From Rhizobium leguminosarum bv. trifolii WSM2297 (lineage in GTDB: Bacteria; Pseudomonadota; Alphaproteobacteria; Rhizobiales; Rhizobiaceae), in assembly GCF_000271845.1 (NCBI RefSeq), contig NZ_JH719395.1:3730361-3794360 (forward strand): 64,000 nucleotides of DNA, written 5' to 3'. Made by a program: the position numbers and the translations under genes. Within the stretch, counting starts at the first letter, position 1, and every line of letters begins with the position of its first letter. Positions 1 through 64,000 of this stretch are shown in pieces. The notes beneath the pieces were generated by a model, which saw only the letters and a program-made list of their open reading frames with translations, did not search any database and was not told the origin of the DNA.

Positions 1-526
1 ATTCCACTTCGAAATGCGCGGTATCGGCATCCGGGCAGGCCAGCAATGTCAGCCGGAAGATTTCGACTTCGCGAGAGGGGATTTCGACAACTTCGCCTTC
101 GCGCGCCAGGTCATAGGCGCGTTCACCCGATATCTTGATCGCCGAAAACTGCGGCGGCACCTGGCTGATGGTGCCGATATATCCAGGCAGGATATCGCGG
201 ATCTGCTGTTCGCTGGGGCGCTTGTCCGAGCTTTCGGTCACCTCGCCCTCGAGATCGTCGGTCGCCCGTTCTTCGCCCCAGCTGACGGTGAATTCATAGA
301 TCTTGCGGCCGTCCATCACATAGGGGACGGTCTTCGTCGCATCGCCTAGCGCGATCGGCAGCATGCCGGAGGCGAGCGGATCGAGCGTTCCGGCATGACC
401 GGCCTTCTGCGCCTTATAGAGCCACTTGATCTTGGAAACGGCTTCCGTCGAGCCGAAATCCACCGGCTTGTCGAGGATCAGCCAGCCGGAAATCGGCCGG
501 CCCTTGGGTTTGCGTGGTTTGGACAT
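1..526 (-). CDS. truB: tRNA pseudouridine(55) synthase TruB, 3' part beyond the window
   Basis: Makes pseudouridine 55 in the T-loop of tRNAs. The reading frame starts at the ATG at 526 and runs off the left edge, so only about the first 175 residues are visible. The start reads [15 protein letters not shown], followed by the family signature [12 protein letters not shown] near residue 42, which carries the catalytic Asp, and then [18 protein letters not shown]. It lies 13 bp after rbfA on the same strand and is probably the last of the rimP-nusA-ylxR-infB-rbfA-truB cluster seen here. The assignment rests on the TruB motif and the classical gene order; the C-terminal PUA-like part cannot be checked. 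Confidence 0.95.
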
Positions 527-539
527 GCGTCTCTTCTGG

Positions 540-944
540 TTATTGTTCGTCATTATCGCCGTCGAGGTCGCGGCTCACCTCGGGCGAACGCAGCAGCTCG
601 TCGATTTTCTTGTAGTTGTCGAAGCTGGTATCGTCGCGGAAGCGCACCTCCGGCATATATTTCATCTGCCGAAGCTGCTGCCCGAGCCTGCCGCGGATAA
701 ACCGCGCATGACGGTTCAAAGCCTCGATGACGACGCTGTGGTCGGAAACGCCGAGCGGCGTCACGTAAGCCGTGGCGATCTTGAGGTCGGGCGACATGCG
801 TACTTCCGAGATCGAAATCACGGTCGCTTCGATGACGTCGTCGCGCACTTCGCCGCGCTGCAGGACCTGGGTGAGAGCGGCGCGAACCTGTTCGCCAACG
901 CGCAGCATGCGCTGCGAAGGCGCGGAAGAAGTTGCTCTGGTCAT
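540..944 (-). CDS. rbfA: 30S ribosome-binding factor RbfA
   Basis: Small KH-fold protein (134 aa) that binds 30S subunits and helps late 16S rRNA maturation, including cold adaptation. Family features are the N-terminal [20 protein letters not shown] helix, the strand motif [17 protein letters not shown], and the [22 protein letters not shown] segment near the C-terminus. The tail is acidic (DLDGDNDEQ). It sits between infB (154 bp upstream, with a strong hairpin in the gap) and truB (13 bp downstream). The ATG at 944 has only a weak AGAG ribosome site. Length is normal for the alphaproteobacterial family. Confidence 0.95.
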
Positions 945-1038
945 TGTTATCTCTATTTGCCGATGCGGCTGGGAATCGAACCCGTCAAAGGAGTGCGTCC
1001 ATGACTCTTTTGGCCGAAAAGGTCAAGTCGGCAGATAC

Positions 1039-1074
1039 CCAAAAGCCATCCGCCGGCTGGCGAATGGCTTTTGG
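1039..1074 (-). other. Strong hairpin in the infB-rbfA spacer
   Basis: Positions 1039-1049 and 1064-1074 form a perfect 11-bp inverted repeat (CCAAAAGCCAT / ATGGCTTTTGG), and an inner 4-bp stem CGCC-GGCT-GGCG fills the loop. On the transcribed (minus) strand it begins about 25 nt after the infB stop. There is no long U-tract after the stem (TTTTGGGTATC), so it is not a clear intrinsic terminator. A partial terminator, an RNase processing site or an mRNA-stabilising element are all possible. Confidence 0.55.
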
Positions 1075-1098
1075 AATGTCTTGCTCAGGCGCAGCAGA

Positions 1099-3858
1099 TC
1101 AGAGCGTGCGCGTGATATGTTCGACGCGGAAGCACTCGATGACGTCGCCGGCGCGCATATCCTCGTAGTTTTCGAAGGCCATGCCGCATTCCTGGCCCAT
1201 CGGCACTTCGGAGACTTCGTCCTTGAAGCGCTTGAGGGTCTTGAGCTTGCCTTCGTGAACGACGACATCGTTGCGGATGAGGCGGACGCCCGCACCACGT
1301 TCGACCTTGCCTTCGACGACACGGCAGCCTGCGACCTTGCCGACCTTGGTGATGTTGAACACCTCGAGGATTTCGGCATTGCCGATGAAGGTTTCGCGCC
1401 GTTCCGGAGACAACAGACCCGACATCGCTGCCTTCACGTCATCCACCAGGTCGTAGATGATGTTGTAGTAGCGGATTTCGATGCCTTCGCGCTCGGCGAA
1501 CTGGCGTGCCTGCGTATTGGCACGAACGTTGAAGCCGATGATGGCGGCGTTCGACGCTTCGGCGAGCGAGATATCCGACTCGGTGATGCCGCCGGCGCCC
1601 GAATGGACGATGCGGGCGCGGACTTCGTCGGTGCCGAGCTTCTCGAGGGCGCCGGCGATCGCTTCGATCGAGCCCTGCACGTCACCCTTGATGACCAGCG
1701 GGAACTCCTTGATGCCGGCGCTCTGGCGCTGCATCATCATCTGTTCCAGCGAACCGCGCTGTCCCGACTGGCGGGCAGCCGCCTTGTCGCGGGCAAGACG
1801 CTGGCGATATTCCGAGATTTCGCGGGCGCGGCTTTCGCTTTCGACGACGGCGAATTTGTCACCCGCCTGCGGCGTGCCGGAAAGGCCGAGAACCTCAACC
1901 GGGGTTGCCGGACCTGCTTCCTTCACATGGTCGCCCTTGTCGGTGACGAGGGCGCGCACGCGGCCCCAGACGTCGCCGGCAACGATGATCTGGCCCGGAC
2001 GCAGCGTGCCCTTCTGGACGAGCACGGTCGCGACCGAACCGCGGCCACGATCGAGCTGGGCTTCGATGACCGTGCCTTCGGCCGTCCGGTTCGGATTGGC
2101 CTTGAGGTCGAGAATTTCCGCCTGCAGCAGGATTGCCTCGAGCAGCTTGTCGAGGTTCTTGCCGGTTTTGGCCGAAACCTCGACGTCGAGCACTTCACCG
2201 CCCATGGATTCCACGAAGACTTCGTGCTGCAGCAGCTGGTTGCGGACCTTTTGCGGATCCGCTTCGTGCTTGTCGACCTTGTTGATCGCAACGATGATCG
2301 GAACACCGGCCGCCTTGGCGTGGTTGATCGATTCGATCGTCTGCGGCATCACGCTGTCGTCGGCTGCGACGACCAGGATGGCGATATCGGTTGCCTGCGC
2401 ACCGCGGGCACGCATGGCCGTGAAGGCGGCGTGGCCGGGCGTATCGATGAAGGTGATCTTCTGGCCGCTCTGCTCCACCTGATAGGCGCCGATATGCTGG
2501 GTGATGCCACCGGCTTCGCCGGAGACCACGTTGGCATGGCGGATGGCGTCGAGCAGCGAGGTCTTGCCGTGGTCGACATGGCCCATGATGGTGACGACAG
2601 GCGGACGCGAAACCAGTTCGCCATCCTCGTCGGACACGTTGAAGATGCCGAGTTCGACGTCGGATTCCGACACGCGTCTGACCGTATGGCCGAATTCGCC
2701 GGCGATGAGTTCGGCGAGGTCGGCGTCGATGACGTCGCCCGGCTTCATCATCTGGCCTTCTTTCATCAGGTACTTGATGACGTCGACGGCGCGTTCGGAC
2801 ATGCGCTGCGACAGTTCCTGAATGGTGATGGTCTCGGGCAGAACCACTTCACGGGAGATCTTCTCGCGGGTTTCCTGCATCTGGCCGCGGCGGAACTTCT
2901 CCTGCCGGCGGCGCATCGCCGAGAGCGAACGGCCGCGAGCATTGTCCTCGCCGTCGACATTGGCAGTGGAGATCGTCAGCTTGCCGCGACGGCGTTCTTC
3001 ATCGGTCTTCGGACGGGTGGTGACCGGCTTTGCCGGTTCCGGGCGAACGACACGGCCACGGACCGGAGCGCCGCGTGCTGCGCCGCCACGATCATCTTCT
3101 TCCTTTTCGTCGCGACGGCCGCGAACGGCGCCGGGGGCAGCAGCGCCCGCTGCCGGACGGGCGGCAGCCGGTGCTCCGGCTGCATCGGGCCGGCGCGCAG
3201 CAGGTGCCGACGAAGCGGGTTGCTGCGGCCGCGGGGCGTCGGAGCGTGCTTCGGCCGGAGCCGGGGCTGCGGCTACTGGTTCGGCAACAGCGACGGGTGC
3301 CTCAGCCTGCCGGATAGCCTCTTCGGCGGCCCTGCGGGCAGCTTCTTCGGCTTCGGCTGCCTTACGGACAATCTCTTCGGCGGCACGGCGCTTTTCATCC
3401 TCGGCCCTGCGGATCGCATCCTGGGCGTCACGCGCCTGGGCGTCGGCCAACGCGCGGCGGCGGGCGTCCATTTCCTCAGGCGACAGATGGTTCAGCACCA
3501 CCGGACGCGGACGATCGTTCTGGCGCGGCGCCTGATGGGACTGCTGCGGACGCTGGTTCATCTGGCCGTTATTGCTCTGCTGAACCCGCGGTGCCGGCGT
3601 CGGCTGTTGCGGGCGTGCCTGCACGGGTGCGGGCGCCGGTTCGGCTGCACGGACGGGGGCCACCGGAGCGGCTGGCGTGATCGGCTTTTCGTCTTCCGGG
3701 CGCATCGGGCGCCGCTTACGGGTCTCGACGACGACCGCCTTGGTGCGACCTCGACCCATATCCTGGCGAACGGTGCCCTGGCTCATCCCCGATGGTTTCA
3801 GGGTAAGCGTCTTTTTGCCCGTCACGCTGATTGTCTTGTCGTCGTTACTATCGGTCAT
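1099..3858 (-). CDS. infB: Translation initiation factor IF-2
   Basis: GTPase (919 aa) that places initiator fMet-tRNA on the 30S subunit and promotes subunit joining. Residues 1-300 are a charged, Pro/Ala/Arg-rich linker with a helix dense in [13 protein letters not shown] repeats. The IF2_N domain follows at about 350-400. The G domain carries G1 GHVDHGKTS at about 424, G3 DTPGHAAF at about 470, G4 NKVDK at about 525 and G5 SAKTG at about 561. The C-terminal domains end in [13 protein letters not shown]. The ATG at 3858 is preceded by AAGGA. It lies downstream of nusA and the YlxR gene, the conserved order, and all G motifs are intact. Confidence 0.98.
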
Positions 3859-3960
3859 TCGTTCCCGTTCCTTCGGACAGGGAGCGATGACTAGATCAGA
3901 CCCTGTCGTTCAATACTTGTCGATCAATGAGGATGCGACCGGCCGATGCCGGTGACCGCC

Positions 3961-4656
3961 TCATTGTTTTTGCCGGCCAGCGCCGCCCGCTGCCCGGGAC
4001 TGACCGCCAATACGGTACTGTTCGAGCATCTTTGCGCGCTTCACTACACCCTCACCCGCCTGCCCTGCAAGCACTGCGGCATGGATAAAAGCATTCTGGC
4101 CCATCAGGCCTTCCATTTCGCTCTCCGAGAAGAGACGGAAGGAAGGTATCTCCTCCTCGGTCTCCATTCCGAGGTGCCAGGCCTTGCGGGCCTGGTCGAT
4201 TTTCCGGACGCCGTCGTCCGCTGCATCAGTCGCATGGAACACCGCAATGGCTGCTCCGCTTCTGACTGCGGCATCCACTTTCGAGGAGCCGCTGACGAAC
4301 TGGCCGGCTTTCCGCGCCATGTTCATCATCTGCATCAATTGTGCCGACAGCAGCCGGTCGACGCTCGCGCCGAGATCGTCCGCCGCCTTCACATCCATTT
4401 TCAGCGCGCGGGCGAAGAGTTTCTTCGCCACTGCCCTGTCGACCAGCGACCGGTCGATCTTCACCCAGCATCCGCGTCCCGGAAGCTCGCGCTTCAGGTC
4501 GGCGACAATCATTCCATCGGGAGCGGCAACGAAGCGGATCAGCTCTTCCGGCGATCCGCTTTCGCGCGTCACGATGCACATGCGTCCGTTCACGTCATAA
4601 CCTGCAAGATCGTCGTCCTCATCAGGAAGAGCGTCCGGCTCATGCGCGGTCATCAT
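3961..4656 (-). CDS. YlxR/DUF448 RNA-binding protein with a C-terminal L7Ae-like domain
   Basis: Protein of 231 aa between nusA and infB. The N-terminal part (about 20-100) is the YlxR domain, with GRMCIVTRESGSPEELIRFV and LPGRGCWVKID. The following part (about 105-190) resembles an L7Ae/L30e RNA-binding fold, with MMNMARKAGQFVSGSSKV and a Gly/Ala-rich nucleotide-facing stretch. Many Gram-positive bacteria encode these as two small proteins (YlxR and YlxQ), so this is the fused alphaproteobacterial form. Its ATG overlaps the nusA stop by 4 bp, suggesting translational coupling. The Lys/Arg/Gln-rich tail may bind RNA. A precise function is not established from sequence; a role in ribosome or RNase P biology is only suggested by the family. 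Confidence 0.88.
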   Translation of the reverse strand: MMTAHEPDALPDEDDDLAGYDVNGRMCIVTRESGSPEELIRFVAAPDGMIVADLKRELPGRGCWVKIDRSLVDRAVAKKLFARALKMDVKAADDLGASVDRLLSAQLMQMMNMARKAGQFVSGSSKVDAAVRSGAAIAVFHATDAADDGVRKIDQARKAWHLGMETEEEIPSFRLFSESEMEGLMGQNAFIHAAVLAGQAGEGVVKRAKMLEQYRIGGQSRAAGGAGRQKQ

Positions 4657-6260
4657 GCTTCTTGTTCGGCTTCGGCTTCAGTGACCTCTTCTTCGGTCCC
4701 CTTCGCCAGGTCCTCTTCGGTGATCCAGCCGGCCGAAAGGCGGGCCTGGACGATCATCTGCTCGGCCTCGACGCGCGAAACGTCGAACTTCGAGAACAGC
4801 CCTTCGAACTTCTTGGTTTCGCCGTTCTTGCGTTCGCTCCAGCCGACCAGATCGTCAGCGGCGCAACCGGCAAAGTCCTCGATCGTCTTGATCCCGTCTT
4901 CGCCGAGCGCCACCATCATCTGGGCGGTTATGCCGTCGATTTCGCGCAGTTCGTCCTGAACGCCGAGCGCCTTGCGCTTCTCGTCCATCTCGGCTTCGAG
5001 ACGCTCGAGGAACTCGCGGGCGCGCTGCTGGATTTCCTGCGCCGTCTCTTCGTCGAAACCGTCGATCGAGGAGATTTCGTCGAGATCGACATAAGCCAGT
5101 TCTTCAACCGCGGCAAAGCCTTCGGAGGCCAGAACCTGGCCGACCATTTCGTCGACGTCGAGCGAATCCATGAACAGGTTGGTGCGCTCGTTGAATTCCT
5201 TCTGACGGCGTTCCGATTCCTCGGCTTCCGTCATGATGTCGATGTCCCAGCCGGTCAGCTGCGAGGCGAGGCGGACGTTCTGGCCGCGGCGGCCGATCGC
5301 CAACGACAGCTGCTCATCGGGAACGACGACTTCGATACGCTCGGCATCCTCGTCGAGAACCACCTTGGCGACTTCGGCCGGCTGCAGGGCGTTGACGACG
5401 AAGGTCGCCGGGTCTTGGCTCCACGGAATGATGTCGATCTTCTCGCCCTGGAGTTCGCCGACGACGGCCTGAACGCGCGAGCCGCGCATACCGACGCAGG
5501 CGCCGACCGGATCGATCGAACTATCGTTCGAGATCACGGCGATCTTGGCGCGCGAGCCCGGATCGCGGGCGACCGACTTCACCTGGATGATGCCGTCGTA
5601 AATTTCCGGCACTTCCATGGTGAACAGCTTCACCATGAACTGCGGATGCGTGCGCGACAGGAAAATCTGCGGACCGCGCTGCTCGCGACGGACGTCATAG
5701 ACGTAGGCGCGGACGCGATCGCCATAGCGGACGTTTTCGCGCGGGATCATTTCGTCGCGGCGGATGATGCCTTCGCCACGGCCGAGATCGACGATGACGT
5801 TGCCGTATTCGACGCGCTTGACGGTGCCGTTGACGATTTCGCCGGTGCGATCCTTGAATTCGTCGAACTGGCGGTCGCGCTCGGCTTCACGCACCTTCTG
5901 CACGATCACCTGCTTGGCGGACTGTGCGGCAATGCGGCCGAAATCCATCGGCGGCAGCGGATCAGCGATGAAATCGCCCAGTGCGGCGTCCGGGTTGCGG
6001 TCGCGGGCAAGTTCCAGCGGGATCTGCGTCGAATAATCCTCGGCCTTGTCGACGACTTCGAGCAGGCGCTGCAGACGGATTTCGCCGGTCTTCGGATTGA
6101 TGTCGGCCCGGATGTTGGACTCGGTGCCGTAACGGGAGCGTGCCGCCTTCTGGATGGCATCGGCCATTGCGGCCAGCACGATCTCGCGGTCGATGACCTT
6201 TTCGCGCGCCACTGCATCTGCGATCTGCAGAAGTTCGAGCCGGTTCGCACTGACTGCCAT
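4653..6260 (-). CDS. nusA: Transcription termination/antitermination factor NusA
   Basis: RNA polymerase-binding elongation factor (535 aa) that modulates pausing, termination and antitermination. The N-terminal domain is at 1-130 ([20 protein letters not shown]). An S1 domain follows at about 135-200 ([22 protein letters not shown]). Two KH domains lie at about 230-345, including [18 protein letters not shown] and [13 protein letters not shown]. The C-terminal extension has helix-hairpin-helix-type acidic repeats ([11 protein letters not shown]) and an acidic tail rich in Glu. It is second in the operon after rimP, and its stop overlaps the next start by 4 bp. In other bacteria NusA autoregulates this operon, which fits the attenuator-like hairpin before rimP. 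Confidence 0.97.
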
Positions 6261-6319
6261 TGTCTTGTTTCTCCGTCTTAACCCCGGGGTTCCCGTCCCT
6301 GGAGCGGTCTGTTGATCGG

Positions 6320-6928
6320 TTATTCCTGGTCGTCGTCCGCTTCGTTCTGGTTGGCGGCCTGGGCTTTCGCCAGCTTGTCGGCGCGCAACGCGTCGCGGAT
6401 CAGGTCGTCGGTCAGAATGAGCTTCGCATCGCTAAGCGCCGTGAAGGGAATGGTGACCTTTTGCTCTTCCCCGTAAGCGACCTGGTCACGCTCGAGCGTG
6501 AAACCTTCTACGCCTGCTTCGACGATCTTGCCGCGGAAGCGCTTGCGATTGTCGATCAGGATCGACGTCTCGCATTTCACAAGGTGGCCCTGCCAGCGGA
6601 CGAAATCGGATTTCCGCACCATCGGACGGTCGATGCCGGGCGAAGACACTTCGAGATGATACTCTTTATCGACCGGATCTTCCACATCGAGGACAGGAGA
6701 AATCGCCATCGAGACTTCTTCGCAGTCCTGAACCGTCATCGTCCCGTCGTTGCGCTCGGCCATGACCTGCATCGTTGCGCCGTTCTGGTTCATCATACGG
6801 ACGCGGATAAGCCGGAAGCCCAGGCCGACGAGCACGGGTTCGATGATATCGGCAAGACGCTGGTCGAGCCCAGTTTCGGTAATCAGCCGCGGCTCAACTT
6901 CGTTGCCTGCGTTTGTCATGTCCGACAA
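6320..6928 (-). CDS. rimP: Ribosome maturation factor RimP
   Basis: Needed for 30S subunit assembly. The protein has the RimP core with [20 protein letters not shown] at the N-terminus, [18 protein letters not shown] in the middle and the family motif [14 protein letters not shown]. The C-terminal SH3-like part is followed by a hydrophilic tail ([12 protein letters not shown]). I chose the TTG at 6928 because GAGGAG (6937-6942) lies 8 nt upstream of it. An in-frame ATG at 6952 has no good ribosome site, and a further ATG at 6919 is possible. It is the first gene of the nusA-infB operon and lies directly downstream of a promoter and hairpin-T-tract pair. Confidence 0.93.
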
Positions 6929-6974
6929 GCGGTGCGCTCCTCGCAATTTCATGCTGTTTAAGGATCGCGCTAAT

Positions 6975-7004
6975 AAAAAAGAGCGGGTCCTTGCGGCCCA
7001 CTCT
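6975..7004 (-). terminator. Intrinsic terminator/attenuator in the rimP leader
   Basis: On the minus strand a stem GAGTGGGCC/GGACCCGCTC (one bulged A, GCAA tetraloop) at 7003-6981 is followed directly by six T residues at 6980-6975. That is a complete intrinsic terminator. It lies after the rimP promoter and about 45 nt before the rimP start, and no minus-strand gene exists upstream that it could end. Premature termination of the rimP-nusA-infB transcript is therefore the natural reading, possibly controlled by NusA itself. No competing antiterminator was worked out. Confidence 0.75.
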
Positions 7005-7032
7005 TCATCAAGCGATCAAGAATTTGAGAGGC

Positions 7033-7061
7033 ATATAGTCGGGTTTTTCCAAAATTGCAAG
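7033..7061 (-). promoter_or_regulatory. Vegetative sigma promoter of the rimP operon
   Basis: Minus-strand -35 CTTGCA (7061-7056) and -10 CTATAT (7038-7033) are separated by exactly 17 bp and match the rhizobial sigma-70 pattern CTTGAC-N17-CTATAT closely. Transcription would start near 7025, only about 20 nt before the hairpin-T-tract element. It serves rimP and, through it, nusA, ylxR, infB, rbfA and truB. Confidence 0.75.
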
Positions 7062-7173
7062 GTCTGCGACCGATTCGGTCAATTCGTGCCGGGCGACGTC
7101 GGCGGGCCTATGGCCAGCGCGTCTCTTGCGCATATATTGCCGTTCGGGCGCAATAACAAAAGCGGGAGAAATC

Positions 7174-8805
7174 GTGGCCTACACCTCGTCGACATTGGCG
7201 CCTTTGCGGCACGATACCTACCGCACCATCTGGTTCGCCAGCCTGTCATCGAATTTCGGCGGCCTGATCCAGGCGGTGGGTGCTGCCTGGATGATGACGA
7301 CGATCACCGCCTCGGAGGACATGGTGGCGCTGGTGCAGACCTCGACGGCGCTGCCGATCATGCTGTTTTCGCTGATATCGGGCGCCTTGGCCGACAATTA
7401 CGACCGCCGCCGGGTCATGCTGACGGCGCAGTGCATGATGCTGACGGTCTCGGCCCTGCTGACGGCCACAGCCCTCCTCGGCTGGATCACCCCCTGGCTG
7501 CTGCTGTTTTTCACCTTCCTGATCGGCTGCGGCACCGCGCTCAACAATCCCTCCTGGCAGGCCTCGGTCGGCGACATGGTGCCGCGCGCCGATCTGCCGG
7601 GCGCCGTCACGCTGAACAGCATGGGCTTCAACATCACCCGCAGCGTCGGTCCGGCGATCGGCGGCGTCATCGTCGCAGCAGCAGGTGCGGCCGCCGCTTT
7701 CGCGGTCAACACCGTAAGCTACCTCGCCCTGATCTATGCCCTCATGCGCTGGCGCCCGAGCACGCCGGTCTCGACCCTGCCGCGCGAGGCGCTCGGCAGC
7801 GCCATCTTCGCCGGCCTGCGTTATGTCTCGATGTCGCCCAATCTCGAAAAGGTTCTGGTCAGGGGACTGCTGTTCGGCATCGGCGCCAGCTCGATCCTGG
7901 CGCTGCTGCCGGTCGTCGCACTCGATCTCGTCGGCGGCGGCCCGCTGACCTATGGTTTCATGCTCGGCGCCTTCGGCATCGGCGCGATCGGCGGTGCGGT
8001 GCTGAATGCGCGGCTGCGCCAGATGCTCTCAAGCGAAATGATCATCCGCCTCTCCTTTGCCGGTTTTGCGCTGAGCGCCGTCATCGCCGCCTTCAGCCCA
8101 AGCGCCGTCCTCACCTCAGCCGGGCTGCTCGTCTCCGGCGCCTGCTGGGTCTCGGCCCTTTCGCTCTTTAACACCATCGTCCAGCTGTCGACGCCGCGCT
8201 GGGTTGTGGGACGGGCGTTGTCGCTCTATCAGACCGTCACCTTCGGCGGCATCGCCGGCGGCAGCTGGTTGTGGGGTGTGGCCGCCGATCGTTACAGCGT
8301 CGCCGATGCGCTGCTGATGTCATCCGTCGTCATGCTGCTCGGCATTGTCATCGGCCTGCGTTTTTCGATGCCCGCCTTCGCCTCGCTCAATCTCGATCCG
8401 CTGAACCGCTTCACCGAGCCGGCTTTGAGTCTCGACATCACGCCGCGCAGCGGCCCGATCGTCATCCAGGTCGATTACGAGATCGGCGATGACGACCTTG
8501 CCGAATTCATGGTGCTGATGGCCGAACGCCGGCGTATCCGCATCCGCGACGGCGCCCGCCACTGGGCGCTGATGCGCGATCTCGAAAATCCCAGCCTCTG
8601 GACGGAAACCTACCATACGCCGACCTGGGTCGAATATATAAGACACAACCAGCGCCGCACGCAGGCCGATGCCGAAAACACCGACAGGCTTCGGGGGCTT
8701 CACCGCGGTGAAGGTCCGCTGCATGTCCACCGCATGATCGAACGCCAGGCCATTCCGCCTGATGACGACGTCTTCCACAAGGCGCCGATCGATCTGCATC
8801 ATTGA
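7174..8805 (+). CDS. MFS exporter of the EntS/MFS_3 type with a C-terminal soluble domain
   Basis: Predicted inner-membrane drug or siderophore-type exporter (543 aa from the GTG at 7174, which follows a GGGAGA site; an upstream ATG at 7126 lacks one). The first 400 residues carry about 12 hydrophobic segments, the inter-helix motif GALADNYDRRRVML typical of MFS proteins, and GFNITRSVGPAIGG. From about residue 425 a hydrophilic domain follows (VDYEIGDDDLAEFMVLMAE, WVEYIRHNQRRTQAD) that looks like a ferredoxin-like alpha/beta domain of the ABM/Dabb type. The substrate is unknown. It ends 9 bp before the acetyltransferase gene, so the two are probably co-transcribed. Confidence 0.85.
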   Translation: MAYTSSTLAPLRHDTYRTIWFASLSSNFGGLIQAVGAAWMMTTITASEDMVALVQTSTALPIMLFSLISGALADNYDRRRVMLTAQCMMLTVSALLTATALLGWITPWLLLFFTFLIGCGTALNNPSWQASVGDMVPRADLPGAVTLNSMGFNITRSVGPAIGGVIVAAAGAAAAFAVNTVSYLALIYALMRWRPSTPVSTLPREALGSAIFAGLRYVSMSPNLEKVLVRGLLFGIGASSILALLPVVALDLVGGGPLTYGFMLGAFGIGAIGGAVLNARLRQMLSSEMIIRLSFAGFALSAVIAAFSPSAVLTSAGLLVSGACWVSALSLFNTIVQLSTPRWVVGRALSLYQTVTFGGIAGGSWLWGVAADRYSVADALLMSSVVMLLGIVIGLRFSMPAFASLNLDPLNRFTEPALSLDITPRSGPIVIQVDYEIGDDDLAEFMVLMAERRRIRIRDGARHWALMRDLENPSLWTETYHTPTWVEYIRHNQRRTQADAENTDRLRGLHRGEGPLHVHRMIERQAIPPDDDVFHKAPIDLHH

Positions 8806-8814
8806 GGGGCAGCC

Positions 8815-9270
8815 ATGCATCAATTCAGGCTCGCCCGCCAATCCGATCTTGCCGCCATCGTCCGGCTGCTCGCCGATGACGATCTCGGCGGCACGAGGGA
8901 GATCGTTTCGGATCCTGTCGACGCACGTTATCTCTCGGCCTTTGCGGCGATCGAGGCCGATGCCAATCAGCTGCTGGCTGTCGCCAGCGACGCTTCCGAT
9001 CGGGTTGTCGGCTGCCTGCAGCTGAGTTTTCTTCCCGGCCTGTCGAGAATGGGCACGTGGCGCGGCCAGATCGAAAGTGTGCGTATCGCCAGCGATCTCC
9101 GCGGCTCGGGCCTCGGCTCTCAGTTCATCGAATGGGCGGTCGCCATGTGCGCCAAGCGCGGCTGCGGCCTGGTGCAGCTGACATCGGACAAGGTACGAGA
9201 GGATGCGATCCGCTTCTACGAGAAGCTTGGTTTTGTGGTGAGCCACGAAGGGCTGAAGCGCAATCTCTGA
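8815..9270 (+). CDS. GNAT-family N-acetyltransferase
   Basis: Protein of 151 aa with the GNAT fold: N-terminal strand FRLARQSDLAAIVRLLADDD, central strand LQLSFLPGL, then IESVRIASDLRGSGLGSQFI, which contains the acetyl-CoA pyrophosphate-binding RxxGxG pattern (RGSGLG). The C-terminal motif DAIRFYEKLGFVVSHEGLK is typical of the family. It starts 9 bp after the MFS exporter, which suggests a shared transcript. The acceptor substrate cannot be read from the sequence. It is convergent with the transglycosylase gene, whose stop is 6 bp away. Confidence 0.9.
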   Translation: MHQFRLARQSDLAAIVRLLADDDLGGTREIVSDPVDARYLSAFAAIEADANQLLAVASDASDRVVGCLQLSFLPGLSRMGTWRGQIESVRIASDLRGSGLGSQFIEWAVAMCAKRGCGLVQLTSDKVREDAIRFYEKLGFVVSHEGLKRNL

Positions 9271-9276
9271 AGCTGG

Positions 9277-10548
9277 TTATTTCAGCTTGCCCTTCATCGT
9301 CGCCTCGGGAAAGCAGGTGGGCTTCATGCCGTTCTTTGCCTGCCACTGGCCGATCGAGCGCCGGGTCTTGTAGCCCGGCAGACCGTCGGAACCGCCGACA
9401 TCGTAACCCTGCCGTTCCAGCGCCTTCTGCATGGCGGCGACGTCCGAGCGCAGCATTTTGCCGACATCGCCCCATTTGCCCTGGAACACACCGCCATTGG
9501 AGGCGATCCGGTCGGCGAGGTTGCCGATATAGAGCGCGTAGAGATCGGAATTATTATATTCCTTGATGATGTAGAAATTCGGCGTGACGATGAATTCCGG
9601 CCCGTCGCGGCCGGCCGGCACCAGCATCATGCCCTCGGCCTTCATCTCGCCCGAGGGAAAACCCTTGCCGGAGATGCGGTCGATGCCGAGCGAGGCCCAA
9701 TGCGACAGCGGCTTTGCCAGGTCGGGGCCTTCCTGCGCGCAGGAGACCGCTTCGGGTATCGACACCTCGAAGCCCCAGTCGCGGTCACGTTGCCAGCCCT
9801 TCTTGACCAGGAAATTGGCGATCGAGGCGAGTGTGTCCGGCACCGAGGTCCAGATGTTGCGATGGCCGTCGCCATCGAAATCGACGGCATATTTCAGATA
9901 GCTGGTCGGCATGAATTGCGGCTGGCCGAGCGCGCCGGCCGACGAGCCCTTGAAATCGGCAGGGGTGACGTCGCCGCCGTCGAGAATATGCAGCGCCGCG
10001 ATCAGCTCGGTGCGGAACATCTCCCTGCGCGTCGACATGAAGGCCTTGGTCGCCAGCACCTCGACTGCCGAATTCGGGATCTTCGCCGCGCCGAAGCCGG
10101 TCTCCCGGCCCCAGATGGCCAGCACGATCGAACCCGGCACGCCGTAGGTCTTCTCGATGCGCTTCAGCGTCGAACCATATTGCGCGGCAAAACCGCGGCC
10201 TGTGGCGGCAAGCCTCTTCAACTGGTCTTCGTTGAAATAGGGACCGGGCGAGGAAAATTCCGCCTGCGTCTGCTTCTGCTCTTTCGGCGGCGGAAAACCG
10301 GGCGGCGCGAGGTCGGGCAGGTTCCAGTTCAGCGTGACGCCGGAGAAGGCGGCCTTGAAACTCTTCTCGGAAATACCGTTCGCCTTGGCCTCCGGCCAGA
10401 GGTCTTGTTGCACCCAGGTCTCGAACTGCGCCTCGACATCGGTCTTCGAAGGGGCTGCGAGGGCGGGGAGGGGGAGGAGGACGGCCGTCAAAGCGAGTGT
10501 GAATATCCGTAGGCGCTGTGCAGCACCCCCCTCTGTCCTGCCGGACAT
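9277..10548 (-). CDS. Lytic murein transglycosylase (MltB/SLT_2 type) with peptidoglycan-binding domain
   Basis: Predicted periplasmic enzyme that cleaves peptidoglycan glycan strands to 1,6-anhydromuropeptides. A signal peptide (RIFTLALTAVLLPLPALAA) is followed by the SLT_2 domain. That domain has AIWGRETGFGA, whose Glu is the likely catalytic acid, then GALGQPQFMPTSYLKYAVDFDGDG. The C-terminal PG_binding_1 repeat reads LERQGYDVGGSDGLPGYKTR. The frame stays open upstream to 10794, but that part reads through a palindromic repeat (PLVGEMSGRTEGGA). I therefore used the ATG at 10548, which itself lies inside the repeat, so the true start is uncertain. It may be a non-ATG codon nearer the signal peptide. 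Confidence 0.85.
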   Translation of the reverse strand: MSGRTEGGAAQRLRIFTLALTAVLLPLPALAAPSKTDVEAQFETWVQQDLWPEAKANGISEKSFKAAFSGVTLNWNLPDLAPPGFPPPKEQKQTQAEFSSPGPYFNEDQLKRLAATGRGFAAQYGSTLKRIEKTYGVPGSIVLAIWGRETGFGAAKIPNSAVEVLATKAFMSTRREMFRTELIAALHILDGGDVTPADFKGSSAGALGQPQFMPTSYLKYAVDFDGDGHRNIWTSVPDTLASIANFLVKKGWQRDRDWGFEVSIPEAVSCAQEGPDLAKPLSHWASLGIDRISGKGFPSGEMKAEGMMLVPAGRDGPEFIVTPNFYIIKEYNNSDLYALYIGNLADRIASNGGVFQGKWGDVGKMLRSDVAAMQKALERQGYDVGGSDGLPGYKTRRSIGQWQAKNGMKPTCFPEATMKGKLK

Positions 10549-10770
10549 CTCCCCCACAAGGGGGGAGATCGGCTGGGGGCGCCAACTTCGCGAACTCTTG
10601 ATCGTGTGCCAAACGGCTCCGGCCATCTCAGGCGATTGATTGGGGCAAGAGGGTGCCTCAAGCCAATCTCCCCCCTTGTGGGGGGTGAGGCGCGTGCCGG
10701 CAAAGCCGGAGCGATCGATCCAGCGGATCGATCGGAGTGCCGAACGCCCGGCAGGGCAGAGGGGGGTGTT
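10522..10770. repeat. Inverted pair of rhizobial intergenic palindromic repeats
   Basis: Two related GC-rich modules lie head to head. The left one (about 10525-10573) has CCCCCCTCTGTCCTGCCGG then CTCCCCCACAAGGGGGGAG. The right one (about 10665-10765), read on the other strand, has CCCCCCTCTGCCCTGCCGG, an extra block of about 50 bp with its own palindromes (GATCGATCCGCTGGATCGATC), then CCCCCCACAAGGGGGGAG. The type resembles the RIME-like mosaic elements known from Rhizobiaceae. It covers the presumed 5' region of the transglycosylase gene, and translation through it yields the PLVGEMSGRTEGG string often seen as false N-termini. Confidence 0.8.
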
Positions 10771-10790
10771 CTTCGGGATAGACAAGAACC

Positions 10791-11396
10791 TCATATCACC
10801 GTCCGCGCCCGCAATGCCGCCGCAAGCGTGCCTTCGTCGAGATAGTCGAGTTCGCCGCCAACCGGCACGCCATGCGCCAGCCGGGTGACCTTTACCTCGA
10901 GCCCCTGCAACTGGTCGGTAATGTAATGCGCCGTCGTCTGCCCCTCGACGGTGGCATTGACCGCGATGATCAGTTCCCGGATGCCGCCTTCGCCGATCCG
11001 GTCGATCAGTCCGCGAATATTGAGGTCGTCGGGCCCGATCCCATCGAGTGGCGACAACGTACCGCCGAGCACGTGGTAGGCGGCGTTCATCGCGCCCGCT
11101 CGTTCCAGCGCCCAGAGGTCCGAAACGTCCTCGACGACGATGATGATGGATTGATCGCGCTGCGTGTCGGTGCAGACGGTACAGGGGTCGACCGTATCGA
11201 CATTGCCGCAGCGCGAGCAGATCTTCACCTTGTCATAGGCTTCGCCCATCGCATTCGACAGCGGGCCGAGCAGCTGGTCTTTCTTCTTGATCAGATGCAG
11301 CGCCGCCCGGCGCGCCGAACGCGGCCCGAGGCCCGGCACCTTCGCCAGAAGCTGGATGAGTTTTTCGATTTCGGGGCCGGTGACTCGTTTTGCCAT
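10791..11396 (-). CDS. recR: Recombination mediator RecR
   Basis: RecR (201 aa) acts with RecF and RecO to load RecA at gaps. It has the N-terminal helix-hairpin-helix ([20 protein letters not shown]), the zinc finger [16 protein letters not shown] at about residues 58-73, and the Toprim domain ([34 protein letters not shown]). The C-terminal Walker-B-like region includes [19 protein letters not shown]. Full length for the family. The YbaB-family gene and dnaX follow at 12115-14333, a recurrent dnaX-ybaB-recR association. Here a plus-strand MOSC gene separates them. Confidence 0.97.
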
Positions 11397-11453
11397 GCGC
11401 CGTTCTTAACTGATATGGAACGAAAACGGAATCGCGGAAGGATCGGCCATCCC

Positions 11454-12071
11454 ATGAAAATCCTGGCGCTCTGCACCGGCAATCCGGAAAGACTGCCGGG
11501 CAAGAGCTATAAGACCGGCATCTTCAAACATGCCGTCAACGGCGCGGTGATGATCGATGCCGAGGGCCTCGTCGGTGATGCCATCTGCAACCGCAAACAC
11601 CATGGCGGTGTCGACCAGGCTGTTTATATCGAGGGAGCGTTGACTCTCGACTGGTGGAGTGGCGCGCTCGGCCAGCCATACGAGCCCGGGACCTTCGGCG
11701 AAAACATGGTGATCTCGGATCTCGACAATCGCGATGTTGCCGTCGGCGACCGCTTCATATCAGGCGATCTCGTCCTTGAAGCCACGTCCTGCCGCATTCC
11801 CTGCGCCACCTTCGCCGCCAGGATGGCCGATCCGCAATTCGTCAAACGCTATACCGTGGCCGCCCGCCCCGGCATCTACTGCCGCGTTATCAAAGCCGGC
11901 GTGGCCGAGGCCGGAATGCCGGTGGAACATCGGCCGTTTTCCGGAGAGAAAGTGACGATGCCGGAGTTGATGGAAACATTTGGCCGACGGCTTCCGGAGC
12001 CGGACCGGGCGCGATACCTCGCCGCCCCTATTCACTACAAGCTGCGCGCCGTGCTGGAAGCCCAGCACTGA
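11454..12071 (+). CDS. MOSC domain protein (YiiM-like)
   Basis: Protein of 205 aa from the ATG at 11454, which has GGAAGGA upstream; an in-frame ATG at 11415 lacks a clear site. It opens with MKILALCTGNPERLPGKSYK and has the MOSC core: HHGGVDQAVYIEG, YEPGTFGENMVISDLDN, DLVLEATSCRIPCATFAARM, with a conserved Cys in the SCRIPC segment. MOSC proteins handle molybdenum-cofactor sulfur or reduce N-hydroxylated compounds (YiiM). No Mo-enzyme gene adjoins it, so the role is inferred only from family. It is inserted between recR and the ybaB-dnaX pair on the opposite strand. Confidence 0.85.
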   Translation: MKILALCTGNPERLPGKSYKTGIFKHAVNGAVMIDAEGLVGDAICNRKHHGGVDQAVYIEGALTLDWWSGALGQPYEPGTFGENMVISDLDNRDVAVGDRFISGDLVLEATSCRIPCATFAARMADPQFVKRYTVAARPGIYCRVIKAGVAEAGMPVEHRPFSGEKVTMPELMETFGRRLPEPDRARYLAAPIHYKLRAVLEAQH

Positions 12072-12114
12072 GCGTCGCGTCTATGCGCGCTGCATTGACA
12101 AACTTGCGCGTAAA

Positions 12115-12438
12115 TCAGAACGGCAGCTTGAAGCCGGGTGGGATCGGCAGGCCGGCGGTCAGCGCCTTGGTTTTTTCGGCGGCGAGCGCTTCGGCCTTGT
12201 CCTTGGCGTCCTTGTGGGCGGCGACGATCAGGTCCTCGAGGATCTCGACATCGTCCTCCTTGAAGAGCGACGGGTCGATCTTCAGGCTCTTCAGCTCGCC
12301 CTTGCCGGAGATGATGACGGTGACGAGGCCGCCGCCGGCTTTGCCTTTGGCCGTGAGCTCGGCGATCTCCGCCTGCATCTGCTCCATCTTGGCCTGCATT
12401 TCCTTGACTTTGCCCATCATGCCCATGATGTCGCGCAT
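12115..12438 (-). CDS. YbaB/EbfC family nucleoid-associated protein
   Basis: Small DNA-binding protein (107 aa) of the YbaB family. It starts [18 protein letters not shown], with the Met/Lys-rich amphipathic helix, followed by [18 protein letters not shown] and [19 protein letters not shown]; all are family hallmarks. It forms dimers that bind DNA with little sequence preference. It lies 20 bp after the dnaX stop on the same strand, the usual dnaX-ybaB arrangement, and recR is the next minus-strand gene. Confidence 0.95.
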
Positions 12439-12458
12439 CGTCTCGCTCCTTGTTGAAA

Positions 12459-14333
12459 TCAGAATTCTATGTCGTCGCCGGGCAGGATATCACCGTCTTC
12501 CGATTCGGCGGCGGCGGGCGGTGTCGCATCTTCCGCTTCCTCCTCCGGCGTCGGCGCCCTTACGCGCACATCGATGATCTTGGCGCCTGGAAACTGCGCA
12601 AGGATCGCCGCGACATCAGGGTCCTGGCGTGCATCGCTGACGCGCTGTTGCTGAGCCTTGGCTTCCGCCTCCACCATCGTCGGGCCGCCTTCTTCGCGGC
12701 TGGTGCTGACAATCCAGTGGATGCCTGTCCATTCCTTGAGTTTAACGGCAAGCTCGTTCAGCAGCGTGCCCGGTGCGCCCTCGGTGAGGTTCACATCAAG
12801 CCGGCCGGGTTCGATGCGGACCGGCCGCACGAAGTTGCGCACCAGCGCCTTCAGCTTGACGTCCCGCTTCTCGGCGGCCAGGTCGACGATATCGCCGATC
12901 GAATTGACCGGGACGAGCGGCTTCGGTGTTTCTGCCGGTTTCGTCTCGATCCGCCCGACAGGCATCGTCTCGGGCTGGCTGCTCGGTACGGCGCGCAGCA
13001 TCGCAACCGGCGCGGACGCCTGCGGCTTGCCGGGTGCGATTTCCGGCGCGCGCGCCGCGACGCTGCTTTGATAGGGAACGCGCGTGCCGCCGCCGGTGCC
13101 GACAGGCGAGGAGGAGGGCCGCGGGCCGGCATTGTCGCCGGAAAATTCGGCAAGCCGCCGCGCCGCATCCTCGGGTGCCGGCAGATGCGCCGCATGCGCG
13201 AGCCGGATCAGCACCATTTCGGCCGCACCCGCCGTCCGCGACGAGCCTTCCGTTTCCGGAATGCCCTTCAGCAGCATCTGCCAGATGCGCGACAGCGTCG
13301 TCACCGCAACGCCCTTGGCGAATTCGGCCGCCTTGGTGCGCTCGACTTCGCTGAGCGAGGGATCGTTTGCCGCATCCGGCACATATTTCAGCCGCGTCAC
13401 CAGATGGGTGAAATCGGCAAGGTCGGTCAGCACTACCACCGGATTGGCGCCGGCCTCGTACTGGTTCTGGAATTCGCCGAGGGCGGCGGCGACATCGCCC
13501 TTGATGACATGCTGGAAAAGATCGACGATCCGGGCGCGGTCGGCCAGGCCGAGCATGCCGCGCACCGCTTCCGCCTGGACGGCGCCGGCGCCATGGGCGA
13601 TCGCCTGGTCGAGCAGCGACAGGCCGTCACGCGCCGAGCCTTCGGCGGCGCGCGCGATCATCGCCAGCGCGTCGCCTTCCGCCTCGATGCCTTCCTTGGC
13701 GGCGATCGTCGAAAACAGCCCGACGAGATCCGACGCGCTGATGCGGCGCAGGTCGAAGCGCTGGCAGCGCGACAGCACGGTGATCGGCACCTTGCGAATT
13801 TCGGTTGTGGCGAAGATGAACTTCACATGCTCCGGCGGCTCTTCCAGCGTCTTCAGCAGGCCGTTGAAGGCCTGCGTCGACAGCATGTGTACTTCGTCAA
13901 TGATATAGACTTTGTAGCGCGCCGAAACCGGCCGGTAGCGCACCTGCTCGATGATCTCTCTTATATCGTCGATGCCGGTATGGGAGGCGGCATCCATCTC
14001 GATCACATCGACATGGCGGCCTTCCATGATCGCCTGGCAATGTTCGCCGGGCACGCGCAGATCGATCGTCGGCTTGTCGATATCGGCTGTCTTGTAGTTC
14101 AGCGCCCGCGCCAGGATGCGCGCCGTCGTCGTCTTGCCGACGCCGCGCACACCGGTCAGCATATAGGCCTGCGCGATACGGCCGGTCTCGAAGGCGTTGG
14201 TGAGGGTGCGGACCATCGGCTCCTGGCCGACCATCAGGTCCGTGAAATCCTTGGGGCGGTATTTGCGAGCCAGCACCCGGTATCCGGTGCCCGTCGAGGC
14301 GGCATCTTTTGACTGTCGCTCGGTGTCGCTCAT
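12459..14333 (-). CDS. dnaX: DNA polymerase III subunit gamma/tau
   Basis: Clamp-loader ATPase (624 aa from the ATG at 14333, [13 protein letters not shown]). The AAA+ domain has [17 protein letters not shown], Walker [13 protein letters not shown] at about residue 60, Walker [11 protein letters not shown] and the [12 protein letters not shown] sensor region. The C-terminal half has a Pro/Ala-rich linker and a tau-like end finishing in an acidic tail ([11 protein letters not shown]). Unlike classical DnaX, the usual four-cysteine zinc module after Walker A is reduced to a single Cys ([12 protein letters not shown]). The frame remains open upstream through the SRP RNA gene, which argues against any earlier start. 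Confidence 0.96.
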
Positions 14334-14380
14334 CGCCCTGCTTGTCGCCCGGATCGTCGGGCACTTCGTGGAGAGAAGGT

Positions 14381-14478
14381 GGGAGGCTGGCACGATGACC
14401 CGTGCCGGGCTCGTTAGGGCTGCTTCCTTCCGGACCTGACCCGGTTGGCGAGTGGCTCGTCCACCACCAACCTCCCGG
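14381..14478 (-). ncRNA. ffs: Small (4.5S-type) signal recognition particle RNA
   Basis: On the minus strand the sequence contains the conserved SRP domain IV segment GGTCAGGTCCGGAAGGAAGC. The ends pair: GGGAGGTTGG at the 5' side (14476-14467) with CCAGCCTCCC at the 3' side (14390-14381). This gives the single long hairpin of about 97 nt expected of bacterial small SRP RNA. The RNA binds Ffh and directs membrane protein targeting. It lies just before dnaX, a position common in alphaproteobacteria. Exact ends are estimated from pairing. Confidence 0.95.
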
Positions 14479-14484
14479 ATGCAC

Positions 14485-14513
14485 ATATCGGCAATATCGT
14501 CATCAAAAGCAAG
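14485..14513 (-). promoter_or_regulatory. Promoter of the SRP RNA gene
   Basis: Minus-strand -35 CTTGCT (14513-14508) and -10 CGATAT (14490-14485) with a 17-bp spacer. Initiation would fall at about 14478-14480, at the 5' end of the SRP RNA fold. The agreement of predicted start and RNA end supports both calls. Confidence 0.65.
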
Positions 14514-14564
14514 CCAACATCCAAAAAAACTGCTAGTCCTAGGAAAAGACAGGAGGAATGCCCG

Positions 14565-14975
14565 TTGAAAGGTTTCGCGCTCGACCCCCGGCTGGAAAAT
14601 GACAGCACCAGCATCATGGTCACCGGTCTCTGCGATCTCAGATTGTCGAAGGACGCTCGCTGGCCCTGGCTCATTCTCGTGCCGCGCCGCGCCGATATTA
14701 CCGAAATCTTCGAGCTGACGCCGCTCGACCAGGTGCTGCTTGCCTTCGAGACGGAGCTGGTCGCCAATGCATTGAAGAAGATCACCGACGCGACAAAAAT
14801 CAATATCGGGGCTCTTGGCAATATCGTCCGCCAGCTTCATGTTCATGTCATTGCCCGCTTCGAAGGCGATGCCAACTGGCCGGGTCCCGTCTGGGGCTTC
14901 GGACGCGCGGAGCCCTACGAGGACGGAAAGAGAGACGAATTCATAGCGAAGCTGCGGGAAGCCCTTTCATCATGA
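14565..14975 (+). CDS. HIT family hydrolase
   Basis: Histidine-triad nucleotide hydrolase-like protein (136 aa). The best start is TTG at 14565, because AGGAGG (14551-14556) lies 8 nt upstream; longer versions of the frame run into the SRP RNA gene. The fold shows WLILVPRRADITEIFEL and the triad region QLHVHVIARFEGD, of the form HxHxI rather than the full HxHxHxx, as in a divergent HIT subgroup. It ends WPGPVWGFGRAEPY. It overlaps nudC by 4 bp, so the two are coupled; both act on nucleotide-type substrates. Confidence 0.85.
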   Translation: MKGFALDPRLENDSTSIMVTGLCDLRLSKDARWPWLILVPRRADITEIFELTPLDQVLLAFETELVANALKKITDATKINIGALGNIVRQLHVHVIARFEGDANWPGPVWGFGRAEPYEDGKRDEFIAKLREALSS

Positions 14976-15931
14976 GTCATTCGCTTTTCGATTCGGATGT
15001 GCCGCATCCCGAACCCAGCAATCTTACGGCCTTTGCCGCCAACGACCTCAATCGCGATTCCGAACATCGCGACGAACAGTCCGTCGAAAAGGCGCTGGCC
15101 AGGGAAGGCACCCATATTTTCGCCTTCGCCAGAGACAAGCTGGTGCTGAAGCATGACGGCCAGGTGCTCGATCCGCTTTTTGCCCGCTACGAGCTCAAGG
15201 AATTGCAGCCGGATTGGGACGAGACCGTGCTTCTCGGCTACCGCAAATCAGGCGAACCGCGCCTTGCCGTTCCCGTCGCCATCGACGTCGATGATCTCAC
15301 CAGCCACTACAAACCTGCCGACGGCCGGACGCTGTTTCGCGAAATGCTGATCGACGAGGTGCTGCTCGGCGAATTCGCCCAGGCTGCAAGCCTCATCCGC
15401 TGGAATGGCGACAACCGCTTTTGCGGCCGCTGCGGTTCGGCGATGGAGATCCATATCGGCGGCTACAAACGTGTCTGCACCGCCTGCGAACACATGATCT
15501 TTCCCCGCACCGACCCCGTCGTCATCATGCTGACGATCGACGAGAGCCGCGATCTCTGCCTGCTCGGCCGCAGCCCGCATTTCGCGCCCGGCATGTACTC
15601 CTGCCTTGCCGGCTTCGTCGAACCCGGCGAGACCATCGAGAACGCCGTGCGCCGCGAAACGCTGGAGGAATCGGGCATCCGCACCGGCCGCATCCGCTAC
15701 CACGCCTCGCAGCCTTGGCCGATGCCGCACTCACTGATGATCGGCTGTTACGCCGAGGCCAAATCCAGCGAAATTACCCGTGACGAGACCGAGCTGGAGG
15801 ATTGCCGCTGGTTCACCCGCGAGGAAACCATCGAAATGCTGGAACGCCCGAGCCCGACAGGCAAGGCCTCGCCGCCGAAAGGGGCGATCGCCCACCGCCT
15901 GATGCGCGACTGGGTGGAGTGGAAGCGGTAA
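14972..15931 (+). CDS. nudC: NAD(+) diphosphatase / deNADding enzyme NudC
   Basis: Nudix hydrolase (319 aa) that cleaves NADH/NAD to NMNH and AMP and can remove NAD caps from RNA. It has the zinc-binding pair CGRCGSAMEIHIGGYKRVC...C at about 150-170. The Nudix box GFVEPGETIENAVRRETLEE is followed by SGI, and the NAD-specific SQPWPMPHS motif lies downstream of it. Metal-binding residues are present. The ATG overlaps the HIT gene stop by 4 bp (ATGA), and the WYL regulator starts 4 bp after its stop. Confidence 0.96.
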   Translation: MSHSLFDSDVPHPEPSNLTAFAANDLNRDSEHRDEQSVEKALAREGTHIFAFARDKLVLKHDGQVLDPLFARYELKELQPDWDETVLLGYRKSGEPRLAVPVAIDVDDLTSHYKPADGRTLFREMLIDEVLLGEFAQAASLIRWNGDNRFCGRCGSAMEIHIGGYKRVCTACEHMIFPRTDPVVIMLTIDESRDLCLLGRSPHFAPGMYSCLAGFVEPGETIENAVRRETLEESGIRTGRIRYHASQPWPMPHSLMIGCYAEAKSSEITRDETELEDCRWFTREETIEMLERPSPTGKASPPKGAIAHRLMRDWVEWKR

Positions 15932-15935
15932 CGCC

Positions 15936-16631
15936 ATGCCGGTCGCGCGCTCGGAACGGCTACTGACGCTGCTCCAGACGCTCCGGCGCTACCGGCGGCC
16001 GGTGACCGGCATCGTGCTTGCCGAGGAGACCGGCGTCAGCCTGCGTACGCTCTATCGCGATATTGCCAGCCTGCAGGCCCAGGGTGCGATGATCGAAGGT
16101 GAAGCCGGCATCGGCTACGTGCTGAAGCCGGGCTTCATGCTGCCGCCGATGATGTTTTCCGAAGAAGAGTTGGAGGCACTGGTGCTGGGCTCGCGCTGGG
16201 TGGCGCGTGCCGCCGAGCCGCGTCTTGCCGGCGCCGGCGCCGATGCGCTGGCCAAGATTGCCGCCGTGCTGCCGGCCGATATGCGGGAGATGATCGATTC
16301 GGCCGCCCTTTTCGTCGGCCCCAAACGCCGGGACGAGGACAGCGCAGATGTCTCGGCGATCCGCAGGGCGATCCGCCTCGAGCGTATTCTCGAACTGCAT
16401 TACGGCGACGAACAGGGCCGGATCTCGCGCCGCCGCGTCTGGCCTTTCGCGCTCGGTTATTTCGAACATGTGCGGGTCGTCATGGCCTGGTGCGAACTGC
16501 GCCAGGATTTCCGCCATTTCCGCACCGACCGCATCATCGATATGGCGTTGCACGAAGTCCGTTATCCGCGCCGCCGCACCGTGCTTCTCAAGGAATGGCG
16601 AGAGACGCAGGACGTGCCCGTCGAGAGGTGA
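15936..16631 (+). CDS. YafY-type HTH-WYL transcriptional regulator
   Basis: Regulator of 231 aa. Residues 1-60 form a winged helix-turn-helix (ERLLTLLQTLRRYRRPVTG, TGVSLRTLYRDIASLQAQGA), as in DeoR/YafY proteins. The C-terminal WYL domain (about 140-220) contains LHYGDEQGRISRRRVWPFAL, where the WPFAL stretch replaces the classic WYL. It starts 4 bp after nudC. Two palindrome-like sites (16636-16656 and 17033-17053) follow it and flank the next ORF and the glyoxalase-family gene, which are its likely targets; that link is inferred from position only. Confidence 0.88.
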   Translation: MPVARSERLLTLLQTLRRYRRPVTGIVLAEETGVSLRTLYRDIASLQAQGAMIEGEAGIGYVLKPGFMLPPMMFSEEELEALVLGSRWVARAAEPRLAGAGADALAKIAAVLPADMREMIDSAALFVGPKRRDEDSADVSAIRRAIRLERILELHYGDEQGRISRRRVWPFALGYFEHVRVVMAWCELRQDFRHFRTDRIIDMALHEVRYPRRRTVLLKEWRETQDVPVER

Positions 16632-16635
16632 ATGC

Positions 16636-16656
16636 TGCTGCCATAAACTGTCAGTA
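16636..16656. promoter_or_regulatory. Operator-like imperfect palindrome (site 1)
   Basis: TGCTGCCA-TAAAC-TGTCAGTA is an imperfect inverted repeat sharing 17 of 21 bases with the perfect site at 17033-17053. It lies 5 bp after the stop of the WYL regulator and about 50 bp before the small ORF at 16704. It could be bound by the regulator. Confidence 0.5.
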
Positions 16657-16703
16657 GTCGGCGTTATGATCAGTCTCAATTCATCCGGGAAGGAGTACTG
16701 ATC

Positions 16704-16964
16704 ATGGCAACGTCTCTCGTCATCCATCAAGCCAGTGACCGTTTTGCAGTTGACACCTTTGCCCATGTCATTTCGGCCGAAACTTTCGCCGACGTAGGGC
16801 AGTCCGGGCACCCCGGTCTTCTCAGCCGGGTCATGAGCATCTTTCGGCTACGCAGTGCAAACCACACCAGCCTCGATATCGAGGCGGTACCGGATTGCCG
16901 GAAGCGCGACCTCGGCCTTATGGATGGACGCGACCCGCGCCGTGGGGGCGGTTTTTCGCTTTAG
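16704..16964 (+). CDS. Small hypothetical protein
   Basis: Predicted protein of 86 aa. The ATG at 16704 has AAGGAG about 9 nt upstream, a strong ribosome site. No domain was recognised. The C-terminal segment AVPDCRKRDLGLMDGRD faintly recalls the end of DUF1127-type small rhizobial proteins (a short helix followed by RDIGL). It lies between two operator-like palindromes, downstream of the WYL regulator, so it could be co-controlled with the following VOC gene. It is real mainly on ribosome site and context; not verified. Confidence 0.5.
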   Translation: MATSLVIHQASDRFAVDTFAHVISAETFADVGQSGHPGLLSRVMSIFRLRSANHTSLDIEAVPDCRKRDLGLMDGRDPRRGGGFSL

Positions 16965-17032
16965 ACCATCTGATCGTCATTCACACCGCGGTTTGAGAAC
17001 GAGGGCGCTGCTGTCGCAACGCCCTCAGCAAC

Positions 17033-17053
17033 TGCTGCCATAAATTGGCAGCA
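17033..17053. promoter_or_regulatory. Operator-like perfect palindrome (site 2)
   Basis: TGCTGCCA-TAAAT-TGGCAGCA is a perfect 8+5+8 inverted repeat 45 bp before the start of the VOC gene. A further half-site-like GCCAATTGCCAGCA follows at about 17070-17083. Similarity to site 1 and proximity to a WYL regulator gene make it the likely binding site of that regulator. Confidence 0.6.
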
Positions 17054-17097
17054 GACGATCTCTCGCCGTGCCAATTGCCAGCAACGGGAGAACCGAA

Positions 17098-17466
17098 ATG
17101 ACCAGCCCCAATCTGATTATCCTCTACGTCAAGGATCCGGCAGAAAGCGCCAGCTTTTACCGCAACCTGCTGAACCGCGAACCGGCCGTGGAAGCGCCGA
17201 ATTTCGTCGCCTTCCCGCTCGAGGGCGGCTTCACCCTCGGCCTCTGGCGGCGCAGCAAGGTCGAACCGCAGCCTTCCGCCATCGGCAACCGCGGCGAAGT
17301 GGCCTTCATGGTCGCCGGCGAAAACGCCGTCGCACGGCACTATGACGATTGGCGCGGCCGCGGCCTGCCGATCGCCCAGGAGCTGACCGAACTGGACTTC
17401 GGCCCGACCTTCGTCGTGCTCGACCCTGACGGTCATCGCCTGCGTGTCTGTGAGCCGGATAAATGA
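17098..17466 (+). CDS. VOC (glyoxalase/bleomycin resistance) family protein
   Basis: Protein of 122 aa from the ATG at 17098 (ACGGGAG upstream). The first betaalphabetabetabeta module reads NLIILYVKDPAESASFYRNL with FPLEGGFTLGLW. The second contains GEVAFMVAGENAVARHYDDW and ends FGPTFVVLDPDGHRLRVCEP, with the DPDGHRL motif typical of the family. Members act as metal-dependent isomerases, dioxygenases or binding proteins; the substrate is not evident. It lies downstream of the WYL regulator and a perfect palindrome, a pairing common for YafY-type regulators. Confidence 0.85.
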   Translation: MTSPNLIILYVKDPAESASFYRNLLNREPAVEAPNFVAFPLEGGFTLGLWRRSKVEPQPSAIGNRGEVAFMVAGENAVARHYDDWRGRGLPIAQELTELDFGPTFVVLDPDGHRLRVCEPDK

Positions 17467-17475
17467 TAGCCGAAT

Positions 17476-17504
17476 TGCGAGGCCTGCCTAAAGCAGGCCT
17501 CGCA
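17476..17504. terminator. Hairpin between convergent VOC gene and pheA
   Basis: Perfect 12-bp inverted repeat TGCGAGGCCTGC-CTAAA-GCAGGCCTCGCA that overlaps the last codons and stop of pheA. It has no T-tract on either strand, so it is a possible bidirectional 3'-end stabiliser or weak terminator rather than a classical one. Confidence 0.5.
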
Positions 17505-18342
17505 TCACATGCCCCTTGTAGACGCCGAGGATGCGCACCTTCTCGGAGAAGAACCGCAGTTCCTCCAAAGCCCGGCGCACGTTCGGATCGTTCGGATGGC
17601 CTTCGATATCGGCGTAGAACTGCGTCGCCACGAATTTTCCGCCGAGCTGGTAGCTTTCGAGCTTCGTCATGTTGATGTTGTTGGTGGCGAAGCCGCCGAG
17701 TGCCTTGTAAAGGGCGGCCGGAATGTTGCGGACGTTGAAGACGAAGGTGGTGACGACTTTTTCCTCGGCCGAATTGCGTTGCGCCCATTCCTCGTCGCGG
17801 GACAGGATGACGAAGCGGGTCACGTTGTTTTCGGTATCCTCGACATTTTCGGCGATAATCTCGAGCCCGTAGAGATCGGCGGCAAGGCGCGGCGCCAAGG
17901 CGGCCATCGAGCGGTCGCCGGTTTCCTTCACGAGCTTTGCCGCCCCTGCCGTATCGCCGGCAATCACAGGCTTCCAGCCATTGGCGCGAACGATCTTGCG
18001 GCACTGGCCGAGCGCGTGGATATGGCTGTGAACCGTGCGGATCTCGTCCTTGCTCACCCCCGGCAGAACCATCAGCTGGAAGCGGATCGGCATGAAATAC
18101 TCGCCGATGATGTGGAGGCGCGATTCAGGCAGCAGATGGTGGATATCGGCGACGCGCCCGGCAATCGTGTTCTCGATCGGGATCATGCCGATATCGGCGT
18201 CGCCGTTGTCGACCGCCGTGAACGCATCCTCGAAGGTCTGGCAGGGCAGCGGCTCCATGGTCGGAAACATGTCGCGGCAGGCCATGTCGGAATTGGCGCC
18301 GAATTCGCCCTGGAAGGCGATCCTGTTGGTCTTGATGTTCAT
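17488..18342 (-). CDS. pheA: Prephenate dehydratase
   Basis: Monofunctional enzyme (284 aa) converting prephenate to phenylpyruvate in phenylalanine synthesis. The catalytic domain (1-180) starts KTNRIAFQGEFGANSDMACR, contains DIGMIPIENTIAGRVADIH and ends with NNVTRFVILSRDE, where the TRF Thr is the catalytic residue. The C-terminal ACT domain (about 195-275) has PAALYKALGGFATNNINMTK then LESYQ in place of the ESRP motif of the E. coli-type regulatory site. It lies 10 bp after kdsB on the same strand and is probably co-transcribed. Confidence 0.96.
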   Translation of the reverse strand: MNIKTNRIAFQGEFGANSDMACRDMFPTMEPLPCQTFEDAFTAVDNGDADIGMIPIENTIAGRVADIHHLLPESRLHIIGEYFMPIRFQLMVLPGVSKDEIRTVHSHIHALGQCRKIVRANGWKPVIAGDTAGAAKLVKETGDRSMAALAPRLAADLYGLEIIAENVEDTENNVTRFVILSRDEEWAQRNSAEEKVVTTFVFNVRNIPAALYKALGGFATNNINMTKLESYQLGGKFVATQFYADIEGHPNDPNVRRALEELRFFSEKVRILGVYKGHVMRGLL

Positions 18343-18352
18343 GATGGTTCCG

Positions 18353-19108
18353 TCAGTTCGACTTTGCGGAGAGGATGCGCCGCGCTATTTCGAGATCGGC
18401 GGGAGTATCGACACCGAGCGGAACCGTGTCAACGATCTCCGCGTCGATGCGCATGCCGGCCTCCAGCGCCCTGAGCTGCTCCAGAGATTCGCGCCTTTCG
18501 AGCGTTGAAGGCCCGAGCGAGACGAACCGTTCCAGTGCCGCGCGCCGATAGGCGTAAAGGCCGATATGATGGTAGAGCGGACCCTTGCCGTAAGGTGCGG
18601 TCGCACGGGTGAAATAGAGCCCGCGCAGTCGGGTGTCGGAAACGGGCGAGCCGACGACCTTGACTATGTGCGGCGCTATTTTGTCCGCTTCATTGTCGAT
18701 TTCGGTTGTCAGCGTGCCGATATCGACCGCCTCGTTCTCGAGAGGGCGCAAAGCCGCGCGCACGGTTTCCGGATCGATGGTCGGCAGATCGCCCTGGACG
18801 TTGACGATGAATTTCGCCTTCCCGTCCGGATCGACCTTCGTCAGCGCTTCGAAGATCCGATCGGAACCCGATTGATGATCGCTGCTGGTCATGACGACTT
18901 CAAAGCCGGCGGCAGAAACCGCATCGAACACCCGGGGGTCGTCGACGGCGACGACGACGCGGCCGATCGCCGCCTCTTTGGCGCGCAACGCCACCTGAAC
19001 GATCATCGGCAGCCCGCAAATATCGGCGAGCGGCTTGCCCGGAAGCCGGGTGGAGGCCATCCGCGCCGGGATCAATACGAGCACACCGTGTAAATTTGAA
19101 TCACTCAT
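18353..19108 (-). CDS. kdsB: 3-deoxy-manno-octulosonate (KDO) cytidylyltransferase
   Basis: Makes CMP-KDO from CTP and KDO for lipopolysaccharide inner core synthesis (251 aa). Family motifs: [20 protein letters not shown] (nucleotide-binding N-terminus), [45 protein letters not shown] (metal-binding Asp), and [17 protein letters not shown]. Full length and all core motifs present. Transcribed before pheA with a 10-bp gap; the pair has no obvious biochemical link, so it is probably just an operon of convenience. It is divergent from the cytochrome gene. Confidence 0.97.
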
Positions 19109-19262
19109 GGGTCGGGCCTTCTATTCCGGGCTGAAAAGTGTCAAAAAGTCTCACGCACAAGACCATTTAGACAGTTGCAACGATCAGCCAAAAGACATAG
19201 GTTCCGCGCGATTTCAAGATGGTCCGGTTTATGGTCTGCCGGCTGCAAGGGGAGCATTGCAG

Positions 19263-19829
19263 ATGAATTCATACGTCAATACGGCCGTGGGGGCACTGCT
19301 CGGAACGATTTTCGTTCTGATGTCGGTCTCCATCGCGTCCGAGGGGATCTTCCATTCCGAAGCACCGGAAAAGGAAGGTTTCGCGATCGTTGCCGAAGAG
19401 GCGCCCGCCGCTGGTGGCGAAGCTGCGCCTGCCGCTGCTGCCGTTCCGATCGCGCAATTGCTCGCTTCTGCCGATGCCAAGGCCGGTGAAACGGTCTTCA
19501 AGAAGTGTCAGGCCTGTCATGACGGCACCAAAGGGGGACCGAACAAGGTCGGTCCCAACCTCTTTGGTGTCGTAGATCGCCCGATCGCCTCGCATGAGGG
19601 CTTTGCCTATTCCGCTGCCATGAAGGATTTCTCCAAGGGCAGCAGCGAGAAGTGGACCTTCGAATTTCTGAACAAGTTCCTGCTGGCGCCGAAGAAGGAC
19701 GTTCCCGGCACTGCCATGGGCTTTGCCGGTCTGGCAAAGGATCAGGACCGCGCCAACGTCATCCTTTACCTGCATACGCTGTCTGATTCGCCGGTGCCGC
19801 TGCCGGATCCGAAGACGGCGACGCAGTAA
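19263..19829 (+). CDS. Membrane-anchored cytochrome c (CycM/c552 type)
   Basis: Protein of 188 aa from the ATG at 19263 (GGGGAG upstream). Residues 5-30 form an uncleaved membrane anchor ([20 protein letters not shown]). An Ala/Pro-rich linker follows, then a class I cytochrome c domain. The haem site is CQACH at about residue 80, with [21 protein letters not shown] after it and the distal Met in [20 protein letters not shown]. CycM-type proteins pass electrons from the bc1 complex to aa3-type oxidase. A hairpin terminator lies 25 bp downstream. Confidence 0.93.
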
Positions 19830-19854
19830 CGCGCCAGAACGATCGCATGATAGC

Positions 19855-19882
19855 AAAGCCCGGCCGCAAGCCGGGCTTTTTG
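19855..19882 (+). terminator. Intrinsic terminator after the cytochrome c gene
   Basis: AAAGCCCGGC-CGCAA-GCCGGGCTTTTT: a 10-bp stem followed by five T residues on the plus strand. It lies between the convergent cytochrome and AEC transporter genes; the reverse strand also has the stem but a poorer T-run. Confidence 0.85.
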
Positions 19883-19898
19883 CTATGCGGAGAGTTTT

Positions 19899-20846
19899 TC
19901 AGGCACCCAGGAAATAGGCCCAGAGCGAGACCGTGATGGCGCCGAGCGCCGTCGTCACCGTGATTGTCGAGGCAGCAATGCTGTGGCCGACGCCGAAGCG
20001 GTTGGCGATCAGCCAGGCGTTGACGCCTGTGGGTACCGAGGACGTCAGCACGATCGCCGCCGTCCATTCCGGGCTGAGGCCGAGGAGATGGCTCGCCGCC
20101 CACACGCAGCCGGGCAGCAATAGCAGCTTCAGGCTCGATGTGACGCTGGCGATGCCGAGATTACCTGAGATGCCGTATTTCTCCAGCGCCATACCGAGTG
20201 AGATCAGCGCTGCCGGGCCGGCAATGCCGGCAATCTGCTTGACCACAGTTTCCAGGGTTACCGGCATGGTGAGACCGGAAAGATGCATGGCCATGCCGGC
20301 CGCAAGCCCGATCACCAGCGGGTTGCGCACGAGATTGACGGCGATCTGGCGAAGCACCTGCACCATGCTGCGATCGCTTTTGCCGGCGATCTTGCGCTCG
20401 GCATGCTCCATCAACACGGTGCCCGCGACCATCATCACCGGCAGATGCACGGCAAGCAGGATCGACAGCGCCACCAGCCCTTCGTCGCCGACAGTGCGCT
20501 CGACGAGCGGCAGGCCGATGAAAATATTATTGGCGAAAGCCGAGGAAACACCGGCGAGCACGCCGATCCGTTCGTCGCGGCCGAAGAGACGCGTGGCGGC
20601 GATATGGCCGGTTGCCCAGGTGATGGCAACGCCTGAGAAATAGACGATCCACAGCCGGAAAGGCGAGGCGCCGTGAAAATCCGCCTCGGCGATGGTACGG
20701 AAGAGCAGCAGCGGCACGGCGATCTTGAAGACGAATTCGCTGAGCGCTTCGCCGACATTCGATGCCATCAAGCCGCTGCGGACGATCACCCAGCCGATGA
20801 GAATCAGGATGAAAATGGGAAGGACGTCGAGAATGATGGCGGACAT
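19899..20846 (-). CDS. AEC family transporter (auxin efflux carrier type)
   Basis: Integral membrane protein (315 aa) with about ten hydrophobic segments, starting MSAIILDVLPIFILILIGWV. It shows the AEC pattern of two repeated five-helix halves, including FIGLPLVERTVGDEGLVAL, RNPLVIGLAAGMAMHL, ALISLGMALEKYGI and VLTSSVPTGVNAWLIANRFG. Bacterial members export or import organic acids such as malonate or malate. The substrate cannot be named and no catabolic gene is next to it. It is convergent with the cytochrome gene. Confidence 0.87.
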   Translation of the reverse strand: MSAIILDVLPIFILILIGWVIVRSGLMASNVGEALSEFVFKIAVPLLLFRTIAEADFHGASPFRLWIVYFSGVAITWATGHIAATRLFGRDERIGVLAGVSSAFANNIFIGLPLVERTVGDEGLVALSILLAVHLPVMMVAGTVLMEHAERKIAGKSDRSMVQVLRQIAVNLVRNPLVIGLAAGMAMHLSGLTMPVTLETVVKQIAGIAGPAALISLGMALEKYGISGNLGIASVTSSLKLLLLPGCVWAASHLLGLSPEWTAAIVLTSSVPTGVNAWLIANRFGVGHSIAASTITVTTALGAITVSLWAYFLGA

Positions 20847-20946
20847 GAGGAGGGCTGCTCTGCGCGGGGGAGTGTCTGACCTCTAGCAGCAAACCGTCCG
20901 GGTTGGAAAGGCAAACCCCACCCGATCGGGCAGCCGATGCATCCGC

Positions 20947-21105
20947 AAAAGCAAAAAAAGCGGGCACAGCCCGCTTTTCCGCTCCGGCCTTGCCGGAGGG
21001 ATCGCGAAGCTGCCAGTTCATCCGTGGTCAGCATCGCGGCTAAGATCGAGGAGTTCATCCCTCGTACGCCCGGCTGCAACTGAAAGCTGCTCATGCCGGT
21101 CTTCT
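20947..21105 (-). ncRNA. Candidate small RNA sharing a 20-nt core with the one at 35405-35500
   Basis: The 416-bp gap between the divergent AEC and sugar-kinase genes holds no convincing ORF. It does contain a minus-strand intrinsic terminator: stem AAAAGCGGGC/GCCCGCTTTT at 20975-20953 followed by seven T. Upstream in the same direction are CGAGG-GATGAACT-CCTCG-type and CCA-CGGATGAAC-TGG hairpins (21066-21046 and 21027-21013). Both loops show GATGAAC. The segment at 21030-21011 is identical over 20 nt to 35432-35451. It may belong to the multicopy alpha-r8/MmgR (Rfam suhB) family, a suspicion from memory only. The 5' end is a guess. Confidence 0.65.
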
Positions 21106-21262
21106 TGCGTCTATTTCTAGATTTTGAAAATGACAGGGGCATGACGAATAGGCGGCAGTTTTGCGAAGAAATAGAGGTGCCATCCACCATTTTTCCTTCC
21201 AAACCGCGGAAATTTCGCTAAGACCGAACCCCGGCTATCACAAATCCGGGACTCCCCATTTC

Positions 21263-22255
21263 ATGACCAGATTCGACGTTCTGACAGTCGGCAACGCAAT
21301 CGTGGATATCATTGCCCGTTGCGACGACCAGTTCCTCATTGACAACGAGATCACCAAGGCGGCGATGAACCTCATCGATGCCGAGCGCGCCGAACTGTTG
21401 TATTCGCGCATGGGGCCGGCGCTCGAAGCCTCCGGCGGCAGCGCCGGCAATACGGCGGCGGGCGTTGCAAGCCTCGGCGGCAAGGCTGCCTATTTCGGCA
21501 ATGTCGCCGCCGATCAGCTCGGCGACATCTTCACCCACGACATCCGCGCCCAGGGCGTGCACTACCAGACGAAGCCCAAGGGAACCTTCCCGCCGACGGC
21601 GCGCTCGATGATTTTCGTCACCGAGGACGGCGAGCGTTCGATGAACACCTATCTCGGCGCCTGCGTCGAGCTCGGGCCTGAAGACGTCGAGCCCGACGTC
21701 GTTGCCGACGCCAAGGTCACCTATTTCGAAGGTTACCTCTGGGACCCGCCGCGCGCCAAGGAAGCCATCCTCGATTGTGCCCGCATCGCCCATGAAAACG
21801 GCCGCGAAATGTCGATGACGCTGTCCGACAGCTTCTGCGTCGGCCGCTATCGCGGCGAATTCCTCGATCTGATGCGCTCCGGCAAGGTCGATATCGTTTT
21901 CGCCAATCGCCAGGAAGCGCTGTCGCTCTACGAAACCGACGACTTCGAAGAGGCGCTGAACAGGATCGCCGCTGATTGCAAGATCGCCGCCGTGACCATG
22001 AGCGAGGATGGCGCCGTCATCCTGAAGGGCCGCGAGCGTTATTACGTCGATGCGATCAGGATCAGGGAAGTCGTCGATACGACGGGCGCCGGCGATCTCT
22101 TCGCCTCCGGCTTCCTCTACGGTTACACGCAGGGACGCTCTCTGGAAGATTGCGGCAAGCTCGGCTGCCTCGCCGCCGGCATCGTTATTCAGCAGATCGG
22201 CCCGCGCCCGATGACCTCGCTTTCCGAGGCCGCCAAACAGGCTGGGCTTATTTGA
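21263..22255 (+). CDS. PfkB-family carbohydrate/adenosine kinase
   Basis: Ribokinase-fold kinase (330 aa from the ATG at 21263, MTRFDVLTVGNAIVDIIARC). It has PfkB signature 1 (GGSAGNTAAGVASLGGKAAY, glycine-rich substrate lid) and signature 2 (DTTGAGDLFASGFLYGYTQG), where the Asp of GAGD is the catalytic base. Alphaproteobacterial members of this subgroup are usually annotated as adenosine kinase, so phosphorylation of a nucleoside such as adenosine is likely but not proven. The last 8 bp overlap the convergent SH3-domain gene. Confidence 0.9.
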   Translation: MTRFDVLTVGNAIVDIIARCDDQFLIDNEITKAAMNLIDAERAELLYSRMGPALEASGGSAGNTAAGVASLGGKAAYFGNVAADQLGDIFTHDIRAQGVHYQTKPKGTFPPTARSMIFVTEDGERSMNTYLGACVELGPEDVEPDVVADAKVTYFEGYLWDPPRAKEAILDCARIAHENGREMSMTLSDSFCVGRYRGEFLDLMRSGKVDIVFANRQEALSLYETDDFEEALNRIAADCKIAAVTMSEDGAVILKGRERYYVDAIRIREVVDTTGAGDLFASGFLYGYTQGRSLEDCGKLGCLAAGIVIQQIGPRPMTSLSEAAKQAGLI

Positions 22256-22787
22256 AGGCTTCGCCGGGATAGGCGCCCCAGATCTCCGACTGCGCCACCC
22301 AACCGGAGGCGCCGTCGGTTTCGGCGCGGCACCAGTCGCCGTTGCATTCGCCGATCGTCAGCATCACGCCGGGTTCCAGCTTGGCAATGATCGAGGCGGA
22401 GGGCTGCGCCTCGCGGCGCAGATTGACGAAGACGCCCTTGGCCTTGGTCTTCATCCACGGAGCGGCGATCGCCGCGCGCTGGCCTGACAGCAGCGACTGG
22501 TTGACCCAGCCTTCGGTGCCGTCGGCATCGCGGATACGGCGCCAGTTGTCGTATTCCTGGATGATCTCCACCGGCAATCCGGATTTCAGATACATCCACG
22601 AAACCGCATAATCCGTTCCCGGGCCGATGCGCAGGTTGACGCGTTTGGATTTCAGCGTGACAAAACGCGGCAATGGCAGTCCGCTCGGCCCCTTGGCGGC
22701 CTGCGCATGGGCAAATTCGACGGTTCCCAGGGATGCGGCCAGAGCGATGGCAATGGCAAGGCAGGACTTCAGGACTTTGCTGCGCAT
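22248..22787 (-). CDS. Exported protein with two bacterial SH3 domains
   Basis: Protein of 179 aa from the ATG at 22787. A signal peptide MRSKVLKSCLAIAIALAASL ending at AHA-Q is followed by two SH3-like modules: LKSKRVNLRIGPGTDYAVSW and GVFVNLRREAQPSASIIAKL, each with the NLR core. It closes WCRAETDGASGWVAQSEIWG. SH3b proteins often bind cell wall or act in the envelope; the ligand is unknown. An extended reading frame upstream to 22928 has no recognisable signal. It overlaps the convergent PfkB gene by 8 bp at the 3' ends. Confidence 0.85.
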   Translation of the reverse strand: MRSKVLKSCLAIAIALAASLGTVEFAHAQAAKGPSGLPLPRFVTLKSKRVNLRIGPGTDYAVSWMYLKSGLPVEIIQEYDNWRRIRDADGTEGWVNQSLLSGQRAAIAAPWMKTKAKGVFVNLRREAQPSASIIAKLEPGVMLTIGECNGDWCRAETDGASGWVAQSEIWGAYPGEAFK

Positions 22788-22971
22788 GGAAGTTTCCGTT
22801 TGCTCGAATTCGCGGCCAGGCCCGGCCTGTTCGCGGTCCGGGCTCTGACATTCCCCACCTGCAACGCGAGTTTTGTTTGTCTTCGCGTGCGGGTCTGGTA
22901 GAAAATGCCCGGATGGGAAAATTATCACCCCTCTTGGTTAAAGACCTCTGAACAAGGCACCACAGCCAGCC

Positions 22972-23973
22972 ATGACAGCGAAGAAAAAACCGAAGGTCTA
23001 CATCACCCGCAAGCTGCCCGATGCCGTCGAAACTCGCATGCGCGAGCTGTTCGACGCCGAGCTGAACATCGACGACGCACCGCGTTCCGTTCCCGAGCTT
23101 GTCGCCGCGGTCAAGACCGCCGACGTGCTGGTGCCGACCGTCACCGATCGAATCGACGCGGCGCTGATCGATCAGGCCGGGCCGCAGATGAAGCTGATTG
23201 CCAGCTTCTCCAACGGCACCGACCATATCGACGTCGAGGCGGCGGCGCGCAGGGGCATCACCGTCACCAACACGCCGAACGTCCTGACCGAGGATACCGC
23301 CGATATGACCATGGCGCTCATTCTCGCGGTTCCGAGACGGCTTGGCGAAGGCGCGCGCGTGCTGACCGACAATCCCGGCGAATGGGCCGGTTGGTCTCCG
23401 ACCTGGATGCTCGGCCGGCGCATTCACGGCAAGCGCATCGGCATTGTCGGTATGGGCCGCATCGGCACGGCGGTCGCCCGCCGCGCCAAGGCTTTCGGCC
23501 TGTCGATCCACTACCACAACCGCAAGCGCGTCAATCCGGCCGTCGAGGATGAGCTGGAGGCGACCTATTGGGAAAGTCTCGACCAGATGCTCGCCCGCGT
23601 CGACATCGTCTCGGTCAATTGCCCGTCGACGCCGGCAACCTTCCACCTGATTTCGGCGCGCCGGTTGGCGCTGCTGCAGCCGACCGCCTATCTCGTCAAC
23701 ACCGCGCGCGGCGACGTGGTCGATGAAGCTGCGCTGATCAAGGCTCTGAGAGAGGGCCGGATCGCCGGCGCCGGTCTCGACGTCTTTGAAAACGAGCCTG
23801 CCGTCAATCCGAAGCTCGTCAAGCTGGCCAATGAGGGCAAGGTCGTGCTGCTGCCGCATATGAGTTCGGCGACGATCGAAGGCCGCATCGACATGGGCGA
23901 CAAGGTCATCATCAATATCCGCACCTTCATCGACGGCCACAGGCCGCCGAACCGGGTGCTGCCCGGCCGCTGA
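22972..23973 (+). CDS. D-isomer-specific 2-hydroxyacid dehydrogenase (glyoxylate/hydroxypyruvate reductase type)
   Basis: NAD(P)-dependent enzyme of 333 aa. The substrate domain starts KPKVYITRKLPDAVETRMRE and contains SFSNGTDHIDVEAAARRGIT. The Rossmann domain has GKRIGIVGMGRIGTAVARRA. Catalytic residues are the Arg in NTARGDVVDEAAL, the Glu in DVFENEPAVNP and the His in LLPHMSSATIEGR. This resembles glyoxylate reductases (GyaR/GRHPR) more than PdxB or SerA, as no ACT domain is present. The exact substrate is uncertain. It is divergent from the SH3-protein gene with a 184-bp gap. Confidence 0.92.
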   Translation: MTAKKKPKVYITRKLPDAVETRMRELFDAELNIDDAPRSVPELVAAVKTADVLVPTVTDRIDAALIDQAGPQMKLIASFSNGTDHIDVEAAARRGITVTNTPNVLTEDTADMTMALILAVPRRLGEGARVLTDNPGEWAGWSPTWMLGRRIHGKRIGIVGMGRIGTAVARRAKAFGLSIHYHNRKRVNPAVEDELEATYWESLDQMLARVDIVSVNCPSTPATFHLISARRLALLQPTAYLVNTARGDVVDEAALIKALREGRIAGAGLDVFENEPAVNPKLVKLANEGKVVLLPHMSSATIEGRIDMGDKVIINIRTFIDGHRPPNRVLPGR

Positions 23974-23985
23974 AGCCGAGCTGGC

Positions 23986-24474
23986 TCAGACGACGCGGAT
24001 CTGAGGCGGAAGGGTCTTGCGCATCTCGACGAAGGTCGTCCTGGCAAAGCCGGGATGCGCCTTCTCGGCGGTTCTCGAAAATCCCCAGGCGGCGAAGACG
24101 GCGTGATTGTCGGTGAGCTCGATGCGCGTTTCCAGCCGCAAAGCCGGAAGACCGAGCCTTGCAGCCGTCTGTTCGGCAATCGCCAGCAGCTGTTTGCCGA
24201 GGCCCTTGCCCTGCACTTCGGGCAGAACTGCAAGCTTGCCGACATAGAGACAATCGGCCTCCGGCCGCAGGAAGAGGCAGCCGGTCAGCTTTCCGCCGTC
24301 GATCGCGACATGGCCGATCTCGGCCCTGGCCTTTTCGGCCAGCGACTCCGCCGTCAGCTTGAGCGCTGAGGATGGCGGATCGATCCTGCCGTTCATCGAA
24401 GCGAAGGAGGCGAGGATCAGTGCGAGCAGTTCGTCCCAGCGCGTGAAACTATGATCAAGAGCGATAATCGTCAT
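23986..24474 (-). CDS. GNAT-family N-acetyltransferase
   Basis: Protein of 162 aa with the GNAT core: AEIGHVAIDGGKLTGCLFLR, then CLYVGKLAVLPEVQGKGLGK with the acetyl-CoA loop QGKGLGK, then RLGLPALRLETRIELTDNHA and VFAAWGFSRTAEKAHPGFAR. The acceptor is unknown. Its ATG overlaps the stop of the moeB-like gene by 4 bp, placing it third in a recF-moeB-GNAT operon. Confidence 0.88.
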   Translation of the reverse strand: MTIIALDHSFTRWDELLALILASFASMNGRIDPPSSALKLTAESLAEKARAEIGHVAIDGGKLTGCLFLRPEADCLYVGKLAVLPEVQGKGLGKQLLAIAEQTAARLGLPALRLETRIELTDNHAVFAAWGFSRTAEKAHPGFARTTFVEMRKTLPPQIRVV

Positions 24475-25295
24475 CCGGCCTGTCTTTGTGTTGTCCGGCG
24501 CCTTTTGTAGCGGACCGTGTCGAAGCGGGCCGCAAGCGCGTCATAGAGCAGCAGCCGTCCGACCAGCGGCTCGCCGGTGCCGGTAACGAGCTTGATCGCC
24601 TCCATCGCCATCATCGTGCCGATGACGCCGGTCAGCGCGCCGATGACGCCGGCCTCGGCGCAGGCGGGAATGAGCCCCGCCGGCGGGGCTTCCGGAAACA
24701 GGTCGCGATATGTTGGGTTGGGCGTCCCGTCTTCGGCATTTTCATAAGGCTTGAGAACCGTCAGCGAACCGTCGAAACGCCCGACCGCGCCGCTGACCAG
24801 CGGGATGCGTGCTGCTTCCGCCGCATCGGCGGCGGCATAACGCGTGTCGAAATTGTCGGAGCCGTCGATCAGCAGATCGAAGCCGGACAGTTGCCGGCGG
24901 GCGCTCTCCTGGGAAAAGCGTTCCTCGAAGCGGATCAGCCGGACATGCGGATTGAGCCTGGCGATGGCGAGGGCGGCACTTTCCGTCTTCAATTCGCCGA
25001 TCGTGCCGGAATCATGAATCACCTGGCGCTGCAGGTTTGACAGCGACACCCGGTCGTCATCGACGATACCGAGCGTGCCGATGCCGGCGGCAGCCAGATA
25101 TTGCAGGACCGGCGCACCGAGGCCACCGGCGCCGATCACCAGCACCCGGGCGGCTTTCAACCTCTGCTGGCCGGCGCCGCCGATCTCGGGCAGCAGGATA
25201 TGACGGTGATAGCGGGCGATTTCGTCTGGGCTGAGCGGTTCCATGGCGCCGATCTTATCATGGCGCCCGACACCGGGAAAAGTCGCCTCCGTCAT
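24471..25295 (-). CDS. MoeB/ThiF-type adenylyltransferase lacking the zinc cysteines
   Basis: E1-like enzyme (274 aa) that would adenylate the C-terminus of MoaD or ThiS in molybdopterin or thiamine synthesis. It has RYHRHILLPEIGGAGQQRLK, the ATP loop VIGAGGLGAPVLQYLAAAG, VSLSNLQRQVIHDSGTIGEL and LIDGSDNFDTRYAAADAAE. The family's two CxxC zinc pairs are missing: PTYRDLFPE stands where PxYxCLFPE is usual, and the C-terminus KRRRTTQRQAG has no CPxCG. The start at 25295 overlaps the recF stop by 4 bp (ATGA), and a second ATG lies at 25244. moeB is the better family name, but the substrate is not certain. Confidence 0.85.
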   Translation of the reverse strand: MTEATFPGVGRHDKIGAMEPLSPDEIARYHRHILLPEIGGAGQQRLKAARVLVIGAGGLGAPVLQYLAAAGIGTLGIVDDDRVSLSNLQRQVIHDSGTIGELKTESAALAIARLNPHVRLIRFEERFSQESARRQLSGFDLLIDGSDNFDTRYAAADAAEAARIPLVSGAVGRFDGSLTVLKPYENAEDGTPNPTYRDLFPEAPPAGLIPACAEAGVIGALTGVIGTMMAMEAIKLVTGTGEPLVGRLLLYDALAARFDTVRYKRRRTTQRQAG

Positions 25296-26416
25296 TCGAA
25301 TACCCTTCCATCGGCAACCGTGAAGAACTGTGCCCTGTCGCCGAGCGCCGAAAACATCACGCGATCCGTTCCGGTCATGAAGGCCTGGCCGCCGAGCCCG
25401 TCGATGAGGTCGAACAGCGCGGCGCGGCGGCCCTCGTCGAGATGGGCGGCGATCTCGTCGAGCAGCAGGATCGGCGCATGGCCGGTGAGATTGCCGACGA
25501 GGCGCGCATGTGCAAGCACCAGGCCGACAAGCAGCGCTTTCTGCTCGCCGGTAGAACAACGTTCCGCCTCCATCGCCTTTTCGCGGTGGTGGACGATCAG
25601 ATCGGCCCGGTGCGGCCCTTCGAGCGTACGCCCAGCACCGGCGTCGCGGTAGCGGCTCTCTGAAAGCATTGCCGCATAATCGTCTTCGAGGTCGACCGAG
25701 GGGCGCGAAAATTGCCCGTCCATGAAGCCCGAAAGCTGCAGCGACGCCGAAGGAAAGGGCGAGCTCTCGCGTGTCTCCTCGATCAGCCGGGTCAGCAGGC
25801 CGAGCATTTCCTGCCGGGCAAGCGCCATGGCGATGCCGAGGCTTGCCATTTGTTCCTCGATGCCGGCAAGCCAGGAGGGGTCGAAGCGGCCTTCATCGAG
25901 CAATTTGTTGCGGCTGCGCATGGCGCGCTCGAAATCGCTGGCGCGGCGGCCATGGGCGGGATCGAGCGACAGCACCAGCCGGTCGAGAAAGCGGCGCCGG
26001 TCGGAGGAGGTGCCGGTGAACAGGCCGTCCATCGCCGGTGTCAGCCAGAGCAGACGCAGATGGTCGGTCAGTTCGTCGGCTGTTTTGGCGGGGGTACCGT
26101 TGATCCGCAGCCGGCGGGCGGTGGTTTCCTCGCTTGTTTCGATGCCGGTGCCGATCTCGACTTCCCCTTCCATGCCGTCGAGCACAGCGAAGATCGAAAA
26201 GCCGCCGGCCGCACCGACGCGAGTAATGTCGCCATAGGCGGCCCGGCGAAGCCCCCGGCCCGGCGAAAGCAGCGAGACGGCTTCCATGAGATTGGTCTTG
26301 CCGGCGCCGTTGTCTCCCGTCAGCACGGCGTGCCGGCCGTCAAGGGCAAGGGCCGCCGTCGCATAGTTGCGGAAGTCTGTTAGCTTCAGACGGGAAAGAG
26401 AAACCTTGTGCGCCAT
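25292..26416 (-). CDS. recF: DNA replication and repair protein RecF
   Basis: SMC-like ATPase (374 aa from the ATG at 26416, MAHKVSLSRLKLTDFRNYA) that directs RecR/RecO and RecA to single-strand gaps. Walker A GDNGAGKTNLMEAVSLLSPG is at about residue 34. The LRLLWLTPAMDGLF region follows, then the ABC signature CSTGEQKALLVGLVLAHARL, Walker B APILLLDEIAAHLDEGRR and a D-loop. It is the first gene of a three-gene unit, whose second gene overlaps it by 4 bp. recF is here away from dnaN, as usual in rhizobia. Confidence 0.97.
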   Translation of the reverse strand: MAHKVSLSRLKLTDFRNYATAALALDGRHAVLTGDNGAGKTNLMEAVSLLSPGRGLRRAAYGDITRVGAAGGFSIFAVLDGMEGEVEIGTGIETSEETTARRLRINGTPAKTADELTDHLRLLWLTPAMDGLFTGTSSDRRRFLDRLVLSLDPAHGRRASDFERAMRSRNKLLDEGRFDPSWLAGIEEQMASLGIAMALARQEMLGLLTRLIEETRESSPFPSASLQLSGFMDGQFSRPSVDLEDDYAAMLSESRYRDAGAGRTLEGPHRADLIVHHREKAMEAERCSTGEQKALLVGLVLAHARLVGNLTGHAPILLLDEIAAHLDEGRRAALFDLIDGLGGQAFMTGTDRVMFSALGDRAQFFTVADGRVFE

Positions 26417-26786
26417 CGAATGTCCGGAATCGTGAAGCGTGACAGCTAAGCCTAAGCGGTGTCGATGGCAAGGTTCGCAGCTTCGCTGCCTTAGATCGCC
26501 CTGCCGGTCGGTGCGGATGAGCATCAGGCACGATCCTGCGCTGAACCGAATTCTCGATAAAAATACAACCTGGGGATGGATGTCGCGACGCCGTCGGGGC
26601 GCTATGACCGGCAGGCTTTTTCAGTGCCTGCGAGCCCCGCATAGTCGGGGTTCTGCCATAATCGTTTCACCTACTGACGTAACGTAAGGCCCAAAAAAAG
26701 TTGGTTGAATTTTGCAACTTCAGGGTTGAGTTATCTTCTGAAAACGATATGGTTAACGAACTATTATTGTATCAGAGAGTGATGAA
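26417..26786. other. Intergenic region between divergent recF and the XRE regulator
   Basis: 370 bp without a convincing gene. Visible features are two hairpins at about 26611-26656: GCAGGC/GCCTGC around TTTTTCAGT, and GCCCCG/CGGGGT around CATAGT. A stretch of seven A lies at about 26693-26699. TTAACGAACTATTATT at 26753-26768 is one base short of a full CtrA box (TTAA-N7-TTAA). It must hold the promoters of recF and of the XRE gene, but none stands out. Confidence 0.5.
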
Positions 26787-27152
26787 GTGCCAGATCCGGT
26801 TGATATTATCGTTGGGCGCAACGTAAGACAGTTTCGCGCCCTTCGCCGTGTTTCCCAGCTCGAGCTTGGCGAAGCACTCGGACTGACGTTCCAGCAGATT
26901 CAGAAATACGAAAAAGGGACGAACCGCGTTTCCGCCAGCAAGCTGCATCAGATCGCAGTCTTTCTCGACGTGGATATTGCTGCTCTTTTCGAGGGAGCCG
27001 GCATATCGCAATTCGGCAGCCGTATCGAACTCAGCCCTGACGCCTATGCACTTGCATTGAGCTACGACAGACTGAATTCACCGGCAGGCAAGGAAGCGGT
27101 CAAAACCATCGTCACGATCATGAGTGGCGAAACGACCGATAGCGCCGCCTGA
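26787..27152 (+). CDS. XRE-family HTH transcriptional regulator
   Basis: DNA-binding protein of 121 aa with a GTG start at 26787. The Cro/CI-type helix-turn-helix spans about 10-65 (VGRNVRQFRALRRVSQLELG, LGLTFQQIQKYEKGTNRVSA), followed by a region that may mediate dimers. The sequence is of the rhizobial PhrR/PraR-like type, regulators linked to stress or quorum sensing in relatives, but I cannot assign it to either. A near-CtrA box lies about 20 bp upstream of the start codon. Confidence 0.88.
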   Translation: MPDPVDIIVGRNVRQFRALRRVSQLELGEALGLTFQQIQKYEKGTNRVSASKLHQIAVFLDVDIAALFEGAGISQFGSRIELSPDAYALALSYDRLNSPAGKEAVKTIVTIMSGETTDSAA

Positions 27153-27200
27153 TCTCGCCGGAGCGGGATCGCGTGCTCGTTCGAGGTCTGCACGCCGCGT

Positions 27201-27467
27201 CTAGTGGATCTCACATTCGTGCAGTGCCATCAGCAGATCGTCCTGCGTCTGGTGACCGGCGTGATAGAGGTCGATCGCGATGCTGGCGATGGAAAGGCCT
27301 TGCTGGCTGCGAAGCTTGATGTTGCGCTCGGCGCACCATGTATAGATGGCGCCGGCGAGAACGTCGACGTCTTCGGACTGAGAGGAAAAGGCTGGCGCCA
27401 TGGCAGATACCCTTGGTTTGGTTGTCCCGCGCGTCTGAGGACGCTCTATCACTTTGAATCCGCGCAT
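27201..27467 (-). CDS. Small conserved-looking hypothetical protein
   Basis: Protein of 88 aa, start ATG at 27467 with AAAGGA just upstream; an in-frame ATG at 27401 would remove a basic N-terminus. The C-terminal two thirds look folded and helical: DVDVLAGAIYTWCAERNIKL and SIASIAIDLYHAGHQTQDDL, ending MALHECEIH. No known domain was recognised. The helical pattern, codon usage like the neighbours and clean start support a real gene. It lies convergent to the XRE gene. Confidence 0.6.
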   Translation of the reverse strand: MRGFKVIERPQTRGTTKPRVSAMAPAFSSQSEDVDVLAGAIYTWCAERNIKLRSQQGLSIASIAIDLYHAGHQTQDDLLMALHECEIH

Positions 27468-27674
27468 AGTCCTTTCCGGATATCGTTCCGAATTTCGGGG
27501 TTATGCGCTGACGGCAGAGACTGAATTCATTTCGAAAACTTGCAAGCGGCATCATCTGGCGGCGTTAACGCAAGTGTTGTTCCGCCCCAGCGTCGTGCCA
27601 AACCAGGACATGTCGCCCAGCATGCACGGCCAATGTTGCAAATCGGGACAATGCTAGAAGCATCGGGACGTGCG

Positions 27675-27712
27675 GAAACAACAAAGCCGGAGACGTTTCC
27701 GCCCCCGGCTTT
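27675..27712 (-). terminator. Intrinsic terminator after dnaJ
   Basis: On the minus strand AAAGCCGG (27712-27705) pairs with CCGGCTTT (27690-27683) around a G/C-rich loop, followed by GTTGTTT. It lies 24 bp after the dnaJ stop and would end the dnaK-dnaJ transcript. The rest of the 268-bp gap (27468-27735) shows nothing else recognisable. Confidence 0.7.
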
Positions 27713-27735
27713 CGCGATGAACTATCGGTCTCGGC

Positions 27736-28866
27736 TCACCCTTCGAAGAATTCCTTCATTCGGGCGAAGAAGCCCGTCGATTCGGGATTGTTCTCCTTGG
27801 AGGACAGCTGCTCGAATTCCTGCAGCAGCTCGCGCTGGCGCTTGGTGAGCTTTTGCGGTGTCTCGATCTGGATCTGGATGTAGAGGTCGCCCGTCTGCGC
27901 CGAACGCAGCACCGGCATGCCCTTGCTCTTCAGGCGGAACTGCTTGCCGGCCTGCGTGCCCTCGGGCACGCTGACGCGCGACTTGGTGCCGTCGAGCGTC
28001 GCCACGTCGAAAGTGCCGCCGAGAGCGGCCGTCGTCATCGAGATCGGAACGGCGCAATAGAGATCGGCTCCATCGCGCTGATAGAATTCATGCGGCTTCA
28101 CCGACAGGAAGATATAGAGGTCGCCCGCCGGACCGCCGCGGGCGCCGGCTTCGCCTTCGCCCTGCAGCCGGATGCGCGTGCCGTCCTCAATGCCGGCGGG
28201 GATATTGACCGAAAGCGAGCGCTCTTCGGTCACCCGGCCCTGGCCGTGGCACTTCGGGCAGGGATCGGGAATGATCTGGCCGCGGCCGTGGCAGGTCGGG
28301 CAGGTCCGCTCGATCGAGAAGAAGCCTTGTGCCGCGCGCACGCGCCCCGATCCCTGGCAGGTGCCGCAGTTCTTCGGCTGGGTGCCGGGCTTGGCGCCCG
28401 AACCCGAACAGACATCGCAGGTGATCGAAGTGGGAACGCGGATCTGCGCGGTCTTGCCGGCGAACGCCTCTTCCAGCGTGATTTCCATATTGTAGCGAAG
28501 ATCGGCGCCGCGTTCGCGGCCGCCCGACGAGCGCTGGCGCGCCCGCCCGCCGCCCATCATCTCGCCGAAGATATCCTCGAAGATGTCGGAGAAACCGCCG
28601 CCGGCAAATCCGCCGCCGCCCCCGCCGCCCATGCCGCCATGCTCGAAAGCCGCATGACCATAACGATCATAGGCCGCCCGCTTCTGCGGGTCCTTGAGCA
28701 TCTCGTAGGCTTCGTTGATTTCCTTGAACTTGCGTTCGGCGTCCTTGTCATCCGGGTTCTTGTCCGGATGGAATTTCATCGCCAATTTGCGGAAGGCGCT
28801 CTTCAGCTCTTTCTCGTCCGCCGTCTTGGCTACGCCCAGAGTTTCGTAAAAGTCCGCTTTTGCCAT
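27736..28866 (-). CDS. dnaJ: Chaperone protein DnaJ
   Basis: Hsp40 co-chaperone (376 aa) that delivers substrates to DnaK and stimulates its ATPase. The J-domain (1-70) contains the HPD motif in [15 protein letters not shown] Gly-rich region of about 80-110 follows. Four CxxCxGxG zinc repeats begin [24 protein letters not shown] and CPKCHGQG at about 145-215. The C-terminal substrate domains end [15 protein letters not shown]. All hallmarks intact and length normal. It lies 85 bp after dnaK on the same strand and is probably in the same heat-shock operon. Confidence 0.98.
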
Positions 28867-28951
28867 TAAGGATTAAACCCCGGAAATGGATTTCCGGCTG
28901 CCATGGTGAGCAGCCGGATCAGGTGTTGAAGCATAACCACGCCGTCGCGGA

Positions 28952-30868
<1,917 letters not shown>

Positions 30869-30979
30869 GTCATTCTCTCCTTGAAGCAAGCTGTCGGAAC
30901 CCCGAGAAGGCATTTCCCTGACAGCCCCTTACGGGATGGGTCTACTTACGATTACGCAATCGTGATTGCGGTGATGCGG

Positions 30980-31011
30980 CGTATATAAGGAGCGGTTTTC
31001 TGGACTGCAAG
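30980..31011 (-). promoter_or_regulatory. RpoH (sigma-32) type promoter of dnaK
   Basis: Minus-strand CTTG (31011-31008) and CTTATATACG (30989-30980), 18 bp apart, match the alphaproteobacterial heat-shock consensus CTTG-N17-CYTATNTNNG in every defined base of the -10 box, with the spacer one longer. It would give a leader of about 105 nt before dnaK. Confidence 0.7.
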
Positions 31012-31150
31012 GCGAGAAATGGCCCGGAATCCAGCAAAACGAATGTGTTGCATTCAATTTTTACAGTCATCGCGAAAGCGGCCGCCCGCCGTCCGGAAAG
31101 CCGCCGATTTCTAACGCATCCGGTCTGTGCCGGCCATGCAGCAAAAGATC

Positions 31151-33490
31151 TCACTGGCCCATGATCAGATCGAGCAGGGTCGTGCGCCGCGGCTGGACTG
31201 AGGAGGTCGACTGCGGCCCCCCGATATCGCCGGGCGGCACGATGCCGTCGTAGCCGGAACCGCCGCCTTCGGCAACGTCGGCGGGGGGAACCGGCCCGTT
31301 GGCGGAGGTTGCGCTCTGTTGCCGGACAGGCGCCTGCGGATAGCGGTTGGCACTGTCGTCGCCGCCGAAGACGCCGGAAATGATGCCGCCGATCGTCGAA
31401 GGCGGCGCCTCGGCCGTCATCGGTTGCCCGCTGCCCGCTTGTCCATTACCAGGGGCTGCCTGCGCCATCGGCTGACCATTGTTCGGATCGGCGATCAACT
31501 GGCCGTTGCCGAACAGCGGCGCCGGCGAAAGACCCTTGTGGGCGGCGATCATGAATTCTTTCCAGGCTTTGGCTGGAAGGCCGCCGCCGGTCACCTTCTT
31601 CATCGGCTTGCCGTCGTCATTGCCGAACCACACCCCGGTGGTCAGGTTGCTGGTGAAGCCGACGAACAGCGCGTCGCGCGAATTCTGCGTCGTGCCGGTC
31701 TTTCCGGCCGCCTGCCAGCCGGGGATCTTGGCGCTCTTGCCGGTGCCGTTGTCGATGACGCCCATCATCATCGCATCCATCTCGGCGACGATCTGCTCGG
31801 ACAGCACGCGCGGCGGGCTATCATAGGTATTTTCGTAGAGAACTTTGCCCTCGGCGGTCGTCACCCGGCGAATGACATGCGGCGTCGCCTTGTAGCCGCC
31901 GTTCATGAAGGCGGCATAGGAGGCGGTGAGTTCCATCAGCGACACCTCAGAGGTGCCGAGGGCGATCGAGGCGTTCGGCTGCAACTCGCTTTCGATGCCG
32001 AGCCGGTGGGCAAGCTTGATCACCTGATCCGGCCCGTCATACATCACCAGCTGGGCAGCCACCGTGTTCAGCGATTTGGCAAGTGCGGTCGCCAGCGTCA
32101 CTTCGCCATTGTATTTCTTCTCGTAATTTTCGGGCGTCCAGTCGCCGATGCGGATCGGCGCATCGTTGAACACCGAAAAAGGCGTCAGTCCCTTTTCCAG
32201 CGCTGCGGCATAGACGAAGGGCTTGAACGAGGAGCCCGGCTGGCGTTTGGCCTTGACGGCGCGGTTGAACTGGCTCGTCGCATAATCCCTGCCGCCGACG
32301 AGCGCCCGGATCGCACCGGTGCCGTCGATCGAGACGAGGGCTGCCTGCGAAGCGTCGAGCTTTCCGCCCTCCTTGTCGAGCACGTCGACCAGCGATTGCT
32401 CGGCCTTCTTTTCCAGCGACTTGTCGATGGTCGTATCGACGATGACGTCTTCCTTGACGTCGCCGATCAGACCCGGCAATTCGTCCATCACCATGTCGGC
32501 GACATAGTGTCCGGCTCCGGACCAATAGCTCTTGGCCGAGGCCGGGGTCTGGGACATCGCGGTCTTGACCTCGGAATCGGTGATGAAGCCCTGCTCGCGC
32601 ATTGCCGCCAGCACGAGCTGGGCGCGCGCATTGGCGGCGTCGGCGTCGCGGGCCGGCGAAAGCCGAGACGGCGCCTTGAGCAGGCCGGCCAGCACCGCGG
32701 CCTCGCCAAGGTTCACGTCACGCGCCGATTTGTTGAAATAGCGGCGTGACGCCGCCTCGACGCCATAGGCGTTCGATCCGAAGAACACCCGGTTGAGATA
32801 CATCGCAAGGATTTGGTCCTTGGTGTATTTCTGCTCCAGCCACAGCGACAGCAGCACCTCCTGCACCTTGCGTTCCAGCGTTCTCTCAGGCGAGAGGAAG
32901 AGGTTCTTGGCGAGCTGCTGCGTCAGGGTCGAGCCGCCCTGCACCATGTGGCCGGCCGTGAAGTTGGTCACGATCGCCCGGCCGAGGCCGAGCGGGTCGA
33001 CGCCGAAATGCGAATAGAAACGCCGATCCTCGATGGCGATGACGGCTTCCGGAATATAGGGCGACATGTTCTCGAGCGACAGCGCCTCGCCGCCGGTGGC
33101 GCCGCGATTGGCGATGACGCTGCCGTCGACAGCGGTGATCTTGACGTTCGGCGGCCGATCCGGGATTGCCCATGTGCTGGCGCTCGGCATGCGTGAGCCA
33201 TAATAGACCACCAGCCCGGCAACGCCGATGCCGGCCCAGATGAACAGCACGACGCACCAGTAGATCACGCGGCGGAGGAAACCGAAAAAGCCACCGCCTT
33301 CGCGCTCCCGCGGCTCGCGCCGCTTCCGCGGGGCGGGGCGTTCCGGCGGCGGTTTGGAACTGCCGCGCCGCGAAGATCTGCTTCCGACAACACGGTCATC
33401 GGCATCGAGCGAAAATTCGTCATCGTCGCGTGCCGGGCGGCCGCTGAAGGACGGTTCGATTCTGTCGCCTGATCTGCCTCTGCCTGCCAT
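31151..33490 (-). CDS. Bifunctional class A penicillin-binding protein (PBP1A type)
   Basis: Peptidoglycan glycosyltransferase/transpeptidase of about 779 aa. A basic, Arg/Pro-rich cytoplasmic tail precedes one membrane helix (VIYWCVVLFIWAGIGVAGLV, about 80-100). The GT51 domain has EDRRFYSHFGVDPLGLGRAI (near 153) with the catalytic Glu, and QGGSTLTQQLAKNLFLSPER. The transpeptidase has SxxK in GSSFKPFVYAA (Ser near 418), SxN in KSLNTVAAQL, and KTGTTQNSRD near 596. A disordered Gln/Ala/Gly/Pro tail follows. ATG at 33490 was chosen; ATGs at 33511 and 33538 are possible. A full CtrA-type box lies about 200 bp upstream. Confidence 0.93.
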   Translation of the reverse strand: MAGRGRSGDRIEPSFSGRPARDDDEFSLDADDRVVGSRSSRRGSSKPPPERPAPRKRREPREREGGGFFGFLRRVIYWCVVLFIWAGIGVAGLVVYYGSRMPSASTWAIPDRPPNVKITAVDGSVIANRGATGGEALSLENMSPYIPEAVIAIEDRRFYSHFGVDPLGLGRAIVTNFTAGHMVQGGSTLTQQLAKNLFLSPERTLERKVQEVLLSLWLEQKYTKDQILAMYLNRVFFGSNAYGVEAASRRYFNKSARDVNLGEAAVLAGLLKAPSRLSPARDADAANARAQLVLAAMREQGFITDSEVKTAMSQTPASAKSYWSGAGHYVADMVMDELPGLIGDVKEDVIVDTTIDKSLEKKAEQSLVDVLDKEGGKLDASQAALVSIDGTGAIRALVGGRDYATSQFNRAVKAKRQPGSSFKPFVYAAALEKGLTPFSVFNDAPIRIGDWTPENYEKKYNGEVTLATALAKSLNTVAAQLVMYDGPDQVIKLAHRLGIESELQPNASIALGTSEVSLMELTASYAAFMNGGYKATPHVIRRVTTAEGKVLYENTYDSPPRVLSEQIVAEMDAMMMGVIDNGTGKSAKIPGWQAAGKTGTTQNSRDALFVGFTSNLTTGVWFGNDDGKPMKKVTGGGLPAKAWKEFMIAAHKGLSPAPLFGNGQLIADPNNGQPMAQAAPGNGQAGSGQPMTAEAPPSTIGGIISGVFGGDDSANRYPQAPVRQQSATSANGPVPPADVAEGGGSGYDGIVPPGDIGGPQSTSSVQPRRTTLLDLIMGQ

Positions 33491-33559
33491 CGCCGACCGG
33501 TCACACCCCATGTTCGATCGCGAAGCCCGGCTTCGCACAACTGCGCTTCTACCGCGCCG

Positions 33560-33655
33560 CGGGTTTTTTAGACGCGCAAAGGACGCTGTAGCACTTTGAC
33601 GTGCTGCATAATCTTGTCCTGAAATCGATTTCGATTTGAGGGATTATGCAGTGGC
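33560..33655. repeat. Dispersed palindromic intergenic repeat, copy 1
   Basis: The block TTAGACGCGCAAAGGACGCT followed by GTAGCACTTTGACGTGCTGC and an imperfect palindrome (ATAATC..GAAATCGATTTCGATTT..GGATTAT) recurs in inverted orientation at 51430-51535. A short piece (CAGACGCGCGAATGAGGCTG) also occurs at 34359-34378. This is a rhizobial intergenic repeat. It sits upstream of the PBP gene, next to a CtrA-type box. Confidence 0.75.
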
Positions 33656-33691
33656 GACGTGATCATCCGACTGAACTGTAATTGCGGCGAT

Positions 33692-33707
33692 TTAACGGGG
33701 TATTAAC
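33692..33707. promoter_or_regulatory. CtrA-type box upstream of the PBP gene
   Basis: TTAACGGGGTATTAAC is an exact TTAA-N7-TTAAC match, the full binding site of the alphaproteobacterial cell-cycle regulator CtrA. It lies about 200 bp upstream of the PBP start and about 140 bp downstream of the stop (33842) of the preceding minus-strand gene. A role in timing of cell-wall synthesis is an inference. Confidence 0.55.
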
Positions 33708-33841
33708 GATGGAAAGCAAAGCAGACCGCGCCGCGAAAGAGTAGCGCCGATCCGGCCTGGTGCGACGCGCTTTAGAGCTTTGATTATGCCAGTCGGATCC
33801 CACCACCGCTGCCGCCTTGTCGCGCGGCATGCATAGCCAGT

Positions 33842-34063
33842 TCAGAACTGGCGGGCCTCGTAATCGTCGAGCGTTTCCGGGTCCTGCTTATATTCCCACT
33901 CGCCCAGATGAAAGCGGCGCCAGATCTGGCCGGAAGGGTCGAGGGGCGCGCCGTCGGTAAGGCGGACCGGAAGGAGTGGATTGTGTTTATGCCAGACGGT
34001 AACATCGATAGTGGCTGAACGAGCGCCGAAAAGCCCCAAGAAAGTCAGGTAGTCTTGCGTCAT
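33842..34063 (-). CDS. Small hypothetical protein
   Basis: Protein of 73 aa from the ATG at 34063, preceded by GAGG 9 nt upstream. The sequence starts MTQDYLTFLGLFGARSATID and has an aromatic-rich second half (IWRRFHLGEWEYKQDPETLD) with an acidic end. No family recognised. A longer frame begins at 34099 without a ribosome site. It is monocistronic, between a CtrA-type box and a plus-strand small-RNA candidate. It is probably real, given the clean start and protein-like composition. Confidence 0.55.
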   Translation of the reverse strand: MTQDYLTFLGLFGARSATIDVTVWHKHNPLLPVRLTDGAPLDPSGQIWRRFHLGEWEYKQDPETLDDYEARQF

Positions 34064-34199
34064 TGGGGCCAGCCTCGAACGGATAAAATCAATCCGCAAT
34101 GTCGCGAAAGTGCATTAAAGAATCCCGTTGCACAAGTCGAGGATTGCATTTCAGGGTCGCAGCCTTGCGCCGCGCATCTTCTGTCCGGCCGACGGAACC

Positions 34200-34335
34200 T
34201 ATAAGCTTCACGATTGTTTATGATGAAGCGGGACAACCCCTCACGTCCCGCGTAAGATCGGCCGTCTCCCCTCAACACGCGCCGATCGACATCAGGCCCG
34301 GTGCATCCCTCAACGGGAGCGCCGGGCTTTTTATT
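34200..34335 (+). ncRNA. Candidate trans-acting small RNA with three C-rich-loop hairpins
   Basis: Three hairpins in a row, each exposing a CCCTC or CCCCTC stretch. Hairpin 1 (34228-34251) is GCGGGAC-AACCCCTCAC-GTCCCGC. Hairpin 2 (34256-34287) has stem GATCGGC/GCCGATC with CTCCCCTCAAC in the loop. Hairpin 3 (34296-34327) has stem GCCCGG/CCGGGC with an inner TCCCTCAACGGGA and is followed by TTTTT, so it is an intrinsic terminator. No plus-strand gene precedes it. The exposed pyrimidine loops could pair with GAGGG-type ribosome sites, as in known anti-Shine-Dalgarno sRNAs. CTATAAG at 34199-34205 may be part of the promoter; the 5' end is unknown. Confidence 0.75.
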
Positions 34336-34420
34336 GCAAGGCCCTTGCTCGCCTTTTCAGACGCGCGAATGAGGCTGTGACATTGACAAGAGCGGCGGCC
34401 TTGCGACCGCCGCCGATATC

Positions 34421-35119
34421 TCAGTCGCAGGACGGATCGCCCGGGCGGCAGACGAAGGGCGAAGCCCTGGGGTCGGGCCGCTTGTAGGTATCGGCCTTCC
34501 CGCCCCTGAACTGCGGCAGGTCACGGAAATCCGAACTCCTGGTATCGCCCCTGTTGTCATCCCGACGGTCCGACCTGCGGCTTTCGCCTCTGCGATCTTC
34601 CCTTCGATTGTCGTCGCGCCAGTCCCGGTCGCGATTTCGGTTACGATCCCCGTAGTCGCGATCCCGATTGCGATCCCCATAGTCGCGATCCCGATCCCGG
34701 TTACGGTAGTAATAATCAGGGCCGCGGCTCCAGCGGTCGCGGTCACGGTAGAAATCGCGGTTGCGGTAATTGCGGTCCCAATAATTGCCGACACTGAAGC
34801 TGATCATCGGAATGCCGAGCGGGCGGTAATATTCCGGACCGACATAGACACGGCGTTGCTGGTAGACAGCCTGGACATACTGGCCGGAAACCCAGCCGCG
34901 ACCGCCATAGAATTCGACGTCGCACCAGTTGACGTCGGAAAGACATCCACGGATTTCGACGGCGGAACCGGCGGGCACGACTGCGACGGCAGGGTACCGG
35001 GTGCTCGGACCTGCACGCATGTTGACGTTCGCCGTCGAGTAGCCCTCGGCGGCCTGCGCAATCACCGGAGCTAGCACAAACAGGCCAGCTACAGCGATTT
35101 TAACAATGAGATTTTTCAC
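34421..35119 (-). CDS. Exported SH3-domain protein with Arg/Asp/Asn repeat region
   Basis: Protein of 232 aa. The GTG at 35119 is the likely start because GAGGAG (35133-35128) lies 8 nt upstream; another GTG at 35128 touches that site. A signal peptide (IVKIAVAGLFVLAPVIAQA) is followed by an SH3 domain (YSTANVNMRAGPSTRYPAVA, WCDVEFYGGRGWVSGQYVQA) and PEYYRPLGIPMISFSVGNYW. A low-complexity region of about 90 residues follows, made of NRDRDYGD- and RRDDNRGD-like repeats rich in Arg, Asp, Asn and Tyr. It ends with a Cys pair (FVCRPGDPSCD). Its location would be the periplasm or cell surface; the function is unknown. Confidence 0.85.
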   Translation of the reverse strand: MKNLIVKIAVAGLFVLAPVIAQAAEGYSTANVNMRAGPSTRYPAVAVVPAGSAVEIRGCLSDVNWCDVEFYGGRGWVSGQYVQAVYQQRRVYVGPEYYRPLGIPMISFSVGNYWDRNYRNRDFYRDRDRWSRGPDYYYRNRDRDRDYGDRNRDRDYGDRNRNRDRDWRDDNRREDRRGESRRSDRRDDNRGDTRSSDFRDLPQFRGGKADTYKRPDPRASPFVCRPGDPSCD

Positions 35120-35377
35120 GCTTCTCACTCCTCGTTTGGCGCGTTTTCAGCCAGCGCCTGGCTGCCTTTTCTTGGCACATGCCATCTGCAGGAAAAGATA
35201 GAACGATCGCCCGCATTTGTTAGGGCGCCACCATTTTCCTTGTCTTTCAAAGGCTTATACCCGGTCGCGATGAACGCAGCTTGAACGAGGGGAATTTTGT
35301 GATCCGGTATGGCGTTTCGACATGCCGGATGAAATCGCAAAGGGGCGTGATGTGACCGCCGTCGGCGCTGTGATGCG
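35120..35377. other. Leader/intergenic region of the SH3-repeat gene
   Basis: About 260 bp upstream of the GTG start. It holds the ribosome site GAGGAG at 35133-35128 and a GC-poor stretch around 35220-35260, but no recognisable gene. The promoter of the SH3-repeat gene should be here. The CtrA-type palindrome begins at its right edge. Confidence 0.4.
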
Positions 35378-35393
35378 TTAACGATTCGTTAAC
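35377..35393. promoter_or_regulatory. CtrA-type box, perfect palindrome
   Basis: GTTAACGA-T-TCGTTAAC is a perfect 17-bp inverted repeat and contains TTAA-N7-TTAAC on both strands, the full CtrA site. It lies just before the plus-strand small-RNA candidate (35405-35500) and about 260 bp upstream of the minus-strand SH3-repeat gene; either could be the target. Confidence 0.6.
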
Positions 35394-35404
35394 CTTTCCG
35401 GGGC

Positions 35405-35500
35405 AGTCTCGTTGCAATACCGCTTTCTCCTTGACCACGGATGAACTGGCACTGAGACGAGCGGACGACGAAAGGCCGGTTTGAACCGGCCTTTTTGTTG
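35405..35500 (+). ncRNA. Candidate small RNA, paralogue of the one at 20947-21105
   Basis: TGACCACGGATGAACTGGCA at 35432-35451 is identical to the minus-strand segment 21030-21011 and forms the same small hairpin, CCA-CGGATGAAC-TGG. The transcript would end at an intrinsic terminator (stem AAAGGCCGGTT/AACCGGCCTTT at 35471-35494, then TTTTT). A CtrA-type palindrome precedes it by about 15 bp. No ORF fits. The terminator could also serve the convergent M20 peptidase gene. Identity with the alpha-r8/MmgR family is a suspicion only; 5' end estimated. Confidence 0.65.
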
Positions 35501-35545
35501 TCGCGATTTCTATGCTGCGTCTTGGCTAAAGGCGCCCAGTCTCTG

Positions 35546-36934
<1,389 letters not shown>

Positions 36935-37159
36935 TTTCGACTCCTTTTCGAAATTTGGCCGGACGATAGACCAAACTGGGAAAGCAGGCGAGGCGGAAAA
37001 AGTAAAAATTAGCGGCCCGCAAGTGTGCTGAAACGACACAATTCGGGTCTTTATCGAAGGGCATGTCGCGATAATAAAGAAAGACCTAATTCAATTTACA
37101 GTTAATTAGCACAACCTAAATAGCATCGGCCGAAAATAAGCTGTTCGGGGGGCGCGCAG

Positions 37160-39493
37160 ATGTTTTCGGTTATTGCATGTATTCGCGACAATCACGATTG
37201 GCGCCTGGTCATAGTGGCGGCCGCGGTCTGCCTGGTTGGCGCCATGGCGGCGATGCTGCTGCTTTCCCGGGCCCAGGAGTGCGACGCCGGGCAGCGCAAG
37301 CTCTGGATCGGCGCGTCGGGTTTTGCCTTCGGCACCGGCGTATGGGCAACGCATTTCATCGCGATGCTTGCTTATGACGGTGGCACGCCGATCACTTACG
37401 CGCTCGACCTGACGCTGCTTTCCTTTCTCCTGTCGGTCGCAGGCTCGTGGCTGGCGATGCTTGCCGCTTCGCAGCGTGACGGAAGGTTTTCCGATATCGG
37501 CGGCGGCGTCCTGATGGCGCTCGGCATCGCTTCCATGCACCTGACCGGCATGCAGGCCATCGAGACGCAGGCGATAATCCTCTACGATCCCGCAATGACA
37601 CTGACAGCGGTCGCTGCGGGAATGTTTTTGTCGAGCGCCGCTTTCCATATTTTTTTCAATCTGAAGGGTATGAGGCGTCTCCTCAGCTCATCGCTGGTCT
37701 TCGTCCTCGCCATCTGCACTCTTCACTTCATTTCGATGGGCAGCATTACCCTCGTGCCGGACCCCGGCAAGGCGGTTCCGACATTGGTGCTCGACACCAG
37801 GGTGCTCGCCGCGATCGTCGTGGTCGCGGCAACGGCTCTTATCCTGGTCGCACTTGCCGTGGTCTTCGTCCAAAGCCATTTGACGGATCTGCGCGGACTT
37901 GCCAATGCCTCGCAGGAAGGGCTGCTGATCCTGCGCGAAGGTCGGATCATCGATGTCAACGAGCGGTTCCAGGCCTTGTCCGGCTGGAAGCTTGCCGATC
38001 TCTCCGGCAAGGCGCCCGCCGATGTGCTGACCGTCGTTCAGGCGCCCCGGGAAAACAGGCCCGGCGAGACGCTGCTGAACACCCGCACCGGCAGAGAGAT
38101 TGCCGTCGAAGCAAACTCCAGCAAGATTGTTTATCGTGGCCGCAATTGCGAGGTGCTGGCGGTGCGCGATCTCACCGAGCGCAAGCAAGCCGAGGAGATG
38201 ATCGAGCATCTCGCTCATCACGATGTGCTCACCGATCTGCCGAACAGGTCGCTGTTCGACACCCGCATCCGCCAGGCGCTGCAGGTGGCGGAACGCAAGA
38301 ACACCGAGGTCGCGCTGTTCTGGCTCGACCTCGATCGATTCAAGGCCGTCAATGACATTTTCGGCCACGCCGAAGGCGACCGCATCCTCCGCAAGGTGGC
38401 CGCTATCCTGCGCCGGGTGGCCGGTGAGAACGATACGATCGCCCGGCTCGGCGGCGACGAATTCGCCATCATCCAGTCCGCAGGGCAGCAGCCGGCATCG
38501 GCGCAAAAGCTTGCGGTTGATATCATCGACGAATTCGCCGCCGAGATGGACACGGCTCGTGACCCCACCGCCGTCGGCGTCAGCCTCGGCATCGCGCTCT
38601 ATCCAAGAGATGGGAGCACGGCCGAAGAGCTTTGCAACAACGCCGATACCGCGCTCTACCGCGTCAAACATGACGGCCGCGGCAGGGCCTGTTTCTTCGA
38701 CGCGGAGATGGACGAAGCGGCGCGGAACCGCCGCCAGATCGAAAGCGACCTGCGCCACGCGGTCATCCGCAACCAACTCCATGTCAGCTATCAGCCGATC
38801 CTCAACGCGCAGAGTGGCGAGATCAGCGGCTACGAGGCCTTGATGCGCTGGCACCGGCCGGGCCACGGCATGACCGAGCCCGACATTTTCATCCCGATCG
38901 CCGAGGAAAGCGGTTCGATTGTTCAGCTTGGCGAATGGATATTGCGGCAGGCCTGCATGGAGGCGGCGCGCTGGCCGCAGCCGCTGACGATTGCCGTCAA
39001 TGTCTCGCCGGTGCAGTTCATGCTGCCCAACCTGTGCGAGCGGGTCGAGGCGATCCTCACCGAGACGGGGCTTGCAGCCGATCGGCTGGAGCTTGAGATC
39101 ACCGAGTCAGCCCTGATCCGCGATCGCGACCGGGTGCTGGCAACGCTGCAGCGCCTGTGCAAGTTAGGGGTGCACATCGTCATGGACGATTTTGGCACCG
39201 GCTACTCCTCACTCTCCAACCTGCGCTCGTTTCCCTTCGACAAGATCAAGGTCGACCGCAGTTTTACCGGCGTGCTGGAGCATGACGCGGCGGCGCGATC
39301 GATCGTGCGCGCTATTATCGGTCTCGGCCAAAGCCTCGGCATGTCCGTGGTCACCGAGGGGGTGGAAACGGAGATGCAGCGTCAGATCGTCGTCGAGGAA
39401 GGCTGCGCGCAGGTGCAGGGCCTGTGGCTCGGCAAGCCGGATATCGAGCCCAGCGTCAAGCTCGCCGCGCGCGACAGCGTCCTGTCCGCCTAA
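37160..39493 (+). CDS. MHYT-PAS-GGDEF-EAL membrane signalling protein
   Basis: Likely cyclic-di-GMP enzyme (777 aa). Residues 1-240 are the seven-helix MHYT sensor with its Met/His repeats (THFIAMLAYDGG, MHLTGMQAIET, LHFISMGSITL), thought to bind metal or diatomic gas. A PAS domain follows at about 245-345 (LANASQEGLLILREGRIIDV). The GGDEF domain has an intact RLGGDEFAII at about 430. The EAL domain starts with YEALMRWHRPGHG at about 557 and includes ELEITESALI, DDFGTGYSSLSNLRSFP and KVDRSF. Both catalytic domains look intact, so it could make or break c-di-GMP. Alone in its transcription unit. Confidence 0.94.
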   Translation: MFSVIACIRDNHDWRLVIVAAAVCLVGAMAAMLLLSRAQECDAGQRKLWIGASGFAFGTGVWATHFIAMLAYDGGTPITYALDLTLLSFLLSVAGSWLAMLAASQRDGRFSDIGGGVLMALGIASMHLTGMQAIETQAIILYDPAMTLTAVAAGMFLSSAAFHIFFNLKGMRRLLSSSLVFVLAICTLHFISMGSITLVPDPGKAVPTLVLDTRVLAAIVVVAATALILVALAVVFVQSHLTDLRGLANASQEGLLILREGRIIDVNERFQALSGWKLADLSGKAPADVLTVVQAPRENRPGETLLNTRTGREIAVEANSSKIVYRGRNCEVLAVRDLTERKQAEEMIEHLAHHDVLTDLPNRSLFDTRIRQALQVAERKNTEVALFWLDLDRFKAVNDIFGHAEGDRILRKVAAILRRVAGENDTIARLGGDEFAIIQSAGQQPASAQKLAVDIIDEFAAEMDTARDPTAVGVSLGIALYPRDGSTAEELCNNADTALYRVKHDGRGRACFFDAEMDEAARNRRQIESDLRHAVIRNQLHVSYQPILNAQSGEISGYEALMRWHRPGHGMTEPDIFIPIAEESGSIVQLGEWILRQACMEAARWPQPLTIAVNVSPVQFMLPNLCERVEAILTETGLAADRLELEITESALIRDRDRVLATLQRLCKLGVHIVMDDFGTGYSSLSNLRSFPFDKIKVDRSFTGVLEHDAAARSIVRAIIGLGQSLGMSVVTEGVETEMQRQIVVEEGCAQVQGLWLGKPDIEPSVKLAARDSVLSA

Positions 39494-39607
39494 TGCATGG
39501 CGCCCGGAAGTGTGCGGCGGTTCTGGGACAACGACATGCATAAGAACAAAAAGCTTTAGCTCGAAACCGCAGCGCTGCTACCGAGCGCACACGCCTTGTG
39601 ATCCCGG

Positions 39608-40039
39608 TCAAAGCGCCTTGGCGTTTTCCAGAAGCCGGCGGATATATTCGAGCGTCAGTTCGCGCTCGAAAACCCGAAACCCTTTAAACAGCGCAAGATC
39701 GGCCTCACGCGCCGTCTCGATCGCCTCTGCCTCCATGGCGCGGGCCTTCGGCGTCAGGAAGAGCAGTTGCGCCCGCTTGTCGGAGGGATGGGGCCGGCGT
39801 TCGATCAACCCGTCGCGGACCATGCGCGACAGCGTATTGGCCATGGTCGCCTGCTCGATATCGACCCGCTCGAGAAGCTGCTTCTGGGTCAGTCCGTCCT
39901 CGGCCCATAATTCCAGCAGGATGGGGAACTGGCCCGGAGAAAAACCGAGCCCGACCGCGCGCTGGTGCAGCGAGCGGGCAAAACCCTTCGCCAGCTGGCT
40001 GGCAAGGTAGGCTCCCGAATCCATGCGGTTAAATCCCAT
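39608..40039 (-). CDS. MarR-family transcriptional regulator
   Basis: Winged-helix repressor of 143 aa. Features: LGFSPGQFPILLELWAEDGL, TQKQLLERVDIEQATMANTL (recognition helix), RMVRDGLIERRPHPSDKRAQ with the DxR wing motif, and LLFLTPKARAMEAEAIETAR. The start may be the ATG at 40039 or 40024. It lies next to the alpha-r7-type small RNA and polA, the same order as in Sinorhizobium, where the neighbouring regulator is not functionally tied to polA. The target is unknown. Confidence 0.9.
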   Translation of the reverse strand: MGFNRMDSGAYLASQLAKGFARSLHQRAVGLGFSPGQFPILLELWAEDGLTQKQLLERVDIEQATMANTLSRMVRDGLIERRPHPSDKRAQLLFLTPKARAMEAEAIETAREADLALFKGFRVFERELTLEYIRRLLENAKAL

Positions 40040-40142
40040 GATTGCAAGTTAGGCTCAAAACCACGCCGGAGACAATGCAACAAATCGCATGCGATGCTTC
40101 AAAATATGCAAGCCGCGATGATAATTCGAGTGTCTGGAAAAA

Positions 40143-40292
40143 ACAAAAATCGCCATGGCCTGGAGGTTGGCCATGGCGACCTTAAAGTGGGGACAAAGGC
40201 CCGGAGAGGGGGATAAGGCCTTTGTCCAAGCCTGACGCGGCGGGGGACAAGCCGGTGATCAGACCCGCGGCGCGATCAAGCGCCGGTGACAT
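40143..40292 (-). ncRNA. alpha-r7-type small RNA between the MarR gene and polA
   Basis: On the minus strand an intrinsic terminator (stem CGCCATGGCC/GGCCATGGCG at 40178-40151, then TTTTTGTTT) is preceded by a second stem, GGACAAAGGCC/GGGCCTTTGTCC (40228-40190), with CTTATCCCCCTCTCC in the loop. A further fold lies around 40229-40290. Three hairpins, a C-rich loop and the location between marR and polA fit the alpha-r7 (Smr7C) family described in Sinorhizobium meliloti. The family is assigned from synteny and shape; the 5' end is approximate. Confidence 0.75.
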
Positions 40293-40449
40293 CGATTTGT
40301 GTCTGCAAATGTGGTTTTTCAAGGGAGGACGATCGTTACAAATCGGTAACAGTTTGGTGAGCGGGCTGCTGAACGCCGGGTGCTGGGGATTGGTTTCGCG
40401 CACCGAACTTTATATGGACCTCGTCCCGTGCCCGCGCTATCCATGCACC

Positions 40450-43449
40450 ATGAAAAAAGGCGATCACCTCTTCCTAGTCGACGGTTCCGGATTCATCTTC
40501 CGGGCGTTTCATGCACTGCCGCCGCTGACGCGCAAGACCGACGGCCTGCCGATCGGCGCCGTTTCCGGTTTCTGCAACATGCTGTGGAAATTGTTGAGGG
40601 ATGCGCGCAATACCGATGTCGGCGTCACGCCGACACACCTTGCCGTCATCTTCGACTATTCCGCCAAGACCTTCCGCAAGGATCTCTATGACGCCTATAA
40701 GGCGAACCGCTCCGCACCGCCGGAAGAGCTCATTCCGCAATTCGGTCTGATCCGCGAGGCGACCCGCGCCTTCAATCTGCCCTGCATCGAGACCGAAGGT
40801 TTTGAGGCCGACGACATCATCGCCACCTACGCCCGTCAGGCCGAGGCGACAGGCGCCGATGTCACCATTGTCTCCTCCGACAAGGACCTGATGCAGCTCG
40901 TCAGCCCCAATGTCCATATGTATGACAGCATGAAGGACAAGCAGATCGGCATTCCCGATGTTATCGAAAAATGGGGCGTGCCGCCGGAAAAGATGATCGA
41001 CCTGCAGGCGATGACCGGCGATTCCGTCGACAATGTTCCCGGCATTCCCGGCATCGGCCCGAAAACCGCCGCCCAGCTGCTCGAGGAATATGGCGATCTC
41101 GACACGCTGCTCGAACGCGCCACGGAGATCAAGCAGGTCAAGCGCCGCGAGACGATCCTCGCCAATATCGATATGGCGAGGCTCTCGCGCGACCTCGTTC
41201 GGCTGCGCACCGATGTGCCGCTCGATCTCGATCTCGACGCGCTGGTGCTGGAACCGCAGAACGGCCCGAAGCTCATCGGCTTCCTCAAGACGATGGAATT
41301 CACGACGCTGACGCGCCGCGTCGCCGAAGTCTGCGATTGCGATGCGAGCGTCATCGAGCCGGCCTTCGTCCAGATCGAATGGGGCAAGACTGCCCACGGT
41401 CCCGATCTCGATGCGGCCGAGCCTGCGCCGGTTGCCGGCGGCATCCCCGAGGTCTCGGGCGAATCGGTGCCGGTGCCCCCGCGTGCGAAGTCGAAGGCCG
41501 CCGTCGAAGGCGCCTTTTCGCCCGCCGATCTGGCCAAGGCGCGGGCCGAAGCCTTTGCGACGCTGCCCTTCGATCATTCGGCCTATGTGACGATCCGCGA
41601 TCTGGCCACACTCGACCGCTGGATCGCCGATGCGCGCGCTACCGGCCTCGTTGCTTTCGACACCGAGACGACGTCACTGGATGCGATGCAGGCCGAGCTT
41701 GTCGGCTTCTCGATGGCGATCGCCGACAATACGGCCGATCCGACAGGCACGAAGATCCGCGCCGCCTATATACCGCTCGCCCACAAGAACGGCGTCGGCG
41801 ATCTGCTCGGCGGTGGCCTAGCCGACAACCAAATCCCCATGCGCGATGCCTTGCCGCGGCTGAAGGCATTGCTGGAGGATGCTGCGGTTCTCAAGGTCGC
41901 GCAGAACCTGAAATACGACTACCTGCTGATGAAGCGCTACGGCGTCGAGACCAGGAGTTTCGACGACACGATGCTGATCTCCTACGTGCTCGACGCCGGC
42001 ACCGGCGCCCATGGCATGGACCCGCTCTCGGAAAAATTTCTCGGCCATACGCCGATCCCCTACAAGGATGTGGCCGGCAGCGGCAAGGCGAACGTCACCT
42101 TCGATCTGGTCGATATCGACCGCGCCACCCATTATGCCGCCGAAGATGCCGACGTGACGCTGCGGCTCTGGCTGGTGCTGAAGCCGCGGCTGACGGCGGC
42201 GGGGCTGACCAGCGTCTATGAACGGCTGGAGCGGCCGCTGCTGCCGGTGCTGGCGCGTATGGAAGCGCGCGGCATCACCGTCGACCGACAGATCCTGTCG
42301 CGCCTGTCGGGTGAACTCGCCCAAGGTGCCGCCAGGCTGGAAGACGAGATCTATGTGCTGGCCGGCGAGCGCTTCAATATCGGCTCGCCGAAGCAGCTCG
42401 GCGATATCCTGTTCGGCAAGATGGGCCTTGCCGGCGGCAGCAAGACGAAAACCGGGCAATGGTCCACCTCCGCGCAGGTGCTCGAGGATCTGGCCGCCGC
42501 CGGTTTCGAGCTGCCGCGCAAGATCGTCGACTGGCGCCAGCTGACCAAGCTGAAATCCACCTATACCGACGCGCTTCCCGGCTATGTCCATGCGGAGACC
42601 AAGCGGGTCCATACCTCCTATTCGCTGGCATCGACGACGACGGGGCGCCTGTCTTCATCCGAGCCGAACCTGCAGAACATTCCGGTGCGCACCGCCGAAG
42701 GCCGCAAGATCCGCACCGCCTTCATTTCGACGCCGGGCCATAAGCTGATTTCCGCCGACTACAGCCAGATCGAATTGCGCGTGCTTGCCCATGTGGCCGA
42801 GATCCCGCAGCTGACCAAGGCCTTCGAGGATGGCGTCGACATTCACGCCATGACCGCGTCGGAAATGTTCGGCGTGCCGGTTGAAGGCATGCCGGGCGAA
42901 GTGCGCCGCCGCGCCAAGGCGATCAATTTCGGCATCATTTACGGCATCTCGGCCTTCGGGCTTGCCAACCAGCTGTCGATCGAGCGTTCGGAAGCCGGCG
43001 ACTACATCAAGAAGTATTTCGAGCGTTTCCCGGGCATCCGCGACTATATGGAAAGCCGCAAGGCCATGGCGCGCGACAAGGGTTATGTCGAGACGATCTT
43101 CGGGCGGCGAATCAACTATCCGGAAATTCGCTCGTCCAACCCGTCCGTGCGCGCCTTCAATGAGCGTGCGGCGATCAACGCGCCGATCCAGGGCTCGGCT
43201 GCCGACGTCATCCGCCGGGCGATGATCAAGATGGAGCCGGCCCTTGCCGAAGCCGGCCTTGCCGATCGCGTCCGCATGCTGCTGCAGGTGCATGACGAAC
43301 TCATCTTCGAGGTTGAGGACGAGGATGTCGAAAAGGCGATGCCCATCATCGTCTCGGTCATGGAAAACGCCACCATGCCGGCGCTCGAAATGCGCGTGCC
43401 GCTCAGGGTCGACGCGCGCGCCGCCAGCAATTGGGATGAAGCGCATTAA
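40450..43449 (+). CDS. polA: DNA polymerase I
   Basis: Replicative repair polymerase (999 aa from the ATG at 40450, MKKGDHLFLVDGSGFIFRAF; the upstream open frame to 40222 crosses the small-RNA gene). The 5'-3' exonuclease domain (1-290) has the acidic metal residues (ETEGFEADDIIATYARQ, TIVSSDKDLMQLV). The 3'-5' exonuclease domain retains the FDTETTSLD motif at about 403 and is intact. The polymerase domain has motif A DYSQIELRVLAHVAE at about 770, motif B RRRAKAINFGIIYGISAFGL and motif C LLQVHDELIFEVED at about 945. A terminator-like hairpin follows. Confidence 0.98.
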   Translation: MKKGDHLFLVDGSGFIFRAFHALPPLTRKTDGLPIGAVSGFCNMLWKLLRDARNTDVGVTPTHLAVIFDYSAKTFRKDLYDAYKANRSAPPEELIPQFGLIREATRAFNLPCIETEGFEADDIIATYARQAEATGADVTIVSSDKDLMQLVSPNVHMYDSMKDKQIGIPDVIEKWGVPPEKMIDLQAMTGDSVDNVPGIPGIGPKTAAQLLEEYGDLDTLLERATEIKQVKRRETILANIDMARLSRDLVRLRTDVPLDLDLDALVLEPQNGPKLIGFLKTMEFTTLTRRVAEVCDCDASVIEPAFVQIEWGKTAHGPDLDAAEPAPVAGGIPEVSGESVPVPPRAKSKAAVEGAFSPADLAKARAEAFATLPFDHSAYVTIRDLATLDRWIADARATGLVAFDTETTSLDAMQAELVGFSMAIADNTADPTGTKIRAAYIPLAHKNGVGDLLGGGLADNQIPMRDALPRLKALLEDAAVLKVAQNLKYDYLLMKRYGVETRSFDDTMLISYVLDAGTGAHGMDPLSEKFLGHTPIPYKDVAGSGKANVTFDLVDIDRATHYAAEDADVTLRLWLVLKPRLTAAGLTSVYERLERPLLPVLARMEARGITVDRQILSRLSGELAQGAARLEDEIYVLAGERFNIGSPKQLGDILFGKMGLAGGSKTKTGQWSTSAQVLEDLAAAGFELPRKIVDWRQLTKLKSTYTDALPGYVHAETKRVHTSYSLASTTTGRLSSSEPNLQNIPVRTAEGRKIRTAFISTPGHKLISADYSQIELRVLAHVAEIPQLTKAFEDGVDIHAMTASEMFGVPVEGMPGEVRRRAKAINFGIIYGISAFGLANQLSIERSEAGDYIKKYFERFPGIRDYMESRKAMARDKGYVETIFGRRINYPEIRSSNPSVRAFNERAAINAPIQGSAADVIRRAMIKMEPALAEAGLADRVRMLLQVHDELIFEVEDEDVEKAMPIIVSVMENATMPALEMRVPLRVDARAASNWDEAH

Positions 43450-43523
43450 CGGCTTCCCCGAAAATGAGAAAGATTTTTCCACCGAACACAACTCATTGAA
43501 ATAGCGGCGACTTACGTCCGGGA

Positions 43524-43571
43524 GCCGTATCGGAACGATACGGCGGGAAGGAACTTATTAACCTTCCTTTT
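43524..43571 (+). terminator. Hairpins after polA
   Basis: Two stems between polA and ftsK. GCCGTATC-GGAAC-GATACGGC (43524-43544) has no T-tract. GGAAGG-AACTTATTAA-CCTTCC (43546-43567) is followed by TTTTCT, so it is a plausible intrinsic terminator of polA. Confidence 0.6.
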
Positions 43572-43605
43572 CTATCCCGGTAGGGTCGTAATTTGTTAGG
43601 CATGA

Positions 43606-45969
43606 GTGAGTAGCGGACGCATGCGTTTTCCCAGAACCAATTTGACGGACGCCGGGGACTTTTCCAGCGGGATTGAAACGGACCTTCCGGAGGTAAATCC
43701 AGCAGAAAAGCCGGCCGCGCCGATCTGGCAGAGCAATTTTTCCCTCGCGCCGAACGTCCGTTTCACCCGCACGCCCGAAACGCTGATCAGCAAGCGGCGG
43801 GCGCCGGATGAGCCCATTCGCGATGATTCGCAGGTTGGGCAGCAGGCGATACGGATCGAGCCGGTCGCCGTCGACGTGCCCTTCGATATCTATCTGCCGG
43901 AGCCGGACGAACGTCCCGCAGCACCGCAGATCGAACTGCAACCGTCACTCGTTCCTGACGAGCCGGCCTTCCGCGCCACCGCCGAGCTTTCTTCCATTTC
44001 GGATTTCGCCTTCTGGGAAGTCATGGCCTTCGAAGAGGCCGAGCCGGTTCGCGCGCCTGCCGTGATCTCGTTCCCGAAGGCCGAGACTGCGCCCGAATCG
44101 ATCACCTCGCTGTTCCGCATCATGGAATGGCGCCCCGGCCGGCCGGCCGCCGCTCCCGTCGCCTCCCGCCCGGTTTCGCCGGCCGCCACGGTCTCCGCAA
44201 AGCCGGCCGTGCGCCCTGCGGCGGCTATATCTCTGGAACGGCCCCGGCGCATTGCCGTCGAAGCACCGGTCGCACCAGTCCCCCAGGCTGCGCCGGCCCC
44301 TCAGATTGCGCCGGCTCCTCACGTGGCGCCCGCTCACGTCGCGTCAGTCCCTCAGGCCGCACCGGAGCCCCAGCGCACGCCGCCTGTCGCCGCGGTCCTG
44401 CCGTCGCCGCGCCGCACAGTAAGGCCGGAAAGGGTCGACGCCTCAGGCTATGAATTCCCGCCGCGTGCCCTCCTGCAGGAGCCGCCGGAACGCCTGGGCG
44501 AGATCATGTCGCAGGAGACGCTGGAGCAGAATGCCGGCCTTCTGGAAAGCGTGCTCGAGGATTTCGGCATCAAGGGCGAGATCATCCATGTCCGCCCCGG
44601 CCCGGTCGTTACCCTTTATGAATTCGAGCCGGCGCCGGGCGTGAAATCGTCGCGCGTCATCGGCCTCGCCGACGATATCGCCCGCTCGATGTCGGCGCTC
44701 TCGGCCCGTGTCGCTGTGGTGCCCGGCCGCAACGTCATCGGCATCGAATTGCCGAATGTCACCCGTGAAACCGTCTATTTCCGCGAGATGATCGAAAGCC
44801 AGGATTTCGAGAAGAGCGGTTACAAGCTGGCGCTCGGCCTCGGCAAGACCATCGGCGGCGAGCCCGTGATTGCCGAACTCGCCAAGATGCCGCATCTGCT
44901 CGTTGCCGGCACCACCGGCTCCGGCAAGTCGGTTGCCATCAACACGATGATCCTGTCGCTGCTCTACCGCATGACGCCGGAACAGTGCCGCTTGATCATG
45001 GTCGATCCGAAGATGCTCGAACTTTCCGTCTATGACGGCATCCCGCATCTGCTGACACCGGTCGTTACCGACCCGAAGAAGGCGGTGATGGCGCTCAAAT
45101 GGGCCGTGCGCGAGATGGAGGAGCGTTACCGCAAGATGTCGCGCCTCGGCGTGCGCAATATCGACGGCTACAATGGCCGCGTCAGCGAGGCCCGTGAAAA
45201 GGGCGAGACCATCCACATCATGGTCCAGGTCGGCTTCGACCGGCAGACCGGTGCGCCGATCGAAGAGCAGCAGGAGCTGGATCTTGCGCCGATGCCTTAC
45301 ATCGTCGTCATCGTCGATGAGATGGCCGACTTGATGATGGTCGCCGGCAAGGAAATCGAAGGCGCGATCCAGCGTCTCGCCCAGATGGCCCGTGCCGCCG
45401 GCATCCATCTGATCATGGCGACGCAGCGCCCGTCGGTCGACGTCATCACCGGCACCATCAAGGCGAACTTCCCGACCCGCATCTCCTTCCAGGTGACGTC
45501 GAAGATCGACAGCCGCACCATTCTCGGTGAACAGGGCGCCGAGCAGCTGCTCGGCCAGGGCGACATGCTGCATATGCAGGGCGGCGGGCGGATTTCCCGC
45601 GTCCACGGTCCGTTCGTTTCGGATCTCGAGGTCGAAAAGGTCGTTGCCCATCTGAAAACCCAAGGCCGCCCCGAATATCTCGACACCGTCACCGCCGACG
45701 AGGAAGAAGAGACGGAAGAGGAAGAGGCCGGCGCCGTCTTCGACAAGAGCGCCATGGCCTCCGAGGATGGCAACGAGCTCTACGAACAGGCGGTCAAGGT
45801 CGTCATGCGCGACAAGAAATGCTCGACCTCCTACATCCAGCGCCGCCTCGGCATCGGTTACAACCGCGCCGCGTCGCTCGTCGAGCGCATGGAGAAGGAA
45901 GGCCTCGTCGGCCCGGCCAACCATGTCGGCAAGCGCGAGATCGTATCGGGACGGGGCGACGGCGATTGA
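43606..45969 (+). CDS. ftsK: FtsK/SpoIIIE-type DNA translocase without membrane segments
   Basis: 787-aa protein. Residues 1-290 are hydrophilic and Pro/Ala-rich ([24 protein letters not shown] repeats), with no transmembrane helices. The FtsK alpha/beta/gamma motor follows: [20 protein letters not shown], Walker [21 protein letters not shown] at about 434, [20 protein letters not shown], Walker [17 protein letters not shown], and [20 protein letters not shown]. The gamma domain ([40 protein letters not shown]) reads KOPS sites. The start is GTG 43606 or ATG 43621, and no ribosome site decides. Probably a second, soluble chromosome translocase, with the membrane-bound FtsK elsewhere. Confidence 0.92.
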
Positions 45970-45999
45970 TTGGGGGCGGAGTGCGCTACGCACTCCGAT

Positions 46000-46503
46000 T
46001 CACGTCCTTAAGATTGCCAACCGCACCGTCTCGTTGACGAACTCGGTCTTTCCGTCGGTGTAAAAATCCCAATTGCCGTCTGCCTGCGCGGCCAGCCGGC
46101 GTTTCAGCTCCGCATAGGCCCTGGCCCTTTCCGGGTGATCCCGGAGATAGTCGCGAAACAGGATGCGCTCGCGATGGGCGCGGTTGCCGGGACCGCAGAA
46201 ATAAAGTCTGAACCCGTGACCCGCGTGATCTCGGGTGAAGGCCCAGCGTTTTTCTCCGGTATCGCCGTGGAAGACAAAATCGGCAGTGCGCATCGTTTCG
46301 ATCGCCGTCGGCAGAACGTCGTCGGAGACCGTGACGATATCGAGGTCGATCTTCGGCTTGGCGGCCAGGCCGGGCACCGACGTGCTGCCGATATGATCGA
46401 TGCAAAAGACGAGATCACCGAGCAGGGTGGAGATCTCGCCGCGGATTTCGGCAAAGAGCCGCGGCCAGGAAGGATCGTAGTCGAGCACTTTGATGGCGCG
46501 CAT
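46000..46503 (-). CDS. GrpB/UPF0157 family nucleotidyltransferase-like protein
   Basis: Protein of 167 aa with the GrpB family signature: VLDYDPSWPRLFAEIRGEIS, DHIGSTSVPGLAAKPKIDLD (the GST..G...KP..D nucleotidyltransferase-type motif), HRERILFRDYLRDHPERARA and YTDGKTEFVNETV. Enzymatic function is unknown. It starts 20 bp after phnN on the same strand and could be the last gene of the phosphonate operon, although it is not a known part of the C-P lyase pathway. Confidence 0.9.
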   Translation of the reverse strand: MRAIKVLDYDPSWPRLFAEIRGEISTLLGDLVFCIDHIGSTSVPGLAAKPKIDLDIVTVSDDVLPTAIETMRTADFVFHGDTGEKRWAFTRDHAGHGFRLYFCGPGNRAHRERILFRDYLRDHPERARAYAELKRRLAAQADGNWDFYTDGKTEFVNETVRLAILRT

Positions 46504-46523
46504 ACGCTTCCTCTCGATTGCGG

Positions 46524-47117
46524 TCAGTGCGTTTCGGCGAGCAACCCCTCGAGAATCGCGATCATCTTCTGCTCGGCCTCTTCGAGTGAGCCGCTATTGT
46601 CGAGTTCCGTCACGTCATATTCGCCGCGCACCGTCAGCGGCCCGCGGGCAAGCCGCGCCATGATATCCTCATGCGTTTCGCGTCCGCGCGCCTCCAGCCG
46701 TCCGGCGAGCACTTCGGCGCTGGCGGTGACGTTGATGACTTTGAGGCGCGGGAAGGCGGCCTGGAAACGGTGAAGGGCCGAGCGCGAGCCGTTGGCGACG
46801 ACGACATGGCCTCGCGAAAGCGCCACCGAGACTTCGGCCGGAATGCCGTATTTCAGCCCGTGCGCTTCCCACCAGACAGCAAAGGAGCCTGACTGCTCCA
46901 TGGCGGCAAACCCTTGCAGGGAGACGGAAAGGTGATCTTCGCCGCCGGCGTCGCGATGACGGGTGATGACGCGGCGGGTGAAATGAACGTCGGCGCGACC
47001 GGCGAAATGCCGGGCGGCAAGTTTCATCAGCGTGTCCTTGCCGGCGCCGCTCGGACCGACGACGACGACCATGATGCCGCGTTCGGCTCCGGCTCCCGGA
47101 TGGGGTTCGTGTGTCAT
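46524..47117 (-). CDS. phnN: Ribose 1,5-bisphosphokinase PhnN
   Basis: Kinase of 197 aa that converts ribose 1,5-bisphosphate to PRPP at the end of the C-P lyase pathway. The guanylate-kinase-like fold shows VVVVGPSGAGKDTLMKLAAR (P-loop), RRVITRHRDAGGEDHLSVSL and EAHGLKYGIPAEVSVALSRG, then RLEARGRETHEDIMARLARG. Its ATG overlaps the phnM stop by 4 bp (ATGA), so the two are coupled. The 20-bp gap to the GrpB gene continues the unit. Confidence 0.95.
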   Translation of the reverse strand: MTHEPHPGAGAERGIMVVVVGPSGAGKDTLMKLAARHFAGRADVHFTRRVITRHRDAGGEDHLSVSLQGFAAMEQSGSFAVWWEAHGLKYGIPAEVSVALSRGHVVVANGSRSALHRFQAAFPRLKVINVTASAEVLAGRLEARGRETHEDIMARLARGPLTVRGEYDVTELDNSGSLEEAEQKMIAILEGLLAETH

Positions 47118-48253
47118 GCGACTCGGCGTCCCTGGCGCCAGACCGAGCGTGTCACCGGCACGCCATGCGAACGGTGGACGCGGACGAGATCGGCGCGCAG
47201 TCCGGTGGCGATCCGGCCGCGATCGTCGAGGCTGACGGTGCGGGCGGGCGTCGACGTCACCATGGCGATCGCCTTAGGCAGCGTAATGCTTTCGACTTCA
47301 TCGGCGAGGATGAAGGGCGCATGCAGCAAGCTGAGCGGCACGTAGTCCGAGGAAAGCACGTCAAGCACGCCCATCTCGGCAAGGTCGCGGGCGGCGATAT
47401 TGCCGGAGTGGGATTTGCCGCGCACGATATTCGGCGCCCCCATCAGCACGCTCATGCCATGTCCATGCGAGGCGCGGGCGGCATCGAAGCTGGTCGGGAA
47501 TTCCGCAAGCCGCACGCCGTTGTCGATCGCCTCATCGACATGAGAGAGTGTTGCGTCGTCATGGCTTGCAACGGTAATGCCGCGCTCGGCGCAGATCTTG
47601 GCGATGGCATTGCGGTGCGGCGTCGAATTGCGCGCCGATTCTGCCTGGCGCTTGGCGACGAAACGAGCGAAGACCTCGTCGCTCAGGCCCCGCTTCTTCT
47701 GGTAGTAGAAGATATATTGATCCATCGTCTGGAACTGACGCTGGCCGGGCGCGTGATCCATCAGCGAGACCAGTCGCACATGCCGGTCGTTTTCGAAATC
47801 GGCGAAATGTTCGAGCACATTGTCGGCCGAGACCTCGCAGCGCAGGTGGATGAGGTGTTCGGCGCGCAGCCGGCCTTCCTTCTCGGCCGACTGGATGGCA
47901 TCGGCCATGTCGCGCATCTCGCCATGTTCGAAGCCGCCGTCCTCGTCCGCGCCCATGCGCAGGCAGTCGAACACCGTGGTAATGCCCGAAGTGACGATCT
48001 GGGCGTCATGCGCCTGGACTGCGGCGGTCTTGTTCCAGCGAATGCCGGGGCGCGGCTGGTAATGGCCTTCGAGATGGTCTGTATGCAGTTCGACGAGGCC
48101 GGGAATGACGTAATCGCCTTCGAAATCTTCGCCGGCTACCGAGTTGCCTTCGGAAATGTCGGCGATCTTGCCGTCGCGAATGAGAATCGAGCCCGAGAGG
48201 ATGTCATCCTCGAGAACGATGCGGGCGTTGGAAAACACGGTCTCTTTGCTCAT
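47114..48253 (-). CDS. phnM: Alpha-D-ribose 1-methylphosphonate 5-triphosphate diphosphatase PhnM
   Basis: Metal-dependent amidohydrolase-fold enzyme (379 aa from the ATG at 48253) that removes pyrophosphate from the triphosphate intermediate to give the substrate of PhnJ. It has VIPGLVELHTDHLEGHYQPR with the His-x-Asp-His metal motif, then VTSGITTVFDCLRMGADED, the ligand-bearing GITVASHDDATLSHVDEAID, and SVLMGAPNIVRGKSHSGNI. It ends VRVHRSHGVPVTRSVWRQGR. It starts 13 bp after the DUF1045 gene and overlaps phnN. Confidence 0.96.
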   Translation of the reverse strand: MSKETVFSNARIVLEDDILSGSILIRDGKIADISEGNSVAGEDFEGDYVIPGLVELHTDHLEGHYQPRPGIRWNKTAAVQAHDAQIVTSGITTVFDCLRMGADEDGGFEHGEMRDMADAIQSAEKEGRLRAEHLIHLRCEVSADNVLEHFADFENDRHVRLVSLMDHAPGQRQFQTMDQYIFYYQKKRGLSDEVFARFVAKRQAESARNSTPHRNAIAKICAERGITVASHDDATLSHVDEAIDNGVRLAEFPTSFDAARASHGHGMSVLMGAPNIVRGKSHSGNIAARDLAEMGVLDVLSSDYVPLSLLHAPFILADEVESITLPKAIAMVTSTPARTVSLDDRGRIATGLRADLVRVHRSHGVPVTRSVWRQGRRVA

Positions 48254-48266
48254 GTCGTCAGGTCTT

Positions 48267-48962
48267 TCAGCTTTTGGCGCCGCAAAGCGGCAGCCAGGAA
48301 TGAACTTTGAACGGGGCGCCGCGCGTCTCCTCGGTGAAGACGGCAAGGCCGGAAATCGAAAGCGGCCGGTCGGTGAAATCGGCAAAACGCTCGGTCAGGA
48401 TCGCTTTCATCACGGCGGCGCGTGTCTCGGGCACCTGGCCGGTGAGCGTCATGTGGAAGCCGAAATCCTCCATCACATAGGGATAACCCCAGCGCTGCAA
48501 ATGGGTGCGCTGGCTGTCGCTGAGCTTCTCCGGGTTGCGCCGCGCCATATCGGCCGCAGAAAGCGCTGCGCGGAACGGTTCGAATGACCTTACCACCTTC
48601 GCGGCGAAATCCTGAAGAGGTTGATGAACAGAACCGGGAACGAGGGCAAAAAAACGGCCGAGCTGGCCGAGCACCAGTTCGGGGATCTCGAAGGGTGGCG
48701 TGCGCGCGGCAAAATCCTCGGCGACGGCCAGGAGATCCTTTTCGGTGACCGAGGCGGCGAGCGAAAACGGTGCCTTGATCGTCGCGTGAAAGCCGTAGCG
48801 GCGCGGGTCGGCGGTCAGCTCGAATTGCTCTGCCGCATCGAGCTGCGCATGGTTCGGTGCAGGATAGGTCTCGCCGGCAAACGCATCGCGGCCAAGCCAG
48901 AGCGAGGCCGCGCCGGTCAGGGGGTCATCCTTCGGCGGCGAGAAATAGAGAGCGTAGCGCAA
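48267..48962 (-). CDS. DUF1045 protein, 2H phosphoesterase-like, of phosphonate operons
   Basis: Protein of 231 aa. The start is best placed at TTG 48962 (LRYALYFSPPKDDPL), because AGGA lies 8 nt upstream and the family begins RYALYF; an ATG at 49028 would add 22 residues. The two His-x-Thr tetrads of 2H phosphodiesterases are present: YGFHATIKAPF and FGFHMTLTG. Family members cluster with phn genes. The locus lacks phnP, so this protein may open 5-phosphoribosyl 1,2-cyclic phosphate, the step PhnP performs in E. coli. That role is inference. Confidence 0.85.
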   Translation of the reverse strand: MRYALYFSPPKDDPLTGAASLWLGRDAFAGETYPAPNHAQLDAAEQFELTADPRRYGFHATIKAPFSLAASVTEKDLLAVAEDFAARTPPFEIPELVLGQLGRFFALVPGSVHQPLQDFAAKVVRSFEPFRAALSAADMARRNPEKLSDSQRTHLQRWGYPYVMEDFGFHMTLTGQVPETRAAVMKAILTERFADFTDRPLSISGLAVFTEETRGAPFKVHSWLPLCGAKS

Positions 48963-49105
48963 GGCTTTTATCCTGGGGATCGTCGAAACGGGGAGCGCAA
49001 TGTGCAGTGATTTGGCGGTGAACCGCAAGCAGGTTCCCGGCTAAAAGATTTCCGTGACAGAATGATGATGACGGCGGCGCCGCCATCGCCTTTCGAGCGG
49101 CGGAA

Positions 49106-50449
49106 TCAGTGCGCCTTCGTGCCCATCAGCCGGTGGCGCAGCGCGTTCGAGGCGGCGTCGAACAGGAAGACGACGATCAGGATCAGAATGACCATGTAGG
49201 CGACGTTTTCCCAGTTGGCGTTGGTGCGCATCGCCTCCCACAATTTGAGGCCGATGCCGCCTGCGCCGACCGCGCCGATGATGGTCGCGCCGCGCACGTT
49301 CGATTCCCATTGGTAAAGCGTCTGGCTGACGAAGACGGGAACGATCTGCGGCATAATGCCATAACGATGGACGAGCACGGTCTCAGCGCCGGTTGATTTG
49401 ATGCCTTCCCGCGGCTTGTTGTCGATATTCTCTAGCCCTTCGGAATAGAGCTTGCCGAGCGTGCCGGTCTCGGTGAGGAAGATCGCGCCGCTGCCGGCAA
49501 GCGGGCCGGGGCCGAAGGCCCGCGTCAGGAACAGCGCCCAGATCAGCATGTCGACCGAACGCAGGAAATCGAAGAAGCGTTTCAGGATCTGATTGAGCAG
49601 CCGGTTCGGCGTAATGTTGCGCGCCGCCATGAAAGCCATCGGAAAGGCGGCAAGCGAGCCGAGCAGCGTTCCGAGGAATGCCATGACGATCGTCTGGAAA
49701 AGCTTGGTCCAGACGTCGCCGTGCTGCCACTCGCTGTTGTTCCAGATATCGTCGAAGGCGAGCGACAGGTTGGACTGGTCGGGCTTGATGCGCGGGCCGG
49801 AGATGATGAGGCTGACGACCTCGCCGACCGGCTTGTCGACGAAGGACGATTGGGTGTCGAAGATGAAATTCGCCCAGCCGATGAAACGCTTGCGGATCTT
49901 CACCCGGTCAACGGAAATGCTGACATTGCCGGCAAAGCCGAGATCGGCGAGCACATTGTCGTCATAGACCGTCATCCAGCCGGGGACCGGCCCGACGACC
50001 TTCGGCGCACCGCTCGAAACTTCGACGGGGACGCTGATGCCATGCGCAGTGACGATCGTCTCGCTCTTCGAGACGGTGATGGTGCGGCTGGTGCCGCTGA
50101 TCGAAACGGTGATGCTGCCGTCGGGATTGTTGACCAGCCAGTCCGGATGTGGATTGTCGCCGAGCGGCGAGAAACGCGGATAGCGGATGTCGATCGAGCC
50201 GTCGTCCTCGATGCGCAATTCCGGCTGGACGTCGTAGCTCACCCATTGGCTGAGATAGATGCCGACACGTTCCCAATGGGCCTCGGCGAAGAGCTTGGGC
50301 AGATCGAAGAACCAGACGGCATAGAGGCTGTAGAGCAGCGTCGCGATCAGGATCATCAGCCCGCCGAAACGCTGGCGGAACGACCGGTGGAAATATTCCG
50401 GATAGCGCGTTTCTATCTCATGCATGCGGTTTGCGTCGATCACCGTCAT
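49106..50449 (-). CDS. phnE: Phosphonate ABC transporter permease PhnE, long form
   Basis: Inner-membrane permease of 447 aa. The first helix (MILIATLLYSLYAVWFFDLP) is followed by an unusually large soluble insertion of about 150 residues (YDVQPELRIEDDGSIDIRYP, GSITVSISGTSRTITVSKSE). The permease core then follows, with MAFLGTLLGSLAAFPMAFMA, the EAA-type loop RSVDMLIWALFLTRAFGPGP and VRGATIIGAVGAGGIGLKLW. It lies 7 bp after the shorter phnE gene, so the channel is probably a heterodimer. The final segment ends NALRHRLMGTKAH. Confidence 0.94.
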   Translation of the reverse strand: MTVIDANRMHEIETRYPEYFHRSFRQRFGGLMILIATLLYSLYAVWFFDLPKLFAEAHWERVGIYLSQWVSYDVQPELRIEDDGSIDIRYPRFSPLGDNPHPDWLVNNPDGSITVSISGTSRTITVSKSETIVTAHGISVPVEVSSGAPKVVGPVPGWMTVYDDNVLADLGFAGNVSISVDRVKIRKRFIGWANFIFDTQSSFVDKPVGEVVSLIISGPRIKPDQSNLSLAFDDIWNNSEWQHGDVWTKLFQTIVMAFLGTLLGSLAAFPMAFMAARNITPNRLLNQILKRFFDFLRSVDMLIWALFLTRAFGPGPLAGSGAIFLTETGTLGKLYSEGLENIDNKPREGIKSTGAETVLVHRYGIMPQIVPVFVSQTLYQWESNVRGATIIGAVGAGGIGLKLWEAMRTNANWENVAYMVILILIVVFLFDAASNALRHRLMGTKAH

Positions 50450-50456
50450 GGCGGCC

Positions 50457-51416
50457 TCAATGTTGCAGGAGGAAGGCGTGCTCGCCGACGAGACGGCGGC
50501 GCAGCCATGCGGAGAACCGGTCGACGGCGACGATCGTCACGAACAGCAGCAGAACGAGCGCCATGGTCTTGGCGCCGAAGCCGCGCGAGATCGAAAGCTT
50601 CAGCTCCTCGCCGATGCCGCCGCCGCCGACGGCGCCGATGATCGTCGAGGCGCGTACGTTGATCTCGAGGCGCAGCAGCGCATAGGAGGTGAAATTCGGC
50701 AGCACTTGCGGCAGCGCGGCGAAACGCACTCGCTCCCACCAGTTGGCGCCGACGGCTTTCATGCCCTCATCGGGCTTCATGTCGATATTCTCGGCCACTT
50801 CGTAGAAGAGTTTACCGAGCGCGCCGATCGTATGCAGGGTGATGGCAATGATGGCGGCGACCGGCCCGATCGACAGGATCGCCGAAAACAGGCCGGCGAT
50901 GACGATCTCGGGGAAGGCGCGCAGGAATTCCATCAGCCGCTTGGTGAAGATGCGCAGCGGCCATGAACTCGTCAGGTTGCGGGCGGCAAAGAAGCTCAAA
51001 GGCACCGCAAAGACGAAGGCGATGATCGTCGAGATCAGCGCCACGTTGATGGTGACGATCATCAGCTCGAAATATTCGGGAATGTAGAAGGCACCCCAGA
51101 CGTAGACGCGGCCCTTGTCGAAATTGAATTCCTCGCCGCCCTTGTCGTTGACGCTCGTTATGTCGAACAGCGCGCGCCAAACATCGCTCCAATCCTTGGG
51201 GATAAGCCAGCTCAGGAAGTCGAAGAGATGCGGTAGTCGGTCGAAGAAATGGCCGGCATTGCTCTCGTCGGCGAAGCGGACGGAACTGACGAAAGCCGCA
51301 ATCAGGATAACCAGTCCGAGGATGGTGTAAAATCGGCGCTTGGCCACCATCCGGCCCCAGGCGGTGCCGATCTCCTGCGTGCTCTGCATGTGCGGCTGTG
51401 TATCGGCAATAGTCAT
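50457..51416 (-). CDS. phnE: Phosphonate ABC transporter permease PhnE, short form
   Basis: Permease of 319 aa with about six helices. The first is FYTILGLVILIAAFVSSVRF. The loop that interacts with PhnC lies in FLRAFPEIVIAGLFSAILSI, and the family-typical end is VRASTIIGAVGGGGIGEELK. It is the upstream partner of the long PhnE. The gap of 169 bp to phnD holds an intrinsic-terminator-like hairpin and a repeat palindrome, which should lower expression relative to phnD. Confidence 0.94.
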   Translation of the reverse strand: MTIADTQPHMQSTQEIGTAWGRMVAKRRFYTILGLVILIAAFVSSVRFADESNAGHFFDRLPHLFDFLSWLIPKDWSDVWRALFDITSVNDKGGEEFNFDKGRVYVWGAFYIPEYFELMIVTINVALISTIIAFVFAVPLSFFAARNLTSSWPLRIFTKRLMEFLRAFPEIVIAGLFSAILSIGPVAAIIAITLHTIGALGKLFYEVAENIDMKPDEGMKAVGANWWERVRFAALPQVLPNFTSYALLRLEINVRASTIIGAVGGGGIGEELKLSISRGFGAKTMALVLLLFVTIVAVDRFSAWLRRRLVGEHAFLLQH

Positions 51417-51429
51417 GGCGCCTCGCCTA

Positions 51430-51535
51430 CTTCATAATTCTATCCTCAAATCGCAATCGATTTGAGGATAGAATTATGCAGCAATTCAAAGTGCTACAGC
51501 GTCCTTCGCGCGTCTAAGACGCGCAGCGCTGTCGT
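51430..51535. repeat. Dispersed palindromic repeat, copy 2, with a perfect 21-bp inverted repeat
   Basis: Positions 51435-51455 and 51460-51480 are perfectly complementary over 21 bp around the loop CAAT. The following block (AAAGTGCTACAGCGTCCTTC, GCGCGTCTAAGACGCGC) is the inverted counterpart of the repeat at 33560-33655. On the phn transcript it forms a very stable hairpin between phnD and phnE. Confidence 0.85.
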
Positions 51536-51545
51536 CAAAGATAAA

Positions 51546-51567
51546 GGGCGGCCGTTTCCGGCCGCCC
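51546..51567 (-). terminator. Intrinsic-terminator-like hairpin after phnD
   Basis: Minus strand GGGCGGCCG-GAAA-CGGCCGCCC, a 9-bp stem with a GNRA tetraloop, followed by TTTATCTTTG, starting about 18 bp after the phnD stop. Because phnE follows in the same direction, partial termination would give more PhnD than PhnE. Confidence 0.7.
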
Positions 51568-51585
51568 CAGCATTCAAGAGGCCGA

Positions 51586-52491
51586 TCAGCCGCCGATGGC
51601 AGCCTTGCGAACTTCAACGACGGCATTGTAGAAGTCGTGCTTGACGGGGGCGTAGCCCTTGTAGTCGCCGCCTTCGACAGCTGCGAAGCACTTGTGATCC
51701 TTTTCCGGCAGGGCCGTGAAGAAGGCCGCAAGCTTCGTCTGCCAGTCTTCGCCGAGAGCGTTGCGCACGACGAGCGGGCCGTTCGGGATCAGCGGCGAAC
51801 GCCAGACTTCGACCAGCTTGTTGGGATCGACGGCGCCCTTGTCGACTTCCTTGCGGAAGGTGCCGGAGGTGTAGCCGTCCTTGAAATCACCGAGGCCCGA
51901 GCTGTCGTCGACGGCGACGTCGACCTTGCCGTCATAGGCGGCAAGCAGGTTGTTCTCATGGCCGCCGTTGAATTGCGTCGAGGCGAAGAACTTGTCGTTC
52001 GGCATGCCCGTGTCCTTCGGGATCTGCGTCAGCGGAACGAGGTAGCCCGAGGTGGAGTCCGGATCGGCATAGCCGAGCTTCTTGCCCTTGGCGTCCTTGA
52101 TGTTCTTGATGCCGGAGGACTTCAGCGCCAGGCCGATCGAATAATAGCCCGTCGAACCATCCTTCTGCTGCGTCGTCAGGATCGGGGTAACGGCCTTCGG
52201 ATCCTTGAGGTAGACGGAGGCGTAACCGGAGGCGCCGAGTTCGGCGAAGTCGAGCGTGCCGCCGAGCAGGCCCTGGATAACGCCGTCATAATCGGCGGCC
52301 GGGAACAGCGAGACCTTCTCGAAGCCGAACTCCTGCTTCAGGTGGTCGGCAAGGCAGGCATAGTTGCGCAGGCGATCGGTTTCGTTTTCGCCGCCGAGGA
52401 TGCCGATGCGGAATTCCTTGAGGTCTGCAGCATGGGCTGCGCCGGCGAGCGCAAAGAGCGCCGTTGCCGCAAAGAGTGCTTTCTTCAACAT
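51586..52491 (-). CDS. phnD: Phosphonate ABC transporter substrate-binding protein PhnD
   Basis: Periplasmic binding protein of 301 aa with a signal peptide (KALFAATALFALAGAAHAAD). The mature part starts LKEFRIGILGGENETDRLRN and contains DYDGVIQGLLGGTLDFAELG, with the family's ligand-contacting region, then GKKLGYADPDSTSGYLVPLT and KVDVAVDDSSGLGDFKDGYT. It delivers phosphonates, and in rhizobia probably also phosphate, to PhnE. It lies 86 bp after phnC. Confidence 0.95.
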   Translation of the reverse strand: MLKKALFAATALFALAGAAHAADLKEFRIGILGGENETDRLRNYACLADHLKQEFGFEKVSLFPAADYDGVIQGLLGGTLDFAELGASGYASVYLKDPKAVTPILTTQQKDGSTGYYSIGLALKSSGIKNIKDAKGKKLGYADPDSTSGYLVPLTQIPKDTGMPNDKFFASTQFNGGHENNLLAAYDGKVDVAVDDSSGLGDFKDGYTSGTFRKEVDKGAVDPNKLVEVWRSPLIPNGPLVVRNALGEDWQTKLAAFFTALPEKDHKCFAAVEGGDYKGYAPVKHDFYNAVVEVRKAAIGG

Positions 52492-52577
52492 GTGTCTCTC
52501 CTATTGACCGGTGTCCCCGGTCTCCCGTTACGAAGAAGTGTGCCCTTGACGCGGGCGCTCGATCGCGGCCGTCTCCC

Positions 52578-53426
52578 TCAGAGACCGGCCAGCGCCAGCG
52601 GTTGGATGCCGGCGGATTGATTGTCTGCCCGTTCGGGAGCGATATTGATGGAGGTCGAGGTCATCGTTTCGTCGATGCCGGCGCCGTCCTTGTCCCTCCC
52701 GTAGATTTCCTTCACCGCTTCGGCGGTCAGCTCTGAGGGCTTGCCGTCGAAGACGACGCGGCCGCCGGCCATGCCGACGATGCGCTCACAATAGTTGCGG
52801 GCGGTGTCGAGCGTGTGGAGGTTGGTGATGACGGTGATGCCCTCGCGCTCGTTGATATCGCGCAGCGCATCCATGACGATCTTGGCGTTCAGCGGATCGA
52901 GCGAGGCGATCGGCTCGTCGGCGAGAACCATCTTCGGGTTCTGCATCAGCGCGCGGGCGATCGCCACGCGCTGCTGCTGGCCGCCGGAAAGCGTGCCGGC
53001 CGCCTGCAGCGCCGTCTGCTCGATGCCGAGGCGTTCCAGCGCTGCGATGGCATGCACACGCTCCTCGCGGGTGAAGATGTTCAGCAGGCTCATGAGCGTC
53101 GAGCGATGGTTGAGGCGACCGAGCATCACATTGGTGAGAACATCGAGGCGCGGCACCAGATTGAACTGCTGGAAGATCATCGCGCAATCGCGCTGCCAGT
53201 TGCGCAGCGACCGGCCGCGAAGCCCGGAGACCTCGACGCCGGCGAAATGAATGGAGCCGGAGCTCGGCTCCTGCAAGCGGTTGATCATGCGCAGCAGCGT
53301 CGACTTGCCGGCGCCGGAGCGGCCGATGATGCCGACCATCTGGCCTTGGGGAATGTCGAGCGTGACGGAATCGACGGCGAGCTTTTTTCCGAACCGACGT
53401 GTGACATTCTTCAGCTCGAACATCAT
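52578..53426 (-). CDS. phnC: Phosphonate ABC transporter ATP-binding protein PhnC
   Basis: ATPase of 282 aa from the ATG at 53426 (AAGGGGAAAGC upstream; an in-frame ATG at 53441 is less likely). It starts [20 protein letters not shown] and has Walker [20 protein letters not shown], the ABC signature [20 protein letters not shown], Walker [21 protein letters not shown] and a switch His in [16 protein letters not shown]. PhnC-specific length with a C-terminal extension ([20 protein letters not shown]). A Pho-box-like sequence lies upstream. Confidence 0.95.
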
Positions 53427-53488
53427 GCTTTCCCCTTGCACTCCAGGCCTTGGTCAGCATCGCATTAGTCCCGCTTGATGAACCTCGC

Positions 53489-53516
53489 ATGTCATATTTG
53501 TGTAAGTCCTGTCACA
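53489..53516 (-). promoter_or_regulatory. Pho-box-like repeats upstream of phnC
   Basis: The plus strand shows ATGTCAT at 53489-53495, TTGTGTA at about 53498-53504 and CTGTCAC at 53509-53515. These are three half-site-like units at roughly 10-bp intervals, similar to the PhoB consensus CTGTCAT-N4-CTGTCAT but with a degenerate middle unit. Phosphate-starvation control of phnCDE(E) would fit the known PhoB regulation of phoCDET in Sinorhizobium; the match is moderate. Confidence 0.4.
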
Positions 53517-53551
53517 TATCTCCGCGCTTGTTCCGCACCTATATCGGCGGT

Positions 53552-54169
53552 TTAACCGCCGTAGCGGGCGAGGAAATCTTCCGCGCTCAGGTTGCGGAAA
53601 TCCTGAAGCGCCAAGCGCAGCCGGTCATGCTCCCAATCCCACCAGGAAAGCCTGTCCATCCGTTCGCCGATCTCTTTTGAGAAGCGTTCGCGGATAAGTT
53701 TGGCCGGCACGCCGCCGACGATCGCATAGGGAGCGACGTCCTTCGATACGACGGCGCCGGCGCCGATCACCGCGCCGTTGCCGACGCTGACGCCGGGCAG
53801 GATGGTCACCCCATGACCGATCCAGACGTCGTTGCCGATCGTCACGCGGTTTGCGCGCCGCCAGGCGAAGAAGTCCGTTTCCATGTCGCCGTCCGGCCAA
53901 TAGTCGGCGGCGCGATAGGTGAAATGATGTAGCGTCGCCCGCCAGGTCGGATGGTTGGTGGCGTTGATGCGCACGGCAGCCGCGATATTGACGAACTTGC
54001 CGATCGTCGCACACCAGACGGAGCCATCCTGCATGATGTAGGAATAGTCGCCGAAAGTGGCTTCGCTGATGCGGCAGCGTTCGGAGACCTCGGTATAGCG
54101 CCCGAAGGTAGAATCGCTGATCGATGCGGTCTCATGGACATAGGGCTCGATATCAAGCTTGCGGCTCAT
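53552..54169 (-). CDS. Hexapeptide-repeat acetyltransferase of phosphonate operons
   Basis: Left-handed beta-helix acyltransferase of 205 aa, of the family found specifically in phn operons (chloramphenicol/xenobiotic acetyltransferase-like). Hexapeptide turns are visible from [20 protein letters not shown] to [20 protein letters not shown]. The catalytic His region is [20 protein letters not shown], and later turns are [20 protein letters not shown] and [20 protein letters not shown]. The acceptor may be an aminoalkylphosphonate, replacing PhnO, but this is inference. Its ATG overlaps the phnL stop by 4 bp. Confidence 0.9.
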
Positions 54170-54873
54170 GCGGCGATCTTTCGAGGAGAGAACTGCTGGA
54201 CGTCGAGGATGCGGTCGGCGACCGCCTCGCGCACTTCCTCGTCGTGGAAGATGCCGAGAAGGGCGCCGCCGGCCTTCTTCTTCTCGGCGATCATGTCGAC
54301 GACGACGGCGCGATTGCGAGCGTCGAGCGATGCCGTGGGTTCGTCGAGAAGCAGGATCGTGTGTTCGGTGATGAAGCCGCGGGCGATGTTGACGCGCTGC
54401 TGCTCGCCGCCGGAGAAGGTGGCGGGCGGAAGCTGCCAGAGCGCTTCCGGCAGGTTGAGCCTGGCGAGCAACGCGCCGGCTTTTTCCCGTGCAACGCCGG
54501 CTTCCTCGCCGCGCGCCACCAGCGGTTCGGCAACCACGTCGATCGCCGCCACACGCGGCACGGTGCGCAGGAACTGGCTGACATAGCCGAGCGTATTGCG
54601 CCGCACGTTAAGCACGGTGCGCGGATCGGCGGAGGCCAGATCGACGACGCGGCCGTCATGGCGGATGAGGATCTGGCCGGTGTCGACGGCATAATTGCCG
54701 TAGATCATCTTGAGCAACGAGCTCTTGCCGATGCCCGAGGGGCCGCCGAGCACGACGCATTCGCCTGAGGCGACCGAAAAGCCGACATCGGAAACGACAG
54801 GCAGCTTGATGCCGTCGCGCAGGTGCATGGTGAAGCTCTTCGAGACTTCGGAAACGACGAGGGGCGTTGGCAT
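54166..54873 (-). CDS. phnL: C-P lyase complex subunit PhnL (ABC-type ATPase)
   Basis: 235 aa. An ABC ATPase that works inside the C-P lyase complex rather than as a transporter. It has [20 protein letters not shown], Walker [41 protein letters not shown], the signature [20 protein letters not shown] and Walker [21 protein letters not shown]. Needed with PhnGHI for the ribosyl-triphosphate transfer. It follows phnK by 31 bp and overlaps the next gene by 4 bp. Confidence 0.95.
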
Positions 54874-54904
54874 GATGTGTTCTTCCTGGTTTTAGACCGT
54901 GCGC

Positions 54905-55681
54905 TCAGACCTGCAGGATCGAGGAGACGAGCAGCTGCGTGTAGGGTTCGCGCGGATCGTCGAGCACCCGGTCGGTGAGCCCGTGTTCGATGACGTAGCC
55001 GTCCTTCATCACCATCATCCGATGCGAGAGAAGGCGGGCGACGGCAAGATCGTGGGTGACGACGATGGCCGACAGGCCGAGATCGTTGACGAGCCCACGC
55101 ACGAGATCAAGCAGGCGCGCCTGCACAGAGACGTCGAGGCCGCCTGTGGGTTCGTCCATGAAGACGAGACGCGGGCCGGTGACGAGGTTGCGGGCGATCT
55201 GCAGGCGCTGGCGCATGCCGCCGGAAAAGGCGCGCGGCTGGTCGTCGATGCGGTCGGCGTCGATCTCGACGCGTTCGAGCCAGTCGATCGCCGAGGCGCG
55301 GATCTTGCCGTAGTGCCGGTCGCCGATCGCCATCAGCCTTTCGCCGACATTGGCGCCGGCCGAGACCGCCATACGCAGGCCGTCGGCCGGGTTCTGGTGC
55401 ACGAAGCCCCAGTCGGTGCGCATCAGGAAGCGCCGCTCGGCCTCGTTCATTCGGTAGAGATCGCGGTAACTACCGTCGCGCATGTGGTATTCGACGCTTC
55501 CGGTGCTCGGCAGCAGCCGTGTCGAGAGGCAGTTCAGCAGCGTCGTCTTGCCGGAGCCGGACTCGCCGACGATGGCCAGCACTTCGCCGGGCCAGAGTTC
55601 GAAGGAAACGTCGCGGCAGCCGATGCGATTGCCGTAGAATTTCGAAACGTTATGGACTTTGAGAAGTGGGATATCGCTCAT
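54905..55681 (-). CDS. phnK: C-P lyase complex subunit PhnK (ABC-type ATPase)
   Basis: 258 aa from the ATG at 55681 (MSDIPLLKVHNVSKFYGNRI), which overlaps the phnJ stop by 4 bp. Walker A is IVGESGSGKTTLLNCLSTRL. The stretch GSYRDLYRMNEAERRFLMRT is typical of PhnK, followed by the Q-loop WGFVHQNPADGLRM, the signature FSGGMRQRLQIARNLVTGPR and Walker B LVFMDEPTGGLDVSVQARLL. PhnK docks on PhnJ in the core complex and its ATPase cycle is needed in vivo. The open frame continues upstream inside phnJ and is not coding there. Confidence 0.95.
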   Translation of the reverse strand: MSDIPLLKVHNVSKFYGNRIGCRDVSFELWPGEVLAIVGESGSGKTTLLNCLSTRLLPSTGSVEYHMRDGSYRDLYRMNEAERRFLMRTDWGFVHQNPADGLRMAVSAGANVGERLMAIGDRHYGKIRASAIDWLERVEIDADRIDDQPRAFSGGMRQRLQIARNLVTGPRLVFMDEPTGGLDVSVQARLLDLVRGLVNDLGLSAIVVTHDLAVARLLSHRMMVMKDGYVIEHGLTDRVLDDPREPYTQLLVSSILQV

Positions 55682-56553
55682 TCTGCAGCCTCCCGGGCCA
55701 GCATCTCGCCGGCATGCCCTTGCGCGCGGCGGTCTTCGCAATGATCGGTGTCGGAGCAGACGAACATGCGCCCGCCCTTGTCGTCGAGGATGACCTCATC
55801 GAGGTAGACTTCCTCTGCGCCGCAAAGGGCGCAGGGCTTGCCGAAGCGCTGGATCTCGAAGGGATGGTCTTCAAAATCCAGGCTGACGACGTCGGTATAG
55901 GGCGGAACCGCATAGATGCGCTTCTCGCGTCCGGCGCCGAAGAGCTGCAGCGCATCCGACATGTGCATCTTCGGATTGTCGAATTTCGGCGTCGGCGAGG
56001 GATCCATGACATAGCGGCCATGAACCTTGACCGGGTAGGCATAGGTCGTGGCGATGCGGCCGTTGCGGGCGATATCCTCGTAGAGCTTCACATGCATGAG
56101 GCCGTATTCTTCGAGCGCGTGCATCTTGCGGGTCTCGGTCTCGCGCGGTTCGAGGAAGCGCAGCGGCTCGGGGATCGGCACCTGGTAGACGAGCACCTGG
56201 CCGACCTTAAGCTTTTCCTCCGGGATGCGGTGGCGCGTCTGGATGATCGTCGCCTCGCTCGTATGCGTGGTCACCGCGACATTGGCGACCTTCTGGAAGA
56301 AGGCGCGGATGGAGACGGCATTGGTGGTGTCGTCGGCACCCTGGTCGATGACCTTCAGCACGTCGTCCGGTCCGATGATCGAGGCCGTCACCTGCACGCC
56401 GCCGGTGCCCCAACCATAGGGCATCGGCATTTCGCGCGAAGCGAAAGGCACCTGATAGCCGGGAATGGCGATCGCCTTCAGGATGGCGCGGCGGATCATC
56501 CGCTTGGTCTGTTCGTCGAGATAGGCGAAGTTGTAGCTGGCCAGATCGCTCAT
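55678..56553 (-). CDS. phnJ: Alpha-D-ribose 1-methylphosphonate 5-phosphate C-P lyase PhnJ
   Basis: Radical SAM enzyme (291 aa from the ATG at 56553, MSDLASYNFAYLDEQTKRMI) that breaks the carbon-phosphorus bond. The Fe-S ligands are Cys241, Cys244 and Cys266, and the thiyl-radical cysteine is Cys272 (KPCALCGAEE and VCSDTDHCEDRRAQGHAGEM). These are the same numbers as in E. coli PhnJ, so the catalytic set is complete. Other conserved parts are MPYGWGTGGVQVTASIIGPD and FDNPKMHMSDALQLFGAGRE. Coupled to phnI upstream and phnK downstream by 4-bp overlaps. Confidence 0.98.
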   Translation of the reverse strand: MSDLASYNFAYLDEQTKRMIRRAILKAIAIPGYQVPFASREMPMPYGWGTGGVQVTASIIGPDDVLKVIDQGADDTTNAVSIRAFFQKVANVAVTTHTSEATIIQTRHRIPEEKLKVGQVLVYQVPIPEPLRFLEPRETETRKMHALEEYGLMHVKLYEDIARNGRIATTYAYPVKVHGRYVMDPSPTPKFDNPKMHMSDALQLFGAGREKRIYAVPPYTDVVSLDFEDHPFEIQRFGKPCALCGAEEVYLDEVILDDKGGRMFVCSDTDHCEDRRAQGHAGEMLAREAAE

Positions 56554-57656
56554 TCGGCGGCTTCCTTCATGTCTTCGCCACCGTTTCGGGCGGCTTCGAA
56601 TTCGCGGCGCATGCGGCGGACGAGATCGAGTTCGGCCTGGAAGTCCACATAATGCGGAAGCTTCAGGTGCTCGACGAAACCGGTCGCCTGGACGTTGTCG
56701 GAGTGCGAGATGACGAATTCCTCGTCCTGGGCCGGCGCGGTAATGTCTTCGCCGAGTTCTTCCGCGCGAAGCGCCCGGTCGACCAGTGACATTGCCATTG
56801 CCTTGCGCTCGCTCTGGCCGAAGACCAGGCCGTAACCGCGGGTAAATTGCGGCGGCGCCTTGGCCGAACCCTTGAACTGGTTGACCATCTGGCACTCGGT
56901 AATCTGGATCGTGCCGAGCGAGACGGCGAAACCGAGTTCCGGCACGTCGAATTCCACCTCGACCTCGCCGATGCGGATCTCACCGGTGAAGGGGTGGTTG
57001 CGGCCGTAGCCGCGCTGAGTGGAATAACCGAGCGCCAGCAGGAAGCCTTCGTCGCCGCGGGCAAGCGCCTGCAGGCGCAAATCGCGGCTCATCGAGAATT
57101 CCATCGGCTCGCGGGTCAGATCGCCGATTTCGTGATCTTCAGGCATGTCGCCGTCGGCCTCGATCAGGCCCTCCTCGCCGAGGATCTCGGAGACACGCAT
57201 GACGCGGCCGGTCTCGGCCTCACGCCGGGCGGGTTCCTCGATCGCTTCGTCGTGAAGCAACGAGGGATCGAGCAGCCGGTGGGTATAGTCGAAGGTCGGG
57301 CCGAGCAGCTGGCCGCCCGGCAGGTCCTTATAGGTCGCCGAGATGCGGCGTTCGATCGTCATAGCGGCCGTGTCGAGCGGCTTGGAATAGCCGAAACGCG
57401 GCAGCGTCGTGCGGTAGGCGCGCAGCAGGAAGATCGCCTCGATCATGTCGCCGCGCGACTGGCGGACGGCCAGCGCTGCGAGCCTGCGGTCGAAAAGCGA
57501 GGCCTCGGCCATGACGCGGTCGACGGCGAGCGCCAGTTGCGCCACGATCTGGTCGATGCCGATCGCCGGCAGCGACCGGTCGCCGCGGCGGCGGTCGGCA
57601 AGCAGGCGGTGAGCATTGGCGATGGCGGCCTCGCCACCTTTGACGGCAACATACAT
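56550..57656 (-). CDS. phnI: C-P lyase complex subunit PhnI
   Basis: 368 aa. Catalytic subunit of the nucleosidase/ribosyl transferase step, in which phosphonate displaces adenine from ATP. It starts MYVAVKGGEAAIANAHRLLA and contains AVRQSRGDMIEAIFLLRAYR, TFDYTHRLLDPSLLHDEAIE, TREPMEFSMSRDLRLQALAR and FAVSLGTIQITECQMVNQFK, then VEHLKLPHYVDFQAELDLVR. Length matches the family. It is 4 bp after phnH and overlaps phnJ by 4 bp. Confidence 0.97.
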   Translation of the reverse strand: MYVAVKGGEAAIANAHRLLADRRRGDRSLPAIGIDQIVAQLALAVDRVMAEASLFDRRLAALAVRQSRGDMIEAIFLLRAYRTTLPRFGYSKPLDTAAMTIERRISATYKDLPGGQLLGPTFDYTHRLLDPSLLHDEAIEEPARREAETGRVMRVSEILGEEGLIEADGDMPEDHEIGDLTREPMEFSMSRDLRLQALARGDEGFLLALGYSTQRGYGRNHPFTGEIRIGEVEVEFDVPELGFAVSLGTIQITECQMVNQFKGSAKAPPQFTRGYGLVFGQSERKAMAMSLVDRALRAEELGEDITAPAQDEEFVISHSDNVQATGFVEHLKLPHYVDFQAELDLVRRMRREFEAARNGGEDMKEAAE

Positions 57657-57660
57657 GAGC

Positions 57661-58269
57661 TCAGATCTCCGTTGCTGTGATCTTGGTGGTACGCGGCAGG
57701 CAGAGGAAGCGCTTGCCCGCCGCCAGCACGATGTCGATGCCGCGCGGGAACAGCGCGCGGTTCTCGGTCCACAGCCGCAGAAAGGTTTCCGGCAGGCCGA
57801 CAGGCGCGATCTCGGTCACGCTCTGAATGCCGGGACCCATCAGCGCCAGTCTGCGCCCGCCCTCGAGTTCGGCGAGTTCGATGATGAGCGTCGTCGAGCG
57901 GTCGGGATATTCCTGTGTGCCTGATGCAAAGAGGCCGAAGGGGCAAAGTGCGGTGCCGGCTTCGGTGAAGGCGAAACGCGCCTCGGCCTTTTCGGTGGTC
58001 AGCGGCGCGCCGGTGTGGAAGCCGAGCCACTCCGGCACGGCGGATTTCGCCAGTCCCTGGGAAAGCCAGACAGATGTGTCGTGGTCGCAAAGCGTCAGCG
58101 CGATCGTGCCGGCGGCGATGCCGAGCGGCGCCGGCGGCGCGATATCGGGCTGAACGGTCTGGATCGTGCCGGGACGGGACATGCCGTCCATCAGCATCTT
58201 AAAGACGCTCTGGGCATGGAAGACCGGCTGGGCAAAGCCGCCGGTCAGGGCTTCGGTCTTCATGCCCAT
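57661..58269 (-). CDS. phnH: C-P lyase complex subunit PhnH
   Basis: 202 aa core subunit that pairs with PhnG, PhnI and PhnJ. It starts MGMKTEALTGGFAQPVFHAQ and has SVFKMLMDGMSRPGTIQTVQ, GIAAGTIALTLCDHDTSVWL, LFASGTQEYPDRSTTLIIEL and LMGPGIQSVTEIAPVGLPET. The ATG shares one base with the phnG stop (TGATG). It is non-enzymatic by itself in E. coli, dimerises, and shares a distant fold with PLP enzymes without their residues. Confidence 0.96.
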   Translation of the reverse strand: MGMKTEALTGGFAQPVFHAQSVFKMLMDGMSRPGTIQTVQPDIAPPAPLGIAAGTIALTLCDHDTSVWLSQGLAKSAVPEWLGFHTGAPLTTEKAEARFAFTEAGTALCPFGLFASGTQEYPDRSTTLIIELAELEGGRRLALMGPGIQSVTEIAPVGLPETFLRLWTENRALFPRGIDIVLAAGKRFLCLPRTTKITATEI

Positions 58270-58745
58270 CAGTTGTCCCCCCGCACCATGGTGAAGAAAT
58301 CGACACGGGTCGCCGCCGTCTCGTCGGCCTTGCGGCGTTCGGTCGTGGCGATCCGCTCAGCGATCGGCAAAAGCAGCGCCTTTTCGACGAAATCCTTCGT
58401 CGCATCCTCCTGCCAGAGCGCGTCGAAGATCGCCGCAAGCCGGGCCTTCTCACGGTCGGTGCCGAGCGCCTGCGCATGGCCGATCGAGCCGGAATCGAGC
58501 CGGACGGTTGCCCGCGTCATCGTCACCTCGCCGAGATTGAAGGGCGCGCCGCCGCCGCCGATGCGGCCGCGGACCATCACCAATCCAGTCTCCGGTCCGC
58601 GCACCGGATGCGCCGCAGGCTTTTGCGGCAACGCATCCCAGGCTGCCTGGAGTTCGCTGCGTTCCGCGCGCGCCAGCAGATCGGCGGCGCGTTTGCGCCC
58701 GGATGCCGTCTGTGACGCAGCGTCTTTCCTGTCCGCTGAGATCAT
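58269..58745 (-). CDS. phnG: C-P lyase complex subunit PhnG
   Basis: 158 aa from the ATG at 58745, which has GGGGAAAG about 7 nt upstream; an earlier in-frame start at 58781 would fall in the palindromic operator. It has LLARAERSELQAAWDALPQK, PVRGPETGLVMVRGRIGGGG, APFNLGEVTMTRATVRLDSG and SIGHAQALGTDREKARLAAI, all PhnG-typical. First gene of the phnGHIJKL block; phnF is divergent 119 bp away. Confidence 0.96.
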   Translation of the reverse strand: MISADRKDAASQTASGRKRAADLLARAERSELQAAWDALPQKPAAHPVRGPETGLVMVRGRIGGGGAPFNLGEVTMTRATVRLDSGSIGHAQALGTDREKARLAAIFDALWQEDATKDFVEKALLLPIAERIATTERRKADETAATRVDFFTMVRGDN

Positions 58746-58762
58746 TGCCGCTTTCCCCAAAA

Positions 58763-58780
58763 TGTCTATTGATATAGACA
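58763..58780. promoter_or_regulatory. Candidate PhnF operator (perfect palindrome)
   Basis: TGTCTAT-TGAT-ATAGACA is a perfect 18-bp inverted repeat between phnG and the divergent phnF gene, 18 bp upstream of the phnG start. GTCTA/TAGAC half-sites are typical of GntR/HutC-type PhnF operators. A further ATACAAGCTAT-like element adjoins it at about 58784-58794. Repression of phnG and perhaps phnF is likely. Confidence 0.65.
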
Positions 58781-58814
58781 ACTATACAAGCTATCTTTAG
58801 TCCTAAATCGATGT

Positions 58815-58833
58815 CGTGACAAGCGTATGACGT
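58815..58833 (-). promoter_or_regulatory. Pho-box-like repeat before the phnG promoter region
   Basis: On the minus strand CGTCAT-ACGCT-TGTCAC gives two TGTCA/CGTCA units exactly 11 bp apart, the spacing of PhoB sites (CTGTCAT-N4-CTGTCAT). It lies about 70-90 bp upstream of phnG in the right orientation. With the palindrome at 58763-58780 it suggests joint control by phosphate starvation (PhoB) and PhnF. Confidence 0.45.
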
Positions 58834-58864
58834 CGTCGGGTTGAAATGACGGGGCAAGGGCGGA

Positions 58865-59602
58865 ATGGCAGGATTGAAACAGGTGCAAAGGCAGACCGGC
58901 GTAGCGCTCTGGCGCCAGATCGCCGACCGGATTCGCGAGTCGATCAGTACCGGAACCTATGATGAAACGGGAATGATGCCGCCGGAAACGGTCCTGGCGC
59001 TGCAATTCGGCGTCAACAGGCATACTGTGCGCAGCGCTTTGGCGGCCCTGGCGCAGGAAGGCATCGTCCGTGCGGTACAAGGTCGCGGCACACTGATCGA
59101 GCGCAAGGAGCGGCTGAATTTCCCGATCACCCGGCGCACACGTTTTACCGCCGGCATCGGCGATCAGGCGCGCGAGATGCGCGGCCTTCTACTTCACGAT
59201 GTCACGGAGGAGGCGAGCGCGGAGGTGGCCCGCTGGCTGGGCCTGAAGCAGGGGGAAAAGGTGATCCGCCTGGAAACATTGCGCCATGCCGACAAGCGGC
59301 CGGTTTCAAAGGCGACCAGCTGGTTTCCTGCGAAGCGCTTCACCGGGATCGGCGAGGCCTACCGCAAGCGCGAATCGATTACCAAGGCCTTTGCCGACCT
59401 TGGCCTGTCGGACTATGTCCGCGCGACGACCGAGGTGACGGCCGCGCATGCGAGTGCAGCCGATATGGCCGATCTCGAACTCACCCCCGGCGCCATCCTG
59501 CTGATCGCCAAGGCGATGAATACCGATCTCGACGGCGTACCGGTGCAATATTCGATCAGCCGCTTCGCGGCCGACCGGGTGCAGTTCACGATCGAGAATT
59601 GA
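58865..59602 (+). CDS. phnF: PhnF, GntR/HutC-family repressor of the phn genes
   Basis: Regulator of 245 aa. The N-terminal winged HTH has LWRQIADRIRESISTGTYDE, MPPETVLALQFGVNRHTVRS and ALAALAQEGIVRAVQGRGTL. The C-terminal UTRA ligand domain has LNFPITRRTRFTAGIGDQAR, EVARWLGLKQGEKVIRLETL, and AADMADLELTPGAILLIAKA with GVPVQYSISRFAADRVQF. Divergent from phnG, with a perfect palindrome in between. The ligand is probably a phosphonate or phosphate ester, but it is not defined by the sequence. Confidence 0.94.
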   Translation: MAGLKQVQRQTGVALWRQIADRIRESISTGTYDETGMMPPETVLALQFGVNRHTVRSALAALAQEGIVRAVQGRGTLIERKERLNFPITRRTRFTAGIGDQAREMRGLLLHDVTEEASAEVARWLGLKQGEKVIRLETLRHADKRPVSKATSWFPAKRFTGIGEAYRKRESITKAFADLGLSDYVRATTEVTAAHASAADMADLELTPGAILLIAKAMNTDLDGVPVQYSISRFAADRVQFTIEN

Positions 59603-59605
59603 GAT

Positions 59606-59629
59606 GTGCCAGCCGCTTCCGGCTGGCAC
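59606..59629. terminator. Hairpin between convergent phnF and gpmA
   Basis: Perfect 10-bp stem GTGCCAGCCG-CTTC-CGGCTGGCAC, 3 bp after the phnF stop and 12 bp after the gpmA stop on the other strand. There is no T-tract; probably a shared bidirectional 3'-end structure. Confidence 0.6.
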
Positions 59630-59641
59630 GGGCAACTTGTT

Positions 59642-60277
59642 TCAATGCGCGCCGGACATGTCGCCGAGCACTTCCTTGGAGGCGACGGTGGAATCCGCCT
59701 TCAGCGTGTAGACCATCGGCACGCCGGTGGCGAGATTGAGGGCAAGCACGCCTTCCTTGCTCAGCTTGTCGAGGACCATGACAAGCGAGCGCAGCGAATT
59801 GCCGTGTGCGGCAACCAGCACCTTCTCGCCCCTCAGCACGCGCGGAAGGATTTCGGTGAGGTAGTAGGGCCAGACGCGGGCGCCGGTGTCGCGCAGGCTT
59901 TCGCCGCCCGGAGGCGGCACGTCATAGGAACGGCGCCAGATATGCACCTGTTCCTCACCCCATTTGGCGCGCGCATCGTCCTTGTTGAGGCCGGAGAGAT
60001 CGCCGTAGTCGCGCTCGTTCAGCGCCTGGTCGCGGATCGTCTCGAGATCGGGCTGGCCGACCTTGTCGAGGATGAGCTTCAGCGTGTGCTGCGCGCGCAC
60101 CAGCACCGAGGTGTAGGCGACATCGAATTTGATCCCGTATTCGGCGAGCGCCTTACCGCCGGCATTGGCTTCCTCGATGCCGAGCGCCGTCAGATCGGGA
60201 TCCTTCCAGCCGGTGAAGAGATTCTTCAGGTTCCAGTCACTCTGGCCGTGGCGAACGAGGACGAGGGTACCGCTCAT
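59642..60277 (-). CDS. gpmA: 2,3-bisphosphoglycerate-dependent phosphoglycerate mutase
   Basis: Glycolytic/gluconeogenic enzyme (211 aa) interconverting 3- and 2-phosphoglycerate. The catalytic phosphohistidine motif is [20 protein letters not shown]. Further motifs are [60 protein letters not shown] and the second His in [20 protein letters not shown]. It is the short form of the family, as is usual in alphaproteobacteria. GGAGG precedes the ATG at 60277. It lies 27 bp after dapB. Confidence 0.97.
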
Positions 60278-60304
60278 GAATTAGCCTCCGAAATATCGTT
60301 ATTG

Positions 60305-61123
60305 CTAGGAAAGCCCGAGCACGTCGAGCATGGAATAGAGACCCGGCTTCTTGTCGCGCGCCCAGAGGGCCGCCTTGATGCCGCCGCGCGCAAAGATCGA
60401 GCGGTCGGCGGCGCTATGCGACAGGGTGACGATTTCGCCTTCTCCGGCGAAGAGCACCGAATGCTCGCCGATGACGGAGCCGCCGCGCAACGTTGCAAAG
60501 CCGATCGTGCCGGCCTCGCGGGCGCCGGTATGGCCGTCGCGCACCCGGACCGATTTCGAGGTCAAATCGATGCCGCGCCCCTTTGCTGCGGCCTCGCCGA
60601 GGAGTAGGGCGGTGCCGGACGGCGCATCCACCTTGTGTTTGTGGTGCATTTCCAGGATCTCGATATCCCAATCGGCCGGCTCGAGCGCACGCGCCGCCTG
60701 CTGGGTCAACACGCTGAGCAGATTGACCCCAAGGCTCATATTGCCTGATTTGACGATGCGGGCATGGCGGGTGGCGGCCGCAATCTTGGCATCGTCGTCG
60801 GCCGAACAGCCCGTCGTGCCGACGACATGGACGATGCGGGCCTGCGCGGCGAGGCCGGAGAATTCAACCGTCGCGGCGGGCGAGGTGAAGTCGAGCACGC
60901 CTTCGGCATGCAGAAAGGCATTGAGCGGATCGTCGCCGATGATGATACCGGTCGGGCCGAGGCCGGCAATCTCGCCGGCATCCTTGCCGATGAAGGGCGA
61001 GCCGCTGCGCTCGACCGCGGCATGCAGCGTCGCGCCCTCGATGGAATGGATGAGCCTGATCAGCGTCTGGCCCATGCGCCCGGCTGCGCCAACCACCACC
61101 AGTTTCATCGCAGCATCGCTCAT
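60305..61123 (-). CDS. dapB: 4-hydroxy-tetrahydrodipicolinate reductase
   Basis: NAD(P)H-dependent enzyme (272 aa) in lysine/meso-diaminopimelate synthesis. The Rossmann motif is [40 protein letters not shown] and [20 protein letters not shown] follow. The substrate and catalytic His segment is [20 protein letters not shown], followed by [20 protein letters not shown]. Full length. Followed by gpmA at 27 bp; the ABC exporter gene lies 15 bp upstream on the same strand. Confidence 0.97.
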
Positions 61124-61138
61124 CTCGGTCTCACCAGG

Positions 61139-62926
61139 TCAGTTTGAATCGGAGGCCGAAGGCCTCTGCAGATTGTTGAGGCGAGCGTAAAGACCGTCGC
61201 TGACCTTCGCAAGCGTCTCGTGATTGCCTTCCTCGACGACGCGGCCCTGCTGCATGACGACGATCTTGTCGGCGCGCACCACGGTCGAAAGCCGGTGGGC
61301 GATGACGACGACGGTGCGTCCGGTCATCGCCTCGTCGAGCGCCTTCTGCACGGCGGCTTCGGATTCGGTATCGAGAGCCGAGGTCGCCTCGTCGAGCAGC
61401 AGGATCGGCGCATTGCGTACCAGCGCACGCGCAATCGACAGCCGCTGGCGTTGACCGCCCGAAAGCGTCACGCCGTTTTCGCCGACCGGCGTGTCGTAAC
61501 CCTGCGGCTGCGCTGCGATAAAGTCATGCGCATAGGCAAGCCGGGCCGCCTCTTCCACCTCTGCATCGGTCGCTTCCGGCCGGCCGTAGCGGATATTGTC
61601 GCGGATCGTGCCCTCGAACAGGTAAGGCTGCTGCGAGACATAGGCGAGCTGATGGCGCAGCGACTTCTTGGTAATGTGGGCGATATCCTGTCCGTCGATC
61701 AGAATTTCGCCCTCGCGCGGATCGTAAAAGCGGGGAATGAGGTTGATGACCGTCGATTTGCCGGCCCCCGAAGGACCGACCAGCGCCGTGGTCGCGCCGC
61801 CCTCGGCGATGAAGCTCACACCGCTGAGCACGCTCTCATTGCCGTAGCCGAAGGAAACATTGCGGAATTCGATCCTGGCTTGCGTCACCGTCAGCGGCTT
61901 TGCGTCCGGCAGGTCGCGCTGGCGTGGCTCCATGTCGAGCAATTCATAAATCATCCGCGCATTGACGACGGCACGCTCCATCTGCACCTGCAGGCGGGCA
62001 AGCCGGCGGGCCGGGTCATAGGCAAGCAGCAGCGCCGTGACGAAGGAGAAGAAGGCGCCCGGCGGCACATTGTAATAGATCGACCGGTAGGCGGCATAGG
62101 CAAGCACGCTGGCGACGGCAAAACCCGCGAAACTCTCGGTCAGCGGCGAGGTGCGTTCGGAAAGCCGGGCAATCCGGTTCGCCCTGTTTTCGGCGCCTTT
62201 GATCAGCTTGGTGACCTTGCGCTCCAATTCGTCTTCCATCGTGAAGGCTTTCACGATGGCGATGCCCTGGATCGTCTCCTGCATGGCGCCGAGAACGTGG
62301 CTGTTCAGATGCACCGCCTCGCGCGTCGCCGAGCGCAGCCGCTTGGAAACATAGCGCAGCGCGTAAAGCAGCGGCGGCGCCATGATGAACACCGCAAGGC
62401 TGAGCAGCGGATCCTGGAGGATCATCACGGCGAGCAGCGAGATGAAGGTCAGCAGATCGCGCACCGTCGAGGTGATCGTCAGGTTGAGCACATCGCGGAT
62501 GCCGCTGACGTTCTGGCTGACCTGCGCGGCGATATGGGCAGAGCGGGCTTCGCTGAAAAAGCCGACTGAAAGCGTCATCAGATGCGAATAGAGCCGGCGC
62601 TGGTAACGCGCGACGATATCGTTGCCGACCTTGGACAGCGCCACCGCCTGGCCGTAGCTCGCAAAACCGCGCAGCACGAAGGCAATGAAGATCGAAAGAC
62701 AGATGATCCAGACGACGTCGGCGCGCCGGTTGGCGAAGGCCTCGTCGATGATCGCCCGCATGATCCAGGCGGTAAATGCCGTCGAAAGCGCCACGACGAT
62801 CAGGCAGGCAATCGCAAAGACATAGCCCCAGAGATGGTCGCGGCCGTTTTCAGCGATGATGCGCTTCAGGATGCCGGTTACGGTATCGCTGCTGACGCTC
62901 TGCGTTCTGCTTTCCGCCGCTTCCAA
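61139..62926 (-). CDS. ABC exporter, fused membrane and ATPase domains (MsbA type)
   Basis: Half-transporter of 595 aa, probably starting at TTG 62926 with AGGA about 10 nt upstream. Six membrane helices span about 30-320 (HLWGYVFAIACLIVVALSTA, SKVGNDIVARYQRRLYSHLM). The nucleotide-binding domain has RIEFRNVSFGYGNESVLSGV, Walker A ALVGPSGAGKSTVINLIPRF, YVSQQPYLFEGTIRDNIRYG, the signature GVTLSGGQRQRLSIARALVR and Walker B ILLLDEATSALDTESEAAVQ, with the switch His in VVIAHRLSTVVRADK. It is MsbA-like, but the substrate (lipid A, peptide or drug) is not shown by sequence. Confidence 0.92.
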   Translation of the reverse strand: MEAAESRTQSVSSDTVTGILKRIIAENGRDHLWGYVFAIACLIVVALSTAFTAWIMRAIIDEAFANRRADVVWIICLSIFIAFVLRGFASYGQAVALSKVGNDIVARYQRRLYSHLMTLSVGFFSEARSAHIAAQVSQNVSGIRDVLNLTITSTVRDLLTFISLLAVMILQDPLLSLAVFIMAPPLLYALRYVSKRLRSATREAVHLNSHVLGAMQETIQGIAIVKAFTMEDELERKVTKLIKGAENRANRIARLSERTSPLTESFAGFAVASVLAYAAYRSIYYNVPPGAFFSFVTALLLAYDPARRLARLQVQMERAVVNARMIYELLDMEPRQRDLPDAKPLTVTQARIEFRNVSFGYGNESVLSGVSFIAEGGATTALVGPSGAGKSTVINLIPRFYDPREGEILIDGQDIAHITKKSLRHQLAYVSQQPYLFEGTIRDNIRYGRPEATDAEVEEAARLAYAHDFIAAQPQGYDTPVGENGVTLSGGQRQRLSIARALVRNAPILLLDEATSALDTESEAAVQKALDEAMTGRTVVVIAHRLSTVVRADKIVVMQQGRVVEEGNHETLAKVSDGLYARLNNLQRPSASDSN

Positions 62927-63027
62927 AAATCGGGTTTCCTGTCTCGCACCAAACGCGGCGCAGGGGGCGACGCGTACTTTTGCCGGCTCTATAAAGAGTT
63001 GGGATTGGTTTGGCTAGAGCGCCGGGG

Positions 63028-64000
63028 TCAGCGCCGCCAGCGGCGGCCTTCCGTCGAGACGCCGAAATTCGCCGGCATTCGCGCATAGGAGGAAAGCCCG
63101 GCAAGCGCTGCCAGCGGATGCGTCACCACATAGGTCGGGATGGTGCGAAGGAGGCCCGTATGCGGCGCCTTGTCCTCGAAGGCCAAGCGGAATTCCGGTC
63201 TCTTCAGCGCCGGCAGGATTTTCTGCGAGATGCCGCCGGAGAGATAGACGCCGCCGCGCGCCATGAACACCATCGCCATGTCGCCCGCCACGCGGCCGAG
63301 ATAGGTGGCAAACAGCGAGACCGTCTCGACGGCCGCCTTGTCGCTGCCGGCCAGCGCGTGCGAGGTGATGTCGGCCGGATCCTTCATCGTCGGCTGGATG
63401 CCGTCGACAATGCAGATGGCGTTGTAGAGGTTGACGAGGCCCCGGCCGCAGAGGATCTGCTCGGCGGAGACGCGGCCCTCGATCGTCTCGATATGCGGAA
63501 AGATTTGATAGTCGCGTTTGCTGCGCGGTCCGAGATCGACATGGCCGCCTTCGCCGGGAACCGGGATCCAAGTATGCTGGGCATGCACCAGCCCGCCGAC
63601 GCCGAGCCCGGTGCCCGGTCCGAGCACGACGCGGGAAGCGATCATGTCGCCGGTGGCGTCGCCGATGCGTTCGCGGTTCTCATCCGAAAGGGCGGCGACT
63701 GCGAGCGCCTGCGCCTCGAAATCGTTGACGACGAGCACGTCCTCCATGCCGAGGCCCTCGATCATCGTCTTTGGCCGCACCACCCAGTCGCAATTGGTCA
63801 GCGGGATCTCGTCGTCGTTGATCGGGCCGGCGACGGCAAGGATAGCCGAGCGCGGCTGCACGGCTGTTTTGTCAAGCACCCCTTGCTGGATCGCTTCGTC
63901 GATCGTGGCGAAATCTGCCGTGCGCACGTTCGGAAACTGCTTCGGCTCGGCATAGGCGTCGCTCAGGATGGAGAAACGGCCATTGGTGCCGCCGATATCG
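63028..64000 (-). CDS. glk: Glucokinase, 5' end beyond the window
   Basis: Phosphorylates glucose at the 6 position with ATP. The frame is open to the right edge, where the phosphate-1 motif [19 protein letters not shown] appears, so only the first few residues are missing. Other motifs are [20 protein letters not shown] (with the catalytic Asp region), [40 protein letters not shown], and [20 protein letters not shown]. An internal ATG at 63927 is too late to be the start. It belongs to the E. coli-type Glk family. The 101-bp gap to the ABC exporter gene holds no gene. Confidence 0.94.

Follow-up and report, generated by a model that had tools for sequence, protein, structure and literature searches.

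The window, by which we mean the whole 64-kb stretch of DNA that was analysed, contains a predicted small RNA (sRNA) gene on its plus strand, flanked on both sides by minus-strand genes (Table 1). ORF85 and the gene of a class A penicillin-binding protein (PBP) are located on one side of the sRNA, and the genes of an SH3 protein and an M20 peptidase on the other. The original prediction held that there is no plus-strand gene within kilobases, which is likely: the neighbours are on the minus strand, and among six frames put to Pfam the sole plus-strand frame with a domain starts at 37160, with more plus-strand frames listed in 30000–39000 beyond these six. A small conserved open reading frame without a Pfam match (33842–34060, minus strand) lies between the PBP gene and the sRNA; 73 amino acids of it align at 77–93% identity in many Rhizobium loci, and other loci contain no match. 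In the interval that separates the SH3 gene from the M20 gene, approximately 1 kb downstream of the sRNA and on its strand, there is a match to the Rfam family ar35 (35372–35501, plus strand, 49.2 bits against a cut-off of 45). A full-length match to the ar7 sRNA (122.1 bits) occupies 40144–40288 of the minus strand.

Table 1. Features of the sRNA locus, in positions of the window.
Feature	Position	Strand	Basis or remark
Class A penicillin-binding protein gene	31151–33538	-	flanks the sRNA
EcfG/RpoE2-type (general stress response) promoter, predicted, GGAAC-N16-TGTT	34194–34218	+	sequence and conservation
Predicted sRNA, about 108–110 nt	34225–34334	+	start inferred from the position of the -10 box
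Hairpin 1, stem GCGGGAC/GUCCCGC, loop AACCCCUCAC	34228–34251	+	fold, covariation, loop retention
Hairpin 2, near-invariant loop CUCCCCUCAAC at 34266–34276, proposed seed	34256–34287	+	fold, exposure, conservation
Hairpin 3 and U-tract, intrinsic terminator	34294–34332 (hairpin 34294–34329)	+	fold and sequence
SH3 protein gene	34421–35128	-	flanks the sRNA, side opposite the PBP gene
M20 peptidase gene	35546–37039	-	flanks the sRNA, SH3 side

The minimum free energy of the predicted sRNA is -56.6 kcal/mol, compared to -33.5 ± 3.3 kcal/mol for 200 shuffled sequences, none of which was as stable (z = -6.90). The three successive plus-strand hairpins of the original prediction are thus borne out. 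The interval then assigned to the sRNA, 34200–34335 (z = -6.19), has to be shortened, since the RNA begins at approximately 34225 and positions 34200–34224 belong to the promoter and spacer. Hairpin 3 is followed by a U-tract on the plus strand only, in agreement with the expectation that the last hairpin is an intrinsic terminator, and was not among the results of a simple terminator scan. The CCCCUCA of hairpin 1 and the CUCCCCUCAAC of hairpin 2 are exposed, with unpaired probabilities of 0.87–1.0. A CCCTC loop had been proposed for each hairpin, but in hairpin 3 of the window the CCC of CCCUC is paired with GGG (unpaired probability at most 0.01), and UCAAC alone is exposed.

The loops differ in their conservation. 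The sets of 73 and 65 distinct loci compared here were picked by a pattern that includes the loop of hairpin 2, and the conservation of this loop is therefore claimed only from low-scoring members of the family found by the covariance model R1, which scores the window, one of its own sequences, at 119.7 bits. Twenty such members were hand-picked among the 34 lowest of 101 R1 matches; the ten lowest were all included, and of the 14 omitted some had already been sampled and others were left out without a reason. All 20 retain CCCTCA in hairpin 2 and 17 retain CCCCTCA, in a sample in which R1 itself rewards this loop and some members come from the same genomes as the named loci. The loop of hairpin 1 keeps CCCCTC or CCCTCA in 47 of the 65 distinct loci (L125, which lacks its 3' end, was left out of this set) and has lost the C-run in the other 18, and that of hairpin 3 varies between clades. 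Free variation of the loops within an otherwise conserved sequence, which had been named as evidence against a regulatory RNA, is thus seen in hairpin 3, whereas hairpin 1 is partly and hairpin 2 strongly constrained. The constraint on the predicted loops points to one seed, CUCCCCUCAA of hairpin 2, rather than to the three equal loops first envisaged. From its exposure and constraint, we infer that hairpin 2 is the seed.

The covariation of the stems, proposed earlier as a check, was analysed in a MAFFT alignment of 65 distinct RNAs (A2), and three measures exceeded all of 500 shuffles while two did not. The paired cells amounted to 99.4% against 97.5% in shuffles, the cells changed on both sides to 46 against 12.2, and the covariation to 0.198 against 0.156. 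When the partners were slid, pairing fell to 36–43%. The number of pairs with a double change (5 against 3.9; 128 of 500 shuffles as high) and that of further pair types (24 against 23.1; 145 of 500) were not exceptional. A model-fitted alignment that includes diverged members (A3), biased towards structure by construction, gave a similar picture, with 12 and 111 of 500 shuffles as high on the last two measures. Hairpin 1, in which three of six pairs have changed on both sides, is the main source of the covariation support in A2. The conservation and the paired changes of the stems lend good support to the prediction of a trans-encoded sRNA that exposes C-rich loops and ends in a terminator of its own. 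It is highly improbable that the conserved block just combines a promoter with terminator hairpins, or that it is a short coding sequence. A 93-codon frame (34099–34380, plus strand) spans the block and an 11-codon frame from 34220 was noticed by eye. There is no Pfam match, the ATG is lost in some homologues such as L007, the loop lengths differ between species by 1–8 nt, not just by multiples of three, and the internal stems show covariation.

The RNA is distributed within one genus and remains at one genomic location. Of 61 relatives searched by BLAST, 20 contain the region, and these are all among the 37 that share the genus of the window. With the R1 model, 101 of 148 genus genomes have a single match (E ≤ 1e-6) and 47 have none. 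A pattern scan of named genomes returned 52 loci, all from Rhizobium or a Rhizobiales bacterium. In 247 genomes of the family, representing 109 genera, R1 exceeded 95 bits in four, all of the genus; the other matches scored 31–41 bits, and 21 of the 25 matching genomes were such weak cases outside the genus. Of 394 genomes of the family, five contain a strict pattern for hairpin 2, and all five are from this genus; a search of the plasmid collection with the RNA region gave no match. Of 102 loci, among which some genomes are counted twice, 101 have at least one recognisable neighbour among the PBP, SH3 and M20 genes; the remaining locus is a stretch of 786 bases. The RNA was absent from all 20 of the 47 matchless genomes inspected over 5 kb past the 3' end of the M20 gene, and in 19 of these the PBP gene was also absent there. 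The exception, G025, has kept the PBP and SH3 genes and lacks the RNA.

The promoter of the sRNA, overlooked in the original prediction, is the best clue to its function. The -35 box GGAAC (34194–34198) and the -10 box TGTT (34215–34218) are separated by 16 nucleotides and agree in eight of nine letters with ggAAC-N16-cgTT, the EcfG consensus of R. etli (PMC4167512). GGAAC-N16-NGTT occurs only once in the window, when both strands are scanned. All 73 distinct loci, the window included, have the form GGAAC-N16-NNTT in this position, and 55 of them have the stricter NGTT form of the -10 box. All 20 low-scoring covariance-model members, which were chosen blind to promoters, contain GGAAC-N16-NNTT as well, and the DNA upstream of the promoter varies widely among homologous loci. 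A scan of 33500–35000 with an E. coli-like consensus revealed no sigma-70-type site. The position of the promoter implies that the RNA starts near 34224–34227, directly before hairpin 1, and a near-consensus EcfG promoter is thus located at transcription-start distance from the sRNA, as in RNAs of the GsrN and ReC64 kind. NepR, a core protein of the general stress response, is encoded in all five genomes of the genus that were tested. The comparison of the loci establishes a predicted three-hairpin RNA gene that is conserved together with its terminator, its location, and an EcfG-type promoter at a fixed distance. The sRNA is very probably real and driven by EcfG.

EcfG (RpoE2) motifs have been predicted before 23 sRNAs of S. 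meliloti (PMC3616915), and EcfG-driven sRNAs as such are therefore already known. The 88-nt ReC64 of R. etli, which is encoded downstream of phyR-tcrY and depends on EcfG1, was according to its authors the sole down-regulated non-coding RNA with an EcfG1 motif in ecfG mutants (PMC3892343). Its authors did not settle the role of EcfG-dependent RNAs such as ReC64 (PMC3892343). ReC64 and the sRNA described here are both small RNAs of the same genus with an EcfG-type promoter; however, ReC64 is adjacent to phyR-tcrY and its EcfG dependence has been demonstrated, whereas our predicted sRNA lies between the PBP and SH3 genes. Since the loci differ, it would be a further sRNA of the EcfG type. In loci L221 and L223, a structured, C-rich RNA with an EcfG-type promoter in front of it is present near nepR on the reverse strand (at approximately 2592 and 2488, respectively); this RNA is probably a relative of ReC64 and differs in sequence from the sRNA. 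We take genome G009 to be that of R. etli CFN42. Provided that this is correct, the sRNA is absent from the 18 regions in Table 1 of PMC4167512. It may already have been detected in R. etli, within a list of 89 non-coding RNAs (PMC2881028).

GsrN of Caulobacter is also EcfG-driven, and its C-rich loop pairs with G-rich targets, katG among them (PMC5869019). It shares with the sRNA an EcfG(SigT)-type promoter and an exposed C-rich loop, but occupies a different locus, and the likeness is drawn from descriptions rather than from a sequence alignment. An activator of the GsrN kind, in which the C-rich loop of an EcfG-driven RNA activates a target such as katG, is an improbable reading of the sRNA, although it would agree with these shared features. 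GsrN-like RNAs have been predicted near the phyR locus in Rhizobiaceae, whereas GsrN of C. crescentus itself is encoded away from phyR/nepR/ecfG (PMC5869019). Our sRNA is also away from phyR/nepR/ecfG, next to the PBP, SH3 and M20 genes; the phyR locus is the place of ReC64 in R. etli (PMC3892343). In genome G001, one contig encodes both NepR, at 3.14 Mb, and the sRNA, at 4.35 Mb. Furthermore, when the 1.5 kb that precede the catalase-peroxidase domain were searched for TGAGGG(G) or GAGGGGA in six genomes, no complement was nearer than 410 nt, as judged by simple patterns and by distances from the domain rather than from a mapped katG start.

The family of the sRNA, not recognised in the original prediction, resembles alpha-r14. 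No Rfam model reached its gathering score at the sRNA locus; however, ar14 (RF02344) aligns over its full length (1–123) at 34218–34334 with 38.4 bits (E 5.7e-6 for 251 bases), below its gathering score of 58.8 bits. Alpha-r14 RNAs such as NfeR1 and SmelA075/SmelA099 are alphaproteobacterial trans-acting sRNAs with three hairpins, the last of which is a terminator, and C-rich anti-Shine-Dalgarno loops of the sequence CCUCCUCCC (PMC10746234; PMC3927594). NfeR1 represses the translation of ntrB and blocks Shine-Dalgarno sites (PMC10746234). The sRNA has the same layout and similarly C-rich, anti-Shine-Dalgarno-like loops, which agrees with the initial suggestion of a design for blocking several Shine-Dalgarno sites, except that a single loop, that of hairpin 2, dominates the constraint. 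Instead of CCUCCUCCC in each hairpin, the sRNA has AACCCCUCAC, CUCCCCUCAAC and UCAAC; CUCCCCUCAA of hairpin 2 stands where alpha-r14 has CCUCCUCCC, and the C-run of hairpin 3 is paired. The promoter of NfeR1 is of the sigma-70 type, CTTAGAC-N17-CTATAT with an LsrB-type box (PMC10746234; PMC3927594); before the sRNA, the scan with an E. coli-like consensus showed no sigma-70-type site, and the predicted promoter is of the EcfG type. Because of the score below the cut-off, the other loops and the other promoter, the sRNA was not filed as alpha-r14. Common descent of the two or the same working principle is likely.

It is unlikely, if less so than an activator of the GsrN kind, that the sRNA is just a diverged alpha-r14 copy with nothing beyond the anti-Shine-Dalgarno action of that family. 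The full-length match of 38.4 bits and the shared three-hairpin layout are in favour of such a copy, as is the finding that R1, outside the genus, picks alpha-r14 RNAs among its weak matches of 31–41 bits. Among the loci L055–L077, 16 of 23 contain two or more CCUCCUCCC and none of these 16 has an EcfG-type site; several of the other seven look like chance terminator matches. The evidence against a mere copy includes, besides the low score and the loops with CCCCUC in place of CCUCCUCCC, the 3–10 ar14 matches at E ≤ 0.01 in each of 37 of 37 genomes of the genus, one of which may be the sRNA itself, compared to one R1 match per genome. Moreover, none of 30 ar14 loci, the best of each genome (L021–L050), has GGAAC-N16-NNTT at promoter distance, whereas a GCATTGCTGC-type upstream motif is present in 24 of these 30 canonical alpha-r14 loci of Rhizobium. 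A single locus, L049, contains GGAAC-N16-NNTT approximately 100 nt upstream of the first loop. The sRNA suggests a way in which an anti-Shine-Dalgarno design could be adapted within one genus, through a new loop, a new sigma factor and a single copy.

Based on the promoter, the structure and the conservation of the RNA, a mechanism of action can be proposed. Under stress, PhyR would free EcfG from NepR, and EcfG would transcribe the three-hairpin RNA from the conserved promoter. The exposed loop of hairpin 2, 5'-GUCUCCCCUCAA-3', whose first two bases come from the closing stem, may then pair with ribosome-binding sites of the UUGAGGGGA type. By analogy to alpha-r14, this pairing would block translation at G-rich ribosome sites, and in many species hairpin 1 may carry the seed a second time. 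We consider base-pairing through hairpin 2 to be quite probable. A small regulatory RNA of Rhizobium, induced by EcfG and pairing through hairpin 2 with ribosome sites, is probably the best explanation of the observations.

The prediction of targets at ribosome sites, which had been suggested as a check, gave a divided result: a k-mer and duplex test was not significant, and petB emerged when 10 whole genomes were searched for 10-nt complements. The first test covered 800 kb of each of two genomes, in which a simple finder identified 724 and 735 genes, forming 555 orthologue pairs. The conservation of seed k-mers in the start regions of these pairs was not significant against 300 permuted controls: 6-mers were present in both start regions of 32 pairs against a mean of 14.4 (19 controls as high), 7-mers in 3 against 2.56 (117 controls), and 8-mers in 2 against 0.45 (26 controls). 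The top pairs include metK, mscL and an ABC ATPase, named from their sequences. The metK complement may be part of the leader of metK itself.

The outcome of the k-mer test would suit titration, in which the sRNA sequesters a partner, either an RNA whose seed is G-rich or a protein with affinity for C-rich loops, instead of blocking an mRNA, and so would the presence of a single strongly conserved exposed loop. Nevertheless, titration has only a slim chance of being correct: no such partner was identified, the complementarity to petB is recurrent, and in GsrN, functionally the nearest analogue, the C-rich loop serves to pair with mRNA (PMC5869019).

For the preferred reading of a block at ribosome sites, a candidate target emerged from a whole-genome search of 10 RNA-bearing genomes, in which TTGAGGGGAG was located within 12 nt of an ATG at 24 places, three of which are the antisense of the sRNA itself. 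The reversed pattern gave three places. The gene of cytochrome b, petB (Pfam Cytochrome_B, PF00033 and others), recurred in eight of the 10 genomes as TTGAGGGGAGACTGATNNATG, and a second gene in two. With the three-fold degenerate control VTGAGGGGAG there were 32 places, 30 of them with loci, and no gene was found in more than two of the 10 genomes.

The survey of the site before petB took in 20 genomes with the RNA (10 and 12, two of which were shared), 18 Rhizobium genomes that lack it and 30 genomes from other genera. Eleven of the RNA-bearing genomes contain the 12-nt site TTGAGGGGAGAC, and in these the duplex with the RNA of the same genome has an energy of -26.4 to -29.5 kcal/mol (with one G-U pair in G337). 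The remaining nine contain TTGAGGGGGAC, with own-RNA duplexes of -18.6 to -25.6 kcal/mol. Among the 18 RNA-lacking genomes, the full 12-mer is present in one (G025), and the other 17 form duplexes of -20.7 to -21.1 kcal/mol with the one fixed RNA that was used. The sequence TTGAGGGG precedes petB in all 18 RNA-lacking Rhizobium genomes and in eight of the 30 of other genera; the latter contain no 12-nt complement, and their longest run is nine. The TTGA of the match is the end of the upstream gene petA (GGT TGA; petA identified by sequence) and the GGGG is the ribosome site, and much of the match is therefore inherited. RNA-bearing and RNA-lacking genomes belong to different clades, so that the association with petB is suggestive only. 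The overlap of the own-RNA energies of nine of the 20 genomes with those of RNA-lacking genomes lowers the odds of petB and of a bc1-directed function. We regard petB as a possible but doubtful target of the sRNA.

We speculate that petB, in the operon of the cytochrome bc1 complex, may be a main target of the sRNA. If this is true, the general stress response would turn down respiration post-transcriptionally. The sRNA would then constitute an undescribed second RNA arm of the general stress response of Rhizobium, of alpha-r14 design with a new loop, which is transcribed by EcfG, covers the ribosome-binding site of petB in the petABC mRNA, and lowers the synthesis of cytochrome bc1; this complete scheme is tentative, and slightly less likely than petB being a target at all. 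NrrF of Neisseria, which acts on petABC (PMC5586341), is an earlier example of an sRNA directed at the cytochrome bc1 operon, but it is controlled by Fur in an unrelated organism, and the two were compared by description only. The EcfG-type promoter in every homologue examined, together with one constrained loop and a concrete candidate target, makes the role of EcfG-linked RNAs directly testable in a plant symbiont.

A palindromic motif ending in GATTTGAGGGATTATGCA was noticed by eye at 33605–33650, upstream of the PBP gene. The motif has one match in the window, where 0.02 are expected. A similar motif is located directly upstream of the -35 box of the sRNA in several homologues, for example at approximately 1480–1497 of L010.
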